From positions 1 through 64,000 of the forward strand of contig CALXKL010000003.1 in the NCBI GenBank assembly GCA_944388965.1: a stretch of DNA of 64,000 nt, in the 5' to 3' direction. Source of the stretch: an uncultured Spirochaetales bacterium (GTDB taxonomy: Bacteria; Spirochaetota; Spirochaetia; Sphaerochaetales; Sphaerochaetaceae). The translations under genes and the position numbers were made by a program. The notes below the pieces were generated by a model, which was not told where the DNA came from, made no database searches, and worked only from the letters and a program-made list of their open reading frames with translations. Position 1 is the stretch's first letter, and every line of letters begins with the position of its first letter. Of this stretch, positions 1-64,000 are shown piece after piece.

Positions 1-71
1 AAGTTTCTCCGACCAGTGAAGAAGTATCATCTATCGGAGCTATAGTTCAAACACTTATTCGCATTGCTTGA
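1..71 (+). CDS. Tail-fibre tip cassette P1 (partial, 3' end only)
   Basis: Frame starts at base 3; 22 codons then TGA at 69-71, ending LIRIA. All 71 bases are an inverted identical copy of 3118-3188, the end of cassette C8, and the identity runs to the window edge. Confidence 0.7.
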   Translation, partial: VSPTSEEVSSIGAIVQTLIRIA

Positions 72-320
72 GGCATTTCCGGCAGAACTGATTTCCGAGC
101 CATGCAAACTGATGTATATGGAAGTCTACCAATATTCACCAATACCAGCGGCCTAGTGAGGAAAAAGAATGAAAGTGAAACGGTCGGAGCATATCTGAGC
201 CCAACAGCAAACAGTGGTGCATACAGTAGGTTTTCCCTAGCTTCTTCATATGTTACACCTATCTCAGCGGAAAACTCTGTTGTTTCGGAGAGTCTTACAT
301 GTTTGTTGAGATTGTTATGA
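72..320 (+). CDS. Tail-fibre tip cassette P2 (82 aa, no own start)
   Basis: Opens GISGRTDFRAM and ends CLLRLL. Same length as C11 (2410-2658) and clearly homologous to it in both halves (MQxDVYGSL near the start, SSYVTP then SAENSVVSES near the end), so the two are diverged inverted copies. Confidence 0.75.
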   Translation, partial: GISGRTDFRAMQTDVYGSLPIFTNTSGLVRKKNESETVGAYLSPTANSGAYSRFSLASSYVTPISAENSVVSESLTCLLRLL

Positions 321-548
321 GGCATTAGAGACCAAATGGAAAACATAGCCGCTGCATGCAATCCTTATGATGCGCAAAATGGTATATTCAGGAGAATCGC
401 CTATACAGGGAGATGGGAGCTCAAATGGGGTGTGCCTAGTGGAGGTAGCGCATTCACCCTTATCATGAATTCCTCGTTAGTTGTCCCTCCCGCCACGGAG
501 GACAGGCCGATATCGCATTCAACGAGTTGTCTATTTAGAATCCGATGA
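321..548 (+). CDS. Tail-fibre tip cassette P3 (75 aa, no own start)
   Basis: Opens GIRDQMENIA, carries NSSLVVPPATEDRP and ends CLFRIR. The start differs from the usual GI(S/T)G. Confidence 0.7.
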   Translation, partial: GIRDQMENIAAACNPYDAQNGIFRRIAYTGRWELKWGVPSGGSAFTLIMNSSLVVPPATEDRPISHSTSCLFRIR

Positions 549-794
549 GGCATTAGCGGCAAAATTGGTAATAACGAGCCTTGGAGTAATAGAGGTTTTA
601 CTGGATATGGATGGAATACAGCTACGGGAGCATTTCCAGAACTTATCATTGGAGACATGGCTATAAAACTGGAACCGGGCAATGAGTATTTGTCATTGAC
701 CGCAATTCGATTTGACTCATCAGCCGTTGTTCCGATTTCACTTGAAAGCCATCCTTCTGCAATATCTGTTTGTAGCCTGATTCGTATCGCATGA
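549..794 (+). CDS. Tail-fibre tip cassette P4 (81 aa, no own start)
   Basis: Opens GISGKIGNNE, carries FDSSAVVPISLESHP and ends SLIRIA; one of the clearest examples of the shared C-terminal motif. Confidence 0.72.
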   Translation, partial: GISGKIGNNEPWSNRGFTGYGWNTATGAFPELIIGDMAIKLEPGNEYLSLTAIRFDSSAVVPISLESHPSAISVCSLIRIA

Positions 795-1004
795 GGCATT
801 AGCGGCCGTTTGGGAGGCGTTATTCTTTTCAAAACCGATAAGATTTTCAATCGCATATACCAAGTTATCGGTGGTTACCTATCTCCAAGTGGGGAGGGAT
901 ATGCCATCGACAACATGAAGATGGATATTGGGAAAAGTACTCCCACCGGAACTACGACAAGCCCATCATCGATATCGATGATGTCTCTGCTCCGGATAGC
1001 ATGA
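795..1004 (+). CDS. Tail-fibre tip cassette P5 (69 aa, no own start)
   Basis: Opens GISGRLGGVI and ends SLLRIA. The VP-x-x-x-E motif is weak here (STPTGTTTSP). Confidence 0.7.
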   Translation, partial: GISGRLGGVILFKTDKIFNRIYQVIGGYLSPSGEGYAIDNMKMDIGKSTPTGTTTSPSSISMMSLLRIA

Positions 1005-1262
1005 GGCATTACTGGAACCGTTCGAGTTAATAGCGGACATCAGTATTTTTATGCTATGGGAATTGGCTTCGGTAAAGACTCATACAGAGCTCTACACGCT
1101 TCACCTAAAGAAGGTAATCATATTGCCCCGAGAAGTGCTCCTAGCGAAGCAGCTAAAGATTCTACCGCCCAGTTTGAAGTAGACACCTCGTATGAGATTC
1201 CAGTTGCGATGGTGAACACACCAGTGGCCATGTCTGTATCTGTTCTGCTCAGAATATCCTGA
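1005..1262 (+). CDS. Tail-fibre tip cassette P6 (85 aa, no own start)
   Basis: Opens GITGTVRVNS, carries DTSYEIPVAMVNTP and ends VLLRIS. Last rightward cassette; its 3' end overlaps the 3' end of the leftward cassette C16 by 14 bases (1249-1262) and its TGA is not followed by GGCATT, so no standard site exists at this tail-to-tail junction. Confidence 0.7.
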   Translation, partial: GITGTVRVNSGHQYFYAMGIGFGKDSYRALHASPKEGNHIAPRSAPSEAAKDSTAQFEVDTSYEIPVAMVNTPVAMSVSVLLRIS

Positions 1263-1467
1263 GCAGACATTGCATAGTCTGATTGATAGAAGCAATCTCT
1301 TGGGCCAATGGAACTTTTGTTGATGTATCGTAATACCCCTTGTTTGCCTTGTATCCATTTATGTCCTTGGTAACTGCTATGATGTACGGCCATTGCTCAG
1401 TTTTATGCCAGAAAGGTTTTGTCGGAGACCATCCTGATAGAATGGGGCCAGGCGATCCGGAAATGCC
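1249..1467 (-). CDS. Tail-fibre tip cassette C16 (72 aa, no own start)
   Basis: Opens GISGSPGPILSG, collagen-like in its Gly spacing, carries DTSTKVPLAQEIA and ends CLLRIF. First of the 16 leftward cassettes counted from the junction; shares its stop region with P6. Confidence 0.7.
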   Translation of the reverse strand, partial: GISGSPGPILSGWSPTKPFWHKTEQWPYIIAVTKDINGYKANKGYYDTSTKVPLAQEIASINQTMQCLLRIF

Positions 1468-1707
1468 TCATCTCAGTCGCATCAGGCCAGCAATACTAGA
1501 AAAAGCGGGAGTCGAAACTTTTGCAGTAGGTACAGCTCTCGAGGAATTGAAATGTAGAACCGCCCTATTTATGACATAGGTGGTGGAACCCATTGAGACG
1601 TTCCATCTTCCATCTGTCGGATAGAATGGCCCTGTTCCTCTGCTGTCTACCATTTCATTCGATTTACCAGAAAAAATCATGACTTCTGTCTTATATCCTA
1701 TAATGCC
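1468..1707 (-). CDS. Tail-fibre tip cassette C15 (79 aa, no own start)
   Basis: Opens GIIGYKTEVM, carries FNSSRAVPTAKVSTP and ends LMRLR. The RAVPT block is the closest of all to the usual phage tail-fibre C-terminal consensus. Confidence 0.72.
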   Translation of the reverse strand, partial: GIIGYKTEVMIFSGKSNEMVDSRGTGPFYPTDGRWNVSMGSTTYVINRAVLHFNSSRAVPTAKVSTPAFSSIAGLMRLR

Positions 1708-1941
1708 TCATCGAATCCTGATAAGGCATATGAATGAAATGAATAATGGATGACTCTCATTAGACTCGGGAACCACGTTACCTGAGTCGAACTCAACGGC
1801 ACACCAGCCGCTTCCATTCGGGGCAGAACTGGATGAATAGCGGTCTGTCGCCTTGCCGGGTTGGAAAGCACCAAACAGACCAGTACGAACATAAGAGGAT
1901 CCTGAAAATGTTTCGTTCGGATTTAGCCTTCCTGAAATGCC
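1708..1941 (-). CDS. Tail-fibre tip cassette C14 (77 aa, no own start)
   Basis: Opens GISGRLNPNE, carries FDSGNVVPESNESHP and ends CLIRIR. Confidence 0.72.
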   Translation of the reverse strand, partial: GISGRLNPNETFSGSSYVRTGLFGAFQPGKATDRYSSSSAPNGSGWCAVEFDSGNVVPESNESHPLFISFICLIRIR

Positions 1942-2169
1942 TCAACCTATTCGTATGAGTTGTTTCACAGTCGCGTTGATTGAAACATTTTCTATCGCAA
2001 CTGGCAGGCTTCCAGAAGAGTCAAGGTATAGTCCATGCATAAGATACTTAAGCCCTCCATCACCAATATACGCATGGAAGTAATCAGCAGAGCCTGTTTT
2101 ATAAAATGCTCCAGCACCTCCAATAAAAGGGGAGTCGCATAGAAACTTTTTTACATTTCCGGTAATGCC
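1942..2169 (-). CDS. Tail-fibre tip cassette C13 (75 aa, no own start)
   Basis: Opens GITGNVKKFL, carries LDSSGSLPVAIENV and ends QLIRIG. Shares an IGDGGLKY-type block with C9 (IGDGSFKF), so these two are related. Confidence 0.7.
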   Translation of the reverse strand, partial: GITGNVKKFLCDSPFIGGAGAFYKTGSADYFHAYIGDGGLKYLMHGLYLDSSGSLPVAIENVSINATVKQLIRIG

Positions 2170-2409
2170 TCATGTAATTCTGAGTAGAGTGTTCATTATC
2201 ACCGCACCAGGGTTAGTTTCGTCTGCAATTGGAACAGTACGGCCTGAATCGATTCTCAGCTCTCCGAGCGATCCAGCGCCATCTGTGATATTGGCGCTGG
2301 AATATCTGATTTCAATTGGTCCATAGAAGACGCCAGTGAAATTTGTCATCAATGCCGTACCTCCATGATAATTGTTTTGTCCGTGTAAACCAACTTTTCC
2401 CCTAATGCC
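2170..2409 (-). CDS. Tail-fibre tip cassette C12 (79 aa, no own start)
   Basis: Opens GIRGKVGLHG, carries DSGRTVPIADETNP and ends TLLRIT. Confidence 0.7.
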   Translation of the reverse strand, partial: GIRGKVGLHGQNNYHGGTALMTNFTGVFYGPIEIRYSSANITDGAGSLGELRIDSGRTVPIADETNPGAVIMNTLLRIT

Positions 2410-2658
2410 TCATAACAATCTCAACAAACATGTAAGACTCTCCGAAACAACAGAGTTTTCCGCTGAGACAGGAGTGACATACGAAGATTCCATAGAAACC
2501 CTATTGGGTACGCCATCGTATCCTGATCTTGCTAAATATGATAACGATGTTTCTCCTGTCCCTTTTTGATCCAACATTCCGCGGGTCTCGATGAATATTG
2601 ATAGACTTCCATATACATCAGATTGCATGGCTCGGAAATCAATTCTGCCGGTAATGCC
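2410..2658 (-). CDS. Tail-fibre tip cassette C11 (82 aa, no own start)
   Basis: Opens GITGRIDFRAM and ends CLLRLL; inverted diverged copy of P2 (72-320), identical in length. Confidence 0.74.
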   Translation of the reverse strand, partial: GITGRIDFRAMQSDVYGSLSIFIETRGMLDQKGTGETSLSYLARSGYDGVPNRVSMESSYVTPVSAENSVVSESLTCLLRLL

Positions 2659-2889
2659 TCATCGAATTCGGAGAAGACATGTGGTGTTTATCATGACTGG
2701 ATGAGCCTCGGTGCTATCGGGAATTCTATAGCTGGAATTGAGATAGATGTTGGCCGTCCTGTTTGATTGGCTGATATTCGAACCTTTGCCTTCAGTGAGT
2801 ACCAGTTTGAATACGCCGCCAGCAGGCCGTATCGAGTTGACTGTGACAGCTCCATATGGGTCAGGTCCTGTTATCTGGCCTATAATGCC
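2659..2889 (-). CDS. Tail-fibre tip cassette C10 (76 aa, no own start)
   Basis: Opens GIIGQITGPD, carries NSSYRIPDSTEAHP and ends CLLRIR. Confidence 0.7.
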   Translation of the reverse strand, partial: GIIGQITGPDPYGAVTVNSIRPAGGVFKLVLTEGKGSNISQSNRTANIYLNSSYRIPDSTEAHPVMINTTCLLRIR

Positions 2890-3117
2890 TCATCGAATTC
2901 TTAGCAAAGTTTCTACCGAGATCAGTAATGGAAGATTTTCTGTCGTTATAGGTATGGATCCAGACGTATCAAATAGGACCTCTCGTGGAATAAATTTAAA
3001 TGAACCATCGCCTATGCCAGAGAAATAGCTTTTGAATGGGGCAGTTCTAAAGAACGCTCCTTCACCTCCTTCAAATGGCGACAAAAAAAGGGTTCCGTGA
3101 AGCAATCCCCTAATGCC
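2890..3117 (-). CDS. Tail-fibre tip cassette C9 (75 aa, no own start)
   Basis: Opens GIRGLLHGTL, carries FDTSGSIPITTENLP and ends TLLRIR. Confidence 0.72.
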   Translation of the reverse strand, partial: GIRGLLHGTLFLSPFEGGEGAFFRTAPFKSYFSGIGDGSFKFIPREVLFDTSGSIPITTENLPLLISVETLLRIR

Positions 3118-3339
3118 TCAAGCAATGCGAATAAGTGTTTGAACTATAGCTCCGATAGATGATACTTCTTCACTGGTCGGAGAAACTTTGGACGAGTTAA
3201 ATTTAAGCTTGACTCCATCATCTCTCCATGCACCGTCATTCCTTTTTGATTCTCCTAACGCAGTTGTCAATGCTCCTTCGTTTTTACTTCCAACGGAGTA
3301 CTCTCCATATAGAGAGAGTGTCGTGCTTCCTGAAATGCC
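3118..3339 (-). CDS. Tail-fibre tip cassette C8 (73 aa, no own start)
   Basis: Opens GISGSTTLSL, carries FNSSKVSPTSEEVS and ends TLIRIA. Its last 71 bases occur again, inverted and identical, at 1-71. Confidence 0.72.
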   Translation of the reverse strand, partial: GISGSTTLSLYGEYSVGSKNEGALTTALGESKRNDGAWRDDGVKLKFNSSKVSPTSEEVSSIGAIVQTLIRIA

Positions 3340-3570
3340 TCAAAGTACTCTGAGCAACCAGATAGTGCTGGCACCAAGAGGACTGTTCTCCGCACTTACT
3401 GGTACGACATTAGATGACGAGAATGCGATTCCTGTGTCATTGGAATTGTTGCCGTAGGCCAATCCGGCTCCGGATGATGTCACAGCAAAATTAGCAAAGG
3501 CTCCGCTGGGGGTGGAAATGATTGAGCCTCCAGTTTGAAGAGCCTTAAACTTAAGACTTCCTGTAATGCC
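3340..3570 (-). CDS. Tail-fibre tip cassette C7 (76 aa, no own start)
   Basis: Opens GITGSLKFKA, carries SSSNVVPVSAENSP and ends WLLRVL. Confidence 0.7.
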   Translation of the reverse strand, partial: GITGSLKFKALQTGGSIISTPSGAFANFAVTSSGAGLAYGNNSNDTGIAFSSSNVVPVSAENSPLGASTIWLLRVL

Positions 3571-3816
3571 TCATCGGATTCGGAGAAGACAATTTTGAAC
3601 ACTGGATATTGGCACTACTCCATCAGAAGACCTCGGATTCTCTTTCGTAGAGTTAAGCCGCATTCCTAAAAATACATATTCGCCTCCTGCTGGAGAAAAG
3701 ATTCCAAGATCAATAATGGCTGTATAGCTGTTCAAGACTGTCTTTAGCGGAATTACTCCAGAATACGACATTGCAAGGATATATCCAGCCCCTTTTGTTT
3801 CGCGACTGCTAATGCC
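3571..3816 (-). CDS. Tail-fibre tip cassette C6 (81 aa, no own start)
   Basis: Opens GISSRETKGAG, carries PRSSDGVVPISSVQ and ends CLLRIR. Confidence 0.7.
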   Translation of the reverse strand, partial: GISSRETKGAGYILAMSYSGVIPLKTVLNSYTAIIDLGIFSPAGGEYVFLGMRLNSTKENPRSSDGVVPISSVQNCLLRIR

Positions 3817-4056
3817 TCATGTAATTCGGAGCAAACATGTCATAGAAAAGTTCAGGGGATGGTTTGTCTTATCTATAGGTATCACAAGCCCGTTATCTAT
3901 TTTGAATCCGTTCGATTTCTGTTCTTTATCAGAAGATATTGATGCTGAAGGATAGACCTCATTGAAAGCAAGATTCTGAATGCATCCAGAGCCAGTATAG
4001 AAAGAAGGTGGCAAAGACATTAAATCATTCGATGTCTCATGTCGACCGCTAATGCC
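3817..4056 (-). CDS. Tail-fibre tip cassette C5 (79 aa, no own start)
   Basis: Opens GISGRHETSN, carries IDNGLVIPIDKTNHP and ends CLLRIT. Confidence 0.7.
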   Translation of the reverse strand, partial: GISGRHETSNDLMSLPPSFYTGSGCIQNLAFNEVYPSASISSDKEQKSNGFKIDNGLVIPIDKTNHPLNFSMTCLLRIT

Positions 4057-4260
4057 TCAACAAATTCGGATAAGAACCGACACGGACAAAGAGGCAGGCA
4101 ACATCTCATCAGTTGTCGGAACGGCTATGGGAGTTTTAATTTGCACAATACCAACGCCCAACCCGCCACCAGCTTGGACATTATGCTGGTAATATCCAAC
4201 CCTAACAATAGGACCACCAACCGGCAAAGAAACAACTCCACCAATTTGACCGCTAATGCC
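4057..4260 (-). CDS. Tail-fibre tip cassette C4 (67 aa, no own start)
   Basis: Opens GISGQIGGVV, carries IKTPIAVPTTDEMLP and ends VLIRIC. Shortest complete cassette. Confidence 0.7.
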   Translation of the reverse strand, partial: GISGQIGGVVSLPVGGPIVRVGYYQHNVQAGGGLGVGIVQIKTPIAVPTTDEMLPASLSVSVLIRIC

Positions 4261-4479
4261 TCACTTAATCCTAAGCAAACTTGCAACGCATACGGAAATT
4301 GGGGTGGATTCTTCCATCACAGGCGCGACATAAGAAGAGTCAAAATGGATGTCCCAGGAACCTAGCGCGTCGCCTCTTACAACATAGCCTTCCATCTTCC
4401 TTGAGCCTTGAAAAGGCCCCGAGCGCTCATCACTTGAATTAGCACCACCTAGTATGAAATCACACCATCCAGTAATGCC
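4261..4479 (-). CDS. Tail-fibre tip cassette C3 (72 aa, no own start)
   Basis: Opens GITGWCDFIL, carries FDSSYVAPVMEESTP and ends SLLRIK. Confidence 0.7.
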   Translation of the reverse strand, partial: GITGWCDFILGGANSSDERSGPFQGSRKMEGYVVRGDALGSWDIHFDSSYVAPVMEESTPISVCVASLLRIK

Positions 4480-4737
4480 TCATGCTATACGAATCATGCT
4501 TGTAAAGCCCGTTGAAATTGGAACAATCTCAGTATGAATCGGCACTACTAGGGAAATATCAAATGGTGCGCCAGCGGCAAATTTGAAGAAACTTCCGGCG
4601 GATAATTGGCTGTAGAAATCTTCTTCACCATGTGCTTCATATTTCGCAAAGGCTCCTGTCCCAGCTCCTCCGTTGTGCATTAATTCGTCACTACGAGAGA
4701 CCAAATTTATATTCGCCGGCAGGTTTCCTGTAATGCC
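4480..4737 (-). CDS. Tail-fibre tip cassette C2 (85 aa, no own start)
   Basis: Opens GITGNLPANI, carries FDISLVVPIHTEIVP and ends SMIRIA. Confidence 0.7.
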   Translation of the reverse strand, partial: GITGNLPANINLVSRSDELMHNGGAGTGAFAKYEAHGEEDFYSQLSAGSFFKFAAGAPFDISLVVPIHTEIVPISTGFTSMIRIA

Positions 4738-4944
4738 TCATGTTATGCGTAGGAGTACATGCATCGGAAGGGAAGCTGGCGCAGAATCATTCGAAGTTGG
4801 AACCATTCTGGATATGTCGAGCGCGGGAATAACAACACCAAGTCCACCTTGTGATTGGATCCACCAGTCTGCAGCAGTCTTCTTTGGTCTGAACAATTTA
4901 TCCACGCCGTAATTGATAACGGTGCCAACACTTCCTGAAATGCC
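4738..4944 (-). CDS. Tail-fibre tip cassette C1 (68 aa, no own start)
   Basis: Opens GISGSVGTVI, carries LDISRMVPTSNDSAP and ends VLLRIT. It begins directly after the recombinase stop codon and in the same frame as the recombinase. Confidence 0.7.
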   Translation of the reverse strand, partial: GISGSVGTVINYGVDKLFRPKKTAADWWIQSQGGLGVVIPALDISRMVPTSNDSAPASLPMHVLLRIT

Positions 4945-5706
4945 TCACCATGTGACGATTTTCGAAATTCTCCTACTAATGCCCTTGCTTGTCTTTCGTA
5001 GGTAACGGACCGTTGTCTTGATGTCCGCGTGACCCAACAGATCCTGTAGAAACTTGAGATCCTTGCATCGCTCATAGACATTCCTGGCATAGAAGGCACG
5101 GAATTCGTGTGGGTGCATGGGCGCCTTTGGAATGCCATATCGCTTCGCAAAAGCATGCAACCGTTTACGTATGACACCTTGATTGTAAGGCAGGATGAAT
5201 CCGTCCTCCTTATAGGTTGACAGCACTTCCTGTCTTAGTCGTGAGCCAAACCATATTCTTCTGAATTTCGTCCCTTTTCCACAAACATCAACATATCCTA
5301 CCCGCAGATCCTCCCTCTTGATCTGGAGAAATTCACTGATTCGGACGCCTGTGCAGGCAAGTATCTTGATTGCCGCCCACCACCTATATTCACCATCCTC
5401 CAGCAAACATCCGAGAAGCTTCTCATACTGACTCATCGTAAGCTGGCTCTCCACAAACTGTTGCTGTTGAACTTTTATCGGCTTGAGCCGCCATCGTGTC
5501 TTCGTGTATTCCGCATAGCGGTTGATGGCATGGATTCTGATGTTGACAGTCGCCGGCTTAACTCTTCGCATCTCGTTCTCTTTCCACTCGCATGCATCAG
5601 CGAAGGTCCACTTGTACTCCCTGAAGTAGTATTTCATCGACATCGCATAGCTCATCGCGGTCCCTGTAGCCAGCCCTTTCCTCTTCAACCATTTCTCGAA
5701 ATCCAT
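4945..5706 (-). CDS. Tyrosine recombinase adjacent to the cassette array
   Basis: A 253-residue site-specific recombinase of the phage-integrase (XerC/D-like) family. Visible catalytic positions are the first Arg in TGVRISEFLQ, a Lys in GKGTKFRRIW, the H-x-x-R box in HPHEFRAFYARN, the second His in LLGHADIKTT and the Tyr in TVRYLR. The N-terminal 90 residues look like a SAM-like DNA-binding core. ATG at 5706 is chosen because GGGG lies just upstream and because a longer frame would run through the divergent gene at 5761. The protein ends KIVTW and its TGA is the TGA of the last array site, so the gene behaves as if it were the outermost cassette. Position beside 21 sites, and a separate phage integrase at 29150, suggest it is dedicated to cassette shuffling. 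That role is inference. Confidence 0.85.
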   Translation of the reverse strand: MDFEKWLKRKGLATGTAMSYAMSMKYYFREYKWTFADACEWKENEMRRVKPATVNIRIHAINRYAEYTKTRWRLKPIKVQQQQFVESQLTMSQYEKLLGCLLEDGEYRWWAAIKILACTGVRISEFLQIKREDLRVGYVDVCGKGTKFRRIWFGSRLRQEVLSTYKEDGFILPYNQGVIRKRLHAFAKRYGIPKAPMHPHEFRAFYARNVYERCKDLKFLQDLLGHADIKTTVRYLRKTSKGISRRISKIVTW

Positions 5707-5760
5707 ATTGTCCCCTATTGTCCCTCGTGTACCGAGGCTCTGTAGTATCATAGCCCCGAC
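5707..5760. promoter_or_regulatory. Divergent recombinase/lysis intergenic region with tandem TATTGTCCC repeat
   Basis: Between the recombinase and the lysis genes, TATTGTCCC occurs twice in tandem across the recombinase start (about 5706-5724). On the coding strand the repeat overlaps the G-rich ribosome site, so it could be an operator or a slippage-prone ribosome-site spacer. No convincing promoter pair was found. Confidence 0.3.
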
Positions 5761-6213
5761 ATGAGCACGGACCTGAACCCAGAGTTTGAGCGAAAGCGTA
5801 GAAAAGTCATCGATGAGCTTAGAGCAACCCTCTCCTCCTCCACTATCTCCAGCGAGGAGAAGAGGCTGTTCGAATCCACGATAAAGGCACTTGAAGAATT
5901 GACAGAAGGTGTCGATGCTGCACATAGACGGATCCTAGCACGTAAACAGGAAATGCTAGCGCTGAATCACAAGATGACGGAACTCGCATCGGCCATCAGG
6001 GACATCATCGATGCCATGGACGATATGGAGAGCAACATCTCAAAGAAGATCGATGCCCAGAATCGGAGTAATCGCAGGTTCTACATCGGCATGAGCCTGG
6101 CATCTGCAGTAATCATCGGATTCATGGCATATATCGCCTTCGGAAGCAAGGAGGCTATAACTTCGCTTGGTACACTCACCCAGGCCCTTAAACTTCTGGA
6201 CATCATAATTTAG
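5761..6213 (+). CDS. Coiled-coil protein with C-terminal membrane segment (lysis region)
   Basis: A 150-residue protein not assigned to a family. Residues 1-105 are highly charged with heptad-like spacing (coiled coil); about 108-130 form one hydrophobic segment (ASAVIIGFMAYIAF), followed by a short amphipathic tail. First gene of a rightward block ending in spanin-like genes, so a role in lysis or as a tail-anchored phage membrane protein is likely, but holin activity cannot be read from sequence. No clear ribosome site precedes the ATG. Confidence 0.6.
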   Translation: MSTDLNPEFERKRRKVIDELRATLSSSTISSEEKRLFESTIKALEELTEGVDAAHRRILARKQEMLALNHKMTELASAIRDIIDAMDDMESNISKKIDAQNRSNRRFYIGMSLASAVIIGFMAYIAFGSKEAITSLGTLTQALKLLDIII

Positions 6214-6225
6214 GAGGAAGATAGA

Positions 6226-6693
6226 ATGGATGTTTTCTTGTTGACGATCATGGAATTCTTCAAGGCCGTCATATGGCAGATCGTCATGTTCTTCTTGTGT
6301 GGTATTGCATTCGAGCTTGCCGTGGAATTCGTAAAGGCCACGCTTTATCCAGCTGACAAGGGCAAGGAATGTCCACGATGGCTCGGGATGCTTCTTGGGG
6401 CGCTCATAACCACTGTGTACATCATCATGGCCTACATTGCAAATGCGACATTCGGCGATGCGGGGTGGTACATCCCCGGCGGCTTCGTCTTTCTGCCTGT
6501 ATGGGCGATCCTCTTCTATTTCTATCAGTACAAGGCGCTACGGGTTGCGAAGTGGTTCAGGGACAGGATGTTCCCGAACCTTAAGCGTCCTCAGGACAAG
6601 CCGCACAGGAAACGTACTGCACTAAAAAACCTTACGGACGACCAGTTGTCGAAGCTGGCCAGCATCGTCGAATCAGGAGAACTGGATGGCTGA
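6226..6693 (+). CDS. Putative phage holin-like membrane protein
   Basis: 155 residues with about three hydrophobic segments (roughly 10-30, 48-66 and 75-95) and a basic, hydrophilic C-terminus (from about 100). GGAGGAAG lies 8 bases before the ATG. Its position ahead of Rz-like and Rz1-like genes and its topology fit a holin, but membrane anchor proteins of other functions cannot be excluded. It overlaps the next gene by 8 bases. Confidence 0.5.
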   Translation: MDVFLLTIMEFFKAVIWQIVMFFLCGIAFELAVEFVKATLYPADKGKECPRWLGMLLGALITTVYIIMAYIANATFGDAGWYIPGGFVFLPVWAILFYFYQYKALRVAKWFRDRMFPNLKRPQDKPHRKRTALKNLTDDQLSKLASIVESGELDG

Positions 6694-7069
6694 TATTGTC
6701 GCTGTTGTGGCAGGCATTGCTGCTCTTCTTCTAGGCGTGCAGTGCCTGCGGTACAGGAATCGTGCGAAAAAGACCGAGAAGACCCTCGGAACAGTAATCG
6801 AGAGGGCAAGTCAGAGGCTATCCGAAAAGGCCGAGGAGGACTTGGCAGAACGAATCGTCGTCGAGAGTCGAGGAGCCAGATCCGCCTTGGCCTCTCTCGA
6901 CAAGGCTCGAGTCAAGATAAGATCTGTCATGGAGCAGGATCCCCCGATGGCAACAGCAGATGATGATACGATGTCTGGAACGCCGAATCAGTCCCGCAGT
7001 ACAACCATCCCGGACGATATCAGAGAGATAGCCGAAGCCAGTGCAAGACGCATGAGAGGAGAAGAATGA
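6686..7069 (+). CDS. Putative Rz-like inner-membrane spanin
   Basis: 127 residues: one N-terminal membrane segment (VAVVAGIAALLLGVQCL, about 4-21) followed by a charged helical domain. This is the i-spanin layout, in which an inner-membrane protein with a periplasmic coiled coil pairs with an outer-membrane lipoprotein. The next gene overlaps it by 4 bases and encodes a lipoprotein, as expected for an Rz/Rz1 pair. Assignment rests on topology and order, not on sequence similarity. Confidence 0.55.
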   Translation: MADIVAVVAGIAALLLGVQCLRYRNRAKKTEKTLGTVIERASQRLSEKAEEDLAERIVVESRGARSALASLDKARVKIRSVMEQDPPMATADDDTMSGTPNQSRSTTIPDDIREIAEASARRMRGEE

Positions 7070-7344
7070 GAAAGGTCATAGCCATGCTGATCGGATGCAT
7101 CATGTTATCCTCATGTACCACGGTATCCCTACCCTTCACCGTCCAGACTCCCGCCCTACCTGAGCTGGACGAATCCTTCTCGGATGAGAACATACTGACG
7201 GAGATGGAATCCGTCGAAGATATCGTGCACAATCTGCTCGTATATGAGGGACAGGTGGTATATTATCGCAACATATCCGATGTGCTCATGGATTATATCG
7301 AGGAGTTGCAGACGCTGAGTTTGACCGTAGAGGAGAAAAGCTGA
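7066..7344 (+). CDS. Putative Rz1-like outer-membrane lipoprotein spanin
   Basis: 92-residue precursor with a signal peptide and lipobox ending at Cys17 (MLIGCIMLSSC; cleavage before LSS-C). The mature part is about 75 residues, acidic and partly helical, unlike the proline-rich Rz1 of lambda. Starts in a 4-base overlap with the preceding i-spanin-like gene. Its last 59 bases overlap, on the opposite strand, the end of the gene at 7286, where the lysis and early operons converge. Confidence 0.55.
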   Translation: MRKVIAMLIGCIMLSSCTTVSLPFTVQTPALPELDESFSDENILTEMESVEDIVHNLLVYEGQVVYYRNISDVLMDYIEELQTLSLTVEEKS

Positions 7345-7762
7345 GAAGCTTCTCTCCTACGGGCATGGGGACGTTCTCTACATGCCTGGACTTCCATGCC
7401 TCCCTGATCAGCTTCCAGACACCTTCCCGTGATACTATACCTGGTGCATCGGGATCATATGCTTCGCCAAGGCATTCCGGACAGAGATAGTCAGGACCTT
7501 GGGTGATGTATTCACGATAGGGATTCGTTGCTCGCGAACCTTCATATGAAATCTTGAAAGGATCACTGAACAGCATCAATACATCTGTTTCTTTTCCACA
7601 CAGCGGGCAAAGCAGCTTTTCAGGCAGCTTCAACTCAATGATGGCTTCGTCTATCTGTCTGACAAGTTCAGACGATGGGTGTTCCTGTGCCACATATTCA
7701 TCGGCGAGTCGTTGCAGACTGTCGAACTGCATTCTTCTTTTGTACTCATGATTCCAGTACAT
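7286..7762 (-). CDS. Zinc-finger phage protein of unknown function
   Basis: 158 residues. A CPLCG box (about 57-61) and a CPECLGEAY box (about 98-106) form a two-knuckle zinc site; the rest is unassigned. It is the most distal gene of the leftward early operon, separated from the rest by about 700 bases, and so may have its own promoter near 7770-7800. Confidence 0.55.
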   Translation of the reverse strand: MYWNHEYKRRMQFDSLQRLADEYVAQEHPSSELVRQIDEAIIELKLPEKLLCPLCGKETDVLMLFSDPFKISYEGSRATNPYREYITQGPDYLCPECLGEAYDPDAPGIVSREGVWKLIREAWKSRHVENVPMPVGEKLLSFSPLRSNSASATPRYNP

Positions 7763-8269
7763 GCTTCACTCCTTTGCGTACTCAAAGAAATCAGTGACGA
7801 TCCACTTTACCAAATCATATCTCAATCCACTACTTCTGCTAACATGTAAATGGTTTTCCTGTATTCAAAGGTACTGTGACGACAGAGGGCGCAGTAACCA
7901 GGGGATGAACCCCCGCGCTCGCTCGACAGCCTAGTTTTTTTTCTATCTTCCGCCAACTTTCAGGCGCTTCCGACAATTTCGACACGAATTCCTTGGTTCC
8001 TTTGGAAAATCAGCTGCAAAGACTGCATGATTATGAACAACAGGATTCTAGAGTAATACGATTCATGTCTTTAATTTATCTTAAGTTGATTTTGCCTTTC
8101 TCCATAACCGAGACGACATGGCGGCCCTCCTTCCAAATTGACCGAAGCCCTATACGTACCTAACATGAAAAATGAAGAGAGGCACTGCAACAGACGGTTG
8201 CCGACCTCAAGATTTGAAACGAATAATCGCCACGAGTCTAGGGTCAAATGGCTGTGGCGATTGTCTTAT
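7763..8269. other. Largely non-coding stretch
   Basis: No convincing reading frame. One compact structure is visible at about 7888-7917: GGGG-atgaa-CCCC inside GCGC arms, followed by a run of eight T at 7935-7942; it could be a rightward terminator for the lysis operon or a small RNA. The base composition is richer in A and T than the flanking genes. Confidence 0.35.
8226..8267. terminator. Inverted repeat after the micro-toxin ORF
   Basis: AATCGCCAC and GTGGCGATT form a perfect 9-bp stem around a loop of about 24 bases, just downstream of the 27-residue peptide gene at 8270. It may terminate that message and, on the other strand, an antisense RNA. Confidence 0.45.
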
Positions 8270-8353
8270 CTATATGGTAGTTCCCACTATAATTGCGGTG
8301 AGTACCAAACCTATTACAGTGAATACCAATGATAGAATCTCGTATCCTCTCAT
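8270..8353 (-). CDS. 27-residue membrane peptide, type I toxin candidate
   Basis: MRGYEILSLVF starts a 27-residue peptide that is one hydrophobic helix with a short polar N-terminus. GGAGG sits 8 bases before the ATG. Size, the tyrosine-rich start and hydrophobic core resemble the small peptides annotated as putative holin-like toxins and other type I toxin-antitoxin peptides. An antisense RNA would be needed for a complete system and is only suggested by the inverted repeat at 8226-8267. It was missed by size-limited ORF calling. Confidence 0.5.
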   Translation of the reverse strand: MRGYEILSLVFTVIGLVLTAIIVGTTI

Positions 8354-8479
8354 AGGTGATACCTCCTCGTCTTGGTAGATTTGGAGGCAAGGCCTCCATA
8401 TCGATACGACATGAGGCCGACAACCGCCTGCCGAAAGCGCAGTGCCGGTTGCACATGATACCAGAGGACGGATGAAGAA

Positions 8480-8881
8480 TCAATTCGAAGGGATGGACAT
8501 CGCCATATCGATCAGCTCTCTTCTGAAAAGAGGAACAGCTCTGCCCTGCGGCTCGACCACGATTCTAACGGATCCAGCCTTGACATCGAACAACATCAGG
8601 CCTATGCCGGATTCCTGAAAGGCCTTGAACAGCTGCGGGGTCACACGGCGCTCAGGCATGCAGACATATGACCTGTCCGCTGCAATCATATGCGTCGATG
8701 CCTGAACTATGGCATGTCTCCACTTCGAGATCTTGAGCTCCACGCTCGTCAGCACGTCATGCTCGTCCATGTAGAGGACATCGATGCATCTGCCCATGAA
8801 CGGGACCTCCTGCCTGATCCAGCGTAGGGGATGCAGCTTCAGCCATTCCATGTAGGCCTCGGCCATCTCCGATTCAAGCAT
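8480..8881 (-). CDS. PD-(D/E)XK-type nuclease-like protein
   Basis: 133 residues. RCIDVLYMDEHD (about 31-42) followed by SVELKISKW (about 46-54) gives the D...E-x-K catalytic signature of the PD-(D/E)XK nuclease superfamily, and the preceding helix MAEAYMEWLK fits the family core. A phage DNA-processing or Holliday-junction-type role is possible. It overlaps the next gene upstream by 8 bases in the early operon. Confidence 0.6.
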   Translation of the reverse strand: MLESEMAEAYMEWLKLHPLRWIRQEVPFMGRCIDVLYMDEHDVLTSVELKISKWRHAIVQASTHMIAADRSYVCMPERRVTPQLFKAFQESGIGLMLFDVKAGSVRIVVEPQGRAVPLFRRELIDMAMSIPSN

Positions 8882-9107
8882 CGATGTTGTCAGCCTCCTG
8901 CCTTCTCCTAAGTGAAGCCCTGCTTATCTCGTTCGTGCAGAATGAACAGATGTCCATCCTACACTTCGAATAGAACTCTCTCCCTCTACTGTCCATTCCT
9001 ATGAACCAAGGCATCTTCCCCATGATTCTGGCCTGACATGATCTCAGCTCATTTCTATGGAAAACACGTCCACAGATGTCACATCTTCTTTCATCAGCGA
9101 GTTTCAT
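8874..9107 (-). CDS. Small zinc-ribbon protein
   Basis: 77 residues with CDICG (about 9-13) and CSFC (about 54-57), a typical treble-clef or zinc-ribbon arrangement, plus a basic C-terminus. Function unknown; probably nucleic-acid or protein binding. Overlaps neighbours by 8 and 14 bases. Confidence 0.6.
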   Translation of the reverse strand: MKLADERRCDICGRVFHRNELRSCQARIMGKMPWFIGMDSRGREFYSKCRMDICSFCTNEISRASLRRRQEADNIDA

Positions 9108-9681
9108 GTTTACCTACCACCTCCTGGCTCAGCCCTATGACCATGTATCGTAAAGGCAATGGCTGATGCCTGTTGTACAGGACAAGCGGCTTGCTCTTGT
9201 CATCCGGTATCCTGTATGTGTCGAATGGCTGGAACTTCTCCACCTGGCGGAATTCGTTCGGGTTATACGGCACACCCGTCTTAGCCGATATGTATGCACA
9301 TTCGGCTACCCAGAATGCATAGTCTTCATTCTTCGCACGGTAAACAGGATCGAAATCATTTCCGTCGGGCATGTCACATTTCGCGAACAGCAAATCACGC
9401 AATGTCCAGGGAGCCGCCCCGTATGCCTCATGATTGAACCGGTACAGCTGAAGAGGCTCGGGGCCGAGCAGGGCCTTCATCCGGCCATCCACATTGTAGT
9501 AGGCGGCATGATGTCCGTTCGTCGCCATCACCATGCTTCTGTCCGGGTTCCAGAGGATGTTTCTTATTTCCGGTACTTTGACGTTGTAGTCCTTTTCACG
9601 GCATTTCCATAGGAAATGGAAGACGTACTGATCCAGGCCCGTGCCGGGAATCCTTATCAACCGTTCATCTGATGATTTCAT
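9094..9681 (-). CDS. Phage early protein of unknown function
   Basis: 195 residues, not recognised. Residues 46-70 (RSMVMATNGHHAAYYN) recall the TDGHR segment of DNA sliding clamps, and the C-terminal LRYMVIGLS recalls a clamp C-terminal strand, but length is about half that of a bacterial beta clamp and the rest does not match. I keep it as unknown. Confidence 0.55.
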   Translation of the reverse strand: MKSSDERLIRIPGTGLDQYVFHFLWKCREKDYNVKVPEIRNILWNPDRSMVMATNGHHAAYYNVDGRMKALLGPEPLQLYRFNHEAYGAAPWTLRDLLFAKCDMPDGNDFDPVYRAKNEDYAFWVAECAYISAKTGVPYNPNEFRQVEKFQPFDTYRIPDDKSKPLVLYNRHQPLPLRYMVIGLSQEVVGKHETR

Positions 9682-9956
9682 TTCTTCCTCCTTATCGCCT
9701 TCTTCGGATTTGTGATGCTTAACTCATAGTTTTCTTCAAATCTCTCAATGGCTTGCTGGAGATCATCTCCGTACATGCCCGTCACCATTTCGCGCCAGAA
9801 CCGGCTACGGACTCGATTGAAGAGACGCCTGTCCACCCTGTCCACACGGTTCCAGTACCTGTTCCATTTCAAATAGTTAGCAAAGGTGAAATGTTTGTGG
9901 CTGTACGGCTCTCTCTTGTTGTCCTGACGCAAATTCCTATAAGTGATCTTGCTCAT
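9678..9956 (-). CDS. Basic phage protein of unknown function
   Basis: 92 residues, rich in Arg, Lys and aromatic residues (NYLKWNRYWNRVDRVDRRLF), suggesting nucleic-acid binding. 4-base overlaps on both sides place it firmly in the early operon. Confidence 0.5.
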   Translation of the reverse strand: MSKITYRNLRQDNKREPYSHKHFTFANYLKWNRYWNRVDRVDRRLFNRVRSRFWREMVTGMYGDDLQQAIERFEENYELSITNPKKAIRRKK

Positions 9957-10234
9957 TCATCCTCCTTGAATTCCAACTGGCCGATACTCCTTGTATATTT
10001 CTTGAGAATATCCAGCTCCCGTTCCAGGTCGTTGATGGCTTTGCAAAGATCACATTCGAGTTTTCTAATGTTCTTGATTCCATCTTCTTCCTCGATGCAT
10101 CCTGTTCCATTCTGCCTGACCTGATAGGCGAACCCATCTGGATACTTGTCCAGCAAGATCGAAAGATGTCCCGTGCTTACACTAAAAGAAGCGTTGCCAA
10201 ACCGTTCCCAACCGCAATCTTTTTCATGACTCAT
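9953..10234 (-). CDS. Small phage protein with coiled coil
   Basis: 93 residues. N-terminal half includes GNASFSVSTGHLSILLD; the C-terminal half (about 50-90) is a charged helix with two Cys. Function unknown. Overlaps the next gene by 11 bases. Confidence 0.5.
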   Translation of the reverse strand: MSHEKDCGWERFGNASFSVSTGHLSILLDKYPDGFAYQVRQNGTGCIEEEDGIKNIRKLECDLCKAINDLERELDILKKYTRSIGQLEFKEDE

Positions 10235-10520
10235 GTTTTGCCTCCTGTATTCTTCTTATCCCAAGCGCATCCGAGAGCAGGTCCTGCGCCATGGATGCAA
10301 GCCGCTCCTCTACGGCTGACATGGCATCCTCGGCAGTGTTGAATGTCCGATTAGCCAGGTCGTCGAAGTCGTCGCCTTTGCACGACAATGACAGCTTCCA
10401 GTACGGACAATCCGCATGCCAGACTATAAGAAAGGAAGCGAAGCTTAAATCACAGAAGAACCATTCTCTAAAAAGGCGACCATTCTTCCTACTCCTGTGC
10501 TCATAATGCCTCCATGTCAT
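10224..10520 (-). CDS. Small phage protein of unknown function
   Basis: 98 residues, N-terminal half aromatic and beta-rich (FFCDLSFASFLIVWHADC), C-terminal half helical (AMSAVEERLASMAQDLLSD). Not recognised. Confidence 0.5.
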   Translation of the reverse strand: MTWRHYEHRSRKNGRLFREWFFCDLSFASFLIVWHADCPYWKLSLSCKGDDFDDLANRTFNTAEDAMSAVEERLASMAQDLLSDALGIRRIQEAKHES

Positions 10521-10576
10521 TCCGTCACCTCCACGATTCTGATTTCATCCATGCGGTCTTCATGACTCCTCCCTTA

Positions 10577-11080
10577 TCATCCCTCCCTTGTAGGCATCAT
10601 TGCTTCGTCTGTCTCGCATGTACCTGCCGTATACTCCTCACACGGCCTTCGTCCTGCATTCGATGGGTACATGCATATCCCGGCATAGCGGTAACGGCAC
10701 GGGTCGTATTTATCACATCTGGATGGCTTTTCATCTCTCCACCTGCCGTTCTCATCCTTGACTTCGATGAGGATATCCTTCATCTCCCTGTCCACGATGT
10801 CGTCCATGCTCTCATCCTGCGCATACAACGCTTCGCTGACTTTCTTCTTCAACCATGTCTGAAAACGAGGATTATTGTAGACGGAGAGGAACGCCTCCTT
10901 CCTGTTCGCCTCCTGGCTCCTGCTGCTCTGGCCGGTGCCTATGACTCCTGTCTCCTTGTGCTTGAGGCGGCAGCAGTTCTGATGCCTGTTGCGGTATTGA
11001 CCTCCGGCACCCTTGCCTGAGAACCATGTGATCTCGAAATCGGAAGGCCCGACAGAGAATATCCTTTCACGATTGCTCAT
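10577..11080 (-). CDS. GGQ peptide-chain-release-factor-like protein
   Basis: 167 residues. FSGKGAGGQYRNRHQNCCRL (about 20-39) is the GGQ loop of class I release factors and of ArfB/PrfH-type peptidyl-tRNA hydrolases, followed by LKHKETGV and SRSQEANRKEA, which continue the same domain. There is no codon-recognition domain. The C-terminal third adds a Cys cluster (CDKYDPC, GICMYPS, CEEY, TCETD) that could bind zinc. A phage-encoded ribosome rescue or termination activity is the likely role. Whether it acts on UGA, the only stop in the cassettes, is unknown. Overlaps the nuclease-like gene upstream by 4 bases. Confidence 0.7.
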   Translation of the reverse strand: MSNRERIFSVGPSDFEITWFSGKGAGGQYRNRHQNCCRLKHKETGVIGTGQSSRSQEANRKEAFLSVYNNPRFQTWLKKKVSEALYAQDESMDDIVDREMKDILIEVKDENGRWRDEKPSRCDKYDPCRYRYAGICMYPSNAGRRPCEEYTAGTCETDEAMMPTREG

Positions 11081-11607
11081 TCTTCCTCCCTGAACAGCTC
11101 CATGTTCCCTTCATACTTCTCATCGCCTGCCAACACCCTCAGGTGTTCACGACGCTTCGGTACATGCTTGAGGCATCCTTCCAGATTGCGGTAGCACCAC
11201 GAATACAGCAGTTCCGCCTCTGCCCTGTGATTGCGCTCGTCGAAGAAATCCTCACGGCATATCTCCGGATCACCGATACTTCCCCTTACAACCCTGATCG
11301 TATTGTCGTCCAGCGCTTCCAGAAGCCACCATCGCTCCGGCAACTCCTCAGGCTTCGCCATTCCGGGATTGGTCAGGTATACCCTGAGCCTACCGACACC
11401 CAATGCCGGATTCTGCCGGAAGGGCTTGCGCTTGTCCGCAAGGAAGTCGGCTCTGGTGGCCTTGCATTCGACCAGCAGGGAGAAGCCGGACTTGAAGCCT
11501 ATGGCATCGGGGCTTTCGTCCCTGTATCCCGGCTCAGTCAGGATGACCCTGTATCGGTGCAAGGCGAGCCAACGCATGGCCAGCGTAACCAGCTCACCGT
11601 GTGTCAT
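11077..11607 (-). CDS. PD-(D/E)XK nuclease-like phage protein
   Basis: 176 residues. SPDAIGFKSGFSLLVECKAT (about 32-51) carries the D and the E-x-K of the PD-(D/E)XK fold, preceded by a helix LVTLAMRWLALHRYRV and followed by ADFLADKRKPFRQ. Common in phage early regions; substrate unknown. Confidence 0.65.
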   Translation of the reverse strand: MTHGELVTLAMRWLALHRYRVILTEPGYRDESPDAIGFKSGFSLLVECKATRADFLADKRKPFRQNPALGVGRLRVYLTNPGMAKPEELPERWWLLEALDDNTIRVVRGSIGDPEICREDFFDERNHRAEAELLYSWCYRNLEGCLKHVPKRREHLRVLAGDEKYEGNMELFREEE

Positions 11608-11987
11608 TCGTCCTCCTGATTCTCATACTTGATCATCGCCTGAATCGGACCAATGTCCGTTTGCTGAATCTTGCCGTATGGTTCGAACCCGTGGGATACA
11701 AGGTGCTCGATATAGTCATCGGCCTCAATATAGTAATCGAAGCCTGAAAGCTTGTATCTTTTAGCCAGATTGACAATCTTGAAACAAACGATTCTCGGCT
11801 TGCCGTTCATCTTCTTTGCAATGATGCTGTCAACCATTCTTTCGCTTACGGCAAGCTTATTGGAAAGATCATTGATAACTTCATCACGGTTGTGTATGTT
11901 GATGCTAAGTTTAAAGATCTCCTCTTGTTGTTCCTTATATGCTTTGAGCAGGTCTTCATGAGTCATCGATTCCGGTTCCATCATCAT
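11604..11987 (-). CDS. Coiled-coil phage protein of unknown function
   Basis: 127 residues: a long N-terminal helix (about 8-55) with heptads, then a small alpha/beta part. Probable start is one of the first methionines (MMMEPESM). Overlaps both neighbours by 4 bases. Confidence 0.5.
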   Translation of the reverse strand: MMMEPESMTHEDLLKAYKEQQEEIFKLSINIHNRDEVINDLSNKLAVSERMVDSIIAKKMNGKPRIVCFKIVNLAKRYKLSGFDYYIEADDYIEHLVSHGFEPYGKIQQTDIGPIQAMIKYENQEDE

Positions 11988-12316
11988 TTGTCCTCCTCAA
12001 TCACTATCTCGAACTCCTCGCCGATCTTGCCTGAGTAGTAGTCCAGCTTGTCGCCGTAGCGTCCTTTGCGGGGCCTGATGGTGGTGAAAATGCCTTTCGC
12101 GTCCGCGAAAAGAAGCAGGACATAGTCTCCGGGTTTCAGCTCGTAGAATGCCATCCGGCATGTTTGCCTGTCCGTATATGCGGTGTCGTACCATAGGAGC
12201 CGTTTAGGCGTGTTCTCGTCAATCCGGATAGGCGAGACGTGGCAGAGCGTCGCTATGGCATTCTCGCGTGCTCTCAACTTGTGGTAGTGATGAGAGAATC
12301 TGATCCTGTTCTTCAT
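11984..12316 (-). CDS. Phage protein of unknown function
   Basis: 110 residues. The middle (ELKPGDYVLLLFADAKGIFTTIR) looks like a small beta barrel. Basic N-terminus. Not assigned. Confidence 0.5.
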   Translation of the reverse strand: MKNRIRFSHHYHKLRARENAIATLCHVSPIRIDENTPKRLLWYDTAYTDRQTCRMAFYELKPGDYVLLLFADAKGIFTTIRPRKGRYGDKLDYYSGKIGEEFEIVIEEDK

Positions 12317-12564
12317 ACATCCTCCTCGTCATCATCTGGATCTTCCGGTTCAACCAGCCTGTAAGCGCGTCTTTTCGACATTTCATCATCGAACATCTTC
12401 TGCAAGTCTTCGACATACCGCTCCGCTTTGGAGATCGTGTCTACGGCATCAACCCTCTTATCCGAATAGGGGGTCCTGCTGATGATCGTCTCTTTTGATT
12501 TGGCAAGGTATTCCTTCGCCAGCCCGAACGCATTGTATGTATCGATTACATCTCCGTATGTCAT
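12313..12564 (-). CDS. Small helical phage protein
   Basis: 83 residues, helical and acidic at the C-terminus (EPEDPDDDEED). Function unknown. Confidence 0.5.
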   Translation of the reverse strand: MTYGDVIDTYNAFGLAKEYLAKSKETIISRTPYSDKRVDAVDTISKAERYVEDLQKMFDDEMSKRRAYRLVEPEDPDDDEEDV

Positions 12565-12573
12565 TTTTCCTCC

Positions 12574-12837
12574 TCATTTCCAGATGTTCATCTCTGCATC
12601 AAAGTCCTCACAAGATTCCATGTCTTCTACATCAGAGTCGTAGAAATCTCCGGACTGATTGCCGCAACAGCCCTTTTCGACAGCGAATTCAAACCAGAAG
12701 CAATCGTTACAGGTATGAAATTCCGTGTTTTCATCTTCGTCGCCATCTACCTCTCTGACCGTGCATGTGTCCCAGTCTGGACACATATCGGCATCGAGAA
12801 TGCAGAACGCCTCTCCGGTAAATGGGCACCGACTCAT
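12574..12837 (-). CDS. Small cysteine-rich phage protein
   Basis: 87 residues from MSRCPFTGEAF; chosen over the longer frame because this ATG overlaps the preceding stop (ATGA). Cys pairs at CPFTGEAFC, CPDWDTC, CNDC and CC suggest metal binding. Acidic overall. Confidence 0.5.
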   Translation of the reverse strand: MSRCPFTGEAFCILDADMCPDWDTCTVREVDGDEDENTEFHTCNDCFWFEFAVEKGCCGNQSGDFYDSDVEDMESCEDFDAEMNIWK

Positions 12838-13034
12838 TCTCCATACCCCTTGAACATGGTGCACGACGGGCTGTAGGGGTCTCTTGGAATCCCCCGCTCG
12901 GCACACCATTCGAAGTGCTTGAGATGCACGCATTCGAAACATGGCGCACCACAGACATGTCCCACGACTTTTCCACTCTGGTCAAAGAGCCGCCCATCGC
13001 GTTCCGGATTATCAGGTTGCTTGAAATCCTTCAT
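12834..13034 (-). CDS. Small cysteine-rich phage protein
   Basis: 66 residues from MKDFKQPD, start chosen by the ATGA overlap with the gene upstream. CGAPCFECVHLKHFEWC is a dense metal-binding motif, followed by PRDPYSPSC. Same style as its neighbours at 12574 and 13031. Confidence 0.5.
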   Translation of the reverse strand: MKDFKQPDNPERDGRLFDQSGKVVGHVCGAPCFECVHLKHFEWCAERGIPRDPYSPSCTMFKGYGE

Positions 13035-13216
13035 ACGGCCTCCGTTTCTTTGATCGTCAGATTTCCAATGTCGTCTTCGTCCCATGATCCAGGACATGCA
13101 TGACCATTCCTGTTGCATATGGTATCCAGAAGACACGCCCCGCACTCTGTCGAGTTCTTGCATGTTTCCTTGATACGGCACAGCACATGCTTCATCTGGT
13201 CTATCGAGTTAATCAT
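13031..13216 (-). CDS. Small cysteine-rich phage protein
   Basis: 61 residues with C-x10-C-x2-C and further Cys (CGACLLDTICNRNGHAC). Third in a run of tiny Cys-rich proteins. Confidence 0.5.
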   Translation of the reverse strand: MINSIDQMKHVLCRIKETCKNSTECGACLLDTICNRNGHACPGSWDEDDIGNLTIKETEAV

Positions 13217-14228
13217 GAGTCCTCCTCGATTCTCTTTCTGATCCGATTCGGCACAGCGAAGTCCAGTCCGTCCTCATGGTTGCGCAGGTGATCCAGCCGT
13301 GCACTGATGTCATCTGACCAGCTCTGTTCGGCCCATGACATCTCGTCGAGTCCTCCACATTCGTCTATCAGGGCCTGAGCCTTCTCCAACGCCTCAGCCT
13401 TGGAACAAGCCATGACGTCGAACTCCACCTCTCCTTCCACCTTGTATGTGATGCAGAAATGTACCGGCTTTCTGTATACCCGCTTCTTCCTCTCCTTCTG
13501 TGAGTTCGGTACTACCTTTCCATCATCGAACAGCTCCATCTGTTCATCCTCCTTCCTGAATCTCTCCTCCAGATCGAATACCGACTTTCCATCCAGCCGG
13601 AACGGATATCCCGGCATCCTGTGCTGGAGGCCCTTCAACCATCCCCAGTATTTCGGCTGGTAGTGGTACATGTTCCTCAGCTCGCCCAGTCCGGTGTAAC
13701 GACAGCACCAGCAGGACACCCGACGATATATCGAGTACAGATCCACGCCATCCTCCTCCCAATAGATGCCGTGATCGTGGCAGTAGGCGAGACAGTCGGA
13801 CTCCGTCATGTTCCATTCGACGAGGGGATAGAGGTTGCCGTAATCCTTCATCCGGTGCGCCTCGTCCACCGCGATGCCTATGTACTGGACGCCCCCCCGA
13901 CTGATTTAAGGAACCGTCCGATCTCCTGCTGTTTGAAACGGGTGATCCAGCGGCATTTTCCTCCACACCAGCCATATCCGTACTTTCCGCTCCTCGTCGG
14001 ACGGGCCAGCATGTCCATCCACACGGAGTCTTTGTTCCTAAGCGTCGTGAACCGTATTCCGGCATCCTCCACGATGCGTCTGACCTTATCTACAACCGAA
14101 TAGACGGCACCGAATTCCAACTGGGTGTCGAAGAAGACGACATGATCCAGGGGCCGTCTTTCCTCCATTAGCCGGAGAACCATAGCAGTCGAGTCCTTGC
14201 CGCCGGAGAACGAGGCGATGTAGTTCAT
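13213..14228 (-). pseudogene. PAPS-reductase-like protein interrupted at a poly-C tract
   Basis: Two frames, 13878-14228 and 13213-13869, join into one protein of the phosphoadenosine-phosphosulfate reductase/ATP-pyrophosphatase fold. The first contains the P-loop SFSGGKDSTAMVLRL near residue 8 and WCGGKCRW; the second contains the downstream HRMKDYGNLYPLVEWN and CWCC motifs, then a C-terminal extension. The break is at seven C on the + strand (13892-13898). Eight or five would restore the frame. Related phage proteins occur near DNA-modification or queuosine-like genes, but the reaction here is unknown. Phase variation, decay or assembly error are all possible. Confidence 0.7.
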
Positions 14229-14581
14229 TCCGTCTCCTCCTCATCTTCCTCATCAGGTCCAAGAGAGAGCTGCATCCTCTGTATATCGTCTACGTTCGTG
14301 CAAATCCCGATCTCGTGGCAGTCAAGGCGGTGGCACCCGTCTGCTTCGTCCCAAACGACCTTGTAGTGGAACTCGTCGATTTCGTCATAGAGCCAGTCGC
14401 CCTCGTACACCTCGTCGCCATTGATGTCGTACCCGACCATCGGAACCACGGTCTCGGGCTTCACGACAGTTGCAGGACCGTTGCCGTCTCCGATGTAGCA
14501 GTCGCCATGGGCGTTCCTCCAGAAGTAGCCGGTGACATCACGGCCACCCGTTATCGGCTCTCCCTTGAACCTGAACATCAT
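14225..14581 (-). CDS. YopX-like phage protein
   Basis: 118 residues from MMFRFKGEP; GAGGAAAG precedes this ATG, so it is preferred to a longer frame. VGYDINGDEVYEGDWL and YKVVWDEADG are the hallmark of the YopX beta-barrel family, a phage and plasmid protein of unknown role. Acidic C-terminal tail (DEEDEEETE). Confidence 0.6.
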   Translation of the reverse strand: MMFRFKGEPITGGRDVTGYFWRNAHGDCYIGDGNGPATVVKPETVVPMVGYDINGDEVYEGDWLYDEIDEFHYKVVWDEADGCHRLDCHEIGICTNVDDIQRMQLSLGPDEEDEEETE

Positions 14582-14855
14582 GAGTCTTTCCTCGGTCAAC
14601 TTTTGCCTCCTCAAGCTTTGTTATGATTTCGTCGATGTCCCATTTGTCTGGATCTCCAAGCGTCAGGCAGTAATCGGTCTTGGAACTTAACAATGGGCAT
14701 TTCCGACAGGCCTCGTGAGATCCACAAACATCATGTAGTTTCTTCACCAAATTGTTGGTATTCGAAAGCGTTACAAGCTTCCAGCCTTCCGGAATTATCC
14801 ACGTATCCTCGTTGATCCTGATTGCCGTCTTCGTCTCGAACATGTCATTGCTCAT
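14538..14855 (-). CDS. Small phage protein of unknown function
   Basis: 105 residues from MSNDMFETK (start chosen near AAGAAGG). Contains CGSHEACRKCPLLSS, a possible metal site. Its 3' end overlaps the YopX-like gene by 44 bases, an unusually long overlap, so the true end may be affected by an indel. Confidence 0.45.
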   Translation of the reverse strand: MSNDMFETKTAIRINEDTWIIPEGWKLVTLSNTNNLVKKLHDVCGSHEACRKCPLLSSKTDYCLTLGDPDKWDIDEIITKLEEAKVDRGKTHDVQVQGRADNGWP

Positions 14856-15036
14856 CCTTCTTGTTCCTCCTTTCCATGAATTCCAGCACAAGCGGCACGA
14901 TGATTAACGTTGCCGGGACAAGTAAGGCACAGAGACCGAACATGAAGTCCCAGAAATTGGTATCCACCATCTTCACCTTCAACGAAACGAGACATAGGAT
15001 TCCGAAGATGATGCTTGTCCACCGTGCACCTGTCAT
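14845..15036 (-). CDS. Small two-helix membrane protein
   Basis: 63 residues from MTGARWTS, with GGAGGAG before the ATG. Two hydrophobic segments (about 8-25 and 34-55) and a basic C-terminal end. Confidence 0.5.
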   Translation of the reverse strand: MTGARWTSIIFGILCLVSLKVKMVDTNFWDFMFGLCALLVPATLIIVPLVLEFMERRNKKDEQ

Positions 15037-15191
15037 TTCTCCTCCTTCGTGATGATGTGCTCGATCGTATCGTTCAGAGTCTCGACGCACTCCTCTATCC
15101 TTTTCCTGTCCTCACCAGCGAGATTCCCGCTCCTGAGCAGACTGTCGAGACGTCCGGTGATGAATCCGATCTGATAGGCTACATATTCCAT
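15033..15191 (-). CDS. Small helical phage protein
   Basis: 52 residues from MEYVAYQIG, preceded by AAAGGAGG. Overlaps the next gene by 4 bases. Function unknown. Confidence 0.45.
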   Translation of the reverse strand: MEYVAYQIGFITGRLDSLLRSGNLAGEDRKRIEECVETLNDTIEHIITKEEK

Positions 15192-15205
15192 CGGCAAAAC
15201 CTCCT

Positions 15206-15292
15206 TTAAACTGCAAGAATCTGCACCATAATCCAGTGTTTTGTCATCTTTGCGACGGATTTCCCGTTTAAAACTGCAAAAACCTGCATCAT
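15206..15292 (-). CDS. Micro-ORF (28 aa) with internal repeat
   Basis: MMQVFAVLNG starts a 28-residue frame preceded by GAGGAG. Its ends are coded by a degenerate direct repeat (TTTAAACTGCA around 15206-15226 and TTTAAAACTGCA around 15268-15290), which may instead be a binding site. Weak. Confidence 0.3.
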   Translation of the reverse strand: MMQVFAVLNGKSVAKMTKHWIMVQILAV

Positions 15293-15417
15293 GCCTTCTC
15301 CTCCTCGAACAACGAACACGCCTCCTGTTCCTGTACATTCAGCCATGTACGTTCCCCTACCGGATTCATGCAGCATCCATCCCACATGCTGTAGAACCGG
15401 CAGTCCTCGCATTTCAT
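15289..15417 (-). CDS. Small Cys-rich phage protein
   Basis: 42 residues from MKCEDCRFYS, with CEDCRFYSMWDGCC and a later Cys; the pattern matches small phage metal-binding proteins of unknown role. Confidence 0.5.
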   Translation of the reverse strand: MKCEDCRFYSMWDGCCMNPVGERTWLNVQEQEACSLFEEEKA

Positions 15418-15439
15418 GCCTTCTCCTCCTCCGGATGCC

Positions 15440-15577
15440 TCATGACAGGTCTCCATAGTCGTGCTCAAGGCATTCATATGCGTCATAGAGGCCCTTGCAT
15501 TCACCATTCCTGTACAGCGGGCACTCGTTCCTGCATACCTCGTCCGTGAACTCGTCGATCTCATGCTCCATGTCCAT
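15440..15577 (-). CDS. Small Cys-rich phage protein
   Basis: 45 residues from MDMEHEIDEF; CRNECPLYRNGECKG is the likely metal site. Overlaps the radical SAM gene end. Confidence 0.5.
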   Translation of the reverse strand: MDMEHEIDEFTDEVCRNECPLYRNGECKGLYDAYECLEHDYGDLS

Positions 15578-16346
15578 CGGCCGACCTCCTCTCCACCACA
15601 TCCATGATCGAATCCTTGAATGCGACCATCTCGTCATTCCTGTATTTCAGCCACAACCTGTACATCTCCTCATCCCCTTGTCTCTCGACGATCCAGTCGA
15701 TCAGCGGCTCGGCGAACGAATGTGAGGTGTTCATCCTTATCCTGGAGCGCGGCATGTTCATCTTTCCGACCCAGATCCGGCCGTTCACATAGCGCCTCAC
15801 ACGCAGGTACAGGTCGTCGAAGACGTCCTTGCCTCCCAGAAGAGGTTCGGCCGACACGCTTGTCCGCAGACCCGACATCCGGAACGCCCGCAACGCCATG
15901 AGTCTTTCATGGTAGTCAGGGGCTCCGGGTTCGAAACGCCGGATCATGGACTCGTCGGCGGTCCCGATGGTCACCCGGAACTCCACATTGTCACGCAGTG
16001 CCGCCAGGGACCTGTCACCCATGAGCCTCACAAGATCGTTCGCGACGGAGAGCCTCGCCTTCGTCACGACAAGCACATGATTGCCATCCAGAAGGAGACG
16101 GCGGAGACAGTCCTTCGCCATCTCCACGTTCCAGCGGTCGATGTCATGCGTGGTCGGCATCATGACAAGCCTGCCATGCGGCCATCGCTTCGGCATCTTC
16201 AGCCGTGGCTCATTCCAGTCATCAGGCGACGAGCTGCCGAACCTTATCGCCTGTGCCTTCGCATAGCAGTAGACGCAGTCGTTCCGACAGCCCGACTGGA
16301 AGTTGAACGACATGTCGGACCACTCCCTTGCACCTGCAGTGCTCAT
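15561..16346 (-). CDS. Phage-encoded radical SAM protein
   Basis: 261 residues. CRNDCVYCYAKA (about 20-31) is the C-x3-C-x2-C iron-sulfur motif of radical SAM enzymes with the CYA ending typical of the spore-photoproduct-lyase-like group. TKARLSVANDLVRL and TIGTADESMIRRFEPGAP fit the same fold, as does SAEPLLGG. Substrate unknown; DNA repair or a modified base is possible. A related chromosomal protein is at 41576. Overlaps the upstream gene by 4 bases. Confidence 0.7.
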   Translation of the reverse strand: MSTAGAREWSDMSFNFQSGCRNDCVYCYAKAQAIRFGSSSPDDWNEPRLKMPKRWPHGRLVMMPTTHDIDRWNVEMAKDCLRRLLLDGNHVLVVTKARLSVANDLVRLMGDRSLAALRDNVEFRVTIGTADESMIRRFEPGAPDYHERLMALRAFRMSGLRTSVSAEPLLGGKDVFDDLYLRVRRYVNGRIWVGKMNMPRSRIRMNTSHSFAEPLIDWIVERQGDEEMYRLWLKYRNDEMVAFKDSIMDVVERRSADGHGA

Positions 16347-16906
16347 ACGTCACCTTCCGATGACGAGGCATTGAGCTTTGGAACGTTGACGGGAAGAGGT
16401 GCATCGGAATAGAGGTACGTCGCTCCCATGCCACCCCACTCGACTGCAGTGCCCTCCGCGGTGAAGAACCTGATGCCGTAGTTCAGAGTGCCGTAGGTGC
16501 CATCGATGTCAGGAGTCTCCACCTGCACCTCTCCATGTGAATCTCCGAGATCATGGCCGCCTTCATAATGTGTTTCCGGTATCAGGTAGCTCTGGATCGA
16601 GGCCGGCTTCCCATTGCATACGTAATATCCCAGGATATTGCCGTAGCTTATGAGATAGACATACGTCACGACCGACGGTCTGTCCCATCGCTCATACCAC
16701 CGGGCTATGGTCTGCCGTTCCGTGAAATAGCTGATCTCTGGAATCGGTACGGCCATCAGTGCCTGCGCATTCGATTCGGCAAGCGCTCTTGTCGTCTCAT
16801 AGGCGTTCTCCCTCTGCACACTGCTGGTGCTCGGTTCGCTCGTCCCGCCGGCACACAGCATGGCCGCCACCGAGACGATCACCATGATCGTTGCGATCCT
16901 CTTCAT
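16343..16906 (-). CDS. Phage lipoprotein of unknown function
   Basis: 187-residue precursor from MKRIATIMV. Signal peptide with a lipobox at VAAMLCAGG (Cys about 18). The mature part has a conserved-looking block ISYFTERQTIARWYERWD and GNILGYYVCNGKPASIQSYL, which I recognise as a lipoprotein family in phages and plasmids but cannot name. Being in the early operon, it might act in superinfection exclusion. Overlaps the next gene by 4 bases. Confidence 0.6.
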   Translation of the reverse strand: MKRIATIMVIVSVAAMLCAGGTSEPSTSSVQRENAYETTRALAESNAQALMAVPIPEISYFTERQTIARWYERWDRPSVVTYVYLISYGNILGYYVCNGKPASIQSYLIPETHYEGGHDLGDSHGEVQVETPDIDGTYGTLNYGIRFFTAEGTAVEWGGMGATYLYSDAPLPVNVPKLNASSSEGDV

Positions 16907-17313
16907 ATCTCCACCTCCATCTCTATCTGGTAAGGAAGGTCTGTCGGCATCCACTGCGCCCTCGTATGCTCCTTCCTCGCCATTGCGTTGTATTCCGCTA
17001 TCATCGATGCGAGCACCATCCTGATGCCCGATTCCTCTTCCGCTCCCTTGGCAATCCGGACCTTCAACTCCGTTGCCTGGATCTCCTCATACTGGTCATA
17101 GAACCATTCATAGGTGCCCACCCTTGTCCGGGCATCCTGGATGATGTACTCCTGGCCGATATCGCCTCTCACCCTTGCGTCGAGCTTCGCTACCGACGGG
17201 CCTGCAAACCAGTAGACAAGCAGCCCTCCGACCACGACCAGGACAATCACCACGATGACCGCCAGCATCCTCAGCAGCTCTCCTCTTCCATCCATATGCT
17301 CTTCATCCTCCAT
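16903..17313 (-). CDS. Single-pass membrane protein paired with the lipoprotein
   Basis: 136 residues. Membrane segment about 16-40 (LAVIVVIVLVVVGGLLVYWF), then an extracytoplasmic domain with DARVRGDIGQEY and a long helix. Overlap with the lipoprotein gene suggests a functional pair. Function unknown. Confidence 0.55.
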   Translation of the reverse strand: MEDEEHMDGRGELLRMLAVIVVIVLVVVGGLLVYWFAGPSVAKLDARVRGDIGQEYIIQDARTRVGTYEWFYDQYEEIQATELKVRIAKGAEEESGIRMVLASMIAEYNAMARKEHTRAQWMPTDLPYQIEMEVEI

Positions 17314-17326
17314 GTCATCTTCTCAA

Positions 17327-17398
17327 TCAGCCTTTCCAGATCATCACGGCCAGAAAGACCTCGACGACCGCCATCGTGACGAACCATGCAAGCGTCAT
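17327..17398 (-). CDS. 23-residue membrane peptide
   Basis: MTLAWFVTMA begins a 23-residue hydrophobic peptide whose ATG overlaps the stop of the gene upstream (ATGA). The overlap argues for translation. Confidence 0.4.
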   Translation of the reverse strand: MTLAWFVTMAVVEVFLAVMIWKG

Positions 17399-17640
17399 TC
17401 CCCGCCCTCCTCCAGACGTTCGAGCAGGGTCCATCCGTCATCGCCGGCAATCGCGATGGCCGCGATGTCATCCGCCTCGAACGTGATGATCATCGAATCG
17501 ATCATCAGCGAGACGTAGTCGTCCGCAAAGCTGTCAAGATAGCCGGTCACATGGCATCCGTCCTCGCCTGTCCAGATGGTCACCATGTCTCCTCGCAAGA
17601 CACATCCGTTCGCAAACACCAGACCGCTCCTCAACTCCAT
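17395..17640 (-). CDS. Small phage protein, possible SH3-like fold
   Basis: 81 residues, beta-rich (GYLDSFADDYVSLMIDSM), similar in style to the small proteins at 22470 and 22736. Function unknown. Confidence 0.5.
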   Translation of the reverse strand: MELRSGLVFANGCVLRGDMVTIWTGEDGCHVTGYLDSFADDYVSLMIDSMIITFEADDIAAIAIAGDDGWTLLERLEEGGE

Positions 17641-17837
17641 GTCCCAACCTCCTTGTCCACGACCGTCTCATGATGCGGACACATCATCCCGTGTCCACAG
17701 CCGAGCATCCTCGTATCGTGCCTGACGCAGAACAGCTCCAGCATCTTCCACCAGATTCCATCTGCGGCCCTGATCATCGAGTGGCGACATGTCGTACACC
17801 CGATGGCAGTGGCCTCCCTCATGTTGACCCGTCTCAT
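17631..17837 (-). CDS. Small Cys/His-rich phage protein
   Basis: 68 residues with CTTCRHS and CGHGMMCPHHE, likely zinc binding. Confidence 0.5.
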   Translation of the reverse strand: MRRVNMREATAIGCTTCRHSMIRAADGIWWKMLELFCVRHDTRMLGCGHGMMCPHHETVVDKEVGTWS

Positions 17838-18061
17838 CCCTTCACCTTCCTTCCATCGACGATCTTCAACTGGTTGCCAGTCTTCAGCATCCTGTTAACC
17901 GCAGCGACGATGGTCTTCAGATCTCCCGAGCTCTCCGCCAATTTGAATATCAGCGCGCCACTTGTATAGATGTTCTCAAGAGGAATGCCGCACCGGCACA
18001 TCTCCACTCCAAGGAACATGGACAGCGTGGCTGCCGACTTCCTGTATCCGCTTCGACCCAT
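17834..18061 (-). CDS. Small phage protein of unknown function
   Basis: 75 residues from MGRSGYRKSA. Contains CRCG and a helical C-terminal half (AAVNRMLKTGNQLKIVDG). Confidence 0.5.
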   Translation of the reverse strand: MGRSGYRKSAATLSMFLGVEMCRCGIPLENIYTSGALIFKLAESSGDLKTIVAAVNRMLKTGNQLKIVDGRKVKG

Positions 18062-18065
18062 CCTC

Positions 18066-18475
18066 TCACTCCTCCTTCCTGAAGAATCCATTCAACAGAT
18101 CAAGAACCTCCTGCGTACGCCACTGCGGCCTCAGCTGGCATATGGCGTTCGTCATCTGAGCCATGTTCCGCATGCTTGGAACCGCCCCCCCAACCAACGG
18201 GACAAGGCGGCAGGGCTCAGCCCCAGGAGGGAGGCGAAATCGGACTGGCTCATGTTCTCCTCCTTCAGGAACGTCCTGAGGAATCCGGAGAACGACGGGA
18301 AGCGGTCCCTCAGAGGCTTTGCCTGCTCCTCCCTTTCGCTTTTCGAGGCGATCGAACGTGCTGCAAGCAGGGAATCGAGTCCTGATCTGGCCAACTCGAG
18401 CTCCTTCTCCAGCTCGGCGATCCTCCGTCTCTGTCTATCGACAAGAGCATTCATGTATTCGATTCCATCCGTCAT
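18066..18475 (-). pseudogene. Helix-turn-helix regulator interrupted at a poly-C tract
   Basis: An N-terminal coiled coil (about 8-45) precedes a Cro/CI-type helix-turn-helix (MSQSDFASLLGLSPAALSRW). The frame then hits seven C on the + strand (18185-18191) and ends early at 18152. Adding one C restores a natural end with GGAVPSMRNMAQMTNAI and FFRKEE, stopping at 18066. The extended part overlaps the next gene normally. Second of three poly-C frame breaks in this operon. Confidence 0.6.
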
Positions 18476-18897
18476 CCCATCCTCTCCTTCATCCTCCTGA
18501 AGATGTCCGGATATAAGATCCGGATCACCTCCAGCGCCTTCATCGCTCCGACCTGCCGTTTCCCGTCTTCAGGACCCTGTACTTCGCCTTGCGCTTTCCA
18601 TGCAGTCCAAGCCTGCGTTTGGCAAGCCTTCTCAGGTTCTCCATCCTGTCTGCCTGTGGAAGGTTCAACCTGTCCTTCCTCTTCTCCTTGCTTCTCTTCA
18701 TATCCTTCCTCCTCGATATCGACCCGCTCGCACATGAGCCGTCTTCCGAATGGTGTTCTTCTCGTCATTCCGCTGTAGAACGACCCTCTGGTCACACCCG
18801 CATAGGCGGCGGCCTCCCTTCCGCCCAGTGCCAGATAGACCGGGAGCTGACAGGGGTCGTCCACGTCATAGAAGATGTAGGTGCATACCGTCTTCAT
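18472..18897 (-). CDS. Phage protein with probable HTH, uncertain 3' half
   Basis: 141 residues from MKTVCTYIFYD. The first 60 residues (ALGGREAAAYAGVTRGSFYSGM) look like a helix-turn-helix. The second half is Glu/Gln/Gly-rich in a way typical of an off-frame reading, and the other frame carries a basic ORF at 18540-18701, so the true product may end earlier. Confidence 0.45.
   Translation of the reverse strand: MKTVCTYIFYDVDDPCQLPVYLALGGREAAAYAGVTRGSFYSGMTRRTPFGRRLMCERVDIEEEGYEEKQGEEEGQVEPSTGRQDGEPEKACQTQAWTAWKAQGEVQGPEDGKRQVGAMKALEVIRILYPDIFRRMKERMG
18540..18701 (-). CDS. Alternative basic micro-ORF (53 aa)
   Basis: MKRSKEKRKDRLNLP begins a very basic 53-residue frame nested in the gene above. 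Its composition is more protein-like than the overlapping frame. AGGAAGGAT lies upstream. Confidence 0.4.
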   Translation of the reverse strand: MKRSKEKRKDRLNLPQADRMENLRRLAKRRLGLHGKRKAKYRVLKTGNGRSER

Positions 18898-19622
18898 CCT
18901 GCCCCTCCAATCCAATCTGGACACCGATCAGCTCATCCGGGGTGAAGAGCACTTCCTGTGCCTTGTATTCCTTGAATCGCCGCTCCTCGTCCTCGAAATA
19001 CTGGGAATCCATCTCCGTACCGACGAAGTCGAAGCCGAGTTCGTCCGCCGCGATCCTCGAGCTTCCCGAGCCGAGATGCGTGTCGAGGATGCGCCCCCCC
19101 CCGCGGTGCGAACCTGGTGAAGAGCCATTTGTAGAGATCAACCGGCTTCTGGGTCGGGTGGATCCGCTTCTCGTTCGTCCTCTTGTCGGCCCTCTGGATC
19201 TCGCCTTCCGTGATCGATCTGCCCTGCATCATGCCGTTCCACATGTAGCGGAAGATCCTGGTGCTTTTGATCATCGAGGCGCTGGCGATCTCGCAATCGC
19301 TGAATGTCGAGCTGCCGTTGCACTTGTCCCAGATGATCCTTCCAGGCGGAACGCCTGTGAAGTGGAAGTAGTTGATCCCCCAGATGATCTGCTCCTTCGA
19401 CACCCGGCAGACCTCCTGGTACCACTTGTCATCCGGTATGTGCCACTCGGTGCCGATCGGATACTCCGGCCTCCGGATCCTCGTGGTGGAGATGGAACGG
19501 CCATAATGCCGGCGTTTCTCCGGGCCCGAGAAGTATGGAGGATCGCATACCGCCAGGTCGAACGCCTTGTCAGGAAGGGTGTGCATATAGTCCATGCAGT
19601 CCATGTTGTATGCCTCCGTCAT
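18866..19622 (-). pseudogene. DNA N6-adenine/N4-cytosine methyltransferase interrupted at a poly-C tract
   Basis: Two frames join into a beta-class amino-methyltransferase. CDPPYFSG (about 25-32) is motif IV; HPTQKPVDLYKWL and then DTHLGSGSSRIAADELG are motifs X and I, the latter in the other frame. The break is at nine C (19094-19102); eight would restore a 251-residue enzyme ending at 18866. Targets unknown. It sits beside a cytosine-5 methyltransferase gene. A switchable methylase would be a phase-variable modification gene, but an assembly error gives the same picture. Confidence 0.72.
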
Positions 19623-19662
19623 AACGCCTTCATCTCCTCAAGATTTCCTTCAAACCGATACA

Positions 19663-21003
19663 TCAGCACCTGCCTCCGACCAGCGCCTCCGCCATCTTCG
19701 GACAGACGGCGTTGCCTATCTGCTTCACCACGTCCTTCTTGCTCCCCTTGAACCTGTACCAGTCGGGGAAGCTCTGTGCCGCCGCCAGCTCATGTGGCTG
19801 GAGCATGCGGAATCCGATGCGGCAGTCCTCCGGCCTGAGCAGTGCGAAGCGCTCCTTGCACGTGACCGTCCCCAGCGGCTCCGAGACCGGGCGGCAATGG
19901 CCGTTGCCGTAGTACTCCATCACCAGTGGCTGCACGAGTCCATGGTGGGCACCGGAACACGAGATGGTGCTCAGAGGCCTGTCCACGCCTCTGCATCCGC
20001 CTGTGCCATACATCTCGGCGATCAGCGGCTGTACGAGTCCGATCGCTCCAGCCGTGGCGATCGTCGGGCATGGCCTGTCCGCCGGTCGTGCATCGGCTCC
20101 CGACTGCTGGGGCAGGATCATCGGCGACACCAGTCCGTAGCGGTTGCTCGTGTCCAGCGTCGGCACCGGCTCGTGGATGCTGTGGTGCCGGTTGTCGCCG
20201 CCGTTGTAGCGCACGAGGAACGGCTCGGCATATTCGCCCCAGTACCTCCTGATGCCCGACATGATCCGCAACATCGTGGCCGGTGCCAGCGGACGCTTCC
20301 TGCCGTCGATGGGCTGGCATGGTATCGACCAGTCGATGATCTCGCTTGCAGGCACCCATGGTCTGCATTCGTCTGCAAAGAGTCCTCCGGCCTCCACCTT
20401 CTCGGCATTGGTCTGCCGAGGCCACACGAGGCTCTTTCCGCTCCCGCGCTTCACCGCCTGGATGAAGAGCCTTCTGCGCGTGGTCGGTGCTCCGTAGTCG
20501 GCGGCGTTGCACACCCTCCAGTCCACGTCGTATCCGCATCCCCGCAGGGAGTTGATGAACATGGCGAAGAACGAGCCGCGCTGCTCCGGTATCGGGCGGT
20601 TGTCCGCCCCCAAGGGTCCCCATGTCTCGAACTCCGGCACGTTCTCGATGATGAGGCGCTTGATGTCGAGCATGGTCACCCAGCGGATGATGTCGAACGG
20701 CGTGCAACGGCTCTGGTCATCCATGGGCTTGCCGCCACGGGCCGTGCTGAAATGCGTGCACTCCGGGCTTGCCCACATCAGCTCCACGCTCTCGCCCGGT
20801 TTCACGAGGGAAGTGGGTATGACAGTCTGGATGTCCTGGCAGATGCACTCGTCGTCGGGGTAGTTGGCGGCGTGCGTCTCACACGCCACCTGCCAGTGGT
20901 TGACGGCAAAGAGGCGGATGTCCTCCCCCTGCGCCTCGAACGCCCTGTGGATGCCGCAGGACTCGCCTCCGGCTCCGGCGAAGAGGTCTATCACGGTCTT
21001 CAT
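19663..21003 (-). CDS. DNA (cytosine-5) methyltransferase
   Basis: 446 residues from MKTVIDLFAGAGGESCG, which is motif I. ENVPEFETWG is motif VI, RRRLFIQAVK is motif VIII and QIGNAVCPKMAEAL is motif X. The usual Pro-Cys of motif IV appears as SPECTHFS, with Cys three residues after Pro, a recognised variant in phage C5 methylases. The region between VIII and IX is long, with a repeated pattern (PLIAEMYGTGG, PLVMEYYGNGH) that probably forms the target-recognition domain. No cognate nuclease is nearby, so it is likely protective against host restriction. Confidence 0.8.
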   Translation of the reverse strand: MKTVIDLFAGAGGESCGIHRAFEAQGEDIRLFAVNHWQVACETHAANYPDDECICQDIQTVIPTSLVKPGESVELMWASPECTHFSTARGGKPMDDQSRCTPFDIIRWVTMLDIKRLIIENVPEFETWGPLGADNRPIPEQRGSFFAMFINSLRGCGYDVDWRVCNAADYGAPTTRRRLFIQAVKRGSGKSLVWPRQTNAEKVEAGGLFADECRPWVPASEIIDWSIPCQPIDGRKRPLAPATMLRIMSGIRRYWGEYAEPFLVRYNGGDNRHHSIHEPVPTLDTSNRYGLVSPMILPQQSGADARPADRPCPTIATAGAIGLVQPLIAEMYGTGGCRGVDRPLSTISCSGAHHGLVQPLVMEYYGNGHCRPVSEPLGTVTCKERFALLRPEDCRIGFRMLQPHELAAAQSFPDWYRFKGSKKDVVKQIGNAVCPKMAEALVGGRC

Positions 21004-21263
21004 CCCAGTACCTCCCCGAATGCCTTCGCCCATGCCTCGATCACCTTCTCGAGCTTGCGCTGTGCATCGCTTTCGCTATAGGCGTAGCAGGCGTATGCAG
21101 ACCCTTCGCATCCATTGCAGTGCACATAGCCCCTGACCATCTCGGAGACGCCATCACGGCTGCGGTCCCAGTAGACCTGGAGAACGAACGGGGTGCCTGG
21201 AATCTCGGCCACCCTCTTCCTCTTCTGCTCGGTCTTCATCACGAGGATCCATGTAAACCTCAT
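21000..21263 (-). CDS. Small phage protein of unknown function
   Basis: 87 residues. VHCNGCEGSAYACYAYSESDA is a distinctive Cys/aromatic block followed by a helix. Overlaps both neighbours by 4 bases. Confidence 0.5.
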   Translation of the reverse strand: MRFTWILVMKTEQKRKRVAEIPGTPFVLQVYWDRSRDGVSEMVRGYVHCNGCEGSAYACYAYSESDAQRKLEKVIEAWAKAFGEVLG

Positions 21264-21727
21264 ACGGGCACCGCCTCGCCGCAGGGCGTGTCATCCAGGA
21301 ATGTCCAGTCACGCAGGAGCTCGTCCTTCTCAAGGTTCCTAGTGCTCCAGATTCCGTTGACGCAGGTGAAATCCGTGATCATGCGCTCTTCGTAGACCCC
21401 ATCCTCAGCAAGAGCCTTTCGCCTGATCCACTTGCCACGGAGACTCTCCCTGACCTCCGGCTTGGAGAGGTCGAAGGGCACATACTTCTTCTCTGGTTCC
21501 TTCTTGCGGATGAGACAGGCCCAAGCCCAATCGTTGTATTCCAACATGAAGGGCAATGTGTTGCAGTTTTTTTTACTGATGTTAATGAGCTTTCGTGTAT
21601 AATCGTCTTTCAGGGCTTTTGATATAACCTCCCCGGGAACATCAGCAAAATAGTATTCCGCCCCGATCTCCAGCCTCGGATCATCCGGGTCGATTATCAC
21701 GTCCCTGTAATCGTATTTCTCAGCCAT
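21260..21727 (-). CDS. Phage protein of unknown function
   Basis: 155 residues, alpha/beta. The central SLRGKWIRRKALAEDGVYEERMITDF resembles small beta-barrel proteins of phage early regions. Not assigned. Confidence 0.5.
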   Translation of the reverse strand: MAEKYDYRDVIIDPDDPRLEIGAEYYFADVPGEVISKALKDDYTRKLINISKKNCNTLPFMLEYNDWAWACLIRKKEPEKKYVPFDLSKPEVRESLRGKWIRRKALAEDGVYEERMITDFTCVNGIWSTRNLEKDELLRDWTFLDDTPCGEAVPV

Positions 21728-22055
21728 CCTTCTTCTCCTTCCTGAGCCTGAGCGTCCTTCCGTTTATCCGACACCAGGCATCCTTGTATCTCATGGCCTC
21801 CGCATAGGAGATGCCGAACATCCTCATCACGGACCGGGGTCCCATGCCTTCGTCGTACTTCGCCAGGACCTTCACCATGACCGGCAGCCGGCCCCTGCCC
21901 TTCTCGAGCGACACATCCACGAAGTAGCCCCTTATGCTGTCGCCCAGCTCGATGGCCAGACGCACATCGGGTTCATGGACCTTCAGGGCCTTCGCGATGC
22001 TTGCAACCGATGGGAACGAGCATGTCCAGCCATCGCCTATGAGCAGATACGCCAT
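21720..22055 (-). CDS. Putative DNA-binding phage protein
   Basis: 111 residues from MAYLLIGDG. Two helix-turn-helix-like stretches (SVASIAKALKVHEPDVRLAI and SVMRMFGISYAEAMRYKDAW) and a basic tail suggest DNA binding. Confidence 0.5.
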   Translation of the reverse strand: MAYLLIGDGWTCSFPSVASIAKALKVHEPDVRLAIELGDSIRGYFVDVSLEKGRGRLPVMVKVLAKYDEGMGPRSVMRMFGISYAEAMRYKDAWCRINGRTLRLRKEKKDG

Positions 22056-22059
22056 CCTC

Positions 22060-22473
22060 CTACTCCCTCCTGGAGTTCCACTTCGCCACGACATCCTCCT
22101 TCGAGGATCCCCTTATGGTGACCAGCACGTCCCCGCCACTCGCCAGGAGGTGCCAGACGCCCGAGGCCTCGTCCCTGAACACATCGGGCGTTCCGGCGCA
22201 GGCGGAGAACGGAGAGGGCAGCAGATCGTCGGAACGGACCCCATGGGCATCATCCCCTCCGTTGATGCATCTGGTGAGTCCGCCTTCCGGTCCCTTCGGG
22301 CCGAGGAACAGAGGCTGCCCACAGTCAGGACACTTCACGAATCTGATCGAATCGTCTCCATCCATCCTGCTGGGCATGTTCACGTCCAGATCGCAGAACT
22401 CGAACGCGCATCCGCAGCTCCAGCAGATGGTCTGCTCCGGTGCGACCTCCCCATGGATGAGAACCCTTCTCAT
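22060..22473 (-). CDS. Zinc-finger phage protein
   Basis: 137 residues from MRRVLIHGE. CWSCGCAFEFC and CPDCGQPLFLG form a zinc site; the C-terminal part (SKEDVVAKWNSR) matches the ending of small phage proteins annotated as restriction-alleviation Lar-like, which suggests but does not prove that role. Confidence 0.55.
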   Translation of the reverse strand: MRRVLIHGEVAPEQTICWSCGCAFEFCDLDVNMPSRMDGDDSIRFVKCPDCGQPLFLGPKGPEGGLTRCINGGDDAHGVRSDDLLPSPFSACAGTPDVFRDEASGVWHLLASGGDVLVTIRGSSKEDVVAKWNSRRE

Positions 22474-22739
22474 GAGACCGCCTCCAGTCTGCACGGGACA
22501 TCCGTCGACACCACGGACACGATGTGCTCCATCTTCACGACAAGGCTCCGGAATCTTCTTCCGAGGAACATCGCCTTCCTCAGGTGTACGACGAGCACTC
22601 CGTCGACGTCCCTCTCCAGCGAGTGGAAAACGCCGCAGATCCAGTGGCCGCAGTCGGTCTTCACGTCGAGCTCCATCCCCCGGAATATCCTCAGGATCCT
22701 TCCGTCGCCCGCCTTCACATCCATCGCACCTGTCCTCAT
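22470..22739 (-). CDS. Small phage protein of unknown function
   Basis: 89 residues from MRTGAMDVKAG. Beta-rich, similar in pattern to 22736. Function unknown. Confidence 0.45.
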   Translation of the reverse strand: MRTGAMDVKAGDGRILRIFRGMELDVKTDCGHWICGVFHSLERDVDGVLVVHLRKAMFLGRRFRSLVVKMEHIVSVVSTDVPCRLEAVS

Positions 22740-23113
22740 AGCTCCTCCCAGTCGTCCACGACGTATTCCATGCAGGAAGAGACACGCTTCATGGCAGGCA
22801 TTGCGCCAACCCTCACGACCGCCATCGAGGAGGCGATGCATGCCACGTCGTCGAGCCTGACCTCGTGATGCCTGCCACCGACCTCGAGCATGAACCTGAA
22901 GTCCATGACATCCGTCGAGACCAGGTCTCCCACCCTTCCCTTCACCGAAGACCCATCATTGAACCAGATCTCGTACATCCATCCGCGCAGAATCTCCATG
23001 TGGCGCTGCGCACCATCGGAGAGCACGAATCCGCACAGATCCAGCCCCAGGCCATGTCCGTCCATGCTCGACAGCCCCGCGGCTATCACCTGGGCGACTC
23101 CAATCTCAGCCAT
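22736..23113 (-). CDS. Small phage protein of unknown function
   Basis: 125 residues from MAEIGVAQV. Central beta-rich part (WFNDGSSVKGRVGDLVSTDV) with VRLDDVACI may be an Sm-like or SH3-like barrel; compare 17395. Confidence 0.45.
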   Translation of the reverse strand: MAEIGVAQVIAAGLSSMDGHGLGLDLCGFVLSDGAQRHMEILRGWMYEIWFNDGSSVKGRVGDLVSTDVMDFRFMLEVGGRHHEVRLDDVACIASSMAVVRVGAMPAMKRVSSCMEYVVDDWEEL

Positions 23114-23789
23114 CGCTTCTCCTCCTGTCCCGTCCCCGGAACATGATGCGGAACGAACCCTCCGCATCTCCCGTCATCCTCGAGTAGACAGCCTGTGGTA
23201 TCACCATCTGCACTCCGTCCGGAGTGCCGTTCGCGGCCCCCACGACCGGGAGCATGTGGGCGTGTCTCCACTCGATCAGCTCCACCAGGGCGGAGAACGA
23301 CGCCTCCGTGTCCCTCATCTTGTCCATCTCGTCGATCAGGAGCACATCGAGCGTCCTGCCCCACTCCGTCTCGATGAGCGCCTCCATAGTCAGCCCCCTC
23401 GTCGTCCTGAGCCTCGCCCACAGCCTGTCTATCAGCGGCTTGGCCATGACGTACCTGACGCTCATGTCCCTGCCTGCAAGCTCATGGAAGCAGGAGCAGA
23501 GGAAGAAGGTCTTGCCGACCCCCGTCTCGCCTATGACGAGTCCGCTGGCTCCCGCTATCACCTTCTGGGCCAGAGGCCGCCGTTCCTCGTAGAGCGTCGA
23601 CATCGACGCCTCCCTGTAGCGTTCCGGGATGTTCTCCTCGATCGTCTGCCTGATCCGTGCGGCCCTCTCCTCGACGGCCTTCCGGGCAAGCCTCTCCTTC
23701 TCGGCGTTCTCGAGGGCGATGGAATCCGCATCCGACATCGGGATGTAGCCCGGGAACATCTCCCTCATCCGCCTCTCGAATTCGTTCAT
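23106..23789 (-). CDS. DnaC/IstB-type helicase loader ATPase
   Basis: 227 residues from MNEFERRMREM. Walker A is GETGVGKTFF (about 83-92), Walker B is DVLLIDEMDKM (about 152-162), and the tail SRMTGDAEGSFRIMFRGRDRR contains the sensor arginines. Loads the replicative helicase at the phage origin. It directly follows, with a 4-base overlap, the replication initiator gene that holds the iterons, giving a complete initiator/loader module; no phage helicase or polymerase is present, so host enzymes are probably used. Confidence 0.8.
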   Translation of the reverse strand: MNEFERRMREMFPGYIPMSDADSIALENAEKERLARKAVEERAARIRQTIEENIPERYREASMSTLYEERRPLAQKVIAGASGLVIGETGVGKTFFLCSCFHELAGRDMSVRYVMAKPLIDRLWARLRTTRGLTMEALIETEWGRTLDVLLIDEMDKMRDTEASFSALVELIEWRHAHMLPVVGAANGTPDGVQMVIPQAVYSRMTGDAEGSFRIMFRGRDRRRSDG

Positions 23790-24673
23790 GCCATCTCCTC
23801 CCACTCGTCGCCTCTGTACCGTCCCGTGTAGTCCTGTGCCGAATGCCTCGTCCTGCCGGCAGTCGCATTGCAGTATCGTCCCTCCAGGACCTTCTGCATG
23901 TTGTCCTTGTCGACGAGCCAGTCGAACCCGCAGCCCTTCCAGGCTCCGGACCGTCCGGAGAGGAAGTCGCTCTCCTCGGCCATCCGGAACGCCTCGAACA
24001 TCCTCTCTCCATGGGCCTTCCAGCAGGCCTCGACCAGTGCTGTCCGCTTCATGGTCAGCCCCTGGCATTTCGGCATGGAGGTGCAGATCTCCCCGTATGC
24101 CTTGACGATCCGCTCGAAGGGCGTCTCGGCTACCTTTTCTGATGGAATCTTCAGATTCCAGTCTTTTGGATCTTCTTGAGGGGGTGCAGGGGGAGCTTCT
24201 TCTTGCGGAACCGAGGCGGAACCCGAGAGGAACATCGCCGGAACCGAATCGGAACCGAGACGGAACCGAGACGGAACGGAATCGCCTTCCAGTTCCGCCG
24301 ATTTCACGGCCTGTCGAGACTTGCGAAGCCCTCTTGAAGTTATCCGCCCTGCAAGCTCCCTCGCCTTCGGGGAATACTCCCTGCCCTCCTCGTTGATGGC
24401 GAGCCAGCCCGCCTCCTCCAGCTGTTCGACGACGTTTCTGACGACGTCCTCCCGCTCGTCTATGGCAAGCGCCACGTCCGAGGCGAAGTCCGTGTCACTG
24501 AAGTCGTGCTCGATGACGAAGCCGTCGCCCTCGAGGGCAAGCATAAGGATCTTGAGGGCTGCGATGACGCAGGCGTCCCCACGACGCGACCGGCGGAGCC
24601 TCCTCATCACCTTCGATGAGAGGAGGTCGTCGTCGAGCCTCAGGAAGCGGAAGGTCCTCTCCCTCCGTGCCAT
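23786..24673 (-). CDS. Phage replication initiator / replisome organiser
   Basis: 295 residues. The N-terminal domain (about 1-115) matches the winged-helix replisome-organiser domain (LRLDDDLLSSKVMRRLRR, GDACVIAALKILMLALEGDG). A low-complexity linker (about 125-165, repeated SDSVP / SASVP) is coded by seven 11-bp DNA iterons. The C-terminal domain (about 175-295) is DnaD-like with GRSGAWKGCGFDWLVDKDNM. Binds the origin and recruits the loader encoded next. Confidence 0.75.
   Translation of the reverse strand: MARRERTFRFLRLDDDLLSSKVMRRLRRSRRGDACVIAALKILMLALEGDGFVIEHDFSDTDFASDVALAIDEREDVVRNVVEQLEEAGWLAINEEGREYSPKARELAGRITSRGLRKSRQAVKSAELEGDSVPSRFRLGSDSVPAMFLSGSASVPQEEAPPAPPQEDPKDWNLKIPSEKVAETPFERIVKAYGEICTSMPKCQGLTMKRTALVEACWKAHGERMFEAFRMAEESDFLSGRSGAWKGCGFDWLVDKDNMQKVLEGRYCNATAGRTRHSAQDYTGRYRGDEWEEMA
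24206..24282. repeat. Seven 11-bp iterons, probable phage replication origin
   Basis: Seven units in perfect 11-bp phase, consensus CGGAACCGAGA: starts at 24206, 24217, 24228, 24239, 24250, 24261 and 24272. Units 5 and 6 are identical; unit 3 is the most diverged. Eleven is not a multiple of three, so the repeat is conserved as DNA rather than protein. Position inside the initiator gene parallels the lambda O arrangement. Confidence 0.65.
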
Positions 24674-24676
24674 CGC

Positions 24677-24868
24677 CTACTCCCCGTCCGTGGATGCGCC
24701 GAGCTGGTCCTTCAGCGTGATCGTGCTGCGGAACTCGACCGTCTTCTTGGATGGCGTGATGATCGTGCTGGTAGCCGCCTGGGCTATGCCGTCCATCTTG
24801 TCGGCGATCTCCAGGTAGAATCCGTCTGTCTGGCTGTGCATCACCGACAATGCTTCTCTGATTTCCAT
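24677..24868 (-). CDS. Small phage protein of unknown function
   Basis: 63 residues; a helical N-terminal half with ALSVMHSQTDGFYLEI, then a beta-like half. Sits between the excisionase-like gene and the initiator. Confidence 0.45.
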   Translation of the reverse strand: MEIREALSVMHSQTDGFYLEIADKMDGIAQAATSTIITPSKKTVEFRSTITLKDQLGASTDGE

Positions 24869-24958
24869 GTGAAAGCTCCTCTCCGGTTCCCTAACTGTTC
24901 AAGACTCGCCGGAGGAAGGCCGGAAACCGGCCATGCCTCCCCCCGGCAAGATTGAGGG

Positions 24959-25231
24959 CTAGTCCACCGTGAACTCCTTGGGGTTCCAGGGATCGTTCAT
25001 GTCGTATCCCTCGGAAGCCTCGAGGAACCTGTCCAGCTCCTTCCTGCGGATCTTCATGGCTCCTATCCTCAGCCCCCTGAGCCTGCCCGACTTGAGCAGC
25101 GCACGAACATTGCGTTCGTCGGTCTGCAGAAGCTTGGCTGCCTGGGCCACGGTGAGCAGAGGACGGTCGATGAGTCTGACACCCACCCTCTCGTCGATGA
25201 TTGCGGCATTCTCCGATCCGGCTTTGACCAT
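24959..25231 (-). CDS. Excisionase-family helix-turn-helix protein
   Basis: 90 residues from MVKAGSENA. LLTVAQAAKLLQTDERNVRA then LLKSGRLRGLRIGAMKIRRKELDRFLE is the MerR-like winged helix typical of excisionases and small phage regulators. First protein gene of the leftward operon after the tRNA cluster. Role in excision or early control is inferred. Confidence 0.65.
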   Translation of the reverse strand: MVKAGSENAAIIDERVGVRLIDRPLLTVAQAAKLLQTDERNVRALLKSGRLRGLRIGAMKIRRKELDRFLEASEGYDMNDPWNPKEFTVD

Positions 25232-25337
25232 GTCCACCTCCCGTCCACTGCAAAGTGGATATCCTGACGGTCTTTCGGGTTCCTCCGGCGCCGACAGATG
25301 CCGATCGATGTAGGCGGGTGAATTCGCCTTGTCCCTA

Positions 25338-25399
25338 TGGATCCCCGGGGAGTCGAACCCCGGACATTGAAGCCTGGCCGTCGCACCATCCTCCGATCC
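25338..25399 (-). tRNA. tRNA-like element (incomplete)
   Basis: A perfect T-arm (CGGGG-TTCGACT-CCCCG) followed by GGGGATCC and a 5' GGATC that can pair with it. Total 62 bases, too short for a full cloverleaf; a CTTCAAT heptamer could be an anticodon loop with UCA, but its stem is poor. Probably a degenerate phage tRNA. Confidence 0.35.
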
Positions 25400-25486
25400 G
25401 GATGGCTGTTTGCGGGGCACCGGTACAGCCGGACCGGCGGAAAGGGGTTGCTCCATACCCTGCGCATGAGATACAGGGTGCCTCGA

Positions 25487-25560
25487 TGCCGATGCGCGGG
25501 AATCGAACCCGCTTCTCCTCCTGTGCACCATCGGCGGCCTTCCAAAGGTCCCGCATCGGC
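25487..25560 (-). tRNA. tRNA-like element with 8-bp acceptor stem
   Basis: GCCGATGC pairs perfectly with GCATCGGC, followed by a discriminator A, with a perfect T-arm GCGGG-TTCGATT-CCCGC. Inside, a TTTGGAA loop would give anticodon UGG but is not in the normal place and no standard D-arm forms. Isotype not assigned. Confidence 0.4.
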
Positions 25561-25618
25561 AGAATCCCCTTTACGCACGTTCTGGCCAGAAGGACGGCAA
25601 AGGGGGAAAGCGCTCCTT

Positions 25619-25689
25619 TGGAAGCCGGAGGAATCGAACCTCCATCTGCGGCTTATGAGACCGCTATGCTGCCATTGCACCAGGCTTCT
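25619..25689 (-). tRNA. tRNA-Met(CAU), phage-encoded
   Basis: A full cloverleaf: acceptor AGAAGCC/GGCTTCC (one end mismatch), D stem GTGC/GCAT, anticodon arm GCGGT-CTCATAA-GCCGC with CAU, T-arm GGAGG-TTCGATT-CCTCC. 71 bases. Could be elongator Met or an Ile tRNA needing lysidine; the two cannot be told apart here. A separate chromosomal CAU tRNA is at 42621. Confidence 0.75.
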
Positions 25690-25721
25690 AGATTTCGCGA
25701 ACATGTGTTGTGAAATCCAAA

Positions 25722-25925
25722 CTACCGCCTAAAAAAATATTTTGGGATGTCTTCTTCCGCAATATTAAGCACCGTACAGACATCCTGTATTTCTGATAAA
25801 CTCCAGTCTGTTTTACCATTTAAGCGACAAGAAAGGCTTGATGGAGAAAGGTTTAATGTTTTGGCCAAATCGGCCTCAGTTTTTCCCTTCTCTCTTATTA
25901 AACCTCGTAGTTTCAAATATTCCAT
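25722..25925 (-). CDS. Cro-like helix-turn-helix repressor
   Basis: 67 residues, nearly all a single Xre/Cro fold: LRGLIREKGKTEADLAKTLN then LSPSSLSCRLNGKTDWSLSE. First gene leftward from the divergent switch region, so it is the natural counterpart of the CI-like gene at 26071. Expected to repress the other promoter during lytic growth. Confidence 0.7.
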   Translation of the reverse strand: MEYLKLRGLIREKGKTEADLAKTLNLSPSSLSCRLNGKTDWSLSEIQDVCTVLNIAEEDIPKYFFRR

Positions 25926-26070
25926 GAGACCTCCATCATGTTGTGAAATCTTAATTTAGATTTACCTTTCTTCTTTTCTGTTGTCAAGTAGAAAATTGTT
26001 AAATCTTAATTTATTTTTCTGAAAACTTAATTTTGTTGCTAAAATCAGAACTTCGGATTACAATGTGCCT
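25926..26070. promoter_or_regulatory. cro/cI switch region with CTTAATTT operators
   Basis: A/T-rich divergent intergenic region. AAATCTTAATTTAGATTT at 25946-25963 is a near-perfect 18-bp palindrome; related half-conserved copies are AAATCTTAATTTATTTTT at 26001-26018 and AAAACTTAATTTTG at about 26022-26035. They share CTTAATTT and are likely repressor operators. The rightward promoter is TTGCTA (26036-26041), 17 bases, TACAAT (26059-26064). Confidence 0.6.
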
Positions 26071-26730
26071 ATGAGAGAAAAAGTTTCCGGAAGGTTGAAA
26101 CATGCCTTGAAGTTAAGGAATATGACTCAAACTGAGTTGTGTGCACAAACCAACCTTGAAAAAAGCGCTGTTAGTTCATATGTCTCTGGTAGATACGAGC
26201 CAAAGAGCAAAGCTGTCATGGTCATGGCTAAAGCTCTCAATGTTTCGGCAGCATGGTTAGCTGGATTTGACGTCCCCATGGAAGAGGAGAACGCAAAGGT
26301 CTTTAAGCCATCCTCCTGGTCCTTCGAGATCCCCTTTATAAGTCAAAAGCTCTCGGCTGGTCCTGGCAAGGACTGGATCTCAGACGAGGACCTTGAAATC
26401 AAGACGATCAACCTTGCAGACGACCTCCCCAAAGGCGTGGATCCATCTACTCTGGTATGTGCTGAGGTTCAAGGTGATTCCATGGAGGGAGCTCACCTGT
26501 ATTCCGGCGATGTAGTCATATTCTCCAAGGGATTCATATCAGGTGACGGGATATATGTCCTTGCCCTTTGTGGTGACGTCCTCGTCAAGAGACTCCAGTA
26601 TGCTCCATGGGAGAACAAGGTATACATAATCAGCGAGAACCAGAAGTACCCTACCCAGTCCGTCGAGGCCGACAACGAGAACCTCGTCGTGCTTGGCAAG
26701 GTCCTGAAATGGTTCCACTTCGAACATTGA
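26071..26730 (+). CDS. CI/LexA-type phage repressor
   Basis: 219 residues from ATG at 26071 (an in-frame GTG lies two codons earlier). N-terminal Xre helix-turn-helix (MTQTELCAQTNLEKSAVSSY), linker, then an S24 autoprotease domain with Ser in VQGDSMEGA (about 134-142) and Lys in GDVLVKRLQYA (about 168-178). Maintains lysogeny and is probably cleaved on RecA activation. The predicted transcript begins at the ATG itself, with no ribosome site, as in lambda cI from PRM. Confidence 0.85.
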   Translation: MREKVSGRLKHALKLRNMTQTELCAQTNLEKSAVSSYVSGRYEPKSKAVMVMAKALNVSAAWLAGFDVPMEEENAKVFKPSSWSFEIPFISQKLSAGPGKDWISDEDLEIKTINLADDLPKGVDPSTLVCAEVQGDSMEGAHLYSGDVVIFSKGFISGDGIYVLALCGDVLVKRLQYAPWENKVYIISENQKYPTQSVEADNENLVVLGKVLKWFHFEH

Positions 26731-26792
26731 ACGAACCTGTCTTCTGACAGGATAAGAAGAAGGAAGATCATCACCACAAGGAGGGATGAAAG

Positions 26793-26909
26793 ATGAAGAA
26801 GGCGTTGCTGGCCGTTTCGCTCGTACTGTTTCAATGCTCTTGGGTATGTCGTCGACGCCGAAGCCACCGCCGAAGTCTATATCTGATGTTGGCAAATCCT
26901 CTTGACTAA
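26793..26909 (+). CDS. Possible micro-lipoprotein (38 aa)
   Basis: MKKALLAVSLVLFQCS gives a signal-peptide-like start with Cys15; the rest is Arg-rich and poorly protein-like. Another frame from 26784 (MKDEEGVAG) is equally open, so which is translated is unclear. Confidence 0.3.
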   Translation: MKKALLAVSLVLFQCSWVCRRRRSHRRSLYLMLANPLD

Positions 26910-26936
26910 ATAGTTTAATTATTGTACTATTTAATC

Positions 26937-27047
26937 ATGGAGGACAAAGAGATGCAAAAGAAGACAAAAGACCGTATCGAAACCCTTTGCCTAGTGATCG
27001 ATACGGTCTGCACAGTACTCACTCTGATAGCGTTGCTAAGAGGGTGA
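26937..27047 (+). CDS. 36-residue single-pass membrane peptide
   Basis: A charged N-terminus (MEDKEMQKKTKDRIE) and one hydrophobic segment (LVIDTVCTVLTLIALL). The coding sequence contains an 11-bp inverted repeat, GACCGTATCGA with TCGATACGGTC, at 26972-27010. A terminator follows. Style of a type I toxin peptide or small phage membrane protein. Confidence 0.45.
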   Translation: MEDKEMQKKTKDRIETLCLVIDTVCTVLTLIALLRG

Positions 27048-27055
27048 TACAAACT

Positions 27056-27083
27056 GGGGGCTGGGTTACAGCCCACCCCCTTT
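27056..27083 (+). terminator. Hairpin terminator
   Basis: GGGGGCTGGG-ttaca-GCCCACCCCC followed by TTT, directly after the 36-residue peptide gene. Confidence 0.6.
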
Positions 27084-27112
27084 AATGTATGAGACATGAA
27101 GGAGTATGTCAA

Positions 27113-27202
27113 ATGAGGAACATCGATTGGAAATTCGTGCTGACGGTGACGAACACCATACTATCGACGCTGGTGCTGGTTCTCGTGGCGGTGAAGCTGT
27201 GA
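27113..27202 (+). CDS. 29-residue membrane peptide
   Basis: MRNIDWKFVLT begins a 29-residue peptide, mostly one hydrophobic helix (TILSTLVLVLVAV), with GGAG 8 bases upstream. The frame overlaps the next gene at GTGA. A longer competing frame from 27106 lacks a ribosome site at good spacing. Confidence 0.45.
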   Translation: MRNIDWKFVLTVTNTILSTLVLVLVAVKL

Positions 27203-27426
27203 TCAGGCTGTACGGGACGGATATCAGGATCTATACACCGGCAGAGGCGAAGGAGATACTTGGGTGTTCCGCCACCCAGGTATCCCGTCTGTGCGCCTCG
27301 CTTGGTGCGCCGCAGCTCGGCAAGTTCTATCTGATAAACGATGAACTGCTGGATGCCATGAAGGAACGCAGGGGCAAGCGGGGCAGGCCCAGGAAGACAG
27401 AAGAGTCCAAGGAATCCCCAAAATAA
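27199..27426 (+). CDS. Small helix-turn-helix DNA-binding protein
   Basis: 75 residues from GTG. IYTPAEAKEILGCSATQVSRLC and LGKFYLINDELLDAM form an excisionase-like winged helix, ending in an AT-hook-like GKRGRPRK. Translation is probably coupled to the membrane peptide upstream. Confidence 0.5.
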   Translation: MIRLYGTDIRIYTPAEAKEILGCSATQVSRLCASLGAPQLGKFYLINDELLDAMKERRGKRGRPRKTEESKESPK

Positions 27427-27532
27427 AGAAGAGAGATGAATAAATTGTTGACAGCTTTTTATTTATCAGGAGCTGAATGCGACCTCAATGTGTGGATTCG
27501 CTTTTTTTAACAATAGTAAACGGAGAAAGTAA

Positions 27533-27765
27533 ATGACAGAAAACCCGACTTCAATGATCATTTATCAGACGGAGGATGGAAAGACAAAGATAGATGTTCA
27601 TCTCGAAGATGAACGGTATGGCTTACACAGGCGGAAATGGTTGAGTTGTTTCAATCAAGCAAAGCCAACATAAGTGAACATATCAAACATGTCTTTGAAG
27701 AAGGAGAACTGGAGGAAAATTCAGTTGTTCGGAAATTCCGAACTACTGCCCCAGCCCTTCAATGA
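27533..27765 (+). pseudogene. RhuM-family gene remnant
   Basis: The first 26 residues (IIYQTEDGKTKIDVHLEDE) match the RhuM start; the other frame then continues LTQAEMVELFQSSKANISEH and ENSVVRKFRTTA. One missing base near 27618 splits the frames, and the sequence stops after about 78 of the usual roughly 330 residues. Both indel and truncation indicate a dead fragment. Confidence 0.65.
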
Positions 27766-27798
27766 TAAACACAAACTCATTTGGAGGTCAAACAAGAC

Positions 27799-27888
27799 AT
27801 GAACCTGAAACTCGTATCAAGGATTTGTAAGATCATTACCGCAATTGCCCTGCTGATAATCGTTCTGGTTGTCACTGGAATCATCTGA
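27799..27888 (+). CDS. 29-residue membrane peptide
   Basis: MNLKLVSRICK followed by one hydrophobic helix (ITAIALLIIVLVVTGII). Third such peptide in 1 kb; GGAGG lies 12 bases upstream. Confidence 0.4.
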   Translation: MNLKLVSRICKIITAIALLIIVLVVTGII

Positions 27889-27905
27889 CAATAAAGGAGA
27901 CATAC

Positions 27906-28106
27906 ATGAGCGAAGAGAAGAAAACCAAGGGCGGAAAGAGACCAGGAGCAGGCAGGCCAAAAGGCTCATGCACAGGCATCAAACATCCTTACAAGAAGGT
28001 GACGTTGGCCTTTGCAGAAGAAGACTACATCGCCATGAAGAGGCTTGCCGAGAAATCGGGGAAGACATTCAGCAGGTTCGTGGCGGACAAGGTGCTTGGA
28101 CGATGA
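27906..28106 (+). CDS. Small basic DNA-binding protein, RHH-like
   Basis: 66 residues. KRPGAGRPKGS is AT-hook-like; VTLAFAEEDYIAMKRLAEKSGKTFSRFVAD resembles a ribbon-helix-helix fold. AAAGGAG precedes the ATG. Probably a regulator of the accessory stretch. Confidence 0.55.
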   Translation: MSEEKKTKGGKRPGAGRPKGSCTGIKHPYKKVTLAFAEEDYIAMKRLAEKSGKTFSRFVADKVLGR

Positions 28107-28159
28107 TGGCATGCATGAGCCACAAAATAGCAAGGAGTCCAAAAATGTTGACAACAAGA

Positions 28160-28305
28160 GCAAACACCTATAGATTTGGGGTACAGGTTGCATCAAGCAG
28201 CACTGATTACCCGGGGAGCACTGGAATAGTTGTTCTAAGCGTATGCCAATTGAGGCGAAGTACGTCAGCCCCGGGGAGCCACCTCCCCATGGAGGTGGTT
28301 TTTTG
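28160..28305 (+). ncRNA. DUF3800-associated structured RNA leader
   Basis: The 150 bases before the DUF3800 gene contain CCGGGGAGC twice (28211-28219 and 28271-28279) in a repeated context, ending in CCACCTCC-ccat-GGAGGTGG-TTTTTT at 28279-28304. The hairpin includes the only ribosome site for the gene. Structured RNAs upstream of DUF3800 genes (DUF3800 RNA motifs) have been described; which one this is I cannot say. Confidence 0.6.
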
Positions 28306-29007
28306 ATGAATCACGTGGTCTGCGTATTCTCAGATGAATCAGGCGTATTCAGCATCAAGAAAAACAGGTTCTTCGTTCTTGGTGGTTTGATCCTCGATAC
28401 TGCACATGATGAGGTGGGGTTGGTATCCAGAATCTACTCGGCAATGGAAACCGGCCTCAGGAAGAAAGCGCAATACAAGAATCTCGAAGAGCTGAAGGCG
28501 ACAGCCCTGGCTCCACAGGATCGTCGCTCGATCTTTTCAAGGTTGAAGCCTTTTCGCAAATTCGGGGTCGTAATAGATCTTGCGAATGTCAATCCGGTTG
28601 TCTTCTCGAACAAGAAATCCTGTCAGCGGTATCAGGACTACGCCTATGTTACCGGTTTGAGAAAGGCATTCATCTCCATGATGGCCAGCAGACAGCTCGA
28701 CTATGAAGAGGAGATTGCATTCCACTTCATTACGGACCAGCATCACACGGCGACAGATGGTGAATACGAGTTAAGGGAAATGCTAGTCCAGCTGTTCAAG
28801 GAGGGCCGTTTCAATGAAGACTTCTCAATCTATAGCAAGCCGCTCTTCAAGAACACGACAAAGGTCAGTCTTGTCCTTGCCGACTCAAAGAAATCCATTC
28901 TTGTGCGAGCAGCAGACATCATTGCCAATCGATTGTACTTCGAAGCGAACAAAGGCTCTCTGCTGAGTCTGGAGGACAGCAACATGGTGATCACAAGATT
29001 GCCGTGA
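28306..29007 (+). CDS. DUF3800 protein
   Basis: 233 residues from MNHVVCVFSDES. The FSDESG start, GVVIDLAN in the middle and ADSKKSILVRAADIIANR near the end are the DUF3800 signature and fit an RNase-H-like metal site (D10, E/D in the middle, D near the end). The ATG follows the T-run of the leader hairpin. Accessory (moron) position in the prophage suggests defence or exclusion. Activity unproven. Confidence 0.75.
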   Translation: MNHVVCVFSDESGVFSIKKNRFFVLGGLILDTAHDEVGLVSRIYSAMETGLRKKAQYKNLEELKATALAPQDRRSIFSRLKPFRKFGVVIDLANVNPVVFSNKKSCQRYQDYAYVTGLRKAFISMMASRQLDYEEEIAFHFITDQHHTATDGEYELREMLVQLFKEGRFNEDFSIYSKPLFKNTTKVSLVLADSKKSILVRAADIIANRLYFEANKGSLLSLEDSNMVITRLP

Positions 29008-29017
29008 GAATATAAAA

Positions 29018-29056
29018 GAGGGCTGCGGCACGTCTACCAAACACCCCGCAGCCCTC
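29018..29056. terminator. Hairpin between DUF3800 gene and integrase
   Basis: GAGGGCTGCGG and CCGCAGCCCTC, 11-bp perfect arms with a 17-base loop. T-rich only on the minus-strand side, so it may terminate from either direction. Confidence 0.5.
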
Positions 29057-29149
29057 CAAATCTAAGACCCAGCCTACCCCTCTCTCAGGGCTGGCAAGGC
29101 TTCTTCATCTTAGCATGTCGGGCCTTGGAGGGAAAGGAGAGGACCGACA

Positions 29150-30436
29150 ATGGCAGAGGTCACTGCACGCAGGCGCGGAAGCAAATGGGAATACCGTTTC
29201 GAGCTGACTCCGGTCGGAGGCAAGCGGAAGCAGTTCAGCAGAAGCGGATTCGAGACCAAGAAGGAGGCGTTGGCCGCAGGGGCGAACGCATACAGCAACT
29301 ACATCCGCAAGGGGGAGATCTTCACGCCCTCGTCGCTGAGTCTTGCCGACTACATGAAGATATGGCAGGCGAGCTATCTTGAAGTCAACGTGAAGAAGCA
29401 GACCCAGAAGTCATATGGATGCATGATCAGGAACCATATCGTGCCGGATCTGGGGAACTACACGCTCGCAACCCTGAAGGCAGGCGTTCTCCAGCAATGG
29501 TTCGACGGCCTGAAGAAGGAGGGGACTCTCAGCTACAGTACCATCTGCCTTATCAAGGCGATACTCCGGGAGGCCCTGAACTATGCGGTGAACCCGATGG
29601 AATACATCGAGTTCAATCCCATGGTCAATGTCCGGCTCACCGCTCCCAAGACGAAGCCGGAAAGAAGGAGCATCATCACACGGGAGGATTTCGGACGGCT
29701 CATCGACTACATGGCCATGCACTGCCCCGACTATGTGCTGGCCTGCCAGATAGCCTGGCATACGGGGATGAGGCAGAACGAGGTGCTTTCGCTCACTTGG
29801 GACGATGTCGACCTGTCACGCGACGTGATCCATCTGTGGAGGCAGTTCCAGGACGGGGAGCAGACCAGCCTCAAGAGCGAGGCCGGAAGAAGGGACGTCT
29901 ACTTCGGCCCCACCCTGCACAACATCCTCGTCGAAGCCGGAGAAAAACAGAGCCAGGACAAGGAGACCTATGACGAGTGGTATCAGGGCTACAGGCTCGA
30001 AGGGATCAGGCTCGTCGAATGTACAGGACCACGTGGAGAACTGGATTTCGTCTGCCGCCGTCCCAACGGGACACGTCTCAAAGGCAAGTCGATTCAGGCG
30101 ATCGTCTGCAAGGTGAGAAAGGCCACCGGAATAGATTTCGTCTTCCACAGTTTCCGGCACAGTCATGCGACCATGCTCGTCGAGCGGGGTGTGGACATCA
30201 AGGCGATCCAGACACGGCTTGGACACAGCAACATCGCGGTGACCCTGGACATATACACGCATGAGACGGAGGGCATGGCGAGGAATGCGGCGATGGAGTT
30301 CGAGGCCTCGCTTGCCCACGGATTGGAAAAGCGTGGGCAAATCGTGGGCAATCAGGGCTTACAGAGCGAATGCGGCGTGGATGATGAAAAACAGCAAGTC
30401 CTTGCCATAAAAAGAAATGTGCAGGAATCCACCTGA
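29150..30436 (+). CDS. int: Phage integrase (tyrosine recombinase)
   Basis: 428 residues. N-terminal arm-binding domain (about 1-55, RRGSKWEYRFELTPVGGKRK), core-binding domain (about 60-165) and catalytic domain with Arg in HTGMRQNEVLSL, H-x-x-R in HSFRHSHATML, His in RLGHSNIAVT and Tyr in LDIYTH. Integrates the prophage. It ends 32 bases before the chromosomal COX24-like gene, placing the att junction in or near 30421-30470. Distinct from the shorter recombinase at 4945. Confidence 0.9.
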   Translation: MAEVTARRRGSKWEYRFELTPVGGKRKQFSRSGFETKKEALAAGANAYSNYIRKGEIFTPSSLSLADYMKIWQASYLEVNVKKQTQKSYGCMIRNHIVPDLGNYTLATLKAGVLQQWFDGLKKEGTLSYSTICLIKAILREALNYAVNPMEYIEFNPMVNVRLTAPKTKPERRSIITREDFGRLIDYMAMHCPDYVLACQIAWHTGMRQNEVLSLTWDDVDLSRDVIHLWRQFQDGEQTSLKSEAGRRDVYFGPTLHNILVEAGEKQSQDKETYDEWYQGYRLEGIRLVECTGPRGELDFVCRRPNGTRLKGKSIQAIVCKVRKATGIDFVFHSFRHSHATMLVERGVDIKAIQTRLGHSNIAVTLDIYTHETEGMARNAAMEFEASLAHGLEKRGQIVGNQGLQSECGVDDEKQQVLAIKRNVQEST

Positions 30437-30443
30437 TTCCTGC
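30421..30443. terminator. Bidirectional hairpin at the prophage end
   Basis: GCAGGAATC-cacct-GATTCCTGC overlaps the end of the integrase gene and lies between it and the convergent COX24-like gene. May also be part of the attachment region. Confidence 0.5.
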
Positions 30444-30468
30444 ACTGCACTAAAAGCGACTTGAGGGG

Positions 30469-30558
30469 TTACTTCTTCTTATGCCTGTTGGCTCTGAGTC
30501 TCTTCTTCCTCTTGTGAGTCGCGATCTTGTGCTTCTTTCTTTTCCTACCACAAGGCAC
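30469..30558 (-). CDS. mS38/COX24-like basic micro-protein
   Basis: 29 residues from GTG: MPCGRKRKKHKIATHKRKKR, then RANRHKKK. The KHKIATHKRKKRLRxNRHKKK pattern matches the bacterial AURKAIP1/COX24-domain proteins, probably ribosome-associated. AGGAGA precedes the start. The prophage appears to sit just after its 3' end. Confidence 0.75.
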   Translation of the reverse strand: MPCGRKRKKHKIATHKRKKRLRANRHKKK

Positions 30559-30679
30559 GGTTTGTCTCCTTATATCCAATTGGAAATTTTGTAATTACGG
30601 TTGGTCATTATGCCAACCGGAGGCGCCTTTGGTCAAGGCCTGTGGACAGGCTTGGATGCACAAGGCCGGAAGGGACGCC

Positions 30680-31951
30680 TCAGAACAGCCACCGGCCCTG
30701 CACCGCCTTGTGGGCGACGGGGGCATGAGGACGCAGATATGCATAGCGCTCGAGCCGCTCCTCAACGCCCAGTCCCTCCACCGTCGTCGGAATCGAGGAG
30801 TCGTCCAGGACGACGATGTCGGCATCGCATCCCTCCTCGAACGACCCGACACGGCCGAAGAAGGAGCCGGAGATGACGCTTGCCATGTGGAAGGCCTCCC
30901 GGAAGCATATCGGCTTCATCGACTGGTCGACATGACGCCAGTACATCTTGCTGACCTTGACCGCGTCCGTGATTGCACGAAGCATCGACAGCGTCGTGCC
31001 TCCTGCGACATCGCTTCCAAGACCGATTCTGCAGCCTCTGTCGAGATAGTATCTTGCACACATCAGTCCCGATGACAGATTGGTGTTGGAGTCAGGACAG
31101 TGAGCAATCCAGATATTCGCGTCCTCCAGCATGTCCTCCTCGTGGCCAAGGGAGTAGACGCAGTGTGCCATGACCGTCCTGGTTCCTCCCCAGAGTCCCA
31201 GCCTTCTGTATGCATCTGCGTATGACGTGCTTTCGGGACACAGCTCCTTCACCCATTCCAGTTCGCTCAGATTCTCCGAAAGATGGGTCTGGACAGGAAG
31301 GCCCCGCTCATTCGCGATCGAGGAAAGCGCCCTTGAAAGCTCATCCGTGCAGCTGGGGATGAAGCGCGGGGTGATGACAGGTCTGACGAGGCGGAACGAC
31401 GATTCCACCTCCTCGATGTATTCCAGTGTGCTGTCGATCGACTCCTTCGTGTCCTCGCACAGGAAGTCGGGGCTGTTTCGGTCCATGTTCACCTTGCCGA
31501 CCAGACAGGGAAGCCCTGCCTTCTCCAGTTTCCTGCACAGCATGAGCGTGGCGGCCGGATGGATCGTCGCGAAAATGCTCGCCCGTGTGGTCGTACTGTG
31601 CAGAAGGTCGTCCACGAAGATGTCATACGCCCTGTCGGCGTATCCTTCGTCACGATACTTCGCCTCCTCGGGGAAGGTGTGCGTGTTCAGCCACTGTATG
31701 AGCTCCTCGTCCATCCACAGACCGCGGAACTGGTATTGTCCCGCATGCACATGCAGGTCGCTCAGGCCCGGGATGACGAGCTTGCCGGAGAAGTCCTTCA
31801 CCGGCAGGTTGGAATACCTTTCGGGAAGGTGCCTGAATGCACCTTCGACCTTTCCGTCGACGACGACAAGCCATCCGTCCTCGATGGACAGGGAACATGA
31901 TGGCGAAGATGTGTAGTAGATGTCTCCTCTTGCTGCAAAAGTCCTCTCCAT
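30680..31951 (-). CDS. guaD: Guanine deaminase / related amidohydrolase
   Basis: 423 residues from MERTFAARGD; GGAGG precedes. Metal-binding motifs of the amidohydrolase superfamily: LSDLHVHAGQYQFRG (about 69-83), QTHLSE (His), MAHCVYSL (His), LGSDVAGG (Asp). The H-x-H-x-G-Q-Y-x-F-R-G start is typical of guanine deaminase, which turns guanine into xanthine. A purine-riboswitch-like leader supports this assignment. Confidence 0.78.
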   Translation of the reverse strand: MERTFAARGDIYYTSSPSCSLSIEDGWLVVVDGKVEGAFRHLPERYSNLPVKDFSGKLVIPGLSDLHVHAGQYQFRGLWMDEELIQWLNTHTFPEEAKYRDEGYADRAYDIFVDDLLHSTTTRASIFATIHPAATLMLCRKLEKAGLPCLVGKVNMDRNSPDFLCEDTKESIDSTLEYIEEVESSFRLVRPVITPRFIPSCTDELSRALSSIANERGLPVQTHLSENLSELEWVKELCPESTSYADAYRRLGLWGGTRTVMAHCVYSLGHEEDMLEDANIWIAHCPDSNTNLSSGLMCARYYLDRGCRIGLGSDVAGGTTLSMLRAITDAVKVSKMYWRHVDQSMKPICFREAFHMASVISGSFFGRVGSFEEGCDADIVVLDDSSIPTTVEGLGVEERLERYAYLRPHAPVAHKAVQGRWLF

Positions 31952-31962
31952 GGAAATCCTCC

Positions 31963-32033
31963 GGAGGTAGCAGGGGGCCGGAATCGGAAGCCCCGTAGAG
32001 ACGACCACCCATCCTGTGGTCCTATACCCATGG
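31963..32033 (-). promoter_or_regulatory. Purine-riboswitch-like leader of guanine deaminase
   Basis: Read on the minus strand: a GGGTATA 5' P1 strand, P2 ACCAC / GTGGT around AGGATGG, J2/3 GTCTCTAC, P3 GGGGC / GCCCC, then a CTGCTACC junction in which C-T-A would be positions 74-76, the C fitting guanine. The 3' P1 strand abuts the GGAGG ribosome site. Loops differ from the textbook class, so it may be a variant. Confidence 0.5.
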
Positions 32034-32148
32034 AAATGATAACACCGCTTCGGCGTATGCGGAAGAGTCGTCTTGTCACGAAGTTTCCTCTCGCCTTTTG
32101 CCGTTTCTTGTTCTAATATTTGAAGTCCAGGGGAAATTGAAGGCATAG

Positions 32149-33510
32149 ATGAAGGTTCTGGTCCTAGGTCTCGGCACAAACGGCGGTGGAAGAGCCGCGG
32201 CGCTGCATTTCGCACATGACCCGCACACCCAGGTCAGGGTGTCGGACATGGCTCCCCGTTCATCGTTCGGCGATGTGCCCGATGAACTGGAGAGACTCGG
32301 TGTCCAGTGCCATTTCGCGCAAAGCGACCCGAAGGACGACATCAAGTGGGCGGATGTCGTGATCAAGAACCCCGCGGTGCCGACGTCCATGCCGCAGCTC
32401 TCTCTTGCAAAGAGGATCGCGAACGACTTCTCATATCTGTTCAGCATGGACTGGATAGACCGCATGCATCTGGTCGCCGTAACCGGGACAAAGGGCAAGA
32501 CGACCACCGTGGCCGCGATACAGCACGGACTGCAGGAGATGGGAAGCGAGGCTCTGATCTGCGGCAACATAGGCATCTCGGCCTTCACCGTCATCGAGGA
32601 GATCGAACGGAGAATCGCCGATGGTCGTCCCCTTCCCCAGTACATCGTCATGGAGATGTCGAGCTGGCAGATCCACGACACCTATGTCGCGCTCAACGGC
32701 GTGATGCCACACATGGATCTCGCCATCTTCACCAGCAAGTACGCCGACCACCAGAACAGCTACCACAACCTCAGGGAGTACTACGACGACAAGCTCAAGC
32801 TCTTCGGACCGCACTGCCGCATGATTCTGGTCAACTCGCGCAACAGGGACTTCCTGCTTGACCACACCTACGGTCTGAAGAGACTCGTGCACGTGTTCCC
32901 GGGCTATGGGAACCCGTTCAGACAGACCAAGATGGAACTGCAGTGCGCATTCGTGGCACTCCGTCTGCTCGGCTTCTCGAAGAGGCAGGTCGCCACGGCC
33001 CTGTCAACATACAAGGGAATGCCGCACAGGATCGAGCAGGTCGCCCTCTACAAGGACATCATGTTCGTCAACGACTCGGCTGCGACGATCGCCGAAGCCG
33101 TCACCTTCTCGATGAAGAACATCGCCCCCCTGTCCACGCATCTGATCTGCGGAGGGACCGACAAGGACCTCAAGGCTACGGGAATGGAGGAGGCGCTGAC
33201 CATGGCGACCTCGATCACGCTTCTGGACGGGTCGTTCACCCGCACCCGGCTGCTGCCGCTCATAGAGAGTCTGGGGCTTGAATACGAGGGGCCGTTCTCG
33301 ACGATGAAGGAGGCATTCGACGTCGCCGTCCGGAAGGCCGAGGCGAAGAGGGAGGAGTTCAACCAGGTGCAGTGCGTCCTGCTCTCTCCGGGAGCCGCAT
33401 CGTTCGAGCTGTTCAGGAACGAGTTCGACCGGGGCAACCAGTTCAAGGCCCTGGTCAAGACATATGTCGCGAAGAAGAGCGGACAGAGGAGATTCCCTCT
33501 TTCGGACTAG
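32149..33510 (+). CDS. murD: UDP-N-acetylmuramoylalanine-D-glutamate ligase
   Basis: 453 residues. N-terminal Rossmann-like part (VLVLGLGTNGGGRAAA), Mur ligase ATP site VTGTKGKTTT (about 110-119), central EMSSWQIHDT, and C-terminal MPHRIEQV...NDSAATIAEA with ICGGTDKDLK, the MurD form. Adds D-Glu to UMAG in peptidoglycan synthesis. A TAATAT -10-like box lies at 32114-32119. Its stop is adjacent to the convergent femX-like gene. Confidence 0.85.
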   Translation: MKVLVLGLGTNGGGRAAALHFAHDPHTQVRVSDMAPRSSFGDVPDELERLGVQCHFAQSDPKDDIKWADVVIKNPAVPTSMPQLSLAKRIANDFSYLFSMDWIDRMHLVAVTGTKGKTTTVAAIQHGLQEMGSEALICGNIGISAFTVIEEIERRIADGRPLPQYIVMEMSSWQIHDTYVALNGVMPHMDLAIFTSKYADHQNSYHNLREYYDDKLKLFGPHCRMILVNSRNRDFLLDHTYGLKRLVHVFPGYGNPFRQTKMELQCAFVALRLLGFSKRQVATALSTYKGMPHRIEQVALYKDIMFVNDSAATIAEAVTFSMKNIAPLSTHLICGGTDKDLKATGMEEALTMATSITLLDGSFTRTRLLPLIESLGLEYEGPFSTMKEAFDVAVRKAEAKREEFNQVQCVLLSPGAASFELFRNEFDRGNQFKALVKTYVAKKSGQRRFPLSD

Positions 33511-34472
33511 ATCCGGCTCCTCCTGGCATGCCTGTAGCGCAGGTCGTCGAGGACCCTGAACATTCTGGCGGCCAGAGGACGGCAGTCATGGTCCATGGTC
33601 ATCGGCCTGTACACCTTCCGGCCACCGAAGGCGGTCTTGAACGTGGTGAGCGACGAGAGATGCCCATCCTCCCCATTCGCGTCGATCCCGAACAGGTCAT
33701 AGACCTTCATCCCGGCCCGTCTGGCCTCCATGATGGCATGGACCTGGAGGGCGTAGCCGCAGCTGACGTTGCCCGTATGCTTCACAGACGAACCGAAGAG
33801 ATAGACCTCCTCCCCGCCTGAGCGCAGTGTGATGATGCCGCCGCTGATGCTTCCGTCGCAATAGGCGATGTAGAGATTGGGCACCACGCCCTGGTCACGG
33901 ATGTCGAAGATGGATCGGATGTACTGCATGCTGCGGCTGGAGAAGTGGTCCCGCACCGCAGTGTGGACATAGGTCTCGTACCATGCGGCGAACTCGTCCT
34001 CGTCCCCGTCCCATCGTCTTACCACGACAGCGTCCTCCTTCCTCAGATTACGTCTGACACGATCCTTGAAGTCGAGGTCCCCCTCGAGGTCTATCCGGAC
34101 GGTACCCACGGGCTGCACCGAGGAGCGGCATATGTGGAAGTCGTCCCAGCCGTCCTCCGCGTTCGCCCAGTCGAGGTCGTATCTGATCAGCATCACGCTC
34201 CTGCCGAGAAGCCTCTGGAGACGACGGGAGAAGTCGAGAAGGAAGACGTCGTCGACACCCGTGGAGAAGCACATCGGCACATAGGCCATCGAAAGACCGA
34301 AGGCGAACGACCTGACAAGAACGAGGACAGTGCCGGAGAATGCGGCACTGTCCACGGCGAAGGCCTGCCCTCTCCAGCCGTTCAAGCTCTTGAGGGTGGC
34401 CCAGAAACGTGTCTGGAAGGGATTGGACCCGTCCAGAAGCGAAAGCGGTATGGACTCAACCGACAGGTCCAT
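33507..34472 (-). CDS. FemAB/FemX-like peptidoglycan peptidyltransferase
   Basis: 321 residues, duplicated GNAT fold. TVRIDLEGDLDFKDRVRRNL matches the FemAB family mark (substrate-site K/R-x-R-x-x-R), and the second half has GSSVKHTGNVSCGYALQVHAI and YDLFGIDAN. Members add amino acids from aminoacyl-tRNA to lipid II or act in related N-acyl transfers. Converges on murD with a 4-base overlap of stops. Confidence 0.7.
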   Translation of the reverse strand: MDLSVESIPLSLLDGSNPFQTRFWATLKSLNGWRGQAFAVDSAAFSGTVLVLVRSFAFGLSMAYVPMCFSTGVDDVFLLDFSRRLQRLLGRSVMLIRYDLDWANAEDGWDDFHICRSSVQPVGTVRIDLEGDLDFKDRVRRNLRKEDAVVVRRWDGDEDEFAAWYETYVHTAVRDHFSSRSMQYIRSIFDIRDQGVVPNLYIAYCDGSISGGIITLRSGGEEVYLFGSSVKHTGNVSCGYALQVHAIMEARRAGMKVYDLFGIDANGEDGHLSSLTTFKTAFGGRKVYRPMTMDHDCRPLAARMFRVLDDLRYRHARRSRI

Positions 34473-36702
34473 TGATGTACTTGTGGCAGCCTATGGTCCG
34501 GCCATCGGCACCGATCGTCTTTCCGTCGACCATGAGCACGCCGTCCTTCATGTAGAGGGGCATGGCGAAGAAGTGGTCAGGCTTGATGTATGTCGTCACC
34601 TTCTCCACCTCTCCCTGGTCGGCGACCTTGAGGACAGTGCCTGCAGGGATGTCGTCGGCGAAGAGCACCTCGCATGTCGTATGCTCCTCGGCATCCGGAT
34701 CGCTTGCGGCGAGAAGCATTCCATAGGACTTCACACCGCGGAAGTTCGCGGGCTTGAGGTTGGCCACGACGATGATGTTGCGACCTTCAAGCTCCTCTGC
34801 CTTGTAGTAGGGAACGATGGAGGAGACGATGGTCCTGCCCTCCTCGCTTCCGTCGTCCAGGTGCAGTATGTAGAGAAGGTCTCCGTTGGGGTGCTTCTCG
34901 ACCTGGGCTATGCGTGCGACCTTGAGCGTCACACGACGTTCGAACTGATGCGCGATGCTCTCTTCCTGGAGCTCGGCGCCTGCATTGTCATTCATCTTCC
35001 TCTCCTCCTGATGGGTCTTCTTCTCCTCACGTTCGGCCTGGGAGCCGCTGTAGCGCTCCTTGAGAGTCGCCACAAGCTCGTCGTCGAGCTTGCTGAACAG
35101 CAGGCTCACTCCACCCACGCTCTCAAGACCGTCGAAGTCCATGAGATCCTTCCATGTCCATCTCCTGTCGCCGAAGAACGAGAATATTCTGGCGGCGGTG
35201 GATGGCATATACGGTTCGATCATCACGGCAACGTCGCGGATCATGAGACAAAGCGTCCGCAGCAGACGTGAGGCCTTCTCCGGATCCTCCTTGCGCGCCT
35301 TCCACGGCTCTCCGGCCTGGAAGGCCCTGTTGCCGTCGTCGCACAGGCTGAACACCATACGCAGGGCATCACGCTCCTCGGCATGCTCCAGAAGGTCGGT
35401 CACCTGGGCCTCCTTGTCCCTCATCAGGGCGATGAGATCATCGTCGAGCCCTCCCTCGGGCACCTTGCCGTCATAGAAACGGCTGACGAAGGTCAGCGTC
35501 CTGTTGACCAGGTTGGACAGGTTGCCGATCAGCTCTCCGTTGACCTTCTCCTGGAAGTCCGACCACGAGAAGTTGACGTCGCTCTTCTCAGGACGGTTGT
35601 AGAACATGTAGAAGCGCCAGACATCGGCAGGGATGCCGGTCTCCTGGACATCGTTGCCGAAGACGCCTATGCCGAGACTCTTGGAGAACTTCCCGCCTTC
35701 GTAGTTGAGGTATTCGGTGGATGACATATGGTGGAGCATGGTCCACTTCTCTCCGGTGGCCAGAAGGCTGGCGGGGAATATGACCGTGTGGAACGGGATG
35801 TTGTCCTTTCCGATGAACTGGTACAGCTCGGTGTTCTCGGGATCCTGCCACCAGCTCCTCCAGTCCTCCCTGGCGCTCGCCGTCATCGAGATGTAGCCGA
35901 TCGGTGCGTCGAACCAGACATAGAACACCTTGTCCTCGAAGCCCTTGCGCGGCACGGGGATGCCCCACTTCAGATCACGGGTGATGCACCTCTCCTTGAG
36001 TCCGTCACGTATCCAGGAGCTGGTGACCTGGACGGCGTTCTTCGCCCAGAAGCCTTCGACGGAGGCCTTCTCGATCCACTTCGACAGCAGCGGGAGGGCC
36101 TTGGGCAGGTCGATATACAGATGCTTCGTCTTCCTCAGCACGGGTGTCGTGCCGCACACCGAGCAGCGCGGGTCGACAAGGTCGGTCGGGTCGAGAAGAG
36201 TCTGGCAGGCATCGCACTGGTCGCCACGGGCGCCGTCGCTTCCGCAGTGCGGGCAGGTGCCGAGCACGAAACGGTCCGCAAGGAAACGTCCGCACTTGGG
36301 GCAGTACAGCTGCTCGATCTCCTCTTCACGGATGTATCCGTTCCTGTCGACCTCCTCGAAGATCGCCTGGACGATCTCGGTATGCTTCGGAGTGCTGGTA
36401 CGGCCGAAGTAGTCGAACGAGATGTCGAACCACTTGTATATATCCTCGTGGATCGCATGATAGTGGTCGCACAGCTGACGTGGCGTCACGCCCTCCTGGA
36501 GCGCTCTGGTCTCGCTTGCCGTACCGTATTCGTCGGTACCGCAGACATAGAACGTCTCATAGCCTCTGGAACGGCAGAAGCGGGCGAACACGTCGGCACT
36601 GAGCACCTGCGTGAGATTACCAAGATGGGGGATGTTGTTCACATACGGCAGAGCCGATGTTATGAGTCTCTTCTTCACTTTGTTCTCCTGGACAGTAGGC
36701 AT
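34456..36702 (-). CDS. metG: Methionyl-tRNA synthetase
   Basis: 748 residues from MPTVQENK (several ATGs lie within nine bases upstream). Class I signatures are PHLGNL (HIGH, about 24-29) and GGKFSKSLG (KMSKS, about 340-348); a double zinc knuckle CPKCGRF...CPHCG...CDACQ...CSVCG sits around 130-185. The C-terminal 120 residues form an EMAP/Trbp-like tRNA-binding domain (FERRVTLKVARIAQVEKHPNGD). Overlaps the femX-like gene by 17 bases. Confidence 0.92.
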   Translation of the reverse strand: MPTVQENKVKKRLITSALPYVNNIPHLGNLTQVLSADVFARFCRSRGYETFYVCGTDEYGTASETRALQEGVTPRQLCDHYHAIHEDIYKWFDISFDYFGRTSTPKHTEIVQAIFEEVDRNGYIREEEIEQLYCPKCGRFLADRFVLGTCPHCGSDGARGDQCDACQTLLDPTDLVDPRCSVCGTTPVLRKTKHLYIDLPKALPLLSKWIEKASVEGFWAKNAVQVTSSWIRDGLKERCITRDLKWGIPVPRKGFEDKVFYVWFDAPIGYISMTASAREDWRSWWQDPENTELYQFIGKDNIPFHTVIFPASLLATGEKWTMLHHMSSTEYLNYEGGKFSKSLGIGVFGNDVQETGIPADVWRFYMFYNRPEKSDVNFSWSDFQEKVNGELIGNLSNLVNRTLTFVSRFYDGKVPEGGLDDDLIALMRDKEAQVTDLLEHAEERDALRMVFSLCDDGNRAFQAGEPWKARKEDPEKASRLLRTLCLMIRDVAVMIEPYMPSTAARIFSFFGDRRWTWKDLMDFDGLESVGGVSLLFSKLDDELVATLKERYSGSQAEREEKKTHQEERKMNDNAGAELQEESIAHQFERRVTLKVARIAQVEKHPNGDLLYILHLDDGSEEGRTIVSSIVPYYKAEELEGRNIIVVANLKPANFRGVKSYGMLLAASDPDAEEHTTCEVLFADDIPAGTVLKVADQGEVEKVTTYIKPDHFFAMPLYMKDGVLMVDGKTIGADGRTIGCHKYINGPVG

Positions 36703-36748
36703 CATATCCATTTTGCACTTCTTTTTCCACACGCCAGGCAGGTCGAGA

Positions 36749-36777
36749 TTGCCCCTCGGGGTCTTTTGCCCTATATT
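36749..36777 (+). promoter_or_regulatory. Predicted promoter of hflK operon
   Basis: TTGCCC (36749-36754), 17-base spacer, TATATT (36772-36777), 46 bases before the hflK ATG. Confidence 0.5.
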
Positions 36778-36823
36778 TCCCATCGGAAGGCACACACGCA
36801 GGTGCTGCAAAGGAGACATCCAG

Positions 36824-37807
36824 ATGAGCGATGAGGAACAGGTCGTGCGCCCGGCGCACAGGCCCATGGGGACGATCTCCCCGAAGATAGTCGTCGTGGT
36901 CATCATCGTCGCCCTGATCCTCGCGTCGGTCGCAAGCGGCTTCTTCGTCGTCGACCAGACCGAGCAGGCGGTGGTGCTCAGACTCGGACGATACGACAGG
37001 ACGGTCGGACCGGGCCTCCAGCTGAGGCTGCCGTTCGGCATAGAGACCAGCCATAACGTACCCACGCAGCTGGTGCAGACGCTGACATTCGGCTACAGAG
37101 CCACGGACAGCACCGGCACCGGACTGACTGGAGCGCAGAGCTACGACGACGAATCGGTGATGCTCACAGGCGACCTCAACATCGTGGATGTCGAGTGGAT
37201 CGTCCAGTACAGGATCAACGACGCACGCAAGTGGCTGTTCAACGTGGAGGACAAGGAGACCACGATCCGCGACATCTCCCAGTCCGTCATGAACGCTCTG
37301 GTCGGAGATCTGCCGATCCTGTCTGTCATGACGGATCTCAGGACGCAGATCGAGATCGACGCCCAGGAGAGGATGCAGGCCATTTTCGACGGCTACGACT
37401 TCGGCATAGAGGTCGTGACGGTCAAGCTGCAGAACATCGTTCCTCCCGAGGGTGCCGTCCAGGACGCGTTCGAGGACGTCAACAAGGCCATCCAGGACAT
37501 GAACAAGTCGATCAACGAAGGCAAGGAATACTACAACACGGCCATTCCAGAAGCCCAGGGTGAAGCGAACAGGATCGTCCTCCAGGCGGAAGGCTACGCC
37601 GCACAGCGCGTCAACCAGGCCATTGGCGACGTCGCCGCCTTCGATGCCATGAAGGCCAGCTACGAGCAGGCTCCGGAGGTCACACGGACGAGACTGTACC
37701 TCGAGACGATGACCGATATCCTCGCTCCTGAGAACGGTCAGGTGACCCTCGTCGACTCCTCGCTCGAGAACTTCCTGCCGGTGAAGAACATAGGAGGTGG
37801 CGTATGA
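36824..37807 (+). CDS. hflK: HflK, SPFH-family membrane protein
   Basis: 327 residues from MSDEEQVVR (AAGGAG upstream). Membrane segment about 21-45, then the SPFH/band-7 domain (FFVVDQTEQAVVLRLGRYDR). The C-terminal helix includes EAQGEANRIVLQAEGYAAQR. With HflC it forms a cage around FtsH and tunes membrane proteolysis. hflC starts in a 4-base overlap. Confidence 0.88.
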   Translation: MSDEEQVVRPAHRPMGTISPKIVVVVIIVALILASVASGFFVVDQTEQAVVLRLGRYDRTVGPGLQLRLPFGIETSHNVPTQLVQTLTFGYRATDSTGTGLTGAQSYDDESVMLTGDLNIVDVEWIVQYRINDARKWLFNVEDKETTIRDISQSVMNALVGDLPILSVMTDLRTQIEIDAQERMQAIFDGYDFGIEVVTVKLQNIVPPEGAVQDAFEDVNKAIQDMNKSINEGKEYYNTAIPEAQGEANRIVLQAEGYAAQRVNQAIGDVAAFDAMKASYEQAPEVTRTRLYLETMTDILAPENGQVTLVDSSLENFLPVKNIGGGV

Positions 37808-38769
37808 AGAAGCTGATAACCGCGCTTGTCGTCATCGCCGTGCTGGTCGTCGTCTTCCTCCTGCTCGGCCCGTTCTACATCCTGCCCGAAGGCGAGCAGG
37901 CCGTCGTCACCCGTTTCGGCAAGATAGTCGACGTGCAGACCAGCGCCGGGCTGAAGTTCAAGATGCCTGTCGTGGACAACGTCGTGAAGTATTCGTCCAA
38001 GCTGCTCAGCTGGGACGGGGATGCCCAGAGGATCCCGACCAACGAGAACCAGTTCATCTGGGTCGATGCGACGGCGCGCTGGTACATCAGCGACCCCGCC
38101 CTCTTCTACGAGACGGTCGGCTCGATCGAGTCCGGCCTGGGCAGGCTCAACGACATAATCGATTCGACGATCAGGACGGTCATCTCGGAGAACGACCTCA
38201 ACGAAGCCGTACGTTCGACCAACAGGATCAACCAGATCAACGTCGTCGAGGGCTTCCAGGACGTCGACAGCGAGGAGGATGCCGAGACGCTCAAGAACCT
38301 GACCAGCACGGTCACCTCGCAGCAGACGATCGAGACCGGAAGGGAGGGGCTGAGCAACATGATCCTTGCCGACGCCTCGCGCTACACCGACACCTACGGC
38401 ATAGCCCTGGAGGACGTCATCATCCGCCAGATCCGCTATTCAGACGATCTGACGCAGTCCGTCTACGAGAGGATGATCAAGGAGCGCAACCAGATTGCGG
38501 AGACATACCGCTCCTATGGACGCGGTCAGCTCGCCGAGTGGCAGGGTCAGACCGAGAAGGACAGGGACACCATCCTCAGCCAGGCGGAGGCCCAGGCCGC
38601 CAGGATCAGGGGAGAGGCAGATGCGCAGGCTGCCGGGATCTATGCCGAAAGCTACGGCTCTGATCCCGAATTCTTCGAGTTCTACACGACTCTCGAGTCC
38701 TATCGCCAGACGGTGCCGGCAATGACCAAGGTACTGTCGACCGAAGGCGAATACTTCGGCTACCTGTGA
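37804..38769 (+). CDS. hflC: HflC, SPFH-family membrane protein
   Basis: 321 residues. N-terminal membrane anchor (about 4-24), band-7 domain starting ILPEGEQAVVTRFGKIVD, and C-terminal AEAQAARIRGEADAQAAGIY then SDPEFFEFYTTLESYRQ, the HflC hallmark. Partner of HflK. Overlaps the next gene by 4 bases. Confidence 0.9.
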   Translation: MKKLITALVVIAVLVVVFLLLGPFYILPEGEQAVVTRFGKIVDVQTSAGLKFKMPVVDNVVKYSSKLLSWDGDAQRIPTNENQFIWVDATARWYISDPALFYETVGSIESGLGRLNDIIDSTIRTVISENDLNEAVRSTNRINQINVVEGFQDVDSEEDAETLKNLTSTVTSQQTIETGREGLSNMILADASRYTDTYGIALEDVIIRQIRYSDDLTQSVYERMIKERNQIAETYRSYGRGQLAEWQGQTEKDRDTILSQAEAQAARIRGEADAQAAGIYAESYGSDPEFFEFYTTLESYRQTVPAMTKVLSTEGEYFGYL

Positions 38770-39368
38770 AGACCGACTGGTCGAACAGGAAGAACCTCGT
38801 GATCCCCACACCCGATCTGAGCCAAGGCACAGTGCTCCACCAGGGTGGCGGGGATCTTGTGTATCTGCTGCACGGCCACCTGTATTACGCATCCGGTCGC
38901 GAAAATGTCGACATCTCGCCTTACCTGGGCAGGGATGACATCGACACCCTGCTCTACCCTTCGACGAAGAGCGTGTCGCGCTGGCTGATGTACAAGGGCG
39001 GGACCCACTGTCCGGCAGGCCGTCTTCCATCGTGCGCCCGGATGGCGGATTTCTACGAACGCTTCTCCCCATGGCCGGTGGATGTATCCTACCTGGAACA
39101 CCTGAGGTCACGTGGCGAGAAGGTCTACGCATCATACGAGGGGAACGAGCTTGCGAGTCTTGCATACAGCACGAAAGGCGCAAGACAGCTGGTGTCACTC
39201 TTCACGAGGCCTGACATGAGAGGACGGGGACACGCCTCGGCGCTGCTTTCCCAGGCGGGCGATGTGCACATCTTCGTGGATGACCCGCATCTGGTTCCGT
39301 TCTATAATGACAGGGGATTCGAGGTCGTGAAGACCTATTGTCTTTTGGACAGGAGGAGATACAGATGA
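38766..39368 (+). CDS. GNAT-type acetyltransferase
   Basis: 200 residues. The acetyl-CoA loop is seen at LFTRPDMRGRGHASALLSQA (about 141-160), with VDDPHLVPFYNDRGFEVV closing the fold. Substrate unknown. Translationally coupled between hflC and the FAH gene. Confidence 0.65.
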   Translation: MKTDWSNRKNLVIPTPDLSQGTVLHQGGGDLVYLLHGHLYYASGRENVDISPYLGRDDIDTLLYPSTKSVSRWLMYKGGTHCPAGRLPSCARMADFYERFSPWPVDVSYLEHLRSRGEKVYASYEGNELASLAYSTKGARQLVSLFTRPDMRGRGHASALLSQAGDVHIFVDDPHLVPFYNDRGFEVVKTYCLLDRRRYR

Positions 39369-40135
39369 AGATTGCCGCATTCGTACCAGCCGACAGGGAC
39401 GAGATATGTTTCGGCCTTCTCGAAGGGGAGCGGATTGAAGTGATAGAGGATCCGTTCGCGACGGGAGAGGTCACCAGGACAGGAGAGTGCGTGAAGAGGC
39501 AGGACGTCGTCCTGGTCAACCCGTGCTTCCCATCCAAGGCGCTGTGTGTCGGCCTGAACTACAGCGACCATGCAAAGGAGTTCGGTCTGCCAGTCCCCGA
39601 GAGCCCCGTGGTATTCATGAAGCCCTCCTCCGCCCTCATAGGCCCTGACGACTACATCATCAAGCCGGCGATGTGCCATGTCCTCGACGAGGAGGCGGAG
39701 CTTGCCGTGGTAATCGGGAAGGAATGCCGCTGCGTCGAGGAGAACGAGGTGGACCGTTACATACTGGGCTACTGCTGTGCGAACGACGTGACCGCACGCG
39801 ACCTGCAGCCGAAGACCGGACAGTGGACGATAGCCAAGGGATTCGACACGTTCCTTCCGCTTGGACCGTACATCAGCGACGAAGTCGACGCCGGCAATCT
39901 GAAGATCGAGTGCAGGATAAACGGAAAGACGGTCCAGAGCTCGAACACGTGCAACCTGATCTTCTCCATCCCCTACCTCGTCAGCCATCTGTCAAAGGTC
40001 ATGACGCTCAACCCCGGCGACGTGATCCTGACAGGTACGCCCTCCGGCACGAGCCATATGAAGGCTGGAGACGTTGTGGAGGTCGAGATTGAAGGGCTTG
40101 GAGTGCTTTGCAACACGGTGGACGAAGAGGCCTAG
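39365..40135 (+). CDS. Fumarylacetoacetate hydrolase family protein
   Basis: 256 residues. LCVGLNYSDHAKEFG, PVVFMKPSSALIGP and DEEAELAVVIGKECR (metal-binding E-x-E) define the FAH fold, with NDVTARDLQPKTGQW and LTGTPSGTSHMKAGDVVEVEIEG. Likely hydrolyses or decarboxylates a beta-diketone or oxaloacetate-like compound. Its stop overlaps the convergent MATE gene. Confidence 0.8.
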   Translation: MKIAAFVPADRDEICFGLLEGERIEVIEDPFATGEVTRTGECVKRQDVVLVNPCFPSKALCVGLNYSDHAKEFGLPVPESPVVFMKPSSALIGPDDYIIKPAMCHVLDEEAELAVVIGKECRCVEENEVDRYILGYCCANDVTARDLQPKTGQWTIAKGFDTFLPLGPYISDEVDAGNLKIECRINGKTVQSSNTCNLIFSIPYLVSHLSKVMTLNPGDVILTGTPSGTSHMKAGDVVEVEIEGLGVLCNTVDEEA

Positions 40136-41493
40136 GCCCTCTTCGTCTCCTTTTTCTCCAGCCCATGGATCCAGTCGGCCTTCGCCATGTAGATGATGAA
40201 GGCGATCGAGCTTATGGACCAGGTCAGCGGATAGGCCGAATAGACGATCTCGATGTGATGGTGGAAGCTCAGTACCACCGTCAGATAGGTGACGCGCAGG
40301 ACACACCAGGATCCGAACATGATCAGCATCGGGATCGAGGCCTTGCCGGCACCTCGCAGGATTCCGGCCATGCAGTGCGAGAGCGCCAGGAAACAGTAGA
40401 AGAAGGCCTCGATGTGAGCCTGCCTCACACCATAGGCCACGACATCGGGGTCGCTGTTGAACGCGGCGACGAAGAACGGCGAGAAGATGAACACGACCAG
40501 GCCGATGAGCTCCGCGAGTGTTATCGAGCAGAAGATGCCGAAGATGGCGCCCTTCTTCGCCCTGTCGTACTTCCTTGCACCGAGGTTCTGCCCTATGCAT
40601 GTGGTCAGGGCAAGGGAAAAGCACGTCACAGGAAGGAAGGCGAAGCCCTCTATCTTGCTGTATGCACCAGAGCCTGCGACGGCGGCTGATGCGAACGAGT
40701 TGATGTTCGTCTGGACCACGATGTTCGCAAATCCGATGACCGAGTTCTGCACTCCGGAAGGCAGACCGAAGCGGAGTATCTCACGGAGCGTGGGCCTATG
40801 GAAGCGGATCTTGCGGATCTCGACCTTGTAAAGGCCCGGCTGGCCCTTGAACAGCCTCTTGAGTGAAAGAACGACGGATACCGCCTGGCTTATTATCGTG
40901 GCAAGGGCGGCAGAGCCCACTCCACCGCCGAATCCGGCGACGAACAGCAGATCCAGCACGACGTTCACCACCGACGATATCATCAGATAGTACAGCGGAT
41001 GGCGGCTGTCGCCAAGTGCGTTCATGATGCCCATGCAGGTGTTGTACATCAGCGAGAACAGGATGCCCATGCAGTAGACGCGGAAATACTCCACGCTGTT
41101 GGGCATTATGTCCTCCGGCGTCTGCATCCACTCCAGGATCATCGGCGTGAAAAGGCTGCCGAGGACAGTCATCACGACACCGGCCACCAGCGAGAACGCG
41201 ATGTCGGTGTGTATCGCCCTGTCCAGGCCTATCCTGTCCCGTGCGCCGAAGTTGCGGGATATCACGACACCGGCACCGATGGCCATGCCGTTGAAGAAGC
41301 CGACCATCATGTTTATCAGCGGAGACGAGGAGGAGACGGCGGCAAGGGCCTCGGCTCCGATGTAGTTGCCGACTATGAGGGAGTCAGCCGCGTTGTACAG
41401 CTGCTGGAACAGGTTTCCAAGAAACAGCGGAAAGGCGAAGGCGATGAGATTCCTCTGAATCGACCCCTGTGTGAAATCTATCGCACGAGCCAC
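40132..41493 (-). CDS. MATE-family multidrug/solute exporter
   Basis: About 453 residues. GTG at 41493 chosen because GGGAGG lies 8 bases upstream. Twelve hydrophobic segments; FPLFLGNLFQQLYNAADSLI (first helix) and the repeat-like second half FGLPSGVQNSVIGFANIVVQ are MATE signatures. Na+/H+-coupled export. Confidence 0.85.
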   Translation of the reverse strand: MARAIDFTQGSIQRNLIAFAFPLFLGNLFQQLYNAADSLIVGNYIGAEALAAVSSSSPLINMMVGFFNGMAIGAGVVISRNFGARDRIGLDRAIHTDIAFSLVAGVVMTVLGSLFTPMILEWMQTPEDIMPNSVEYFRVYCMGILFSLMYNTCMGIMNALGDSRHPLYYLMISSVVNVVLDLLFVAGFGGGVGSAALATIISQAVSVVLSLKRLFKGQPGLYKVEIRKIRFHRPTLREILRFGLPSGVQNSVIGFANIVVQTNINSFASAAVAGSGAYSKIEGFAFLPVTCFSLALTTCIGQNLGARKYDRAKKGAIFGIFCSITLAELIGLVVFIFSPFFVAAFNSDPDVVAYGVRQAHIEAFFYCFLALSHCMAGILRGAGKASIPMLIMFGSWCVLRVTYLTVVLSFHHHIEIVYSAYPLTWSISSIAFIIYMAKADWIHGLEKKETKRA

Positions 41494-41575
41494 TGTCCAC
41501 ACCTCCCTATGGAAGATGGTTTAGCATACCATCAGAGGAAAATGCAATCGTCATCCGAGAGTGTGGAAACTGGTG

Positions 41576-42469
41576 CTATTTCATGGAGTCGACCCTGGTC
41601 GCATTCCTCTTCACCTCTTCATGGAAGAAGTAGTTGACCACTATCGGCGGACTGTCGAATGGTCGGCTCATCGAATCGTCGTTTCTCACGTATTCCAGCC
41701 CCTCCTGCCTGCAGTAGGCCCTCATCTCCTGATCAAGGGAGAACCAGTAGTCCCGTCTTCCACGGCGGTAGATGTCGTCATACAGTGCCGAAAGCTCCGG
41801 ATGATGCACCCTTATGTATTCGAGTATGACGGGCTTGTAGTCACCCCGCAGGTTCAGGTTCTCCAGCCAGACCAGGTTGCACTTGTCCCGACAGGCGTCG
41901 ATGATGGCCCTGCAGTCTGTGATGAGCGGAAAGATCGGGGAGATGAAGCAGGTGGTCCGTATCCCCTCCTCATGGAGGCGCCGCATCGCCTCGATCCTGC
42001 ACCCGATTGGCCGTGCATCGTCCATGTCGGCCCTGAAGTCCTCGTCAAGTGTGTTGATGGAGAACGACACTCTGGAATCGGGGAACGTACGTATCAGGTC
42101 GATGTCCCTCAGCACCAGGTCGGACTTGGTTGCAATGCTGATTCTGCAACCGCTGCCCTGCAGCTGCTCCAGCAGGGCCCGTGTCCGGCCGAAGACCTCC
42201 TCTGCCGGCTGATAGGGGTCAGTGACGGATCCGATGAAGAGTTCGGCTCCGGCGTACCGCTCCTTGTGTCGGATCCCAGGCCAGAGCTTGACGTCGACGA
42301 AACCGCCCCATGGCTCCGGATGGTTCGAGAAGCGCTTCATGAAGGAGGCATAGCAGTACCTGCAGGCATGGGCGCATCCGGTGTATGGATTGACGGAATA
42401 GTCTGCGACAGGCAGATTGGACTTCGTCAGTATGTTCTTGACTTCGATCTGTCTCAATACCGGCTCCAT
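41576..42469 (-). CDS. Radical SAM protein, SPL-like group
   Basis: 297 residues from MEPVLRQIEV. NPYTGCAHACRYCYASFMKR has the C-x3-C-x2-C cluster; ATKSDLVLRDIDLI and SINTLDEDFRADMDDARPIG continue the fold. Resembles the conserved Rv2578c-like family of unknown reaction; related to the phage protein at 15561 only at family level. Confidence 0.75.
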   Translation of the reverse strand: MEPVLRQIEVKNILTKSNLPVADYSVNPYTGCAHACRYCYASFMKRFSNHPEPWGGFVDVKLWPGIRHKERYAGAELFIGSVTDPYQPAEEVFGRTRALLEQLQGSGCRISIATKSDLVLRDIDLIRTFPDSRVSFSINTLDEDFRADMDDARPIGCRIEAMRRLHEEGIRTTCFISPIFPLITDCRAIIDACRDKCNLVWLENLNLRGDYKPVILEYIRVHHPELSALYDDIYRRGRRDYWFSLDQEMRAYCRQEGLEYVRNDDSMSRPFDSPPIVVNYFFHEEVKRNATRVDSMK

Positions 42470-42580
42470 GCAGCCGCCCTCCTCTATCAAATCTTCGAAA
42501 ACAACGCAAAGAGCCCTGATCGCTGTCCAGAAGAACCATCATGGCAATGACCTGCGGCAGGAAAGACCTGAAGCATGCCT

Positions 42581-42612
42581 GAAAAACAGAAGACACCCCT
42601 TTCGGAGTGTCC
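42581..42612 (-). terminator. Terminator of tRNA-Met
   Basis: On the minus strand GACACTCC-gaaa-GGGGTGTC followed by a T-rich run, just after the tRNA. Confidence 0.6.
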
Positions 42613-42620
42613 TTCGGTTC

Positions 42621-42694
42621 TTAGCGAGAGAGGGACTCGGACCCCCGACCGAGCGGATATGAGCCGCTTGCTCTACCGACTGAGCTATCTCGCC
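42621..42694 (-). tRNA. tRNA-Met(CAU)
   Basis: Complete cloverleaf: acceptor GGCGAGA with TCTCGCT, D-arm with TCAGTCGGTAGAGC, anticodon loop CTCATAT (CAU), T-arm GGGGGTCCGAGTCCCTC. Chromosomal copy distinct from the phage tRNA at 25619. Confidence 0.9.
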
Positions 42695-43015
42695 ATTGGC
42701 TTGCCGTCCTTGCGACAACAGTCAGATACTAGCAAAAAGCCTCTCCATGTGTCAATAAGATTCACACACGATTTGAATGCAATGGACAAATGCCCATCAC
42801 ATAATGGATTACGCAGGTTTTCTTGTGAACATCGCGTATCCCCTGATTTCAAAGGATGCATGTGGAAGGCATCCGGGAATATCATCCGTCAGCCATTGCA
42901 CGGATTTCAGCAGGTTATATCCTGCTATTACTAGATACAATGGAAGATTCCAATGAATCCACAGCAATCAGCAATGAAAATCAAAGGACCCATGGTCTCC
43001 CACAGGTCCTTATTG
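42695..43015. other. Intergenic between two tRNA genes
   Basis: No convincing gene. AAGGACC and GGTCCTT at about 42984-43012 can form a hairpin just downstream of tRNA-Leu on the minus strand, a probable terminator. Confidence 0.5.
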
Positions 43016-43016
43016 T

Positions 43017-43099
43017 GCGGTCGACTGGACTTGAACCAGCATAGCCTTTCGACCACTAGCACCTCAAGCTAGCGTGTCTACCAATTCCACCACGACCGC
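43017..43099 (-). tRNA. tRNA-Leu(GAG)
   Basis: Class II tRNA with a long variable arm: acceptor GCGGTCG / CGACCGC, D-arm GGTGGAATTGGTAGACACGC, anticodon loop CTTGAGG (GAG), T-arm CTGGTTCAAGTCCAG. A 26-base copy of its D/anticodon part is found at 54982. Confidence 0.92.
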
Positions 43100-43306
43100 A
43101 ATTGGTAAATCCGTTGCTCGTTGCAACATGAGTGACATTACCCCAATAGTGTGATTCAAGTCAATAAGAAAAGCCCGATTTTCGGCATAAAATTCTCAAA
43201 TGACACGTAAGTTCTTGTTTTGCAACGAAATCATGTCCTTTCGTCGAGCATCCTGTATCAAGAATGTCTTTTTATGATATTATTGTCATATGGTGAGGTG
43301 TGAAAG

Positions 43307-43651
43307 ATGACGAGCGAGGAGATGTTCTTTTCATACAGGATGCTCAATCCTGATGTTTCGGATTACAGCCAATGCCTGTTTCCACACTCCCTTGTCGAAG
43401 GGATGCTCGACGAAGGAGCCGGAAGAGTGGCCGTATGTCAGGAAGTCTTCGAGCGCATGGGAGAGAATACGCCGGTTCCCGGCGAGATCCAGGCGCTGGA
43501 GGACGGGGAAGGCAGGTGCCTTTGCCTGGTGAGAGTCGAGCATATAGCGATCGTGCCTGGAAGGAACGTCGATCCGGACATCATCTGCGTGCCAGGACGC
43601 GCAGACGACAGGTTGTTCTGCATCATCGACTTCGAAGTCGTCTTCCGCTAG
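43307..43651 (+). CDS. Conserved-looking protein of unknown function
   Basis: 114 residues. MFFSYRMLNPDVSDYSQCLF then a beta-rich C-terminal half (CLCLVRVEHIAIVPG). Not recognised. Own promoter likely in the A/T-rich stretch 43260-43300. Convergent with asnA through a shared terminator. Confidence 0.55.
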   Translation: MTSEEMFFSYRMLNPDVSDYSQCLFPHSLVEGMLDEGAGRVAVCQEVFERMGENTPVPGEIQALEDGEGRCLCLVRVEHIAIVPGRNVDPDIICVPGRADDRLFCIIDFEVVFR

Positions 43652-43659
43652 AAACAGCA

Positions 43660-43690
43660 GAGATCCTCCCGGATCCACCAGGAGGATCTC
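43660..43690. terminator. Bidirectional terminator
   Basis: GAGATCCTCC and GGAGGATCTC, 10-bp arms with an 11-base loop, between convergent genes. Confidence 0.65.
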
Positions 43691-43715
43691 GTCCAATATG
43701 CCAGATGGCTTCGCA

Positions 43716-44747
43716 TCAAAGGAGATTGAAACCGAGCTCGTGGGCCTCGCATCGCGCCTCGTCCTGCCAGACGGAGGCCTGGACTTCTCCGATGTGCGCC
43801 TTCTTGAGAAGGAACATGCAAAGCCGGCTCTGCCCTATTCCACCGCCGATAGTCTGCGGGAACTCGCCGGCAAGCAGTCTCCTGTGCCAGTACAGATCCC
43901 TTCTTTCCTGGCAGCCCTTGATCTCCAGCTGGTTCAGCAACGACTGTCTATCGACCCTGATTCCCATGGAAGACAGCTCCAGGGAGGTCTGTCTCACCGT
44001 ATCCCAGACTATGATGTCGCCGTTCAGACCGACGTGCCCATCGCCAGTCGGCGTGGACCAGTCGTCGTAGTCGGGGGCCCTTCCGCTGTGCGGAGCACCA
44101 TCTGCAAGGACGGCACCGATGCCGACGACGAAGATGGCGCCATATTTTCTTGCGGCCTCCTTCTCCCTGTCGGCCGGCTGCAGACCGGGGTACATCTCCA
44201 GCAGGTCCTCACTGTGGATGAACGTGATCTCGTCGGGAAGAGACGGCACGAGGGACGTATACGTCTCGTGGATGAGGAACTCGGTCCTCTTCATCGCACT
44301 GTAGATCTCTCTGACGACCTTCCTGAGGTAATCCAGGTTCCTGTCCCCATCATCGATCACCTGCTCCCAGTCCCACTGGTCGACGTAGATGGAATGGATT
44401 GCATCGATGTCGTCGTCAGGACGTATGGCATTCATGTCGGTGTACAGGCCGTAGCCCTTGCCTATTCCGTAATCGGCAAGCGCCATCCTTTTCCACTTGG
44501 CAAGGGACTGCACGATCTCCATCTGTCTGTCGTCCATGTTGCCCACGGCGAAGCGGACAGGACGTTCCACACCGTTCAGATCGTCGTTGATTCCGCTTCC
44601 TGCGGGAACGAAGATCGGACTCGTGACACGCGACAGCCTCAGTGCGCCGCTGAGCTCCTTCTCGAACAGGTCCTTGACTATCTTGATCGCCCTCTCGGTC
44701 TCTCTGGAATCCAGAATCGGAGCGTAGCCGTCCGGAAAATATCTCAT
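43716..44747 (-). CDS. asnA: Aspartate-ammonia ligase
   Basis: 343 residues, class-II-synthetase-like. RLSRVTSPIFVPAGSGINDD, AVGNMDDRQMEIVQSLAKWKRMAL and DQWDWEQVI are AsnA marks; TIGGGIGQSRLCMFLLKKAHIGEVQ near the C-terminus is motif 3. Makes Asn from Asp and ammonia with ATP. GGGGG lies just before the ATG. An asnS gene is also present. Confidence 0.92.
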   Translation of the reverse strand: MRYFPDGYAPILDSRETERAIKIVKDLFEKELSGALRLSRVTSPIFVPAGSGINDDLNGVERPVRFAVGNMDDRQMEIVQSLAKWKRMALADYGIGKGYGLYTDMNAIRPDDDIDAIHSIYVDQWDWEQVIDDGDRNLDYLRKVVREIYSAMKRTEFLIHETYTSLVPSLPDEITFIHSEDLLEMYPGLQPADREKEAARKYGAIFVVGIGAVLADGAPHSGRAPDYDDWSTPTGDGHVGLNGDIIVWDTVRQTSLELSSMGIRVDRQSLLNQLEIKGCQERRDLYWHRRLLAGEFPQTIGGGIGQSRLCMFLLKKAHIGEVQASVWQDEARCEAHELGFNLL

Positions 44748-44851
44748 ACCGTCATCCCCCTGTTGAAACTATCAAGAAATATGTATACAGTTCGGCACTG
44801 TAACATCAAACGGGAAAATATTTAATACATAAGTAATAACGGAAGAGAAAA

Positions 44852-45298
44852 ATGAAAGACACAGGTTTTTTCGCTGAATTCAAGAAGTTCATCTCTCGCG
44901 GCAACGTCCTCGACATGGCAGTCGGCATCGTCATCGGCGGTGCGTTCACAGCAATCGTCAACAGCCTCGTCAACGACCTCATCAGCCCGGTCATCGGACT
45001 TGTCACCGGAGGCGTCGATTTCGAAGCAATGAAGATCACCCTCGTCGCAGCCACTGCAACAAGCGAGGCGGTCACGCTCAACATCGGCAACTTCATCAAC
45101 GCCATCATCCAGTTCCTGCTGGTCGCCCTGGTGCTCTTCTGCATCGTCAAGGCGTTCAACAAGATGAACGAGGCCAAGGCGAAGAAGGAGGCCGAGGAGA
45201 AGGCTGCAGCAGCCGCTGCCGCAGCTGCTGTCCCGCCAGCAAAGCCTGCAGACATCGCTCTCCTCGAGGAGATCAGGGATCTTCTCAAGAAGAACTGA
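44852..45298 (+). CDS. mscL: Large-conductance mechanosensitive channel MscL
   Basis: 148 residues. FKKFISRGNVLDMAVGIVIGGAFTAIVNSLV is the amphipathic start plus TM1 (about 8-38); TM2 is about 75-97 (IIQFLLVALVLFCIVKAF). The C-terminal bundle has an alanine-rich linker (nine Ala in a row) and LLEEIRDLLKKN. Opens under osmotic down-shock. Confidence 0.93.
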   Translation: MKDTGFFAEFKKFISRGNVLDMAVGIVIGGAFTAIVNSLVNDLISPVIGLVTGGVDFEAMKITLVAATATSEAVTLNIGNFINAIIQFLLVALVLFCIVKAFNKMNEAKAKKEAEEKAAAAAAAAAVPPAKPADIALLEEIRDLLKKN

Positions 45299-45314
45299 AA
45301 AAGGCTTGAATTAG

Positions 45315-45347
45315 AAATGAAGGCGGTCTCCGGACCGCCTTTCATTT
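45315..45347 (+). terminator. Terminator of mscL
   Basis: AAGGCGGTC-tccg-GACCGCCTT followed by a T-rich run. Confidence 0.75.
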
Positions 45348-45514
45348 TGTCCTGACGTCTTCATGAAGTCTTGTTTTTATTTCATTCATCTCCTTTTGGA
45401 AAAAGGACTTGTAAAAGAAGTGTTAAGAATTTTGAACCCCTATTGACTATTCTTGCCTTTATCAGTATCTATATGGGCGACAAAAGGAGAGAATCTCTTG
45501 ATAGGAGGCTTTCA

Positions 45515-45925
45515 ATGAAAGCATCGGATGTCAGTTTGATTCTCACGACCACGCAGGGCGACTTCACACAGCTCGACGTACCTCAGCTGTATGTGGAGAT
45601 CCAGAGCCACAGGGCTTCTCTCGAGAGGAGCATGAGTCGCCAGATTTCGTTCGAGGACGCACTCTATTCATGGATGGAGAACATCTACCACCCGATCATG
45701 GATCAGGTGAAGGAGAACATGAAGGTACGAATCGCGTCCAGCGGCAAGAGACTTGCAGAAGCATACTTCGATATCTACGAGCTTGCCCAGGAGAACGACT
45801 TCAGGGACATCCCGGAGGCGGTCCAGCGATACGTGGATGAGAACGGAAAGAGCATCTTCGACTTCATGCTTGCAATGCTCCACCTGAAGAGGATGAACGA
45901 GCAGAAGCAGAAGGAAGCGATCTGA
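45515..45925 (+). CDS. Conserved-looking helical protein of unknown function
   Basis: 136 residues from MKASDVSLI, preceded by GGAGG. SRQISFEDALYSWMENIYHPI and a long acidic helical C-terminal part. An upstream frame extension exists but has no ribosome site. No family recognised. Confidence 0.6.
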   Translation: MKASDVSLILTTTQGDFTQLDVPQLYVEIQSHRASLERSMSRQISFEDALYSWMENIYHPIMDQVKENMKVRIASSGKRLAEAYFDIYELAQENDFRDIPEAVQRYVDENGKSIFDFMLAMLHLKRMNEQKQKEAI

Positions 45926-45967
45926 AGACGAAGAAGGGGAAGCCGACCGGCCTCCCCTTCTCTCTTT

Positions 45968-46519
45968 TCAGCGGTTCCACCAGATGCCGCTCTCGAGCCT
46001 TCTTCGTGCATCCGCCCCGAGAAGACGTTCAACAAGGAGGAAGCCAAGCGGCCAGGCATAGGCGACAGACTTCGCAGTGATGATGTTTCCATCCTCCACG
46101 ACACCGTCGGACGAGAAGACTACCGACGGAGCATACTCCTCGCAGCCTGGGAAGCATGTCGCCTTCCTGCCTTCGAGCAGACCAAGGGGACCGAGCACAA
46201 CGGCGGGAGCTGCGCATATGGCCGCAACAAGCCTGTCCTGGACATGCCGGACTATCATCTCGTTTACAGGCCAGCTCTGGGCAAGATTGCTGCTTCCAGG
46301 CATTCCGCCGGGAGCGAACACCAGGTCGACCATCTCGTCCTTTATGTCCTCGACCAAGGCATCGCAGACGACCTTCACATCATGACTGGATGTCACTGTC
46401 AACGACCCGCCGACCGCGGCCTTCACGACCTTCACGCCAGCCCTCATGAGAGCATCGCATACGGTAAGGGCCTCGACCTCCTCGAAGCCGTCTGCAAAGA
46501 ACACCACAGCCTTCTTCAT
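45968..46519 (-). CDS. DJ-1/PfpI-family protein
   Basis: 183 residues. Start MKKAVVFFADGFEEVEAL with the conserved Glu, LVFAPGGMPGSSNL, and nucleophile elbow AAICAAPAVVLG (Cys about 105). Deglycase, chaperone or amidase-like; function not certain. Overlaps the DAHP synthase gene by 4 bases. Confidence 0.8.
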   Translation of the reverse strand: MKKAVVFFADGFEEVEALTVCDALMRAGVKVVKAAVGGSLTVTSSHDVKVVCDALVEDIKDEMVDLVFAPGGMPGSSNLAQSWPVNEMIVRHVQDRLVAAICAAPAVVLGPLGLLEGRKATCFPGCEEYAPSVVFSSDGVVEDGNIITAKSVAYAWPLGFLLVERLLGADARRRLESGIWWNR

Positions 46520-47592
46520 AGTACATCCTCCTTTCCGCCTGCCTCGGCTTCGCGCAGGATGCGCGCCGACGCGGTGAGTATCCTCTCCGTCTCCTGCCAC
46601 CCGATGCAGGCATCGGTGATCGAGACTCCGTACTTCAGCTGACCGCTTATGGGCTGGCTGCCTTCCTCGATGTTGCTCTCCAGCATGAAGCCGCGTATGG
46701 AGTCGTCACCCCATACGACCTGGTCGATCACGTTTCTGAGGACCCTCTTCTGCCGCGTGAAGTCCTTGCGGCTGTTTCCATGGGAGCAGTCGATGATGAT
46801 CGCATCATTGAGGCCGCTGTCAATCAGTCTGCGCCTGGCAAGCTCGACCTCGTCCTCGTAATAGTTGGGACTCCGCTCGCCGCCGCGCATGATCAGATGG
46901 CACATGTCGTTTCCACGTGTGCGGTAGATCGCGCTCCTTCCCTCCTTGTCCATTCCGATGAACGATGCGGGTGCGCTTGCGCTCTTTATGGCGTTCACGG
47001 CATTAGTGAGGTCTCCAGAAGTCGAGTTCTTGAACCCCACAGGGACCGAGACGCCGCTTGCAAGGTTCCTGTGCGTCTGGCTCTCGGTGGTGCGGGCGCC
47101 GATGCTGGCCCAGCTGATCAGCTCGTCTATGTACTGGGGAATGATCGGATCGAGAAGCTCGCATCCGACAGGAAGCCCCATGTCCACGATGTCGATCAGT
47201 AGCCTGCGGGCCTTCCTCAGACCCTTGTCTATGTCGTAGGAACCGTCCAGGTCCGGATCGAGAATGAGGCCCTTCCAGCCCACCGTGGTACGCGGCTTCT
47301 CGAAATAGGTACGCATGATGAAGAAGAACCGGTCCGACAGCTCATTGCTCAGCCCTTTCAGCCTTCTTGCATAGTCCAATGCCGCATCCGTGTCGTGGAT
47401 CGAGCATGGGCCGACGATGGCAAGCAGGCGCCTGTCCTTCTTCGTCAGGATGTCGCGCACGCTCTGCCTCCAGGAGGCTATACGCTCCTGCATCTGGCTG
47501 GTGACAGGGTATTCCCTGCATATGTCATCAGGCGTGAGGAGGCTGTCGATAGCCCTCACGTTCATATCGTAGCTTGGTACTTGTCGACTCAT
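46516..47592 (-). CDS. 3-deoxy-7-phosphoheptulonate synthase (class I DAHP synthase)
   Basis: 358 residues from MSRQVPSYDM. RRLLAIVGPCSIHDTDAALD, MRTYFEKPRTTVGWKGL and DCSHGNSRKDFTRQ are AroF/G/H-type motifs, with SGVSVPVGFKNSTSGDLTNAVNAI. First step of aromatic amino acid synthesis. Which feedback type (Phe, Tyr, Trp) cannot be read. Confidence 0.9.
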   Translation of the reverse strand: MSRQVPSYDMNVRAIDSLLTPDDICREYPVTSQMQERIASWRQSVRDILTKKDRRLLAIVGPCSIHDTDAALDYARRLKGLSNELSDRFFFIMRTYFEKPRTTVGWKGLILDPDLDGSYDIDKGLRKARRLLIDIVDMGLPVGCELLDPIIPQYIDELISWASIGARTTESQTHRNLASGVSVPVGFKNSTSGDLTNAVNAIKSASAPASFIGMDKEGRSAIYRTRGNDMCHLIMRGGERSPNYYEDEVELARRRLIDSGLNDAIIIDCSHGNSRKDFTRQKRVLRNVIDQVVWGDDSIRGFMLESNIEEGSQPISGQLKYGVSITDACIGWQETERILTASARILREAEAGGKEDVL

Positions 47593-47614
47593 GCCGCGAT
47601 TATACCCCCAAACC

Positions 47615-49435
47615 CTACTGTTTGTCCTTATCCTGTCCCGGTCTTTTCTTGGGATACAGGAAGCGCTTGATCTTCTGAGTCGCGGTGCGTTCGAAGTCCT
47701 CCTCCTGGAGCTCCACAGAATCGATCCTGTTCTGAGCGGACAGCTCCTTGTTGACCTCTCCGCGCAGGGCTGCCACATACTTCCTGGCCTCGACCTTCGC
47801 CTCGTCGATGCTTATCTTCAGGCTCTTGGCCATCAGCTCGATGTCGATCCTGATCAGTGCAAGCAGACCCGTACCTTCCGGCACGACCAGAGACTCCTGG
47901 ACGAACTGCATGTTGTTGATCACAGACTCGATTGACTCTGGATAGATGTTCTCGCCGGCAGGGCCGAGAATCATCGTCTTGCAGCGTCCCTTGATATACA
48001 GCCAGCCCTTCCTGTCGATGTATCCCAGATCTCCCGTGCGGAAATAGCCATCATCGGTGAACGTCTCGCTGTTCAGCGCAGGGTTGTCATAATAGCCGGA
48101 TGTGACATTGGGTCCCTTCACCGCGATCTCGCCCACGCCCTCCTTGTCCTTGTCCAGAAGGATCATGTCGACATCGGGATGGACCTTTCCGACCGCCGTT
48201 CTATGATGCTGCTTCGGCCTCGGGCCGCATCCGGCAAGAAGCGGGCTGGTCTCCGTCAGTCCATAGCCGAGCGCATACGGGAAGTGCGCACGGTACAGGA
48301 AGTCCTCAACCTCCTTGTCCAGAGCGCTTCCTCCGATTCCGAAGAACTTCAGCTTGCCGCCGAATGTCGCCATGAGCTTGTGTCCGATCAGCCTGGCGAC
48401 GAAGTTCTTCAGCAGCGGATTGGAATAAGCCTTGGCAAGCTTGCCCTCGCCCTTGATCACAGGGGCCACTGCAGCCTTGTACACCTTCTCGATCAGCAGA
48501 GGCACCGTCTGCACGACATGGGGCCGGATCTTCTTGAGCGCGGGCAGCAGGACCGAGACCGCAGGCGGCTTGCCGAGGAAGTGGATCTCCAGACCGCAGT
48601 TCATCGAGAGCATCTGGCCTATGGTGAACTCGTAGATGTGGCTTATCGGGAGAATGGAGAGCACCCGCATTCCCGGCTTGACATGTATGTACTCGTATGA
48701 CGACCTGTCGGCATTGCGCAGGATGTTCTTGTGCGTAAGCACGACGCCCTTGGACGACCCCGTGGTTCCGGAGGTGTAGATTATCGAGGCGATGTCGTCC
48801 TCCTCAAGCGGAAGCGACGACAGTTCTCTGAGCGCGAAGCGCGTGTGGGTTATGTCGATTCCGGGAAGAGTGAGGAAGTTCTTCGCATCGAGCTGCCCTC
48901 TGATCTCCGCCGGGATATGGAAAAGGTCCTCGAGCCGGAAGACCTCGTAGCCGCTCTCCAGGACGAAGTCCGCAACCGAAGCGAACTGCCTGCTCTGGGC
49001 GCAGATGCCCTTGCAGCCGGAGTCCTTCATGGCGACGATGGCCTCCTTTCCGGAGAAGCCGGGAAGAATGGGGACGGCGATGCCGCCTATCGACGTCAGT
49101 CCCAGGTAGAACATCATCCACATCGGGCTGGACTCGCCATAGATGCAGATCCTGTCACCCTTCTTCACCCCCAGATTCAGCAGGTACTGGCTGATCGCAT
49201 GGACCTTGAAGGCCAGATACTGGTACAAGAAGCTCACCTCGTCCTCTCCGCCGTAGATCGTGTAGCACAGCAGCTTGCCGTATCGTGCGCTGACTGCGTC
49301 GACGAAATCGCGGAACGTGTATCTCTTCATGCCGTACATGACCAGACCGTCATCACGCTTCACCTTGGCGCATTCCCTGAACGAATACAGCCTAGCCTTG
49401 TCCGGAGCCTTTTTCCCCTTCCTCTTGTCAGACAT
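47615..49435 (-). CDS. AMP-forming long-chain acyl-CoA ligase
   Basis: 606 residues from MSDKRKGKK. P-loop IIYTSGTTGSSKGVVLTHKN (about 220-239), YALGYGLTETSPL, and YFRTGDLGYIDRKGWLYIKG followed by K-x-x-I-x-G-P-A-G-E-N-I. Activates fatty acids with ATP and CoA. A paralogue is at 56528. Overlaps the MBL gene by 8 bases. Confidence 0.87.
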   Translation of the reverse strand: MSDKRKGKKAPDKARLYSFRECAKVKRDDGLVMYGMKRYTFRDFVDAVSARYGKLLCYTIYGGEDEVSFLYQYLAFKVHAISQYLLNLGVKKGDRICIYGESSPMWMMFYLGLTSIGGIAVPILPGFSGKEAIVAMKDSGCKGICAQSRQFASVADFVLESGYEVFRLEDLFHIPAEIRGQLDAKNFLTLPGIDITHTRFALRELSSLPLEEDDIASIIYTSGTTGSSKGVVLTHKNILRNADRSSYEYIHVKPGMRVLSILPISHIYEFTIGQMLSMNCGLEIHFLGKPPAVSVLLPALKKIRPHVVQTVPLLIEKVYKAAVAPVIKGEGKLAKAYSNPLLKNFVARLIGHKLMATFGGKLKFFGIGGSALDKEVEDFLYRAHFPYALGYGLTETSPLLAGCGPRPKQHHRTAVGKVHPDVDMILLDKDKEGVGEIAVKGPNVTSGYYDNPALNSETFTDDGYFRTGDLGYIDRKGWLYIKGRCKTMILGPAGENIYPESIESVINNMQFVQESLVVPEGTGLLALIRIDIELMAKSLKISIDEAKVEARKYVAALRGEVNKELSAQNRIDSVELQEEDFERTATQKIKRFLYPKKRPGQDKDKQ

Positions 49436-50186
49436 CGTAACCTCCGTAGGTCCTTCCCCTCTCGCAGACTGTGACCGAAGGCAGTCCTTCATAAAGACGC
49501 CGGACCGCCTCGACGGTATTGTTGTTGTCCGAGAGGTGTATGAGGAAGACCTGTCTGTCCAGAGCTCCCGCCTTCTGCAGGAAGTCCCTTGCCTGCGCAT
49601 TGGACATGTGGCCTCTCGGACCATCTATTCTCCTCTTGAGAAACGCAGGATAGCCTCCGTTCTCAAGCATCGCCTCATCGTAGTTGCTCTCGACGAAGAG
49701 GACATCGCTTGTGCTTGCGATCTCGACGCTCTCGTCGCTGAAGAGCCCTGTGTCGGTCATGAGGAAGAACGACACGGATGGTGTGACCATATGATAACCT
49801 GCACTGCCCGCGCTGTCATGACTTGTCCTGAATGGCGTGATGGCGAAGCCACCGCCTTCAATCCTGTCGCCGAAGTCGAACACATCGACGTCATCCCTTT
49901 TCAGACCGAGCCTGTTGAAGATGCTCTCGTCGCTCTCCATGCACGCCCTCGAGGCATGGATCCTGGCCCCGATGCGACGATACAGGACGCCCAGCCCCTT
50001 GCTGTGGTCCGGGTGCATGTGGGTGACGAAGACATCGCTGACAGTATCGATCGGAATGCCTACGTCTTCCAGACGGCGTCTGAGACCGGTGAGGGTGAGA
50101 CCTGCATCGACCAGGATGGTCCTTTCTCCGTCGAAGAACGCATAGCAGTTTCCGCAGCTTCCGCTCGTCAGCACGGCGTATCTCAT
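49428..50186 (-). CDS. Metallo-beta-lactamase-fold hydrolase (YycJ-like)
   Basis: 252 residues. LTSGSCGNCYAF at the start and VFVTHMHPDHSKGL (H-x-H-x-D-H), RTSHDSAGSAGYHM, DVLFVESNYDEAML and LIHLSDNNNT are typical of YycJ/WalJ-type MBL proteins, possible 5' DNA exonucleases. 4-base overlap with the next gene upstream. Confidence 0.82.
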   Translation of the reverse strand: MRYAVLTSGSCGNCYAFFDGERTILVDAGLTLTGLRRRLEDVGIPIDTVSDVFVTHMHPDHSKGLGVLYRRIGARIHASRACMESDESIFNRLGLKRDDVDVFDFGDRIEGGGFAITPFRTSHDSAGSAGYHMVTPSVSFFLMTDTGLFSDESVEIASTSDVLFVESNYDEAMLENGGYPAFLKRRIDGPRGHMSNAQARDFLQKAGALDRQVFLIHLSDNNNTVEAVRRLYEGLPSVTVCERGRTYGGYDV

Positions 50187-50512
50187 GAGTTGGCCTCCAG
50201 GAAGTCCACGTCATAGCCTAGCGCGACCTTTCCCCTGCAGCGGAGTATCGGGGTTATGAAGAGCTCATTGTGCTGCGAAAGCTCCTCGCGTGCATCGAAT
50301 TCCATATACTGCATTCCCTTGCGTCTATAGTAAGGACTGTTCACATTGATGCACTGCACAGGGTCGAGATGCTGGAATATGTTCTCCAGCTCGCCTGCGG
50401 AGAGAGTGTGCTGTCCAAGGTCGACGAACTGGTATTCCACCCTTCTCTCCTTCAGGTATCTGACCGCCTTCTTCGTGTCGTTGCATGACTTCAGTCCGAT
50501 TATCTGGATCAT
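50183..50512 (-). CDS. ArsC/Spx-family thioredoxin-fold protein
   Basis: 109 residues. GLKSCNDTKKAVRYLKERRV (one active Cys, C-x-x-x-K), FVDLGQHTLSAGELENIFQH and ITPILRCRGKVALGYD fit the ArsC/Spx/YffB family. A single Cys argues for YffB-type rather than Spx. Promoter TTGACA (50542-50547) and AATATT (50519-50524), 17 apart on the minus strand, puts the transcript start at the ATG (leaderless). Confidence 0.72.
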   Translation of the reverse strand: MIQIIGLKSCNDTKKAVRYLKERRVEYQFVDLGQHTLSAGELENIFQHLDPVQCINVNSPYYRRKGMQYMEFDAREELSQHNELFITPILRCRGKVALGYDVDFLEANS

Positions 50513-50751
50513 ATTGAAAATATTGGCAAAAGCGGACTCGTTGTCAATTTGATGCGCTTCTTGACATATGGTGAATTATCACCATGCCTTCATAAGGTGC
50601 ATGGTTGCATTGCACCAGCCGCGGCATGTACACCTGTTCCATGCCATCCAGGTAGCGGTGCAACCCTGCATTTTCCAGCCTATCTTGAATACAAAGTGGA
50701 AAAAACCTAGGATTCCATATCATATCCAACAAGCTCAAAGGAGAGTGTCAG
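50513..50751. promoter_or_regulatory. Divergent control region and asnS leader
   Basis: Contains the leftward promoter described for the ArsC/Spx-like gene. ATGGTGAATTATCACCAT at 50568-50585 is a near-perfect 18-bp palindrome overlapping a TTGACA box (50561-50566), a likely operator. Further right, GGTGCA can pair with TGCACC or GGTTGCA with TGCAACC, so two alternative hairpins are possible in the asnS leader. Confidence 0.45.
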
Positions 50752-52137
50752 ATGAAGGAGAGAATCAAGCAGATTCTATCGCGCCAGCCTGGTGACGAGG
50801 TCATCAGTGTCGAAGGATGGATCAGGACGAAACGTGACAGCAAGAACGTGTGCTTCCTGGAGATCAACGACGGATCCACGGTCAAGGGCCTGCAGGCCGT
50901 CGTGGACAAGGCTTCCTTCGACAACGACAATCTCCTTGGCGAGGTCACGACCGGTGCCGCCGTAAGATGTACCGGCCGCCTTGTGGAGAGCCAGGGACAG
51001 GCGCAGAGCGTCGAGCTCGCCCTCGAGACTCTCGAGATCGTCGGCACCTGCCCTGTCGACTACCCTCTCCAGAAGAAGAGGCATACCATCGAGTTCCTGC
51101 GCGAGATCGCGTATCTCAGACCCAGGACGAACCTCATCGGTGCCGTCATGCGCGTCAGGAGCACCCTTGCATATGCGATCCACAACTTCTTCCAGGAGAA
51201 GGGATTCGTCTATGTCAACACTCCGCTGATCACCACGAGCGACTGCGAGGGGGCCGGCGAGACGTTCCAGGTCACCACGCTCGACCTGGGCAAGGTGCCG
51301 ATGTCAAAGGACGGAGGTGTCGACTACTCCAAGGACTTCTTCGGCAAGAAGGCGTCCCTCACGGTGAGCGGACAGCTTGAAGGCGAATCGTACGCACTCG
51401 CCCTCAAGGACATCTACACCTTCGGACCGACGTTCCGTGCCGAGAACAGCAACACCACCCGCCATCTGGCAGAGTTCTGGATGGTCGAGCCCGAGATGGC
51501 CTTCTGCGACCTCGACCTGGATGCACAGGTCGCCGAAAGCTTCCTCAAGTACATCTTCCAGTATGTGCTGGACAAGTGTCCCGAAGAGATGGCATTCTTC
51601 GACTCCTTCGTTCTCAAGGGCAATATCGATACGCTTAGGCATGTGATCGAGACGCCGTTTGCCAGAATGACATACACCGATGCCATCAAGGAGCTCGAGA
51701 AGGTCAATGACCAGTTCGACTTCCCGGTGCACTGGGGCAGCGACATCCAGACTGAACATGAGAAGTACCTCACCGAAGTCGTCTGCAAGCGCCCTGTGAT
51801 CGTCACCGACTACCCGAAGGAGATCAAGGCCTTCTACATGAAGATGAACGAGGACGGCAGGACAGTGCGCGGCATGGACGTTCTCGTCCCCCGTCTTGGC
51901 GAGATAATCGGAGGATCGGAGAGGGAGGCCGACTATGACAAGCTGCTTGGAAGAATCAACGAGCTCGGCCTCGATCCTGACGACTACTGGTGGTATCTCG
52001 AGACCAGAAGATTCGGAAGTGTCCCGCACTCCGGTTTCGGTCTCGGATTCGATCGTGCCGTCCAGTATGTGACAGGAGTCGCGAACATCCGTGACGTCAT
52101 CCCGTTCCCGAGATACGTCAAGAGCGCCGACTTCTAG
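50752..52137 (+). CDS. asnS: Asparaginyl-tRNA synthetase
   Basis: 461 residues. N-terminal OB-fold (about 17-105, VSVEGWIRTKRDSKNVCFLE), class II motif 2 TFGPTFRAENSNTTRHLAEFWM and motif 3 HSGFGLGFDRAVQYVTG. The Asn-type ending IRDVIPFPRYVKSADF separates it from AspRS. GGAG lies just before the ATG. Confidence 0.93.
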   Translation: MKERIKQILSRQPGDEVISVEGWIRTKRDSKNVCFLEINDGSTVKGLQAVVDKASFDNDNLLGEVTTGAAVRCTGRLVESQGQAQSVELALETLEIVGTCPVDYPLQKKRHTIEFLREIAYLRPRTNLIGAVMRVRSTLAYAIHNFFQEKGFVYVNTPLITTSDCEGAGETFQVTTLDLGKVPMSKDGGVDYSKDFFGKKASLTVSGQLEGESYALALKDIYTFGPTFRAENSNTTRHLAEFWMVEPEMAFCDLDLDAQVAESFLKYIFQYVLDKCPEEMAFFDSFVLKGNIDTLRHVIETPFARMTYTDAIKELEKVNDQFDFPVHWGSDIQTEHEKYLTEVVCKRPVIVTDYPKEIKAFYMKMNEDGRTVRGMDVLVPRLGEIIGGSEREADYDKLLGRINELGLDPDDYWWYLETRRFGSVPHSGFGLGFDRAVQYVTGVANIRDVIPFPRYVKSADF

Positions 52138-52577
52138 ACGCTGAGATGCAGCAGAGCCCATGACCTGAGTTGCTCGGCAGACTCCAGATCGAGTTTGCCG
52201 AGTATTCTTTTAAGCGTCTTGTAGTACCCGCTTCTGGACATTCCAAGGTCATGGCACGTTTTCTTGACGACGTCGTCGTTGACGACATGGGCTATGAACT
52301 CGTTCTCCTTTCCGCTCAGATATCGTCCTGTCGGAGAGGAGACGATCTCGTCATCACCCCTCTGGTCCTGCTCATGCAGAATGATATAGACACAATACTC
52401 ACGGCTCAGGACGTTCACAAAGTCCTCCACTCTTCTCAGCTCGTCCTCCCTCCTGATGCTCACCGCAACAGTCCTCATCATTCTCCGGCTCGACGTCTCG
52501 AGCATCGTGCATCTGAATCCGAAGCTTTCAATCTCGGATTTCGCCCTCTCATTGGAAAACACGCTGAATCTGATCAT
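52134..52577 (-). CDS. LuxR-type helix-turn-helix protein
   Basis: 147 residues from MIRFSVFSNE (an alternative ATG is 18 bases upstream). C-terminal domain SGKENEFIAHVVNDDVVKKTC then GMSRSGYYKTLKRILGKLDL is LuxR/GerE-like. The N-terminal 85 residues are unassigned. Convergent with asnS with a 4-base overlap. Confidence 0.65.
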   Translation of the reverse strand: MIRFSVFSNERAKSEIESFGFRCTMLETSSRRMMRTVAVSIRREDELRRVEDFVNVLSREYCVYIILHEQDQRGDDEIVSSPTGRYLSGKENEFIAHVVNDDVVKKTCHDLGMSRSGYYKTLKRILGKLDLESAEQLRSWALLHLSV

Positions 52578-52634
52578 GACTGTATCTACCAGCATGTATG
52601 AATTAATGTCTATGAAATAATCATATATACCGGA

Positions 52635-53162
52635 TCAGGTATGATTTACAAGCATTCTATCAAGGCAGTTGGCAAATGCCTCGAGCTGTTTGTTGTCGAA
52701 TGGGCGGCTCCTGTCCTCGAACACCTTCATCTCCCTGAGAATGCTGTTCACATCGCGCTCGCCGAGGCGCACACGGATGTTCTCGCTGCTGTAGACTCCT
52801 CCCCTGTCATCCATAGCCCGGGCCCCCTTCTCCAGGGCTCTGGCAAGAAGAGGAATGTCATGGCTAATGACGATACAATCCGGACCGGACATCCCGACGA
52901 TCCTGTCGTCAGCGGCGTTCGCACCGCTTTCGACCACAATCATCGATATCGTGGTGCGCACCTTTCTGATCTCATCCCTGCCGAGAGTATCGCGAAGTGG
53001 AGAACGCAGCTCCGTCGTATGGGCCTTCATCGCATCCTCCACGTCGCCAAGCCTCCTGTCGGCCACGAATGTGGTCACGATGTTCTCCTTCATCGCACGG
53101 CGGAGTATTATCGCACGATGTCTTGCCGGCATGGAGTCGGCATCGACGAGTATCCTTGGCAC
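52635..53162 (-). CDS. YaiI/YqxD (DUF188) family protein
   Basis: 175 residues from GTG at 53162 (GAGG 8 bases upstream). PRILVDADSMPARHRAIILR, VESGANAADDRIVG and DCIVISHDIPLLARALEKGA match the family, a PIN-like fold with conserved Asp. Possible RNase; role unknown. Confidence 0.78.
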   Translation of the reverse strand: MPRILVDADSMPARHRAIILRRAMKENIVTTFVADRRLGDVEDAMKAHTTELRSPLRDTLGRDEIRKVRTTISMIVVESGANAADDRIVGMSGPDCIVISHDIPLLARALEKGARAMDDRGGVYSSENIRVRLGERDVNSILREMKVFEDRSRPFDNKQLEAFANCLDRMLVNHT

Positions 53163-53221
53163 TTTGCTTTTTCCTCTAACCACTGTAGGATATCAGAAGA
53201 ATATTACCCAAGGAGACGATG

Positions 53222-54880
53222 ATGTCAATTTCACCACTTCAGAAAGTACGTCTTGGCTATCAGCCAAAGCTACCGCTCATTCTCCAGAACGATATCCATC
53301 AGGTCGCCGTCAAGTACGGAAAGGAGACCGAGAGCGTAAGCGACCAGGCGAAGATCAAGGCGATGTTCCCCAACACATACGGGATGAAGGAGATTTCCTT
53401 CGAGAAGGCTTCGAGCACTGCATCCGACAGGAAGCAGGTCGTTGGAGTCATACTCTCCGGCGGCCAGGCCCCCGGCGGACACAACGTCATCACCGGTCTG
53501 TATGACGCTCTCAAGAAGGCGGACAGGAAGAACGTGCTGCTCGGCTTCAAGGGCGGTCCCAGCGGACTGATCGACGACGAGTACGTCGAGTTCACGGATG
53601 AATTCATCGACCAGTACAGGAATACCGGAGGATTCGACATCATCGGATCCGGACGCACGAAGCTCGAGACCGTCGAGCAGTTCAAGGTCGTGGAATCCGT
53701 CGCGAAGAAGCACGGACTTACGGCGATAGTGATTATCGGAGGCGATGACTCCAACACAAATGCGGCCGTCCTCGCGGAGTATTTCGCGGCGAACGGCAGC
53801 GGGATCCAGGTGATCGGCTGCCCCAAGACGATTGACGGAGACCTGAAGAACGACGTCATCGAGACAAGCTTCGGATTCGATACCGCGTGCAAGACCTACA
53901 GCGAGCTTATCGGCAACATCGAACGCGATGCGAACTCCGCGAAGAAGTACTGGCACTTCATCAAGGTCATGGGACGTTCGGCAAGCCACATCGCACTGGA
54001 GTGCGCTCTCGAGTGCCAGCCGAACATCTGTCTCATCGGCGAAGAGGTCGAGGCGAAGAGGCAGAGCATGATGGACATCGTCAACCACATCGCCGACGTC
54101 GTCGCAGCAAGAGCCGCAAGAGGTGACAACTTCGGCGTCGTCATCGTCCCCGAAGGTCTCATCGAGTTCATCCCCGAGGTGAAGACCCTTATCGGAGAGA
54201 TCAACGACCTGCTTGCCGCATGGGAGGTCGAATACTCCTCTCTGACGACGTTCGACCAGCAGTACTCCTTCATCATGGAGCGTCTCACTTCCAACAGCGG
54301 GTCCGTCTTCTCCGCTCTGCCCGTCGACATCCAGAAGCAGCTTCTGATGGACCGCGACCCGCACGGAAACGTCCAGGTCAGCCGCATCGAGACCGAGAAG
54401 CTCCTGATCATGATGGTTTCGAAGGTGCTTGCGGAAAGAAAGGCAAAGGGAGAGTACAACGGCAAGTTCAGCGCGCTGAGCCATTTCTTCGGCTACGAAG
54501 GACGCTGTGCGTTCCCGTCCAACTTCGATGCCGACTACTGCTACTCCCTCGGCTACAACGCATTCCTGCTGATCGCCAACGGCCTGACGGGCTACATGTC
54601 CGTCGTCACCGGACTGAGCAAGGGACCTGCGGCATGGCAGGCAGGCGGCATCCCCATCACCAAGATGATGAACATGGAGCGCCGCCATGGAGAGGACAAG
54701 CCCGTCATCAGGAAGGCGCTCGTCGAGCTCGACGGAAAGCCGTTCAGGTACTTCGAGAGCCAGAGAGCCACATGGGAGGTGGAGACATGCTTCACCTTCC
54801 CAGGTGCAATCCAGTATTACGGACCTGAGGAGGTGTGCGACATCACCACCAGGACGCTTGCCCTGGAGCAGGACAAGTAA
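53222..54880 (+). CDS. pfp: Pyrophosphate-dependent 6-phosphofructokinase
   Basis: 552 residues (an extra Met directly upstream). [29 protein letters not shown] (the GGDD that marks PPi use), [11 protein letters not shown] and [14 protein letters not shown] are the active site. The length of about 550 residues is the long PFP type seen in spirochaetes and plants. Catalyses reversible fructose 6-phosphate phosphorylation with PPi, saving ATP in glycolysis. Confidence 0.93.
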
Positions 54881-54911
54881 GGGCCGGGTCGCCTGATAAA
54901 CATCATATGAT

Positions 54912-54942
54912 GGCCGGAGTCGATGCTCCGGCCATTCTTGAC
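54912..54942 (+). terminator. Terminator of pfp
   Basis: GGCCGGAG-tcgatg-CTCCGGCC followed by ATTCTT. Confidence 0.7.
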
Positions 54943-55275
54943 TTCTGACATTTTCCAAGGAAGACCAAAACCATTTGGCACACACGCTAGCTTGAGGTGC
55001 TAGTGGTTCCGTCCTGCCCTTGTATCTTTGATGATCTCTGTAAGGCAAGGAGATGACGAAGCGGAGTAACGATGACATCCATTCACGTAAAGTGCCATTT
55101 TCCAACCTTCGATCTGACATAAGGATTCTTCCGCATATCTCAAGTCGGTTTTCCTGCTCCCGGGGAAAACATGCTGAAAATCCCATTCGCGTCCATTTCC
55201 CGTTGACATCGGTCACGGGGGGTAGCATGTTTCTAAATCAAAGTCACAGCCATTGTTGGCTGAAGAGAGGGAGAA
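54943..55275. other. Intergenic with a tRNA-Leu fragment
   Basis: 54982-55007 matches 26 consecutive bases of the D-arm/anticodon-arm part of tRNA-Leu(GAG) at 43052-43077 (opposite strand). The rest holds no gene; 55040-55200 may be a decayed element. The promoter of the barrel gene should lie at 55200-55270. Confidence 0.6.
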
Positions 55276-55977
55276 ATGAAGAAACTTGTTGCAATCATGT
55301 TGGTTCTTGTCGCATTGTCGACAAGCGTTTTTGCTGGTGACAGCTATCTGAGTCTTAATCTCGTCTCGGAGTTCGATTTTGCATTCCAGACCGTGGATGT
55401 CAACGGGTTCGAGTATGAAAAGGACTCGAGCAATGGATATCTTGGAATAGGAGCTGAATGGACGAACTACTTCGGCGACAGCTCGATTGCAGGACTCCTG
55501 CTTGGATTCGTATACAACGGCCCAATCTATTCCAAGGCAGGAGATGTCACTGCACCGATTACTACGCTTGATTATGAATTGATTCCTCGCGTAGGACTTG
55601 CCCTGAAGTTCGATTTCACTGACAGCTTCTCTCTTGAATCCGGCTTGAGCCTCGCATTCGCAATCGGCAAAGCCGACAGGGCGACCACGGAATATTTTAA
55701 CGACGGCTGGATTGAAAGCAACACCTATACAAACACATTCACACTGGATGTATATGGCAGACTCGGGATCATCTGGAAATTCAGTCAGAGCTGGGCACTT
55801 CGTACAGGAATGGATTTCGCCTACATGCTCCTCGACAGCGCATATATGGGAGGGAGTTACACGGAACACTTCCATGATGGTCGTGTATACTCAGGATCTT
55901 CTACAGAACACAGCGTTCCTTCGATTCTCGCAGATTTCAGCATCAATCCTTATCTTGGAATCGCATTCTGCTACTGA
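55276..55977 (+). CDS. Outer-membrane beta-barrel protein
   Basis: 233-residue precursor. Signal peptide MKKLVAIMLVLVALSTSVFA, then alternating amphipathic strands (DSYLSLNLVSEFDFAFQTVD, TYTNTFTLDVYGRLGIIWKF) and a final aromatic strand NPYLGIAFCY, as in eight-stranded barrels. GAGAGGGAG before the ATG. Likely a small spirochaete surface or periplasm-facing barrel; function unknown. Confidence 0.72.
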   Translation: MKKLVAIMLVLVALSTSVFAGDSYLSLNLVSEFDFAFQTVDVNGFEYEKDSSNGYLGIGAEWTNYFGDSSIAGLLLGFVYNGPIYSKAGDVTAPITTLDYELIPRVGLALKFDFTDSFSLESGLSLAFAIGKADRATTEYFNDGWIESNTYTNTFTLDVYGRLGIIWKFSQSWALRTGMDFAYMLLDSAYMGGSYTEHFHDGRVYSGSSTEHSVPSILADFSINPYLGIAFCY

Positions 55978-55996
55978 GCCATTTCGAGGACAATCC

Positions 55997-56025
55997 GAGA
56001 GCGCGGAGACCCCCCCCGCGCTCTC
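55997..56025 (+). terminator. Terminator of the barrel gene
   Basis: GAGAGCGCGG and CCGCGCTCTC, 10-bp perfect stem with a poly-C loop. Confidence 0.7.
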
Positions 56026-56121
56026 TTCATATCCACTCACGACAGCTCAATGATCCGTTAACAAGGAAGTTCCAGACTCCTGTGGCTACCCTGCCCCTCC
56101 TGTAACGGAAAAGACAGAAAA

Positions 56122-56442
56122 TCAGATGTCCTTGACACTAAGAGTCTTGAGGTTGTAACGCCTCTTCTCCTGCCTGTCGCTCTGGCGATAGAATACCGCC
56201 GTGAAGCCGGTCGTGGAGACCAGAGTCGAACCCGTGAAGCTCTCGAGTTCGCGGGCGATGTCCTTCACCTCGTCCTTGTGCGCCTGGAAGCGGACCTTGA
56301 CCAGCTCATGACAAGAGAGGGCCTCGTCAAGGGCTCTGCCTACATTGTCGCCCATTCCATCCTTGCCGACCATGACCACGGGCTCTATTGTCTGCGCCTG
56401 ACTTCTGAGAAACGCCCTCTGTGCGCTTGTAAGTTCAATCAT
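56122..56442 (-). CDS. yhbY: YhbY/CRM-domain RNA-binding protein
   Basis: 106 residues. LTSAQRAFLRSQAQTIEPVV, VGKDGMGDNVGRALDEAL and ELVKVRF are the CRM fold with its GxxG loop. Associates with pre-50S ribosome subunits. Follows the acyl-CoA ligase gene. Confidence 0.9.
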   Translation of the reverse strand: MIELTSAQRAFLRSQAQTIEPVVMVGKDGMGDNVGRALDEALSCHELVKVRFQAHKDEVKDIARELESFTGSTLVSTTGFTAVFYRQSDRQEKRRYNLKTLSVKDI

Positions 56443-56469
56443 TGCAATCTCTCCTAAAACGGGGAGTCA

Positions 56470-56500
56470 GAAAAAGGCCTACCCTCCTGATGAGGATAGG
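56470..56500 (-). terminator. Hairpin between acyl-CoA ligase and yhbY
   Basis: GGCCTACCCTC and GAGGATAGGCC around CTGAT; near-perfect stem, one bulge. Confidence 0.5.
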
Positions 56501-56527
56501 CCACAATTCCGGACCCCCCGGTAAACG

Positions 56528-58264
56528 TCACTTGTTCAGTTCGGCCTTGTAAGCCTTCTCCACCTCGAACCTCTTGACCTTCTTGGTGCTCGTCATGGCA
56601 AGAGGCTCCTTCGCTATCACGACCTTCGTGATCTTCTTGTAGCTCTGCAGCTCCCTGTTGACCGTGGAGACTATGGAGTTGATGTACGCCTCCATGTCGT
56701 CGGGATGCGCCTTGGAGCAGTCGGCGGAAGGATAGATGATGGCGGCGATGCCCTCGCTCTTGTCCCTGGCGTCGATCACATAGCCGCACACGCAGATCTG
56801 GTCCACGTCATAGTGCAGCTGGAAATGGTCCTCGATCTCCTCGGGGAACACGTTCTTGCCACCTTCCGTGACGATGACGTTCTTGGCTCTTCCAGTGAGG
56901 TACAGATATCCATCCTTCTGGTAGCCGACGTCTCCCGTGTTGAGCCAGCCGTCCTCGGAGAGGACCTCGCGGGTCGCCTCCTCGTTGTTGTAGTAGCCCT
57001 TCATGACGACGGAACCCTTGATGTAGATGACGCCGTTGCCATCCTCGTCGGGATCGACGATCTTCACCTCCGTACCCGGGATGTTGTGTCCCACGGACGC
57101 CTCGTCATAGGCCTCGACGGGATTCAGGTGCGTGATCGGGCTGGTCTCGGTCAGGCCGTAACCCTGGACGAAGTCGATTCCAAGCTCGTTGAACATCTTG
57201 AAAGTCGAAGGCGGAAGCGGACCGCCGCCGCAGATGCAGATCCTGGCGTTCTCAAGCGAGAGCTGCCTGAGCAGGAAGCCGAACCACTTCTTGCCCACCT
57301 TGATGTGGAAGGCCTTCTTCAGGAATCCGGAGATGCCCATCATGCCCCGGATGAGGCCGTAGACCACAATGCCCTTCTTCCTGACGCCGTTCATCAGGGC
57401 GGAAAGCAGCTTGTTGAACAGCAGAGGTACGGCAAGGAACATCGTGACCTCGCCCATCTTGAGCTCCTTGAGAACCTGCGGGACGATCAGGCGCTTGCCG
57501 AATACGCAGGATGCTCCCACGGAGATCGTCTCGAAGAAGACGGCCAGCATGGTATATGCATGGTGAAGAGGAAGAATCGCGTAGAAGACATCCTCCGGAT
57601 AGAGCTTCATCAGGCACTGCGCCTGATAGCAGTCGCTGACCAGATTGGCATGGGTGAGCTGGACGCCCTTTGGCACGCCGGTCGTTCCACTCGTGAAGAG
57701 GATTGCAGCCACTTCGTCCTCGTCGGCCTTCTGAGCCGTGTGCTCACCTTCGGCCTTCAGGTCGAACAGATATGGATAGGTCTTGCTGGTGTCCTCGAGA
57801 CAGTACTTCTCGATGAGGGAGACCTTGCCGGTCTTCGTACCGATGTTCTCTATCCTGTCGGCGTCGATGAAGATTCTGGACACGCCGCCGAATGCCATAA
57901 GCGTCTCCATGTCCGCATCGTTGTATGTGATGTCAAGAGGAACGACGATCGCTCCGGCATACAGGATCGCAAGATAGGCCACCGCCCATTCAGGGCTGTT
58001 CTTGCCGCTGACGGCGATCTTGTCGCCCTTCTTCACGCCGGTTGCCAGAAGGTAGTTGGCGATCTGCGTCACCTTCTCCTTCACCTCGTTGTAGGTCAGG
58101 TGGATCTCCTTCGGATGGAACGCGGTGAAGCATGGCCTGTCGCCATAGCGCATCACGGAGATGTCGAACATCTCGACGACAGTCGGCCACTTGCCGCTGA
58201 AGACCTTTCCCCTGTAATCGTCCAGAAACGCGTACGCGTCTGGATTCGGAACCTTGAATGCCAT
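56528..58264 (-). CDS. AMP-forming long-chain acyl-CoA ligase
   Basis: 578 residues. ILFTSGTTGVPKGVQLTHAN (about 187-206), FVQGYGLTETSPITHLNP and GWLNTGDVGYQKDGYLYLTG then K-N-V-I-V-T-E-G-G-K-N-V-F-P. Ligates fatty acids to CoA. Diverged paralogue of 47615. Confidence 0.88.
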   Translation of the reverse strand: MAFKVPNPDAYAFLDDYRGKVFSGKWPTVVEMFDISVMRYGDRPCFTAFHPKEIHLTYNEVKEKVTQIANYLLATGVKKGDKIAVSGKNSPEWAVAYLAILYAGAIVVPLDITYNDADMETLMAFGGVSRIFIDADRIENIGTKTGKVSLIEKYCLEDTSKTYPYLFDLKAEGEHTAQKADEDEVAAILFTSGTTGVPKGVQLTHANLVSDCYQAQCLMKLYPEDVFYAILPLHHAYTMLAVFFETISVGASCVFGKRLIVPQVLKELKMGEVTMFLAVPLLFNKLLSALMNGVRKKGIVVYGLIRGMMGISGFLKKAFHIKVGKKWFGFLLRQLSLENARICICGGGPLPPSTFKMFNELGIDFVQGYGLTETSPITHLNPVEAYDEASVGHNIPGTEVKIVDPDEDGNGVIYIKGSVVMKGYYNNEEATREVLSEDGWLNTGDVGYQKDGYLYLTGRAKNVIVTEGGKNVFPEEIEDHFQLHYDVDQICVCGYVIDARDKSEGIAAIIYPSADCSKAHPDDMEAYINSIVSTVNRELQSYKKITKVVIAKEPLAMTSTKKVKRFEVEKAYKAELNK

Positions 58265-58415
58265 TGTCTATCACTCCCAGAAATACAGCAACAAGTCTAC
58301 CGATTACTCGAGACTTCCGCAATACTTTTCTGGACACATTTTCACAATGCGTAAAGGTGTATATTCCATTTCGCTACAAGGCGATGCATGTCGCTCACGG
58401 GGCGTATCAGGATGG

Positions 58416-59025
58416 TCAGGACGCGCCCGACAGGTTCATGAGAATGTCGTCTCCTCTATGCCGTCGAGAAGGCGGTACACCGATATGCCCGCCTTGGGTT
58501 CGAAACGGCCAGCATGCACCTCCAGAAGTCAAGGAGATGTCCACAGAGCCCATAGCGCAGCGCAACGTCGACGAAACGCTTCTCCAGGATGCAGAACCCC
58601 TCTGGCATGGCAATGGCATCGCACAGCTGGACAAGGCTGTCGTATTCATCGTATGAGGCGTTTTCGATAAATCTCTTCATGAACAGCCTGTCCTCATCAT
58701 CCATGTCGAAGACACCGATCGAAGTGTCGATGTCCTGTATCATGAAGGCGTGGGTGATGCAGACCTTCGCGACCTCGTCCCAGCCACGCGTCATGCAGTA
58801 TCTGTAGCCGTCCAGGAGATGGCGTTCGCTCGAAACGCCATAGCGCCGGCCGATGTCATGCAGGAGGCCAAGCACATAGGCCTTGTCCGGATCCAGGTCG
58901 TCACAGTGTGCAGCGATAAGCGAACAGGCCGCAGCGACATGACGGCTATGGTCCGTCCACGGTCCCGGGCTCATCACACAAGCCTCTTCAAGCGCAGCCT
59001 CTGCCACACCGATAGACGGTATCAT
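58416..59025 (-). pseudogene. HD-domain phosphohydrolase, frameshifted near its 3' end
   Basis: Residues 23-60 contain DHSRHVAAACSLIAAH and GLLHDIGRRYG (the HD pair), and LVQLCDAIAMPEGFCILEKRFVDVALRYG is a family block. The open frame ends at 58456 with an unlikely tail; another frame supplies the expected end, RFEPKAGISVYRLLDGIEET, stopping near 58435. The indel is at about 58500-58508. Only the last 20-25 residues are affected, so activity might persist. Confidence 0.6.
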
Positions 59026-59093
59026 CCCCCCCTATGAAGACCTCGAAACACATCATGGGCATGTGGGCGGGAAGGACATGTCTTCGCCTGTTG

Positions 59094-59122
59094 TTGCACA
59101 TGCCCCCTCATTGGGCTAGACT
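59094..59122 (+). promoter_or_regulatory. Predicted folC promoter (leaderless)
   Basis: TTGCAC (59094-59099), 17 bases, TAGACT (59117-59122); the ATG at 59130 begins 7 bases later, at the expected transcript start. Confidence 0.5.
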
Positions 59123-59129
59123 CTGTCCT

Positions 59130-60452
59130 ATGCACTTCGACTCGTTCGACGATGTCACACAATGGCTGGACTCGTTCACCCCGCCATTCTCATCATCCCC
59201 CGGGCTGATCAGGGAGGCGCGGCTGGACAGGATGAGACTTCTTCTTGCAGCATTGGGCAACCCGGAGGACGGATTCAAGGCCATCCATGTCGCCGGCAGC
59301 AAGGGCAAGGGCTCTACCTGCCGCTTCATCTCGGCGATGCTCGCCGCATCGGGGGAAAGGACGGGACTGTACCTCTCCCCGCACCTCGTCGACTACCGGG
59401 AACGCTTCACTCTGGACGGTGCCTTCTTCTTTGACAAGGACCTGATCGAAGTGGCTTGCAGGCTTGCCGATGTCGTCGAAGGTTTCAACCTCGACCCTTC
59501 ATACGGCTTCAAGAAGCCGACGACGTTCGAACTCTACACTGCGTATGCCTATATGCTGTTCAGACATGCAGGATGCACATGGGCCGTCGTCGAGACGGGG
59601 CTGGGAGGGCGCCTTGATGCGACGAACACGCTTGAGGACGTGTGCTCCGTGATCACGCCGATAGAGCTGGAGCATACCGCCGTGCTTGGAGACACGATCG
59701 AAAAGATCGCCGTCGAGAAGAGCAAGATCATAAAGAAGGACTCCATAGCTGTCACGGGTCTTCTCAGGGACGAGGCCTTCGATGTCATGCGCCGCGAGGC
59801 GGCCAGGCAGGGCTCCAGGCTCGTGTCACTTGCACACGAGATACGCTCGCTGGAGACCCGCACGACATTGGACGGAGAAGTGTGCAACATAGCGTTCAGG
59901 GACGGATCAAGCCACAGTCTAAGGCTGAGTATGCCGGGCGAGGTGCAGGCGCAGAACGCAGCCCTCGCGCTTCTCGTCGCGAAGACCCTCGGCTTCTACA
60001 TCCAGGGGACAAGCGAACCGGCTCTGGAAAAGGCGACGCTTCCTGGAAGGTTCGAGATCCATGTCATCGACGGTGTTCCGGTGGTCATAGACGTCTGCCA
60101 CACCCGGGTCTCGATGATCCATACGGTCTCGTCGTTCAAGGCGCTTTTTTCTGATGCACGACGCACCACATGCATCTTCGCGGCCATAGAGGGCAAGGAC
60201 ATCACCCATATGCTCCAGACGGTGCTCTCCTCGTTCAATCGTGTGATAATCGGCCGACCGTCGAGCGTGAAGAGAAGCGACAGCGAGGCGATCTGGAGAC
60301 AGGCGATTGCGATGGGTACAGACGGTGTCGAAATCCTTCACATGCCTGATGCCAGGCAGGCGCTGGATGAGGCGTTACGCACTTCGGATGCGGTGCTCGT
60401 CGCGGGATCCTTCTACCTGGCCACACTGTTCGAGGAGATAGCACGATGCTGA
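59130..60452 (+). CDS. folC: Folylpolyglutamate/dihydrofolate synthase
   Basis: 440 residues from MHFDSFDDVT. VAGSKGKGSTCRFISAML is the Mur/FolC P-loop, YLSPHLVDYRERFTLDG and ETGLGGRLDATN follow, then GRFEIHVIDGVPVVIDVCHT. Adds glutamate to folates. The longer frame from 59034 lacks a ribosome site and would include the promoter. Confidence 0.88.
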   Translation: MHFDSFDDVTQWLDSFTPPFSSSPGLIREARLDRMRLLLAALGNPEDGFKAIHVAGSKGKGSTCRFISAMLAASGERTGLYLSPHLVDYRERFTLDGAFFFDKDLIEVACRLADVVEGFNLDPSYGFKKPTTFELYTAYAYMLFRHAGCTWAVVETGLGGRLDATNTLEDVCSVITPIELEHTAVLGDTIEKIAVEKSKIIKKDSIAVTGLLRDEAFDVMRREAARQGSRLVSLAHEIRSLETRTTLDGEVCNIAFRDGSSHSLRLSMPGEVQAQNAALALLVAKTLGFYIQGTSEPALEKATLPGRFEIHVIDGVPVVIDVCHTRVSMIHTVSSFKALFSDARRTTCIFAAIEGKDITHMLQTVLSSFNRVIIGRPSSVKRSDSEAIWRQAIAMGTDGVEILHMPDARQALDEALRTSDAVLVAGSFYLATLFEEIARC

Positions 60453-61858
60453 ACAGCAACGAAATAAGACTGCTGCTGAGCGAGCTGGACCTGGAAGGCT
60501 CGTTCATCCAGAAGGTCACTGAACACGACTACCACAGCTTCACGCTCTCGATGTTCTCGAAGAGGGAGAAGGCGTTCCTCCTCTACTTCGAGACGGGAAC
60601 CCGCAACCAGCACTTCTGCAGGACCGGCATCATGCGCAGGAAGAGCGCGAAGGCCCAGCGCTTCACGCAGTACCTGTGCGCGAACATCGTGGGAAGCCGG
60701 ATCATGTCGGTCGACCAGGTCGAAGGCGAGAGGACATTCACATTCACCCTCTCCCATGGCGGAATCACGCGCAAGCTGGTCTTCCGCTTCTTCTCCGGCC
60801 CCGGTGCCAACGTCATCGTGACAGACGAGGACGACATGATCCTCGAGCTCCAGATGAGACGGCCCCAGCGTGGAGAGGAGAAGGGGCGCATCCTCGTCTG
60901 CGAGACGGGAAGGACATGGGATGAGGAGCGCTTCCCCATCCGTCCCTGGCAGGGCGACAGCTTCAACTCGTTCATCGACCGCTGGTACACGAAGGCCGTG
61001 AAGGAGGAGCGCACCAGCGATGCCAGGGGACTGCTCCTGGCACAGAGGGACAGGGAGCTTGCAGGACTGAGGAACCGGATCAGGGATGTCTCCCTCAGGG
61101 AGGAGAAGAGCCGGGACCACGAATCGCTGAGGAAGACCGCAGACCTGCTTTCCAGCTACGCATACATGCTCACCAGAGGCCTTTCCAGCGTGGACGTATA
61201 CGACTTCGAGGGAAACCCTGTGACGATACTGCTGGACCCCTCCCTGTCTCCCAGCGAGAACATCAACGCCTTTTACCAGAAGTACAGGAGACAGGAGAGG
61301 ATCCACCAGAACGCTCTCGAGGAGCTCGACCAGCTGAAGACGAGGCTGGAGGAGCGCACGGAATACTACGACGCTCTGCTCAATGGAGGGGATGTCCAGC
61401 TTCAGACCCTGGAGAAGGCGCTGGACAGACAGGTTCCCTCCGGGCACGACCGCCCTCCTCTCGAGGCCGGCCTGAGATTCTTCAGCCACGGCTTCGAGAT
61501 TCTCGTCGGAAGGAACGCAAAGGAGAACGATTCGCTGCTGCGGCATGCGGCACGCAGCAACGACACGTGGCTGCATGTGCGTGACTTTGCCGGCGGATAT
61601 GTGATAATAAAAGCGAAGAAGGACAAGAGCATCCCGCTCGACGTGCTTCTCGATTCGGCTTGTCTGGCGATCCACTACTCGAAGGCGAAGAGCCAGGGGA
61701 GAGCAGACATATACTACACGCAGGTCAAGTACCTGAGAAGGATAAAGGACGGCAGGACCGGCCTTGTGACTCCGACCAGGGAGAAGAACCTGTTCGTCGT
61801 CCTCGACGAGCAGCGCATCAGGAGGCTGACCGGATCAGGACAGGAGGAAGGAAGTTGA
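60446..61858 (+). CDS. NFACT-family (RqcH/FbpA-like) protein
   Basis: 470 residues. N-terminal NFACT-N domain (about 1-190), coiled coil (about 260-330), and NFACT-R block GRNAKENDSLLRHAARSNDTWLHVRDFAGGYVI (given in part: RNAKENDSLL, DTWLHVRD). Bacterial homologues take part in ribosome-associated quality control, adding alanine tails. The C-terminal domain is short compared with FbpA. Overlaps folC by 7 bases. Confidence 0.82.
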   Translation: MLNSNEIRLLLSELDLEGSFIQKVTEHDYHSFTLSMFSKREKAFLLYFETGTRNQHFCRTGIMRRKSAKAQRFTQYLCANIVGSRIMSVDQVEGERTFTFTLSHGGITRKLVFRFFSGPGANVIVTDEDDMILELQMRRPQRGEEKGRILVCETGRTWDEERFPIRPWQGDSFNSFIDRWYTKAVKEERTSDARGLLLAQRDRELAGLRNRIRDVSLREEKSRDHESLRKTADLLSSYAYMLTRGLSSVDVYDFEGNPVTILLDPSLSPSENINAFYQKYRRQERIHQNALEELDQLKTRLEERTEYYDALLNGGDVQLQTLEKALDRQVPSGHDRPPLEAGLRFFSHGFEILVGRNAKENDSLLRHAARSNDTWLHVRDFAGGYVIIKAKKDKSIPLDVLLDSACLAIHYSKAKSQGRADIYYTQVKYLRRIKDGRTGLVTPTREKNLFVVLDEQRIRRLTGSGQEEGS

Positions 61859-62625
61859 AGACACTCTATTTCATGGACATGTACTACCCGTCCGACACCC
61901 AGGAGCTCAGACAGTACTGCAGCGTGGAACAGAGGGACTGCCATACGCCCTCCCTCATCCTTCTTCCCCACTCCGCCCTGGAGTTCATACACGGCATGTA
62001 CCAGGATGCCTTCAGCCGCATCCATTCTCCGAAGAGGATCGTGATCATAGCCCCAATCCATGGACAGAAGATGGAGGACGATGTCGCCAGCAGCCTGTTC
62101 ACCTACTCCAGCGGCGACGCGATGACTCCGCTCGGCCCTGTCAGGATACGATCGGTGGACGGAGTCAAGGTCAACGACAGCTATGCGGAGGAGGAGTACG
62201 CGATAGAGCTCTTCTACCCGTATGTCGCCCTGAACTGCCCGGACAGCGTGATACTGCCGATCCTCACCGCGCTCGAGAGCAAGGAGGACATACAGGCACT
62301 CTCGCGTCTCATGGCGGCGCTGAAGAAGGAGGAGAACGACACATTGTTCATAATCTCCGGCAACTTCACCCAGATCGGCAGAAGCGACGAGATAAACCAG
62401 ATGGCACGCAATCTGAACGAGCTGCTGGAGAACAACGCACCGCTGCTCGATGCGGCGGCCAGGAAGAAGATATCAGGATGCGCCTATCGCATGATGGAGG
62501 CCTCCCGCACCTCCATCCACGGACATTTCAGGATCATACAGGCCCGTTGCGGCAATTATGTCGGAGAGAGTCTGACGAACGAGGCGGACGGCCGCATCTG
62601 GCAGGTATACGGGACCAAGGGTTGA
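61855..62625 (+). CDS. MEMO1/AmmeMemoRadiSam-B family protein
   Basis: 256 residues from TTG (GGAGGAAGG upstream; the TTG overlaps the previous stop). ILLPHSALEFIHGMYQDAF, VIIAPIHGQKM, FIISGNFTQIG are the extradiol-dioxygenase-like MEMO fold. Usually linked with a radical SAM protein of unknown reaction; no such partner is adjacent here. Confidence 0.7.
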   Translation: MKTLYFMDMYYPSDTQELRQYCSVEQRDCHTPSLILLPHSALEFIHGMYQDAFSRIHSPKRIVIIAPIHGQKMEDDVASSLFTYSSGDAMTPLGPVRIRSVDGVKVNDSYAEEEYAIELFYPYVALNCPDSVILPILTALESKEDIQALSRLMAALKKEENDTLFIISGNFTQIGRSDEINQMARNLNELLENNAPLLDAAARKKISGCAYRMMEASRTSIHGHFRIIQARCGNYVGESLTNEADGRIWQVYGTKG

Positions 62626-62629
62626 CAGC

Positions 62630-64000
62630 GTGCAGATAATCACACACGAGATCGAGGGAAGAGAGAAGACATGCATACTGCTGGGCGACGAGTCGATGCA
62701 GCCGCCCAAGCACATGATGCAGGGAGAGAAGCAGAGAGGAATCCTTCATATCGACGGAGAGGACAGGCCATGGACCTGGGACGGGCTGTGCACGATCGAA
62801 GGCAGAAGATACGTGTACTTCGACCATCTCGAGCTCGACACGTTCGACACCATCGCATCGAAGCATCGTGACAAGGCCCTCTCCCTAGTGACCACCCTAG
62901 CCACCATTCTGGCCAGGCAGAAGGAGGACTTCGTCAGCCCCCTGGTTGGCCTCTTCACCACATGGAGGGTCTTCATAGTCGAAGGCGGACGTGGCCTTCT
63001 TATCCTTCCGCCGGATCTTGGCGACCTGATATCGATATACATGACGGAGGACGAGAGGCAGGCCGGGCACGGCTTCTATGTCAAGCGTGGAACGGAGGAA
63101 GGATTCGCCATGATCCGCCAGGCCGCACAGCTTCTTTACTTCGCACTTGTCGGAATCAGGCCGTATGAGGACCAGATGATAAGGGATGCCGGATACGACG
63201 AGATCCCACTCGATGTGTACCGCAGCCGGATGTTCCCGGGCCTGGACGACAGGACGCTCGGGTTCATCAACTTCATCCTGCATGCAAGAGAGCGCGAACA
63301 GCGCGACATAATGGGCAACCGCAGGGGTCATGAGAATCTCGCATGGTTCGTCGCCAAGGCCTCCACGCTCTCATGGAATGTACCGGCTGTGGAAGAAGGG
63401 GAACTCCAGAAGGAGGCACAAGAGATCGCCTCTTCGACAGAGGTGCATAAGCTGATGGACGGCATCAGACGCTCGGCATCCAGACGGAACTTCTGGCGTG
63501 CCAAGGGCACGATCATCGTGATAGCCTCGATAGTTGCACTTCTGGTCGGCTCGATAGCATTCACGATCATCTCCAAGGCACTCGAGCCCCCGGTGACCCG
63601 GGATCTTGGACAGGAGGACATCATCTACGCCTTCTACGATGCGCAGAACCAGTTGAACGTGGACCTGATGCAGACGGCGATGAAAGGCTGCAGCGCTCCA
63701 CAGGAGACTGAGGTGATAAGCATGTACGTCACCATGCAGACACGCGCCGCCTACGAAGGGATCAGACCGCTCGTCCCCGCCGAGGACTGGATCGAGGCCG
63801 GACGGCCTGCGATCGCGAACACGAGCTACATATACGGAATCACGGACATAGCCGCAACAGACACAGGCGACGACACCTGGCATGTCGACGCGACGTACTA
63901 CTCGCCCTATCCATACGAAGAGGAGTACGAGGTCACAGAGATACCGCAGGACAAGGTCCTCGTCTACGTATACGACATGGATCAGGACTTCACCTTCACC
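62630..64000 (+). CDS. Large membrane protein of unknown function (partial, runs off the window)
   Basis: At least 457 residues from a GTG 4 bases after the previous stop. N-terminal cytoplasmic part about 1-290 (GEKQRGILHIDGEDRPWTWD, RPYEDQMIRDAGYDEIP), one membrane segment about 297-318 (IIVIASIVALLVGSIAF), then an extracytoplasmic domain. No family recognised; may be spirochaete-specific. No stop before 64000. Confidence 0.65.
   Translation, partial: MQIITHEIEGREKTCILLGDESMQPPKHMMQGEKQRGILHIDGEDRPWTWDGLCTIEGRRYVYFDHLELDTFDTIASKHRDKALSLVTTLATILARQKEDFVSPLVGLFTTWRVFIVEGGRGLLILPPDLGDLISIYMTEDERQAGHGFYVKRGTEEGFAMIRQAAQLLYFALVGIRPYEDQMIRDAGYDEIPLDVYRSRMFPGLDDRTLGFINFILHAREREQRDIMGNRRGHENLAWFVAKASTLSWNVPAVEEGELQKEAQEIASSTEVHKLMDGIRRSASRRNFWRAKGTIIVIASIVALLVGSIAFTIISKALEPPVTRDLGQEDIIYAFYDAQNQLNVDLMQTAMKGCSAPQETEVISMYVTMQTRAAYEGIRPLVPAEDWIEAGRPAIANTSYIYGITDIAATDTGDDTWHVDATYYSPYPYEEEYEVTEIPQDKVLVYVYDMDQDFTFT

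Follow-up and report, generated by a model that had tools for sequence, protein, structure and literature searches.

How should we read a run of short open reading frames that lie in both orientations beside a tyrosine recombinase gene, inside a spirochaete prophage? The run occupies the beginning of the 64,000-nucleotide stretch of DNA analyzed here (the window), and the original prediction was that it forms a shufflon of 22 tail-fibre tip cassettes. Our analysis supports the shufflon interpretation. The array very probably supplies the variable half of a tail-collar gene whose product is the phage's receptor-binding protein.

Twenty-one cassettes share one short site

Positions 72-4944 of the window consist of 21 complete in-frame cassettes of 67-85 aa, five on the forward strand and 16 on the reverse strand (Table 1). 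Each cassette opens at TGAGGCATT(A/T), with 21 such sites found against 0.24 expected from dinucleotide shuffles. The cassette site as a whole is 10 bp long (TGAGGCATTA) and overlaps the stop codon of every cassette as well as that of the recombinase gene. Scanning the window for TGAGGCATTW returned 21 matches at 69-4947, with the same division between strands (5 on +, 16 on -). Outside the array, the 2.1-Mb genome contains just two further matches; they are unrelated to it and we attribute them to chance, one of them lying within an apparent translation-factor coding sequence.

All 21 cassettes are stop-free after the site, start with GI-x-G and end with L-(L/I)-R-(I/L), so that the number of complete cassettes, their two orientations and their shared start and C-terminal motif were all described correctly by the original prediction. 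The total of 22 has to be lowered to 21 distinct cassettes: the truncated one on the far left repeats exactly 77 bp from the end of cassette 3118-3339, which corresponds to a k=77 assembly overlap. The cassettes are about 24% identical to one another; cassettes 72-320 and 2410-2658 are paralogues whose ends are almost the same and whose middle parts have diverged. Searches of single cassettes against the Pfam and PHROG families gave zero matches.

The stop codon of the site is TGA, its Gly codon GGC and its Ile codon ATT in 21 of 21 cassettes, whereas elsewhere in the cassettes GGC accounts for 36 of 163 Gly codons (22%) and ATT for 48 of 118 Ile codons (41%). This codon uniformity indicates that the site is conserved at the DNA level, beyond the protein level.

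Table 1. Features of the array and of the prophage in the window.
Feature	Position	Strand	Remarks
Copy of 3' end of cassette 3118-3339	1-71	+	Window 1-77 = reverse complement of 3112-3188; ends at site 69-78
Cassette, 82 aa	72-320	+	Site 69-78; paralogue 2410-2658
Cassette, 75 aa	321-548	+	Site 318-327
Cassette, 81 aa	549-794	+	Site 546-555
Cassette, 69 aa	795-1004	+	Site 792-801
Cassette, 85 aa	1005-1262	+	Site 1002-1011; end overlaps convergent cassette 1249-1467
Cassette, 72 aa	1249-1467	-	Site 1461-1470
Cassette, 79 aa	1468-1707	-	Site 1701-1710
Cassette, 77 aa	1708-1941	-	Site 1935-1944; fold model of low confidence
Cassette, 75 aa	1942-2169	-	Site 2163-2172
Cassette, 79 aa	2170-2409	-	Site 2403-2412
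Cassette, 82 aa	2410-2658	-	Site 2652-2661; paralogue 72-320
Cassette, 76 aa	2659-2889	-	Site 2883-2892
Cassette, 75 aa	2890-3117	-	Site 3111-3120; fused in frame to tail-collar gene on contig C5
8-bp core GAGGCATT, mapped exchange region	3112-3119	-	Common to three observed junctions
Cassette, 73 aa	3118-3339	-	Site 3333-3342; 3' end joined to 2890-3117 and to 72-320
Cassette, 76 aa	3340-3570	-	Site 3564-3573
Cassette, 81 aa	3571-3816	-	Site 3810-3819
Cassette, 79 aa	3817-4056	-	Site 4050-4059
Cassette, 67 aa	4057-4260	-	Site 4254-4263
Cassette, 72 aa	4261-4479	-	Site 4473-4482
Cassette, 85 aa	4480-4737	-	Site 4731-4740
Cassette, 68 aa	4738-4944	-	Site 4938-4947; its TGA = recombinase stop codon
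Tyrosine recombinase, 253 aa	4945-5706	-	PF00589, E 9e-19
Prophage CI-like repressor	26065-26730	+	PHROG, E 4e-44
Prophage integrase, 428 aa	29150-30436	+	PHROG integrase, E 6e-74

A tail-collar gene reads into a cassette

A shufflon of this kind was predicted to have a constant tail-fibre gene ending at such a site, and we found one on contig C5 of the same assembly. There, the tail operon runs into a gene (G000:C5:70-648) encoding a phage tail-collar protein of 193 aa (PF07484, above the Pfam cut-off). The gene reads up to …CACAAAGAGGCATT ahead of the cassette start, and its frame continues via AGAGGCATT into cassette 2890-3117, the translation being ...QLDAQR|GIRGLLHG... across AGAGGCATTA. 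The frame of the constant gene is open at the core GAGGCATT, its site reading AGA-GGC-ATT whereas the cassettes end in TGA-GGC-ATT. Translation consequently continues through the AGA of the constant-gene site, and every tip carries its own stop.

Terminase, portal, protease and tail genes are located on C5, and the repressor and integrase in the window, in agreement with the predicted prophage with an integrase of its own. The match between this integrase and the shufflon recombinase is confined to the catalytic end. No serine recombinase was found in the prophage, the sole match in the genome being on contig C7. The constant gene has no close relatives in IMG/VR and none in named phages. The proposed structural comparison of cassettes with tail-collar tips yielded models of low confidence (AlphaFold pLDDT 68 for a cassette and 57 for collar plus cassette) and no significant fold match: a PDB search returned nothing at E <= 0.001, and a viral structure library gave these low-confidence models non-significant matches only, several of them to tail-collar or tail-fibre proteins.

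The recombinase is related to hsdS inverters

The gene adjoining the array does encode a tyrosine recombinase, as predicted, of XerD-like size and without an arm-binding domain. Residues R122, K144, H200, R203, H226 and Y235 are kept in all aligned relatives. In the recombinase tree, a 10-member clade with tail-collar arrays (support 100/99) is sister to the PsrA-type group; identity is 32% to an annotated PsrA and 32-39% to PsrA/hsdS-type relatives, which are separate from this clade. Most of the relatives at 36-39% identity, where classifiable in genomes, adjoin hsdS and lack long arrays. No hsdS lies beside the array studied here, where the neighbours of the recombinase are tail tips.

Rci of R64, originally chosen as the comparison, turned out to have no significant similarity to it, with a BLASTP match at chance level (E 7.9; Rci, 384 aa) and a long separate branch in the tree. 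For the recombinase, no NCBIfam model reaches its cut-off, IMG/VR contains no close relatives, and no Bifidobacterium records are among the matches listed. The adjacent recombinase probably catalyzes the shuffling.

Contig overlaps suggest alternative junctions at a single site

In this assembly, most contig ends share overlaps of exactly 77 bases, as expected of a k=77 graph. The first 77 bases of C5 equal window 3043-3119, and window 1-77 is the reverse complement of 3112-3188. Both C5 and the window start where the graph branches, at one and the same site (3111-3120), and, since both ends overlap there, the site branches on both sides. The observed junctions join the constant gene to 2890-3117, 3118-3339 to 2890-3117, and 3118-3339 to 72-320. 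These are three of the four products expected from one inversion; the fourth, joining the constant gene to 72-320, was not found in the assembly. All three junctions have the 8 bases GAGGCATT in common, and these delimit the exchange. Assembly-graph overlaps, rather than read counts, thus suggest that the alternative junctions anticipated by the original prediction exist in the sample.

Every repeat at least 77 bases long creates a branch in a de Bruijn graph, and the overlaps could instead come from two duplicated cassettes in one fixed genome, or from a mixture of two strains, as the missing fourth junction might indicate. We consider this improbable because the two branch points coincide at one site and delimit precisely the 8-bp core. 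Duplication would require two separate copies in swapped order, whereas one inversion accounts for all three junctions, and even a pair of strains distinguished by this inversion would owe the difference to the system.

Related loci argue for site-specific exchange

Bacteria of the same family have the same system with up to 12 cassettes, and a dedicated tyrosine recombinase adjoins the array in every relative. Complete relatives comprise the recombinase, silent cassettes and an expressed full-length fibre. The core differs among loci (GAGGCATT, GAGACATT, GGGACATT, GGAACATT) but is uniform inside each locus, which makes the family a natural test of how far the recombinase tolerates change in the exchange region. 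In one relative (G005), an IS1595-type transposase is in two halves, and the split falls precisely on the 8-base core GAGACATT, between the constant gene and a cassette. The two halves rejoin as one 374-aa frame, and the order runs from the constant gene through the second half of the IS, the cassettes and the first half of the IS to the old tip, with the constant gene disrupted by the IS fusion. Taken together, the k=77 alternative junctions and the IS split at the core argue that rearrangement at the array occurs.

Spirochaete antigen loci such as vls of Borrelia and tprK of Treponema undergo gene conversion from silent cassettes. The array likewise has silent cassettes in a spirochaete host, and homologous exchange could have produced the paralogous pair 72-320 and 2410-2658. 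Nevertheless, homologous recombination in place of site-specific exchange appears very unlikely, given that the alternative junctions have just 8 bp in common, that the cassettes are so dissimilar and lie in both orientations, that each array has its dedicated recombinase, and that the IS is split precisely on the core.

Marginally less likely again is a dead array of paralogous tips piled up in a defective prophage in which recombination is over. The host is uncultured, and related copies are decaying, with stops in the recombinase frame of one relative (G015:C19) and the IS-broken constant gene of G005. A dead array is at odds with the 21 of 21 open frames and identical sites, the intact catalytic residues of the recombinase, the alternative junctions inside one assembly, and the contigs of several relatives, which likewise stop at the array or recombinase or inside them. 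Diversity-generating retroelements often target phage tip proteins in gut and spirochaete prophages, including those of Eggerthella lenta, but such an element is hardly credible here, as the genome's sole reverse transcriptase match is on contig C12, outside the prophage as assembled, the locus does not combine a reverse transcriptase with a template repeat, and the cassettes vary throughout and in length rather than at adenines of one template.

Comparison with known inversion systems

The array appears to work like the Rin shufflon of Bifidobacterium dnaJ2 prophages (Mavrich et al., 2018; PMC6109161), a type reported in E. lenta prophages too (PMC8778435). Common to both are the prophage location, a tyrosine recombinase lacking an arm-binding domain and distinct from the phage integrase, a constant N-terminus of the receptor-binding protein (RBP) with dissimilar C-terminal cassettes, the recombinase at one array end, and a short site (asymmetric, 11 bp in Rin). 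Rin can form five full-length RBPs, as opposed to the 21 tips of our locus, and has a different site (TTCCCTAACCC) and a TP901-1/1358-like RBP instead of a tail collar; the overlap of the site with the stops of each cassette and of the recombinase sets the present array apart. Because Rin is already a phage tail shufflon with a tyrosine recombinase (PMC6109161), the class is not new, but the array is unusually large.

By sequence, the nearest relatives of the recombinase are the PsrA-type tyrosine invertases, which shuffle type I restriction hsdS genes in S. pneumoniae (PMC7096588, PMC4948785). They are of the same size, and the IVTW ending also occurs in an aligned hsdS-linked relative. Their targets are two or three hsdS genes with 15-bp repeats, in contrast to 21 phage tail tips and a 10-bp site. 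The R64/ColIb Rci shufflon of IncI plasmids has several cassettes for a C-terminal adhesive tip, a recombinase gene at the array end and short asymmetric repeats, but differs in its recombinase, its four segments and seven tips, and its pilus. The inversion of the haloarchaeal virus phiCh1 reportedly involves a single invertible segment. It too occurs in a tailed virus, altering structural-protein expression, according to Roessler et al. (2004) as cited in PMC8371274. The original statement that tail-fibre inversions usually depend on serine recombinases is true of Min (p15B), Gin (Mu) and Cin (P1), which likewise switch the C-terminus of a phage tail fibre, but overlooks the tyrosine-type Rin.

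A model for tip switching

The locus has a constant gene in frame at a shared site and at least three C-terminal cassettes in both orientations, the features that characterize a shufflon. We propose that the constant gene, open at the core GAGGCATT, would receive its tip and stop from the joined cassette, which would be the sole one in the frame of the tail operon. The other 20, without a start of their own, would be silent stores. The recombinase would exchange DNA inside the 8-base core, so that inversion between the constant-gene site and an oppositely oriented cassette site would equip the tail protein with another tip, and inversions between cassettes would reorder the store. The cassettes are presumed to bind receptors, and tip switching may change host range.

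A doubtful but possible extension is that cassettes also leave as circles and reinsert at any core, forming an integron-like bank that trades tips between phages. The order in G005 is the expected leftover of circle excision and reintegration via a core inside the IS, but two successive inversions would yield the same order. If true, the prophage would gain, lose and trade tips between phages.

Phage genomes assembled from short reads fragment or collapse at shufflon loci, and our literature searches on phage inversions in spirochaetes gave no report in the host phylum. The family offers simple 10-bp sites for inversion tools. With 21 tips, compared with about five for the phage system described best, the array points to receptor-binding diversification via a tyrosine recombinase, whose group appears to have switched between restriction-specificity and tail-tip targets.

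A cassette array with a site conserved as DNA

The window covers 1-64000 of contig C3, from a spirochaete assembly of 17 contigs and 2.1 Mb; base 1 of the contig already lies mid-array. The motif TGAGGCATTW occurs 21 times between 69 and 4947 and nowhere else in the 64-kb window (0.24 expected by chance). Between the sites, 21 open cassettes of 67-85 aa abut one another directly, each terminal TGA falling within the site at which the following cassette begins. All 21 begin with GI-x-G and carry a C-terminal motif close to (D/N)SS-x-VVP-x3-E-x2-P-x3-S-x3-LLRI; their middles are hardly alignable (median identity 24%). The site is conserved at the DNA level, since its codons GGC and ATT are used in 21 of 21 cases there versus 22% and 41%, respectively, elsewhere in the same cassettes, and third positions vary in the flanking codons (LLRI, xxG). 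Cassettes 72-320 and 2410-2658 are about 95% alike over their first ~65 bases and share 67 of the last ~80, with only about half of the middle ~100 identical; their variation is concentrated mid-tip.

The original prediction counted 22 cassettes; the 22nd is the partial one at the left contig end. Window 1-77 is the exact reverse complement of 3188-3112, and when the outermost 400 bases of every contig were compared, overlapping ends always had a best overlap of exactly 77 bases, the signature of de Bruijn assembly at k=77. The partial cassette on the left is therefore a second view of the end of cassette 3118-3339 in another context, leaving 21.

Coordinates and contents of the array and of related loci counted as complete or nearly complete
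Feature	Location	Strand	Contents
Cassettes	72-1262	+	5
Cassettes	1249-4944	-	16
Related locus	G072:C31 (L046)		6 silent tips, plus a constant fibre (about 790 aa) bearing one tip
Related locus	G110:C76		7 silent tips
Related locus	G082:C35 (L047)		9 silent tips
Related locus	G075:C53		6 silent tips
Related locus	G005		12 tips, one broken by IS
Split IS1595-type element	L029+L030 (G005:C1), about 22444-24505 of joined stretch	+ coordinates	

The constant gene

An uncultured Spirochaetales MAG of the same genus, G005 (CALXOK010000001.1), encodes a homologous recombinase (78%) adjoining a similar array with the site TGAGACATTA, and its tail-collar gene ends ...KLDAQRDI at AGAGACATT. Used as a query, this tail-collar protein retrieved a single homologue from the genome of the window (67% identical), encoded at G000:C5:70-648, right where contig C5 begins, and matching Pfam Collar above the curated cut-off. 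The gene reads ...YKGQLDAQR-GIRGLLHGTLFLSPFEGGEGAFFRT up to the contig end, in frame with cassette 2890-3117, and so provides the tail-fibre N-terminal gene that had been predicted to end at a shared site. The site is AGA-GGC-ATT (Arg-Gly-Ile) in the constant gene and TGA-GGC-ATT (stop-Gly-Ile) in the cassettes. C5 further carries tail, protease, portal and terminase genes and the rest of the window a repressor and an integrase; the two contigs are halves of one prophage.

The prophage also carries a phosphoadenosine phosphosulfate reductase-like gene (13213-14228, - strand) that appears split or frameshifted into adjacent frames (13213-13869 and 13878-14228). A lone reverse transcriptase lies near the end of contig C12 (G000:C12:43427-44050; PF00078, E 1e-41).

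Signs of rearrangement at the core

C5:1-77 is identical to window 3043-3119. Taken with the overlap at the left contig end, site 3111-3120 therefore branches on both sides. Ahead of cassette 2890-3117 lies either the constant gene (on C5) or cassette 3118-3339 (on C3), and the latter continues into cassette 2890-3117 (C3:3111) or 72-320 (C3:69). The alternative junctions anticipated by the original prediction are borne out at this site, from k=77 contig overlaps in the assembly rather than read counts. They are three of the four junctions that a single inversion would create between site 3111-3120 and the site of the constant gene; the fourth, joining the constant gene to 72-320, is absent from the assembled contigs. 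Exchange falls within GAGGCATT, because the two 77-mers have exactly 3112-3119 in common.

A further trace is seen in G005, where an IS1595-type transposase is split exactly at GAGACATT. The second half comes after the constant gene and the first half lies ahead of a cassette; rejoined, they form a single 374-aa frame. This order can arise from a pair of inversions or from a circle being excised and reinserted, and in either case exchange must have used a chance TGAGACATT within the transposase gene. Fusion to the IS has presumably broken the constant gene there.

Inversion at the core that swaps the tip of the tail-collar protein is the most likely account of switching. The tail operon on C5 ends with the constant gene, and the cassettes not joined to that gene lack a start. 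The joined cassette would be the translated tip, and inversion would exchange it; with AGA in the constant gene and TGA in the cassettes, each product would read through its junction and end at a stop. Cassettes oriented like the current tip would need prior turning by another inversion, or could be reached by deletion of those intervening.

The recombinase and related loci

The recombinase (253 aa) has a phage-integrase fold by Pfam and no arm-binding domain, and its gene ends with the TGA of the last array site. The residues R-K-H-R-H-Y are invariant in 9 of 9 aligned clade members, and sequence comparison detected no similarity to R64 Rci. In the tree, the spirochaete enzymes form a clade of ten (support 100/99; 52-100% identical) neighbouring hsdS-linked enzymes, one being the group annotated PsrA. 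Among the recombinase relatives compared, long arrays occur only at spirochaete loci. The core varies from locus to locus and is uniform inside each, the pattern to be expected if exchange depends on identical cores. Two other tip families accompany more distant enzymes (gp53-like in G030, hsdS in G059).

In G030, a 39%-identical recombinase stands with several gp53-like tail-fibre C-terminal cassettes (L034, G030:C13:13549-15652); this is a further tail-tip switch, built on tips of a different family. The window's genome holds a second, paralogous system (L031, G000:C13:1-1580) with a 75%-identical recombinase and a cassette at 20-223 (site GGGACATTAC); contig C13 likewise begins inside the array, and a search for the constant gene of this system found none. 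A gene inside the L046 shufflon (L046:9282-9857) resembles the recombinase-neighbouring gene on C13 and possibly encodes a tail-fibre assembly factor; given its position, it would be inverted together with the cassettes. The recombinase at locus L252 (G109:C118) belongs to the tail-tip clade, and no cassette was detected in the 2 kb downstream, to the contig end. A shortened recombinase homologue (L017, G015:C19:11489-12097) lacks an array and is interrupted by two in-frame TGA codons; it is a decayed remnant.

Comparison with known systems

Classical phage tail switching relies on the serine recombinases Gin, Cin and Min. Rin of bifidophages, reportedly the first tyrosine invertase encoded by a phage, shuffles five RBP C-termini (PMC6109161), and the same layout has been described in E. 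lenta prophages (PMC8778435). The present locus therefore follows a known principle, working as Rin does, but its site and its tail protein differ, its recombinase belongs to a separate group and its tips are four times as numerous. We found no phage tail array larger than this 21-tip locus in the literature searched, whose coverage is partial, and do not claim it as the largest known. In a recent study of an Enterobacter phage, one of three tail-fibre isoforms was linked to a receptor (PMC13418256). The C-terminal position of the tips on the tail-collar protein suggests that they bind receptors, as in known phage systems.
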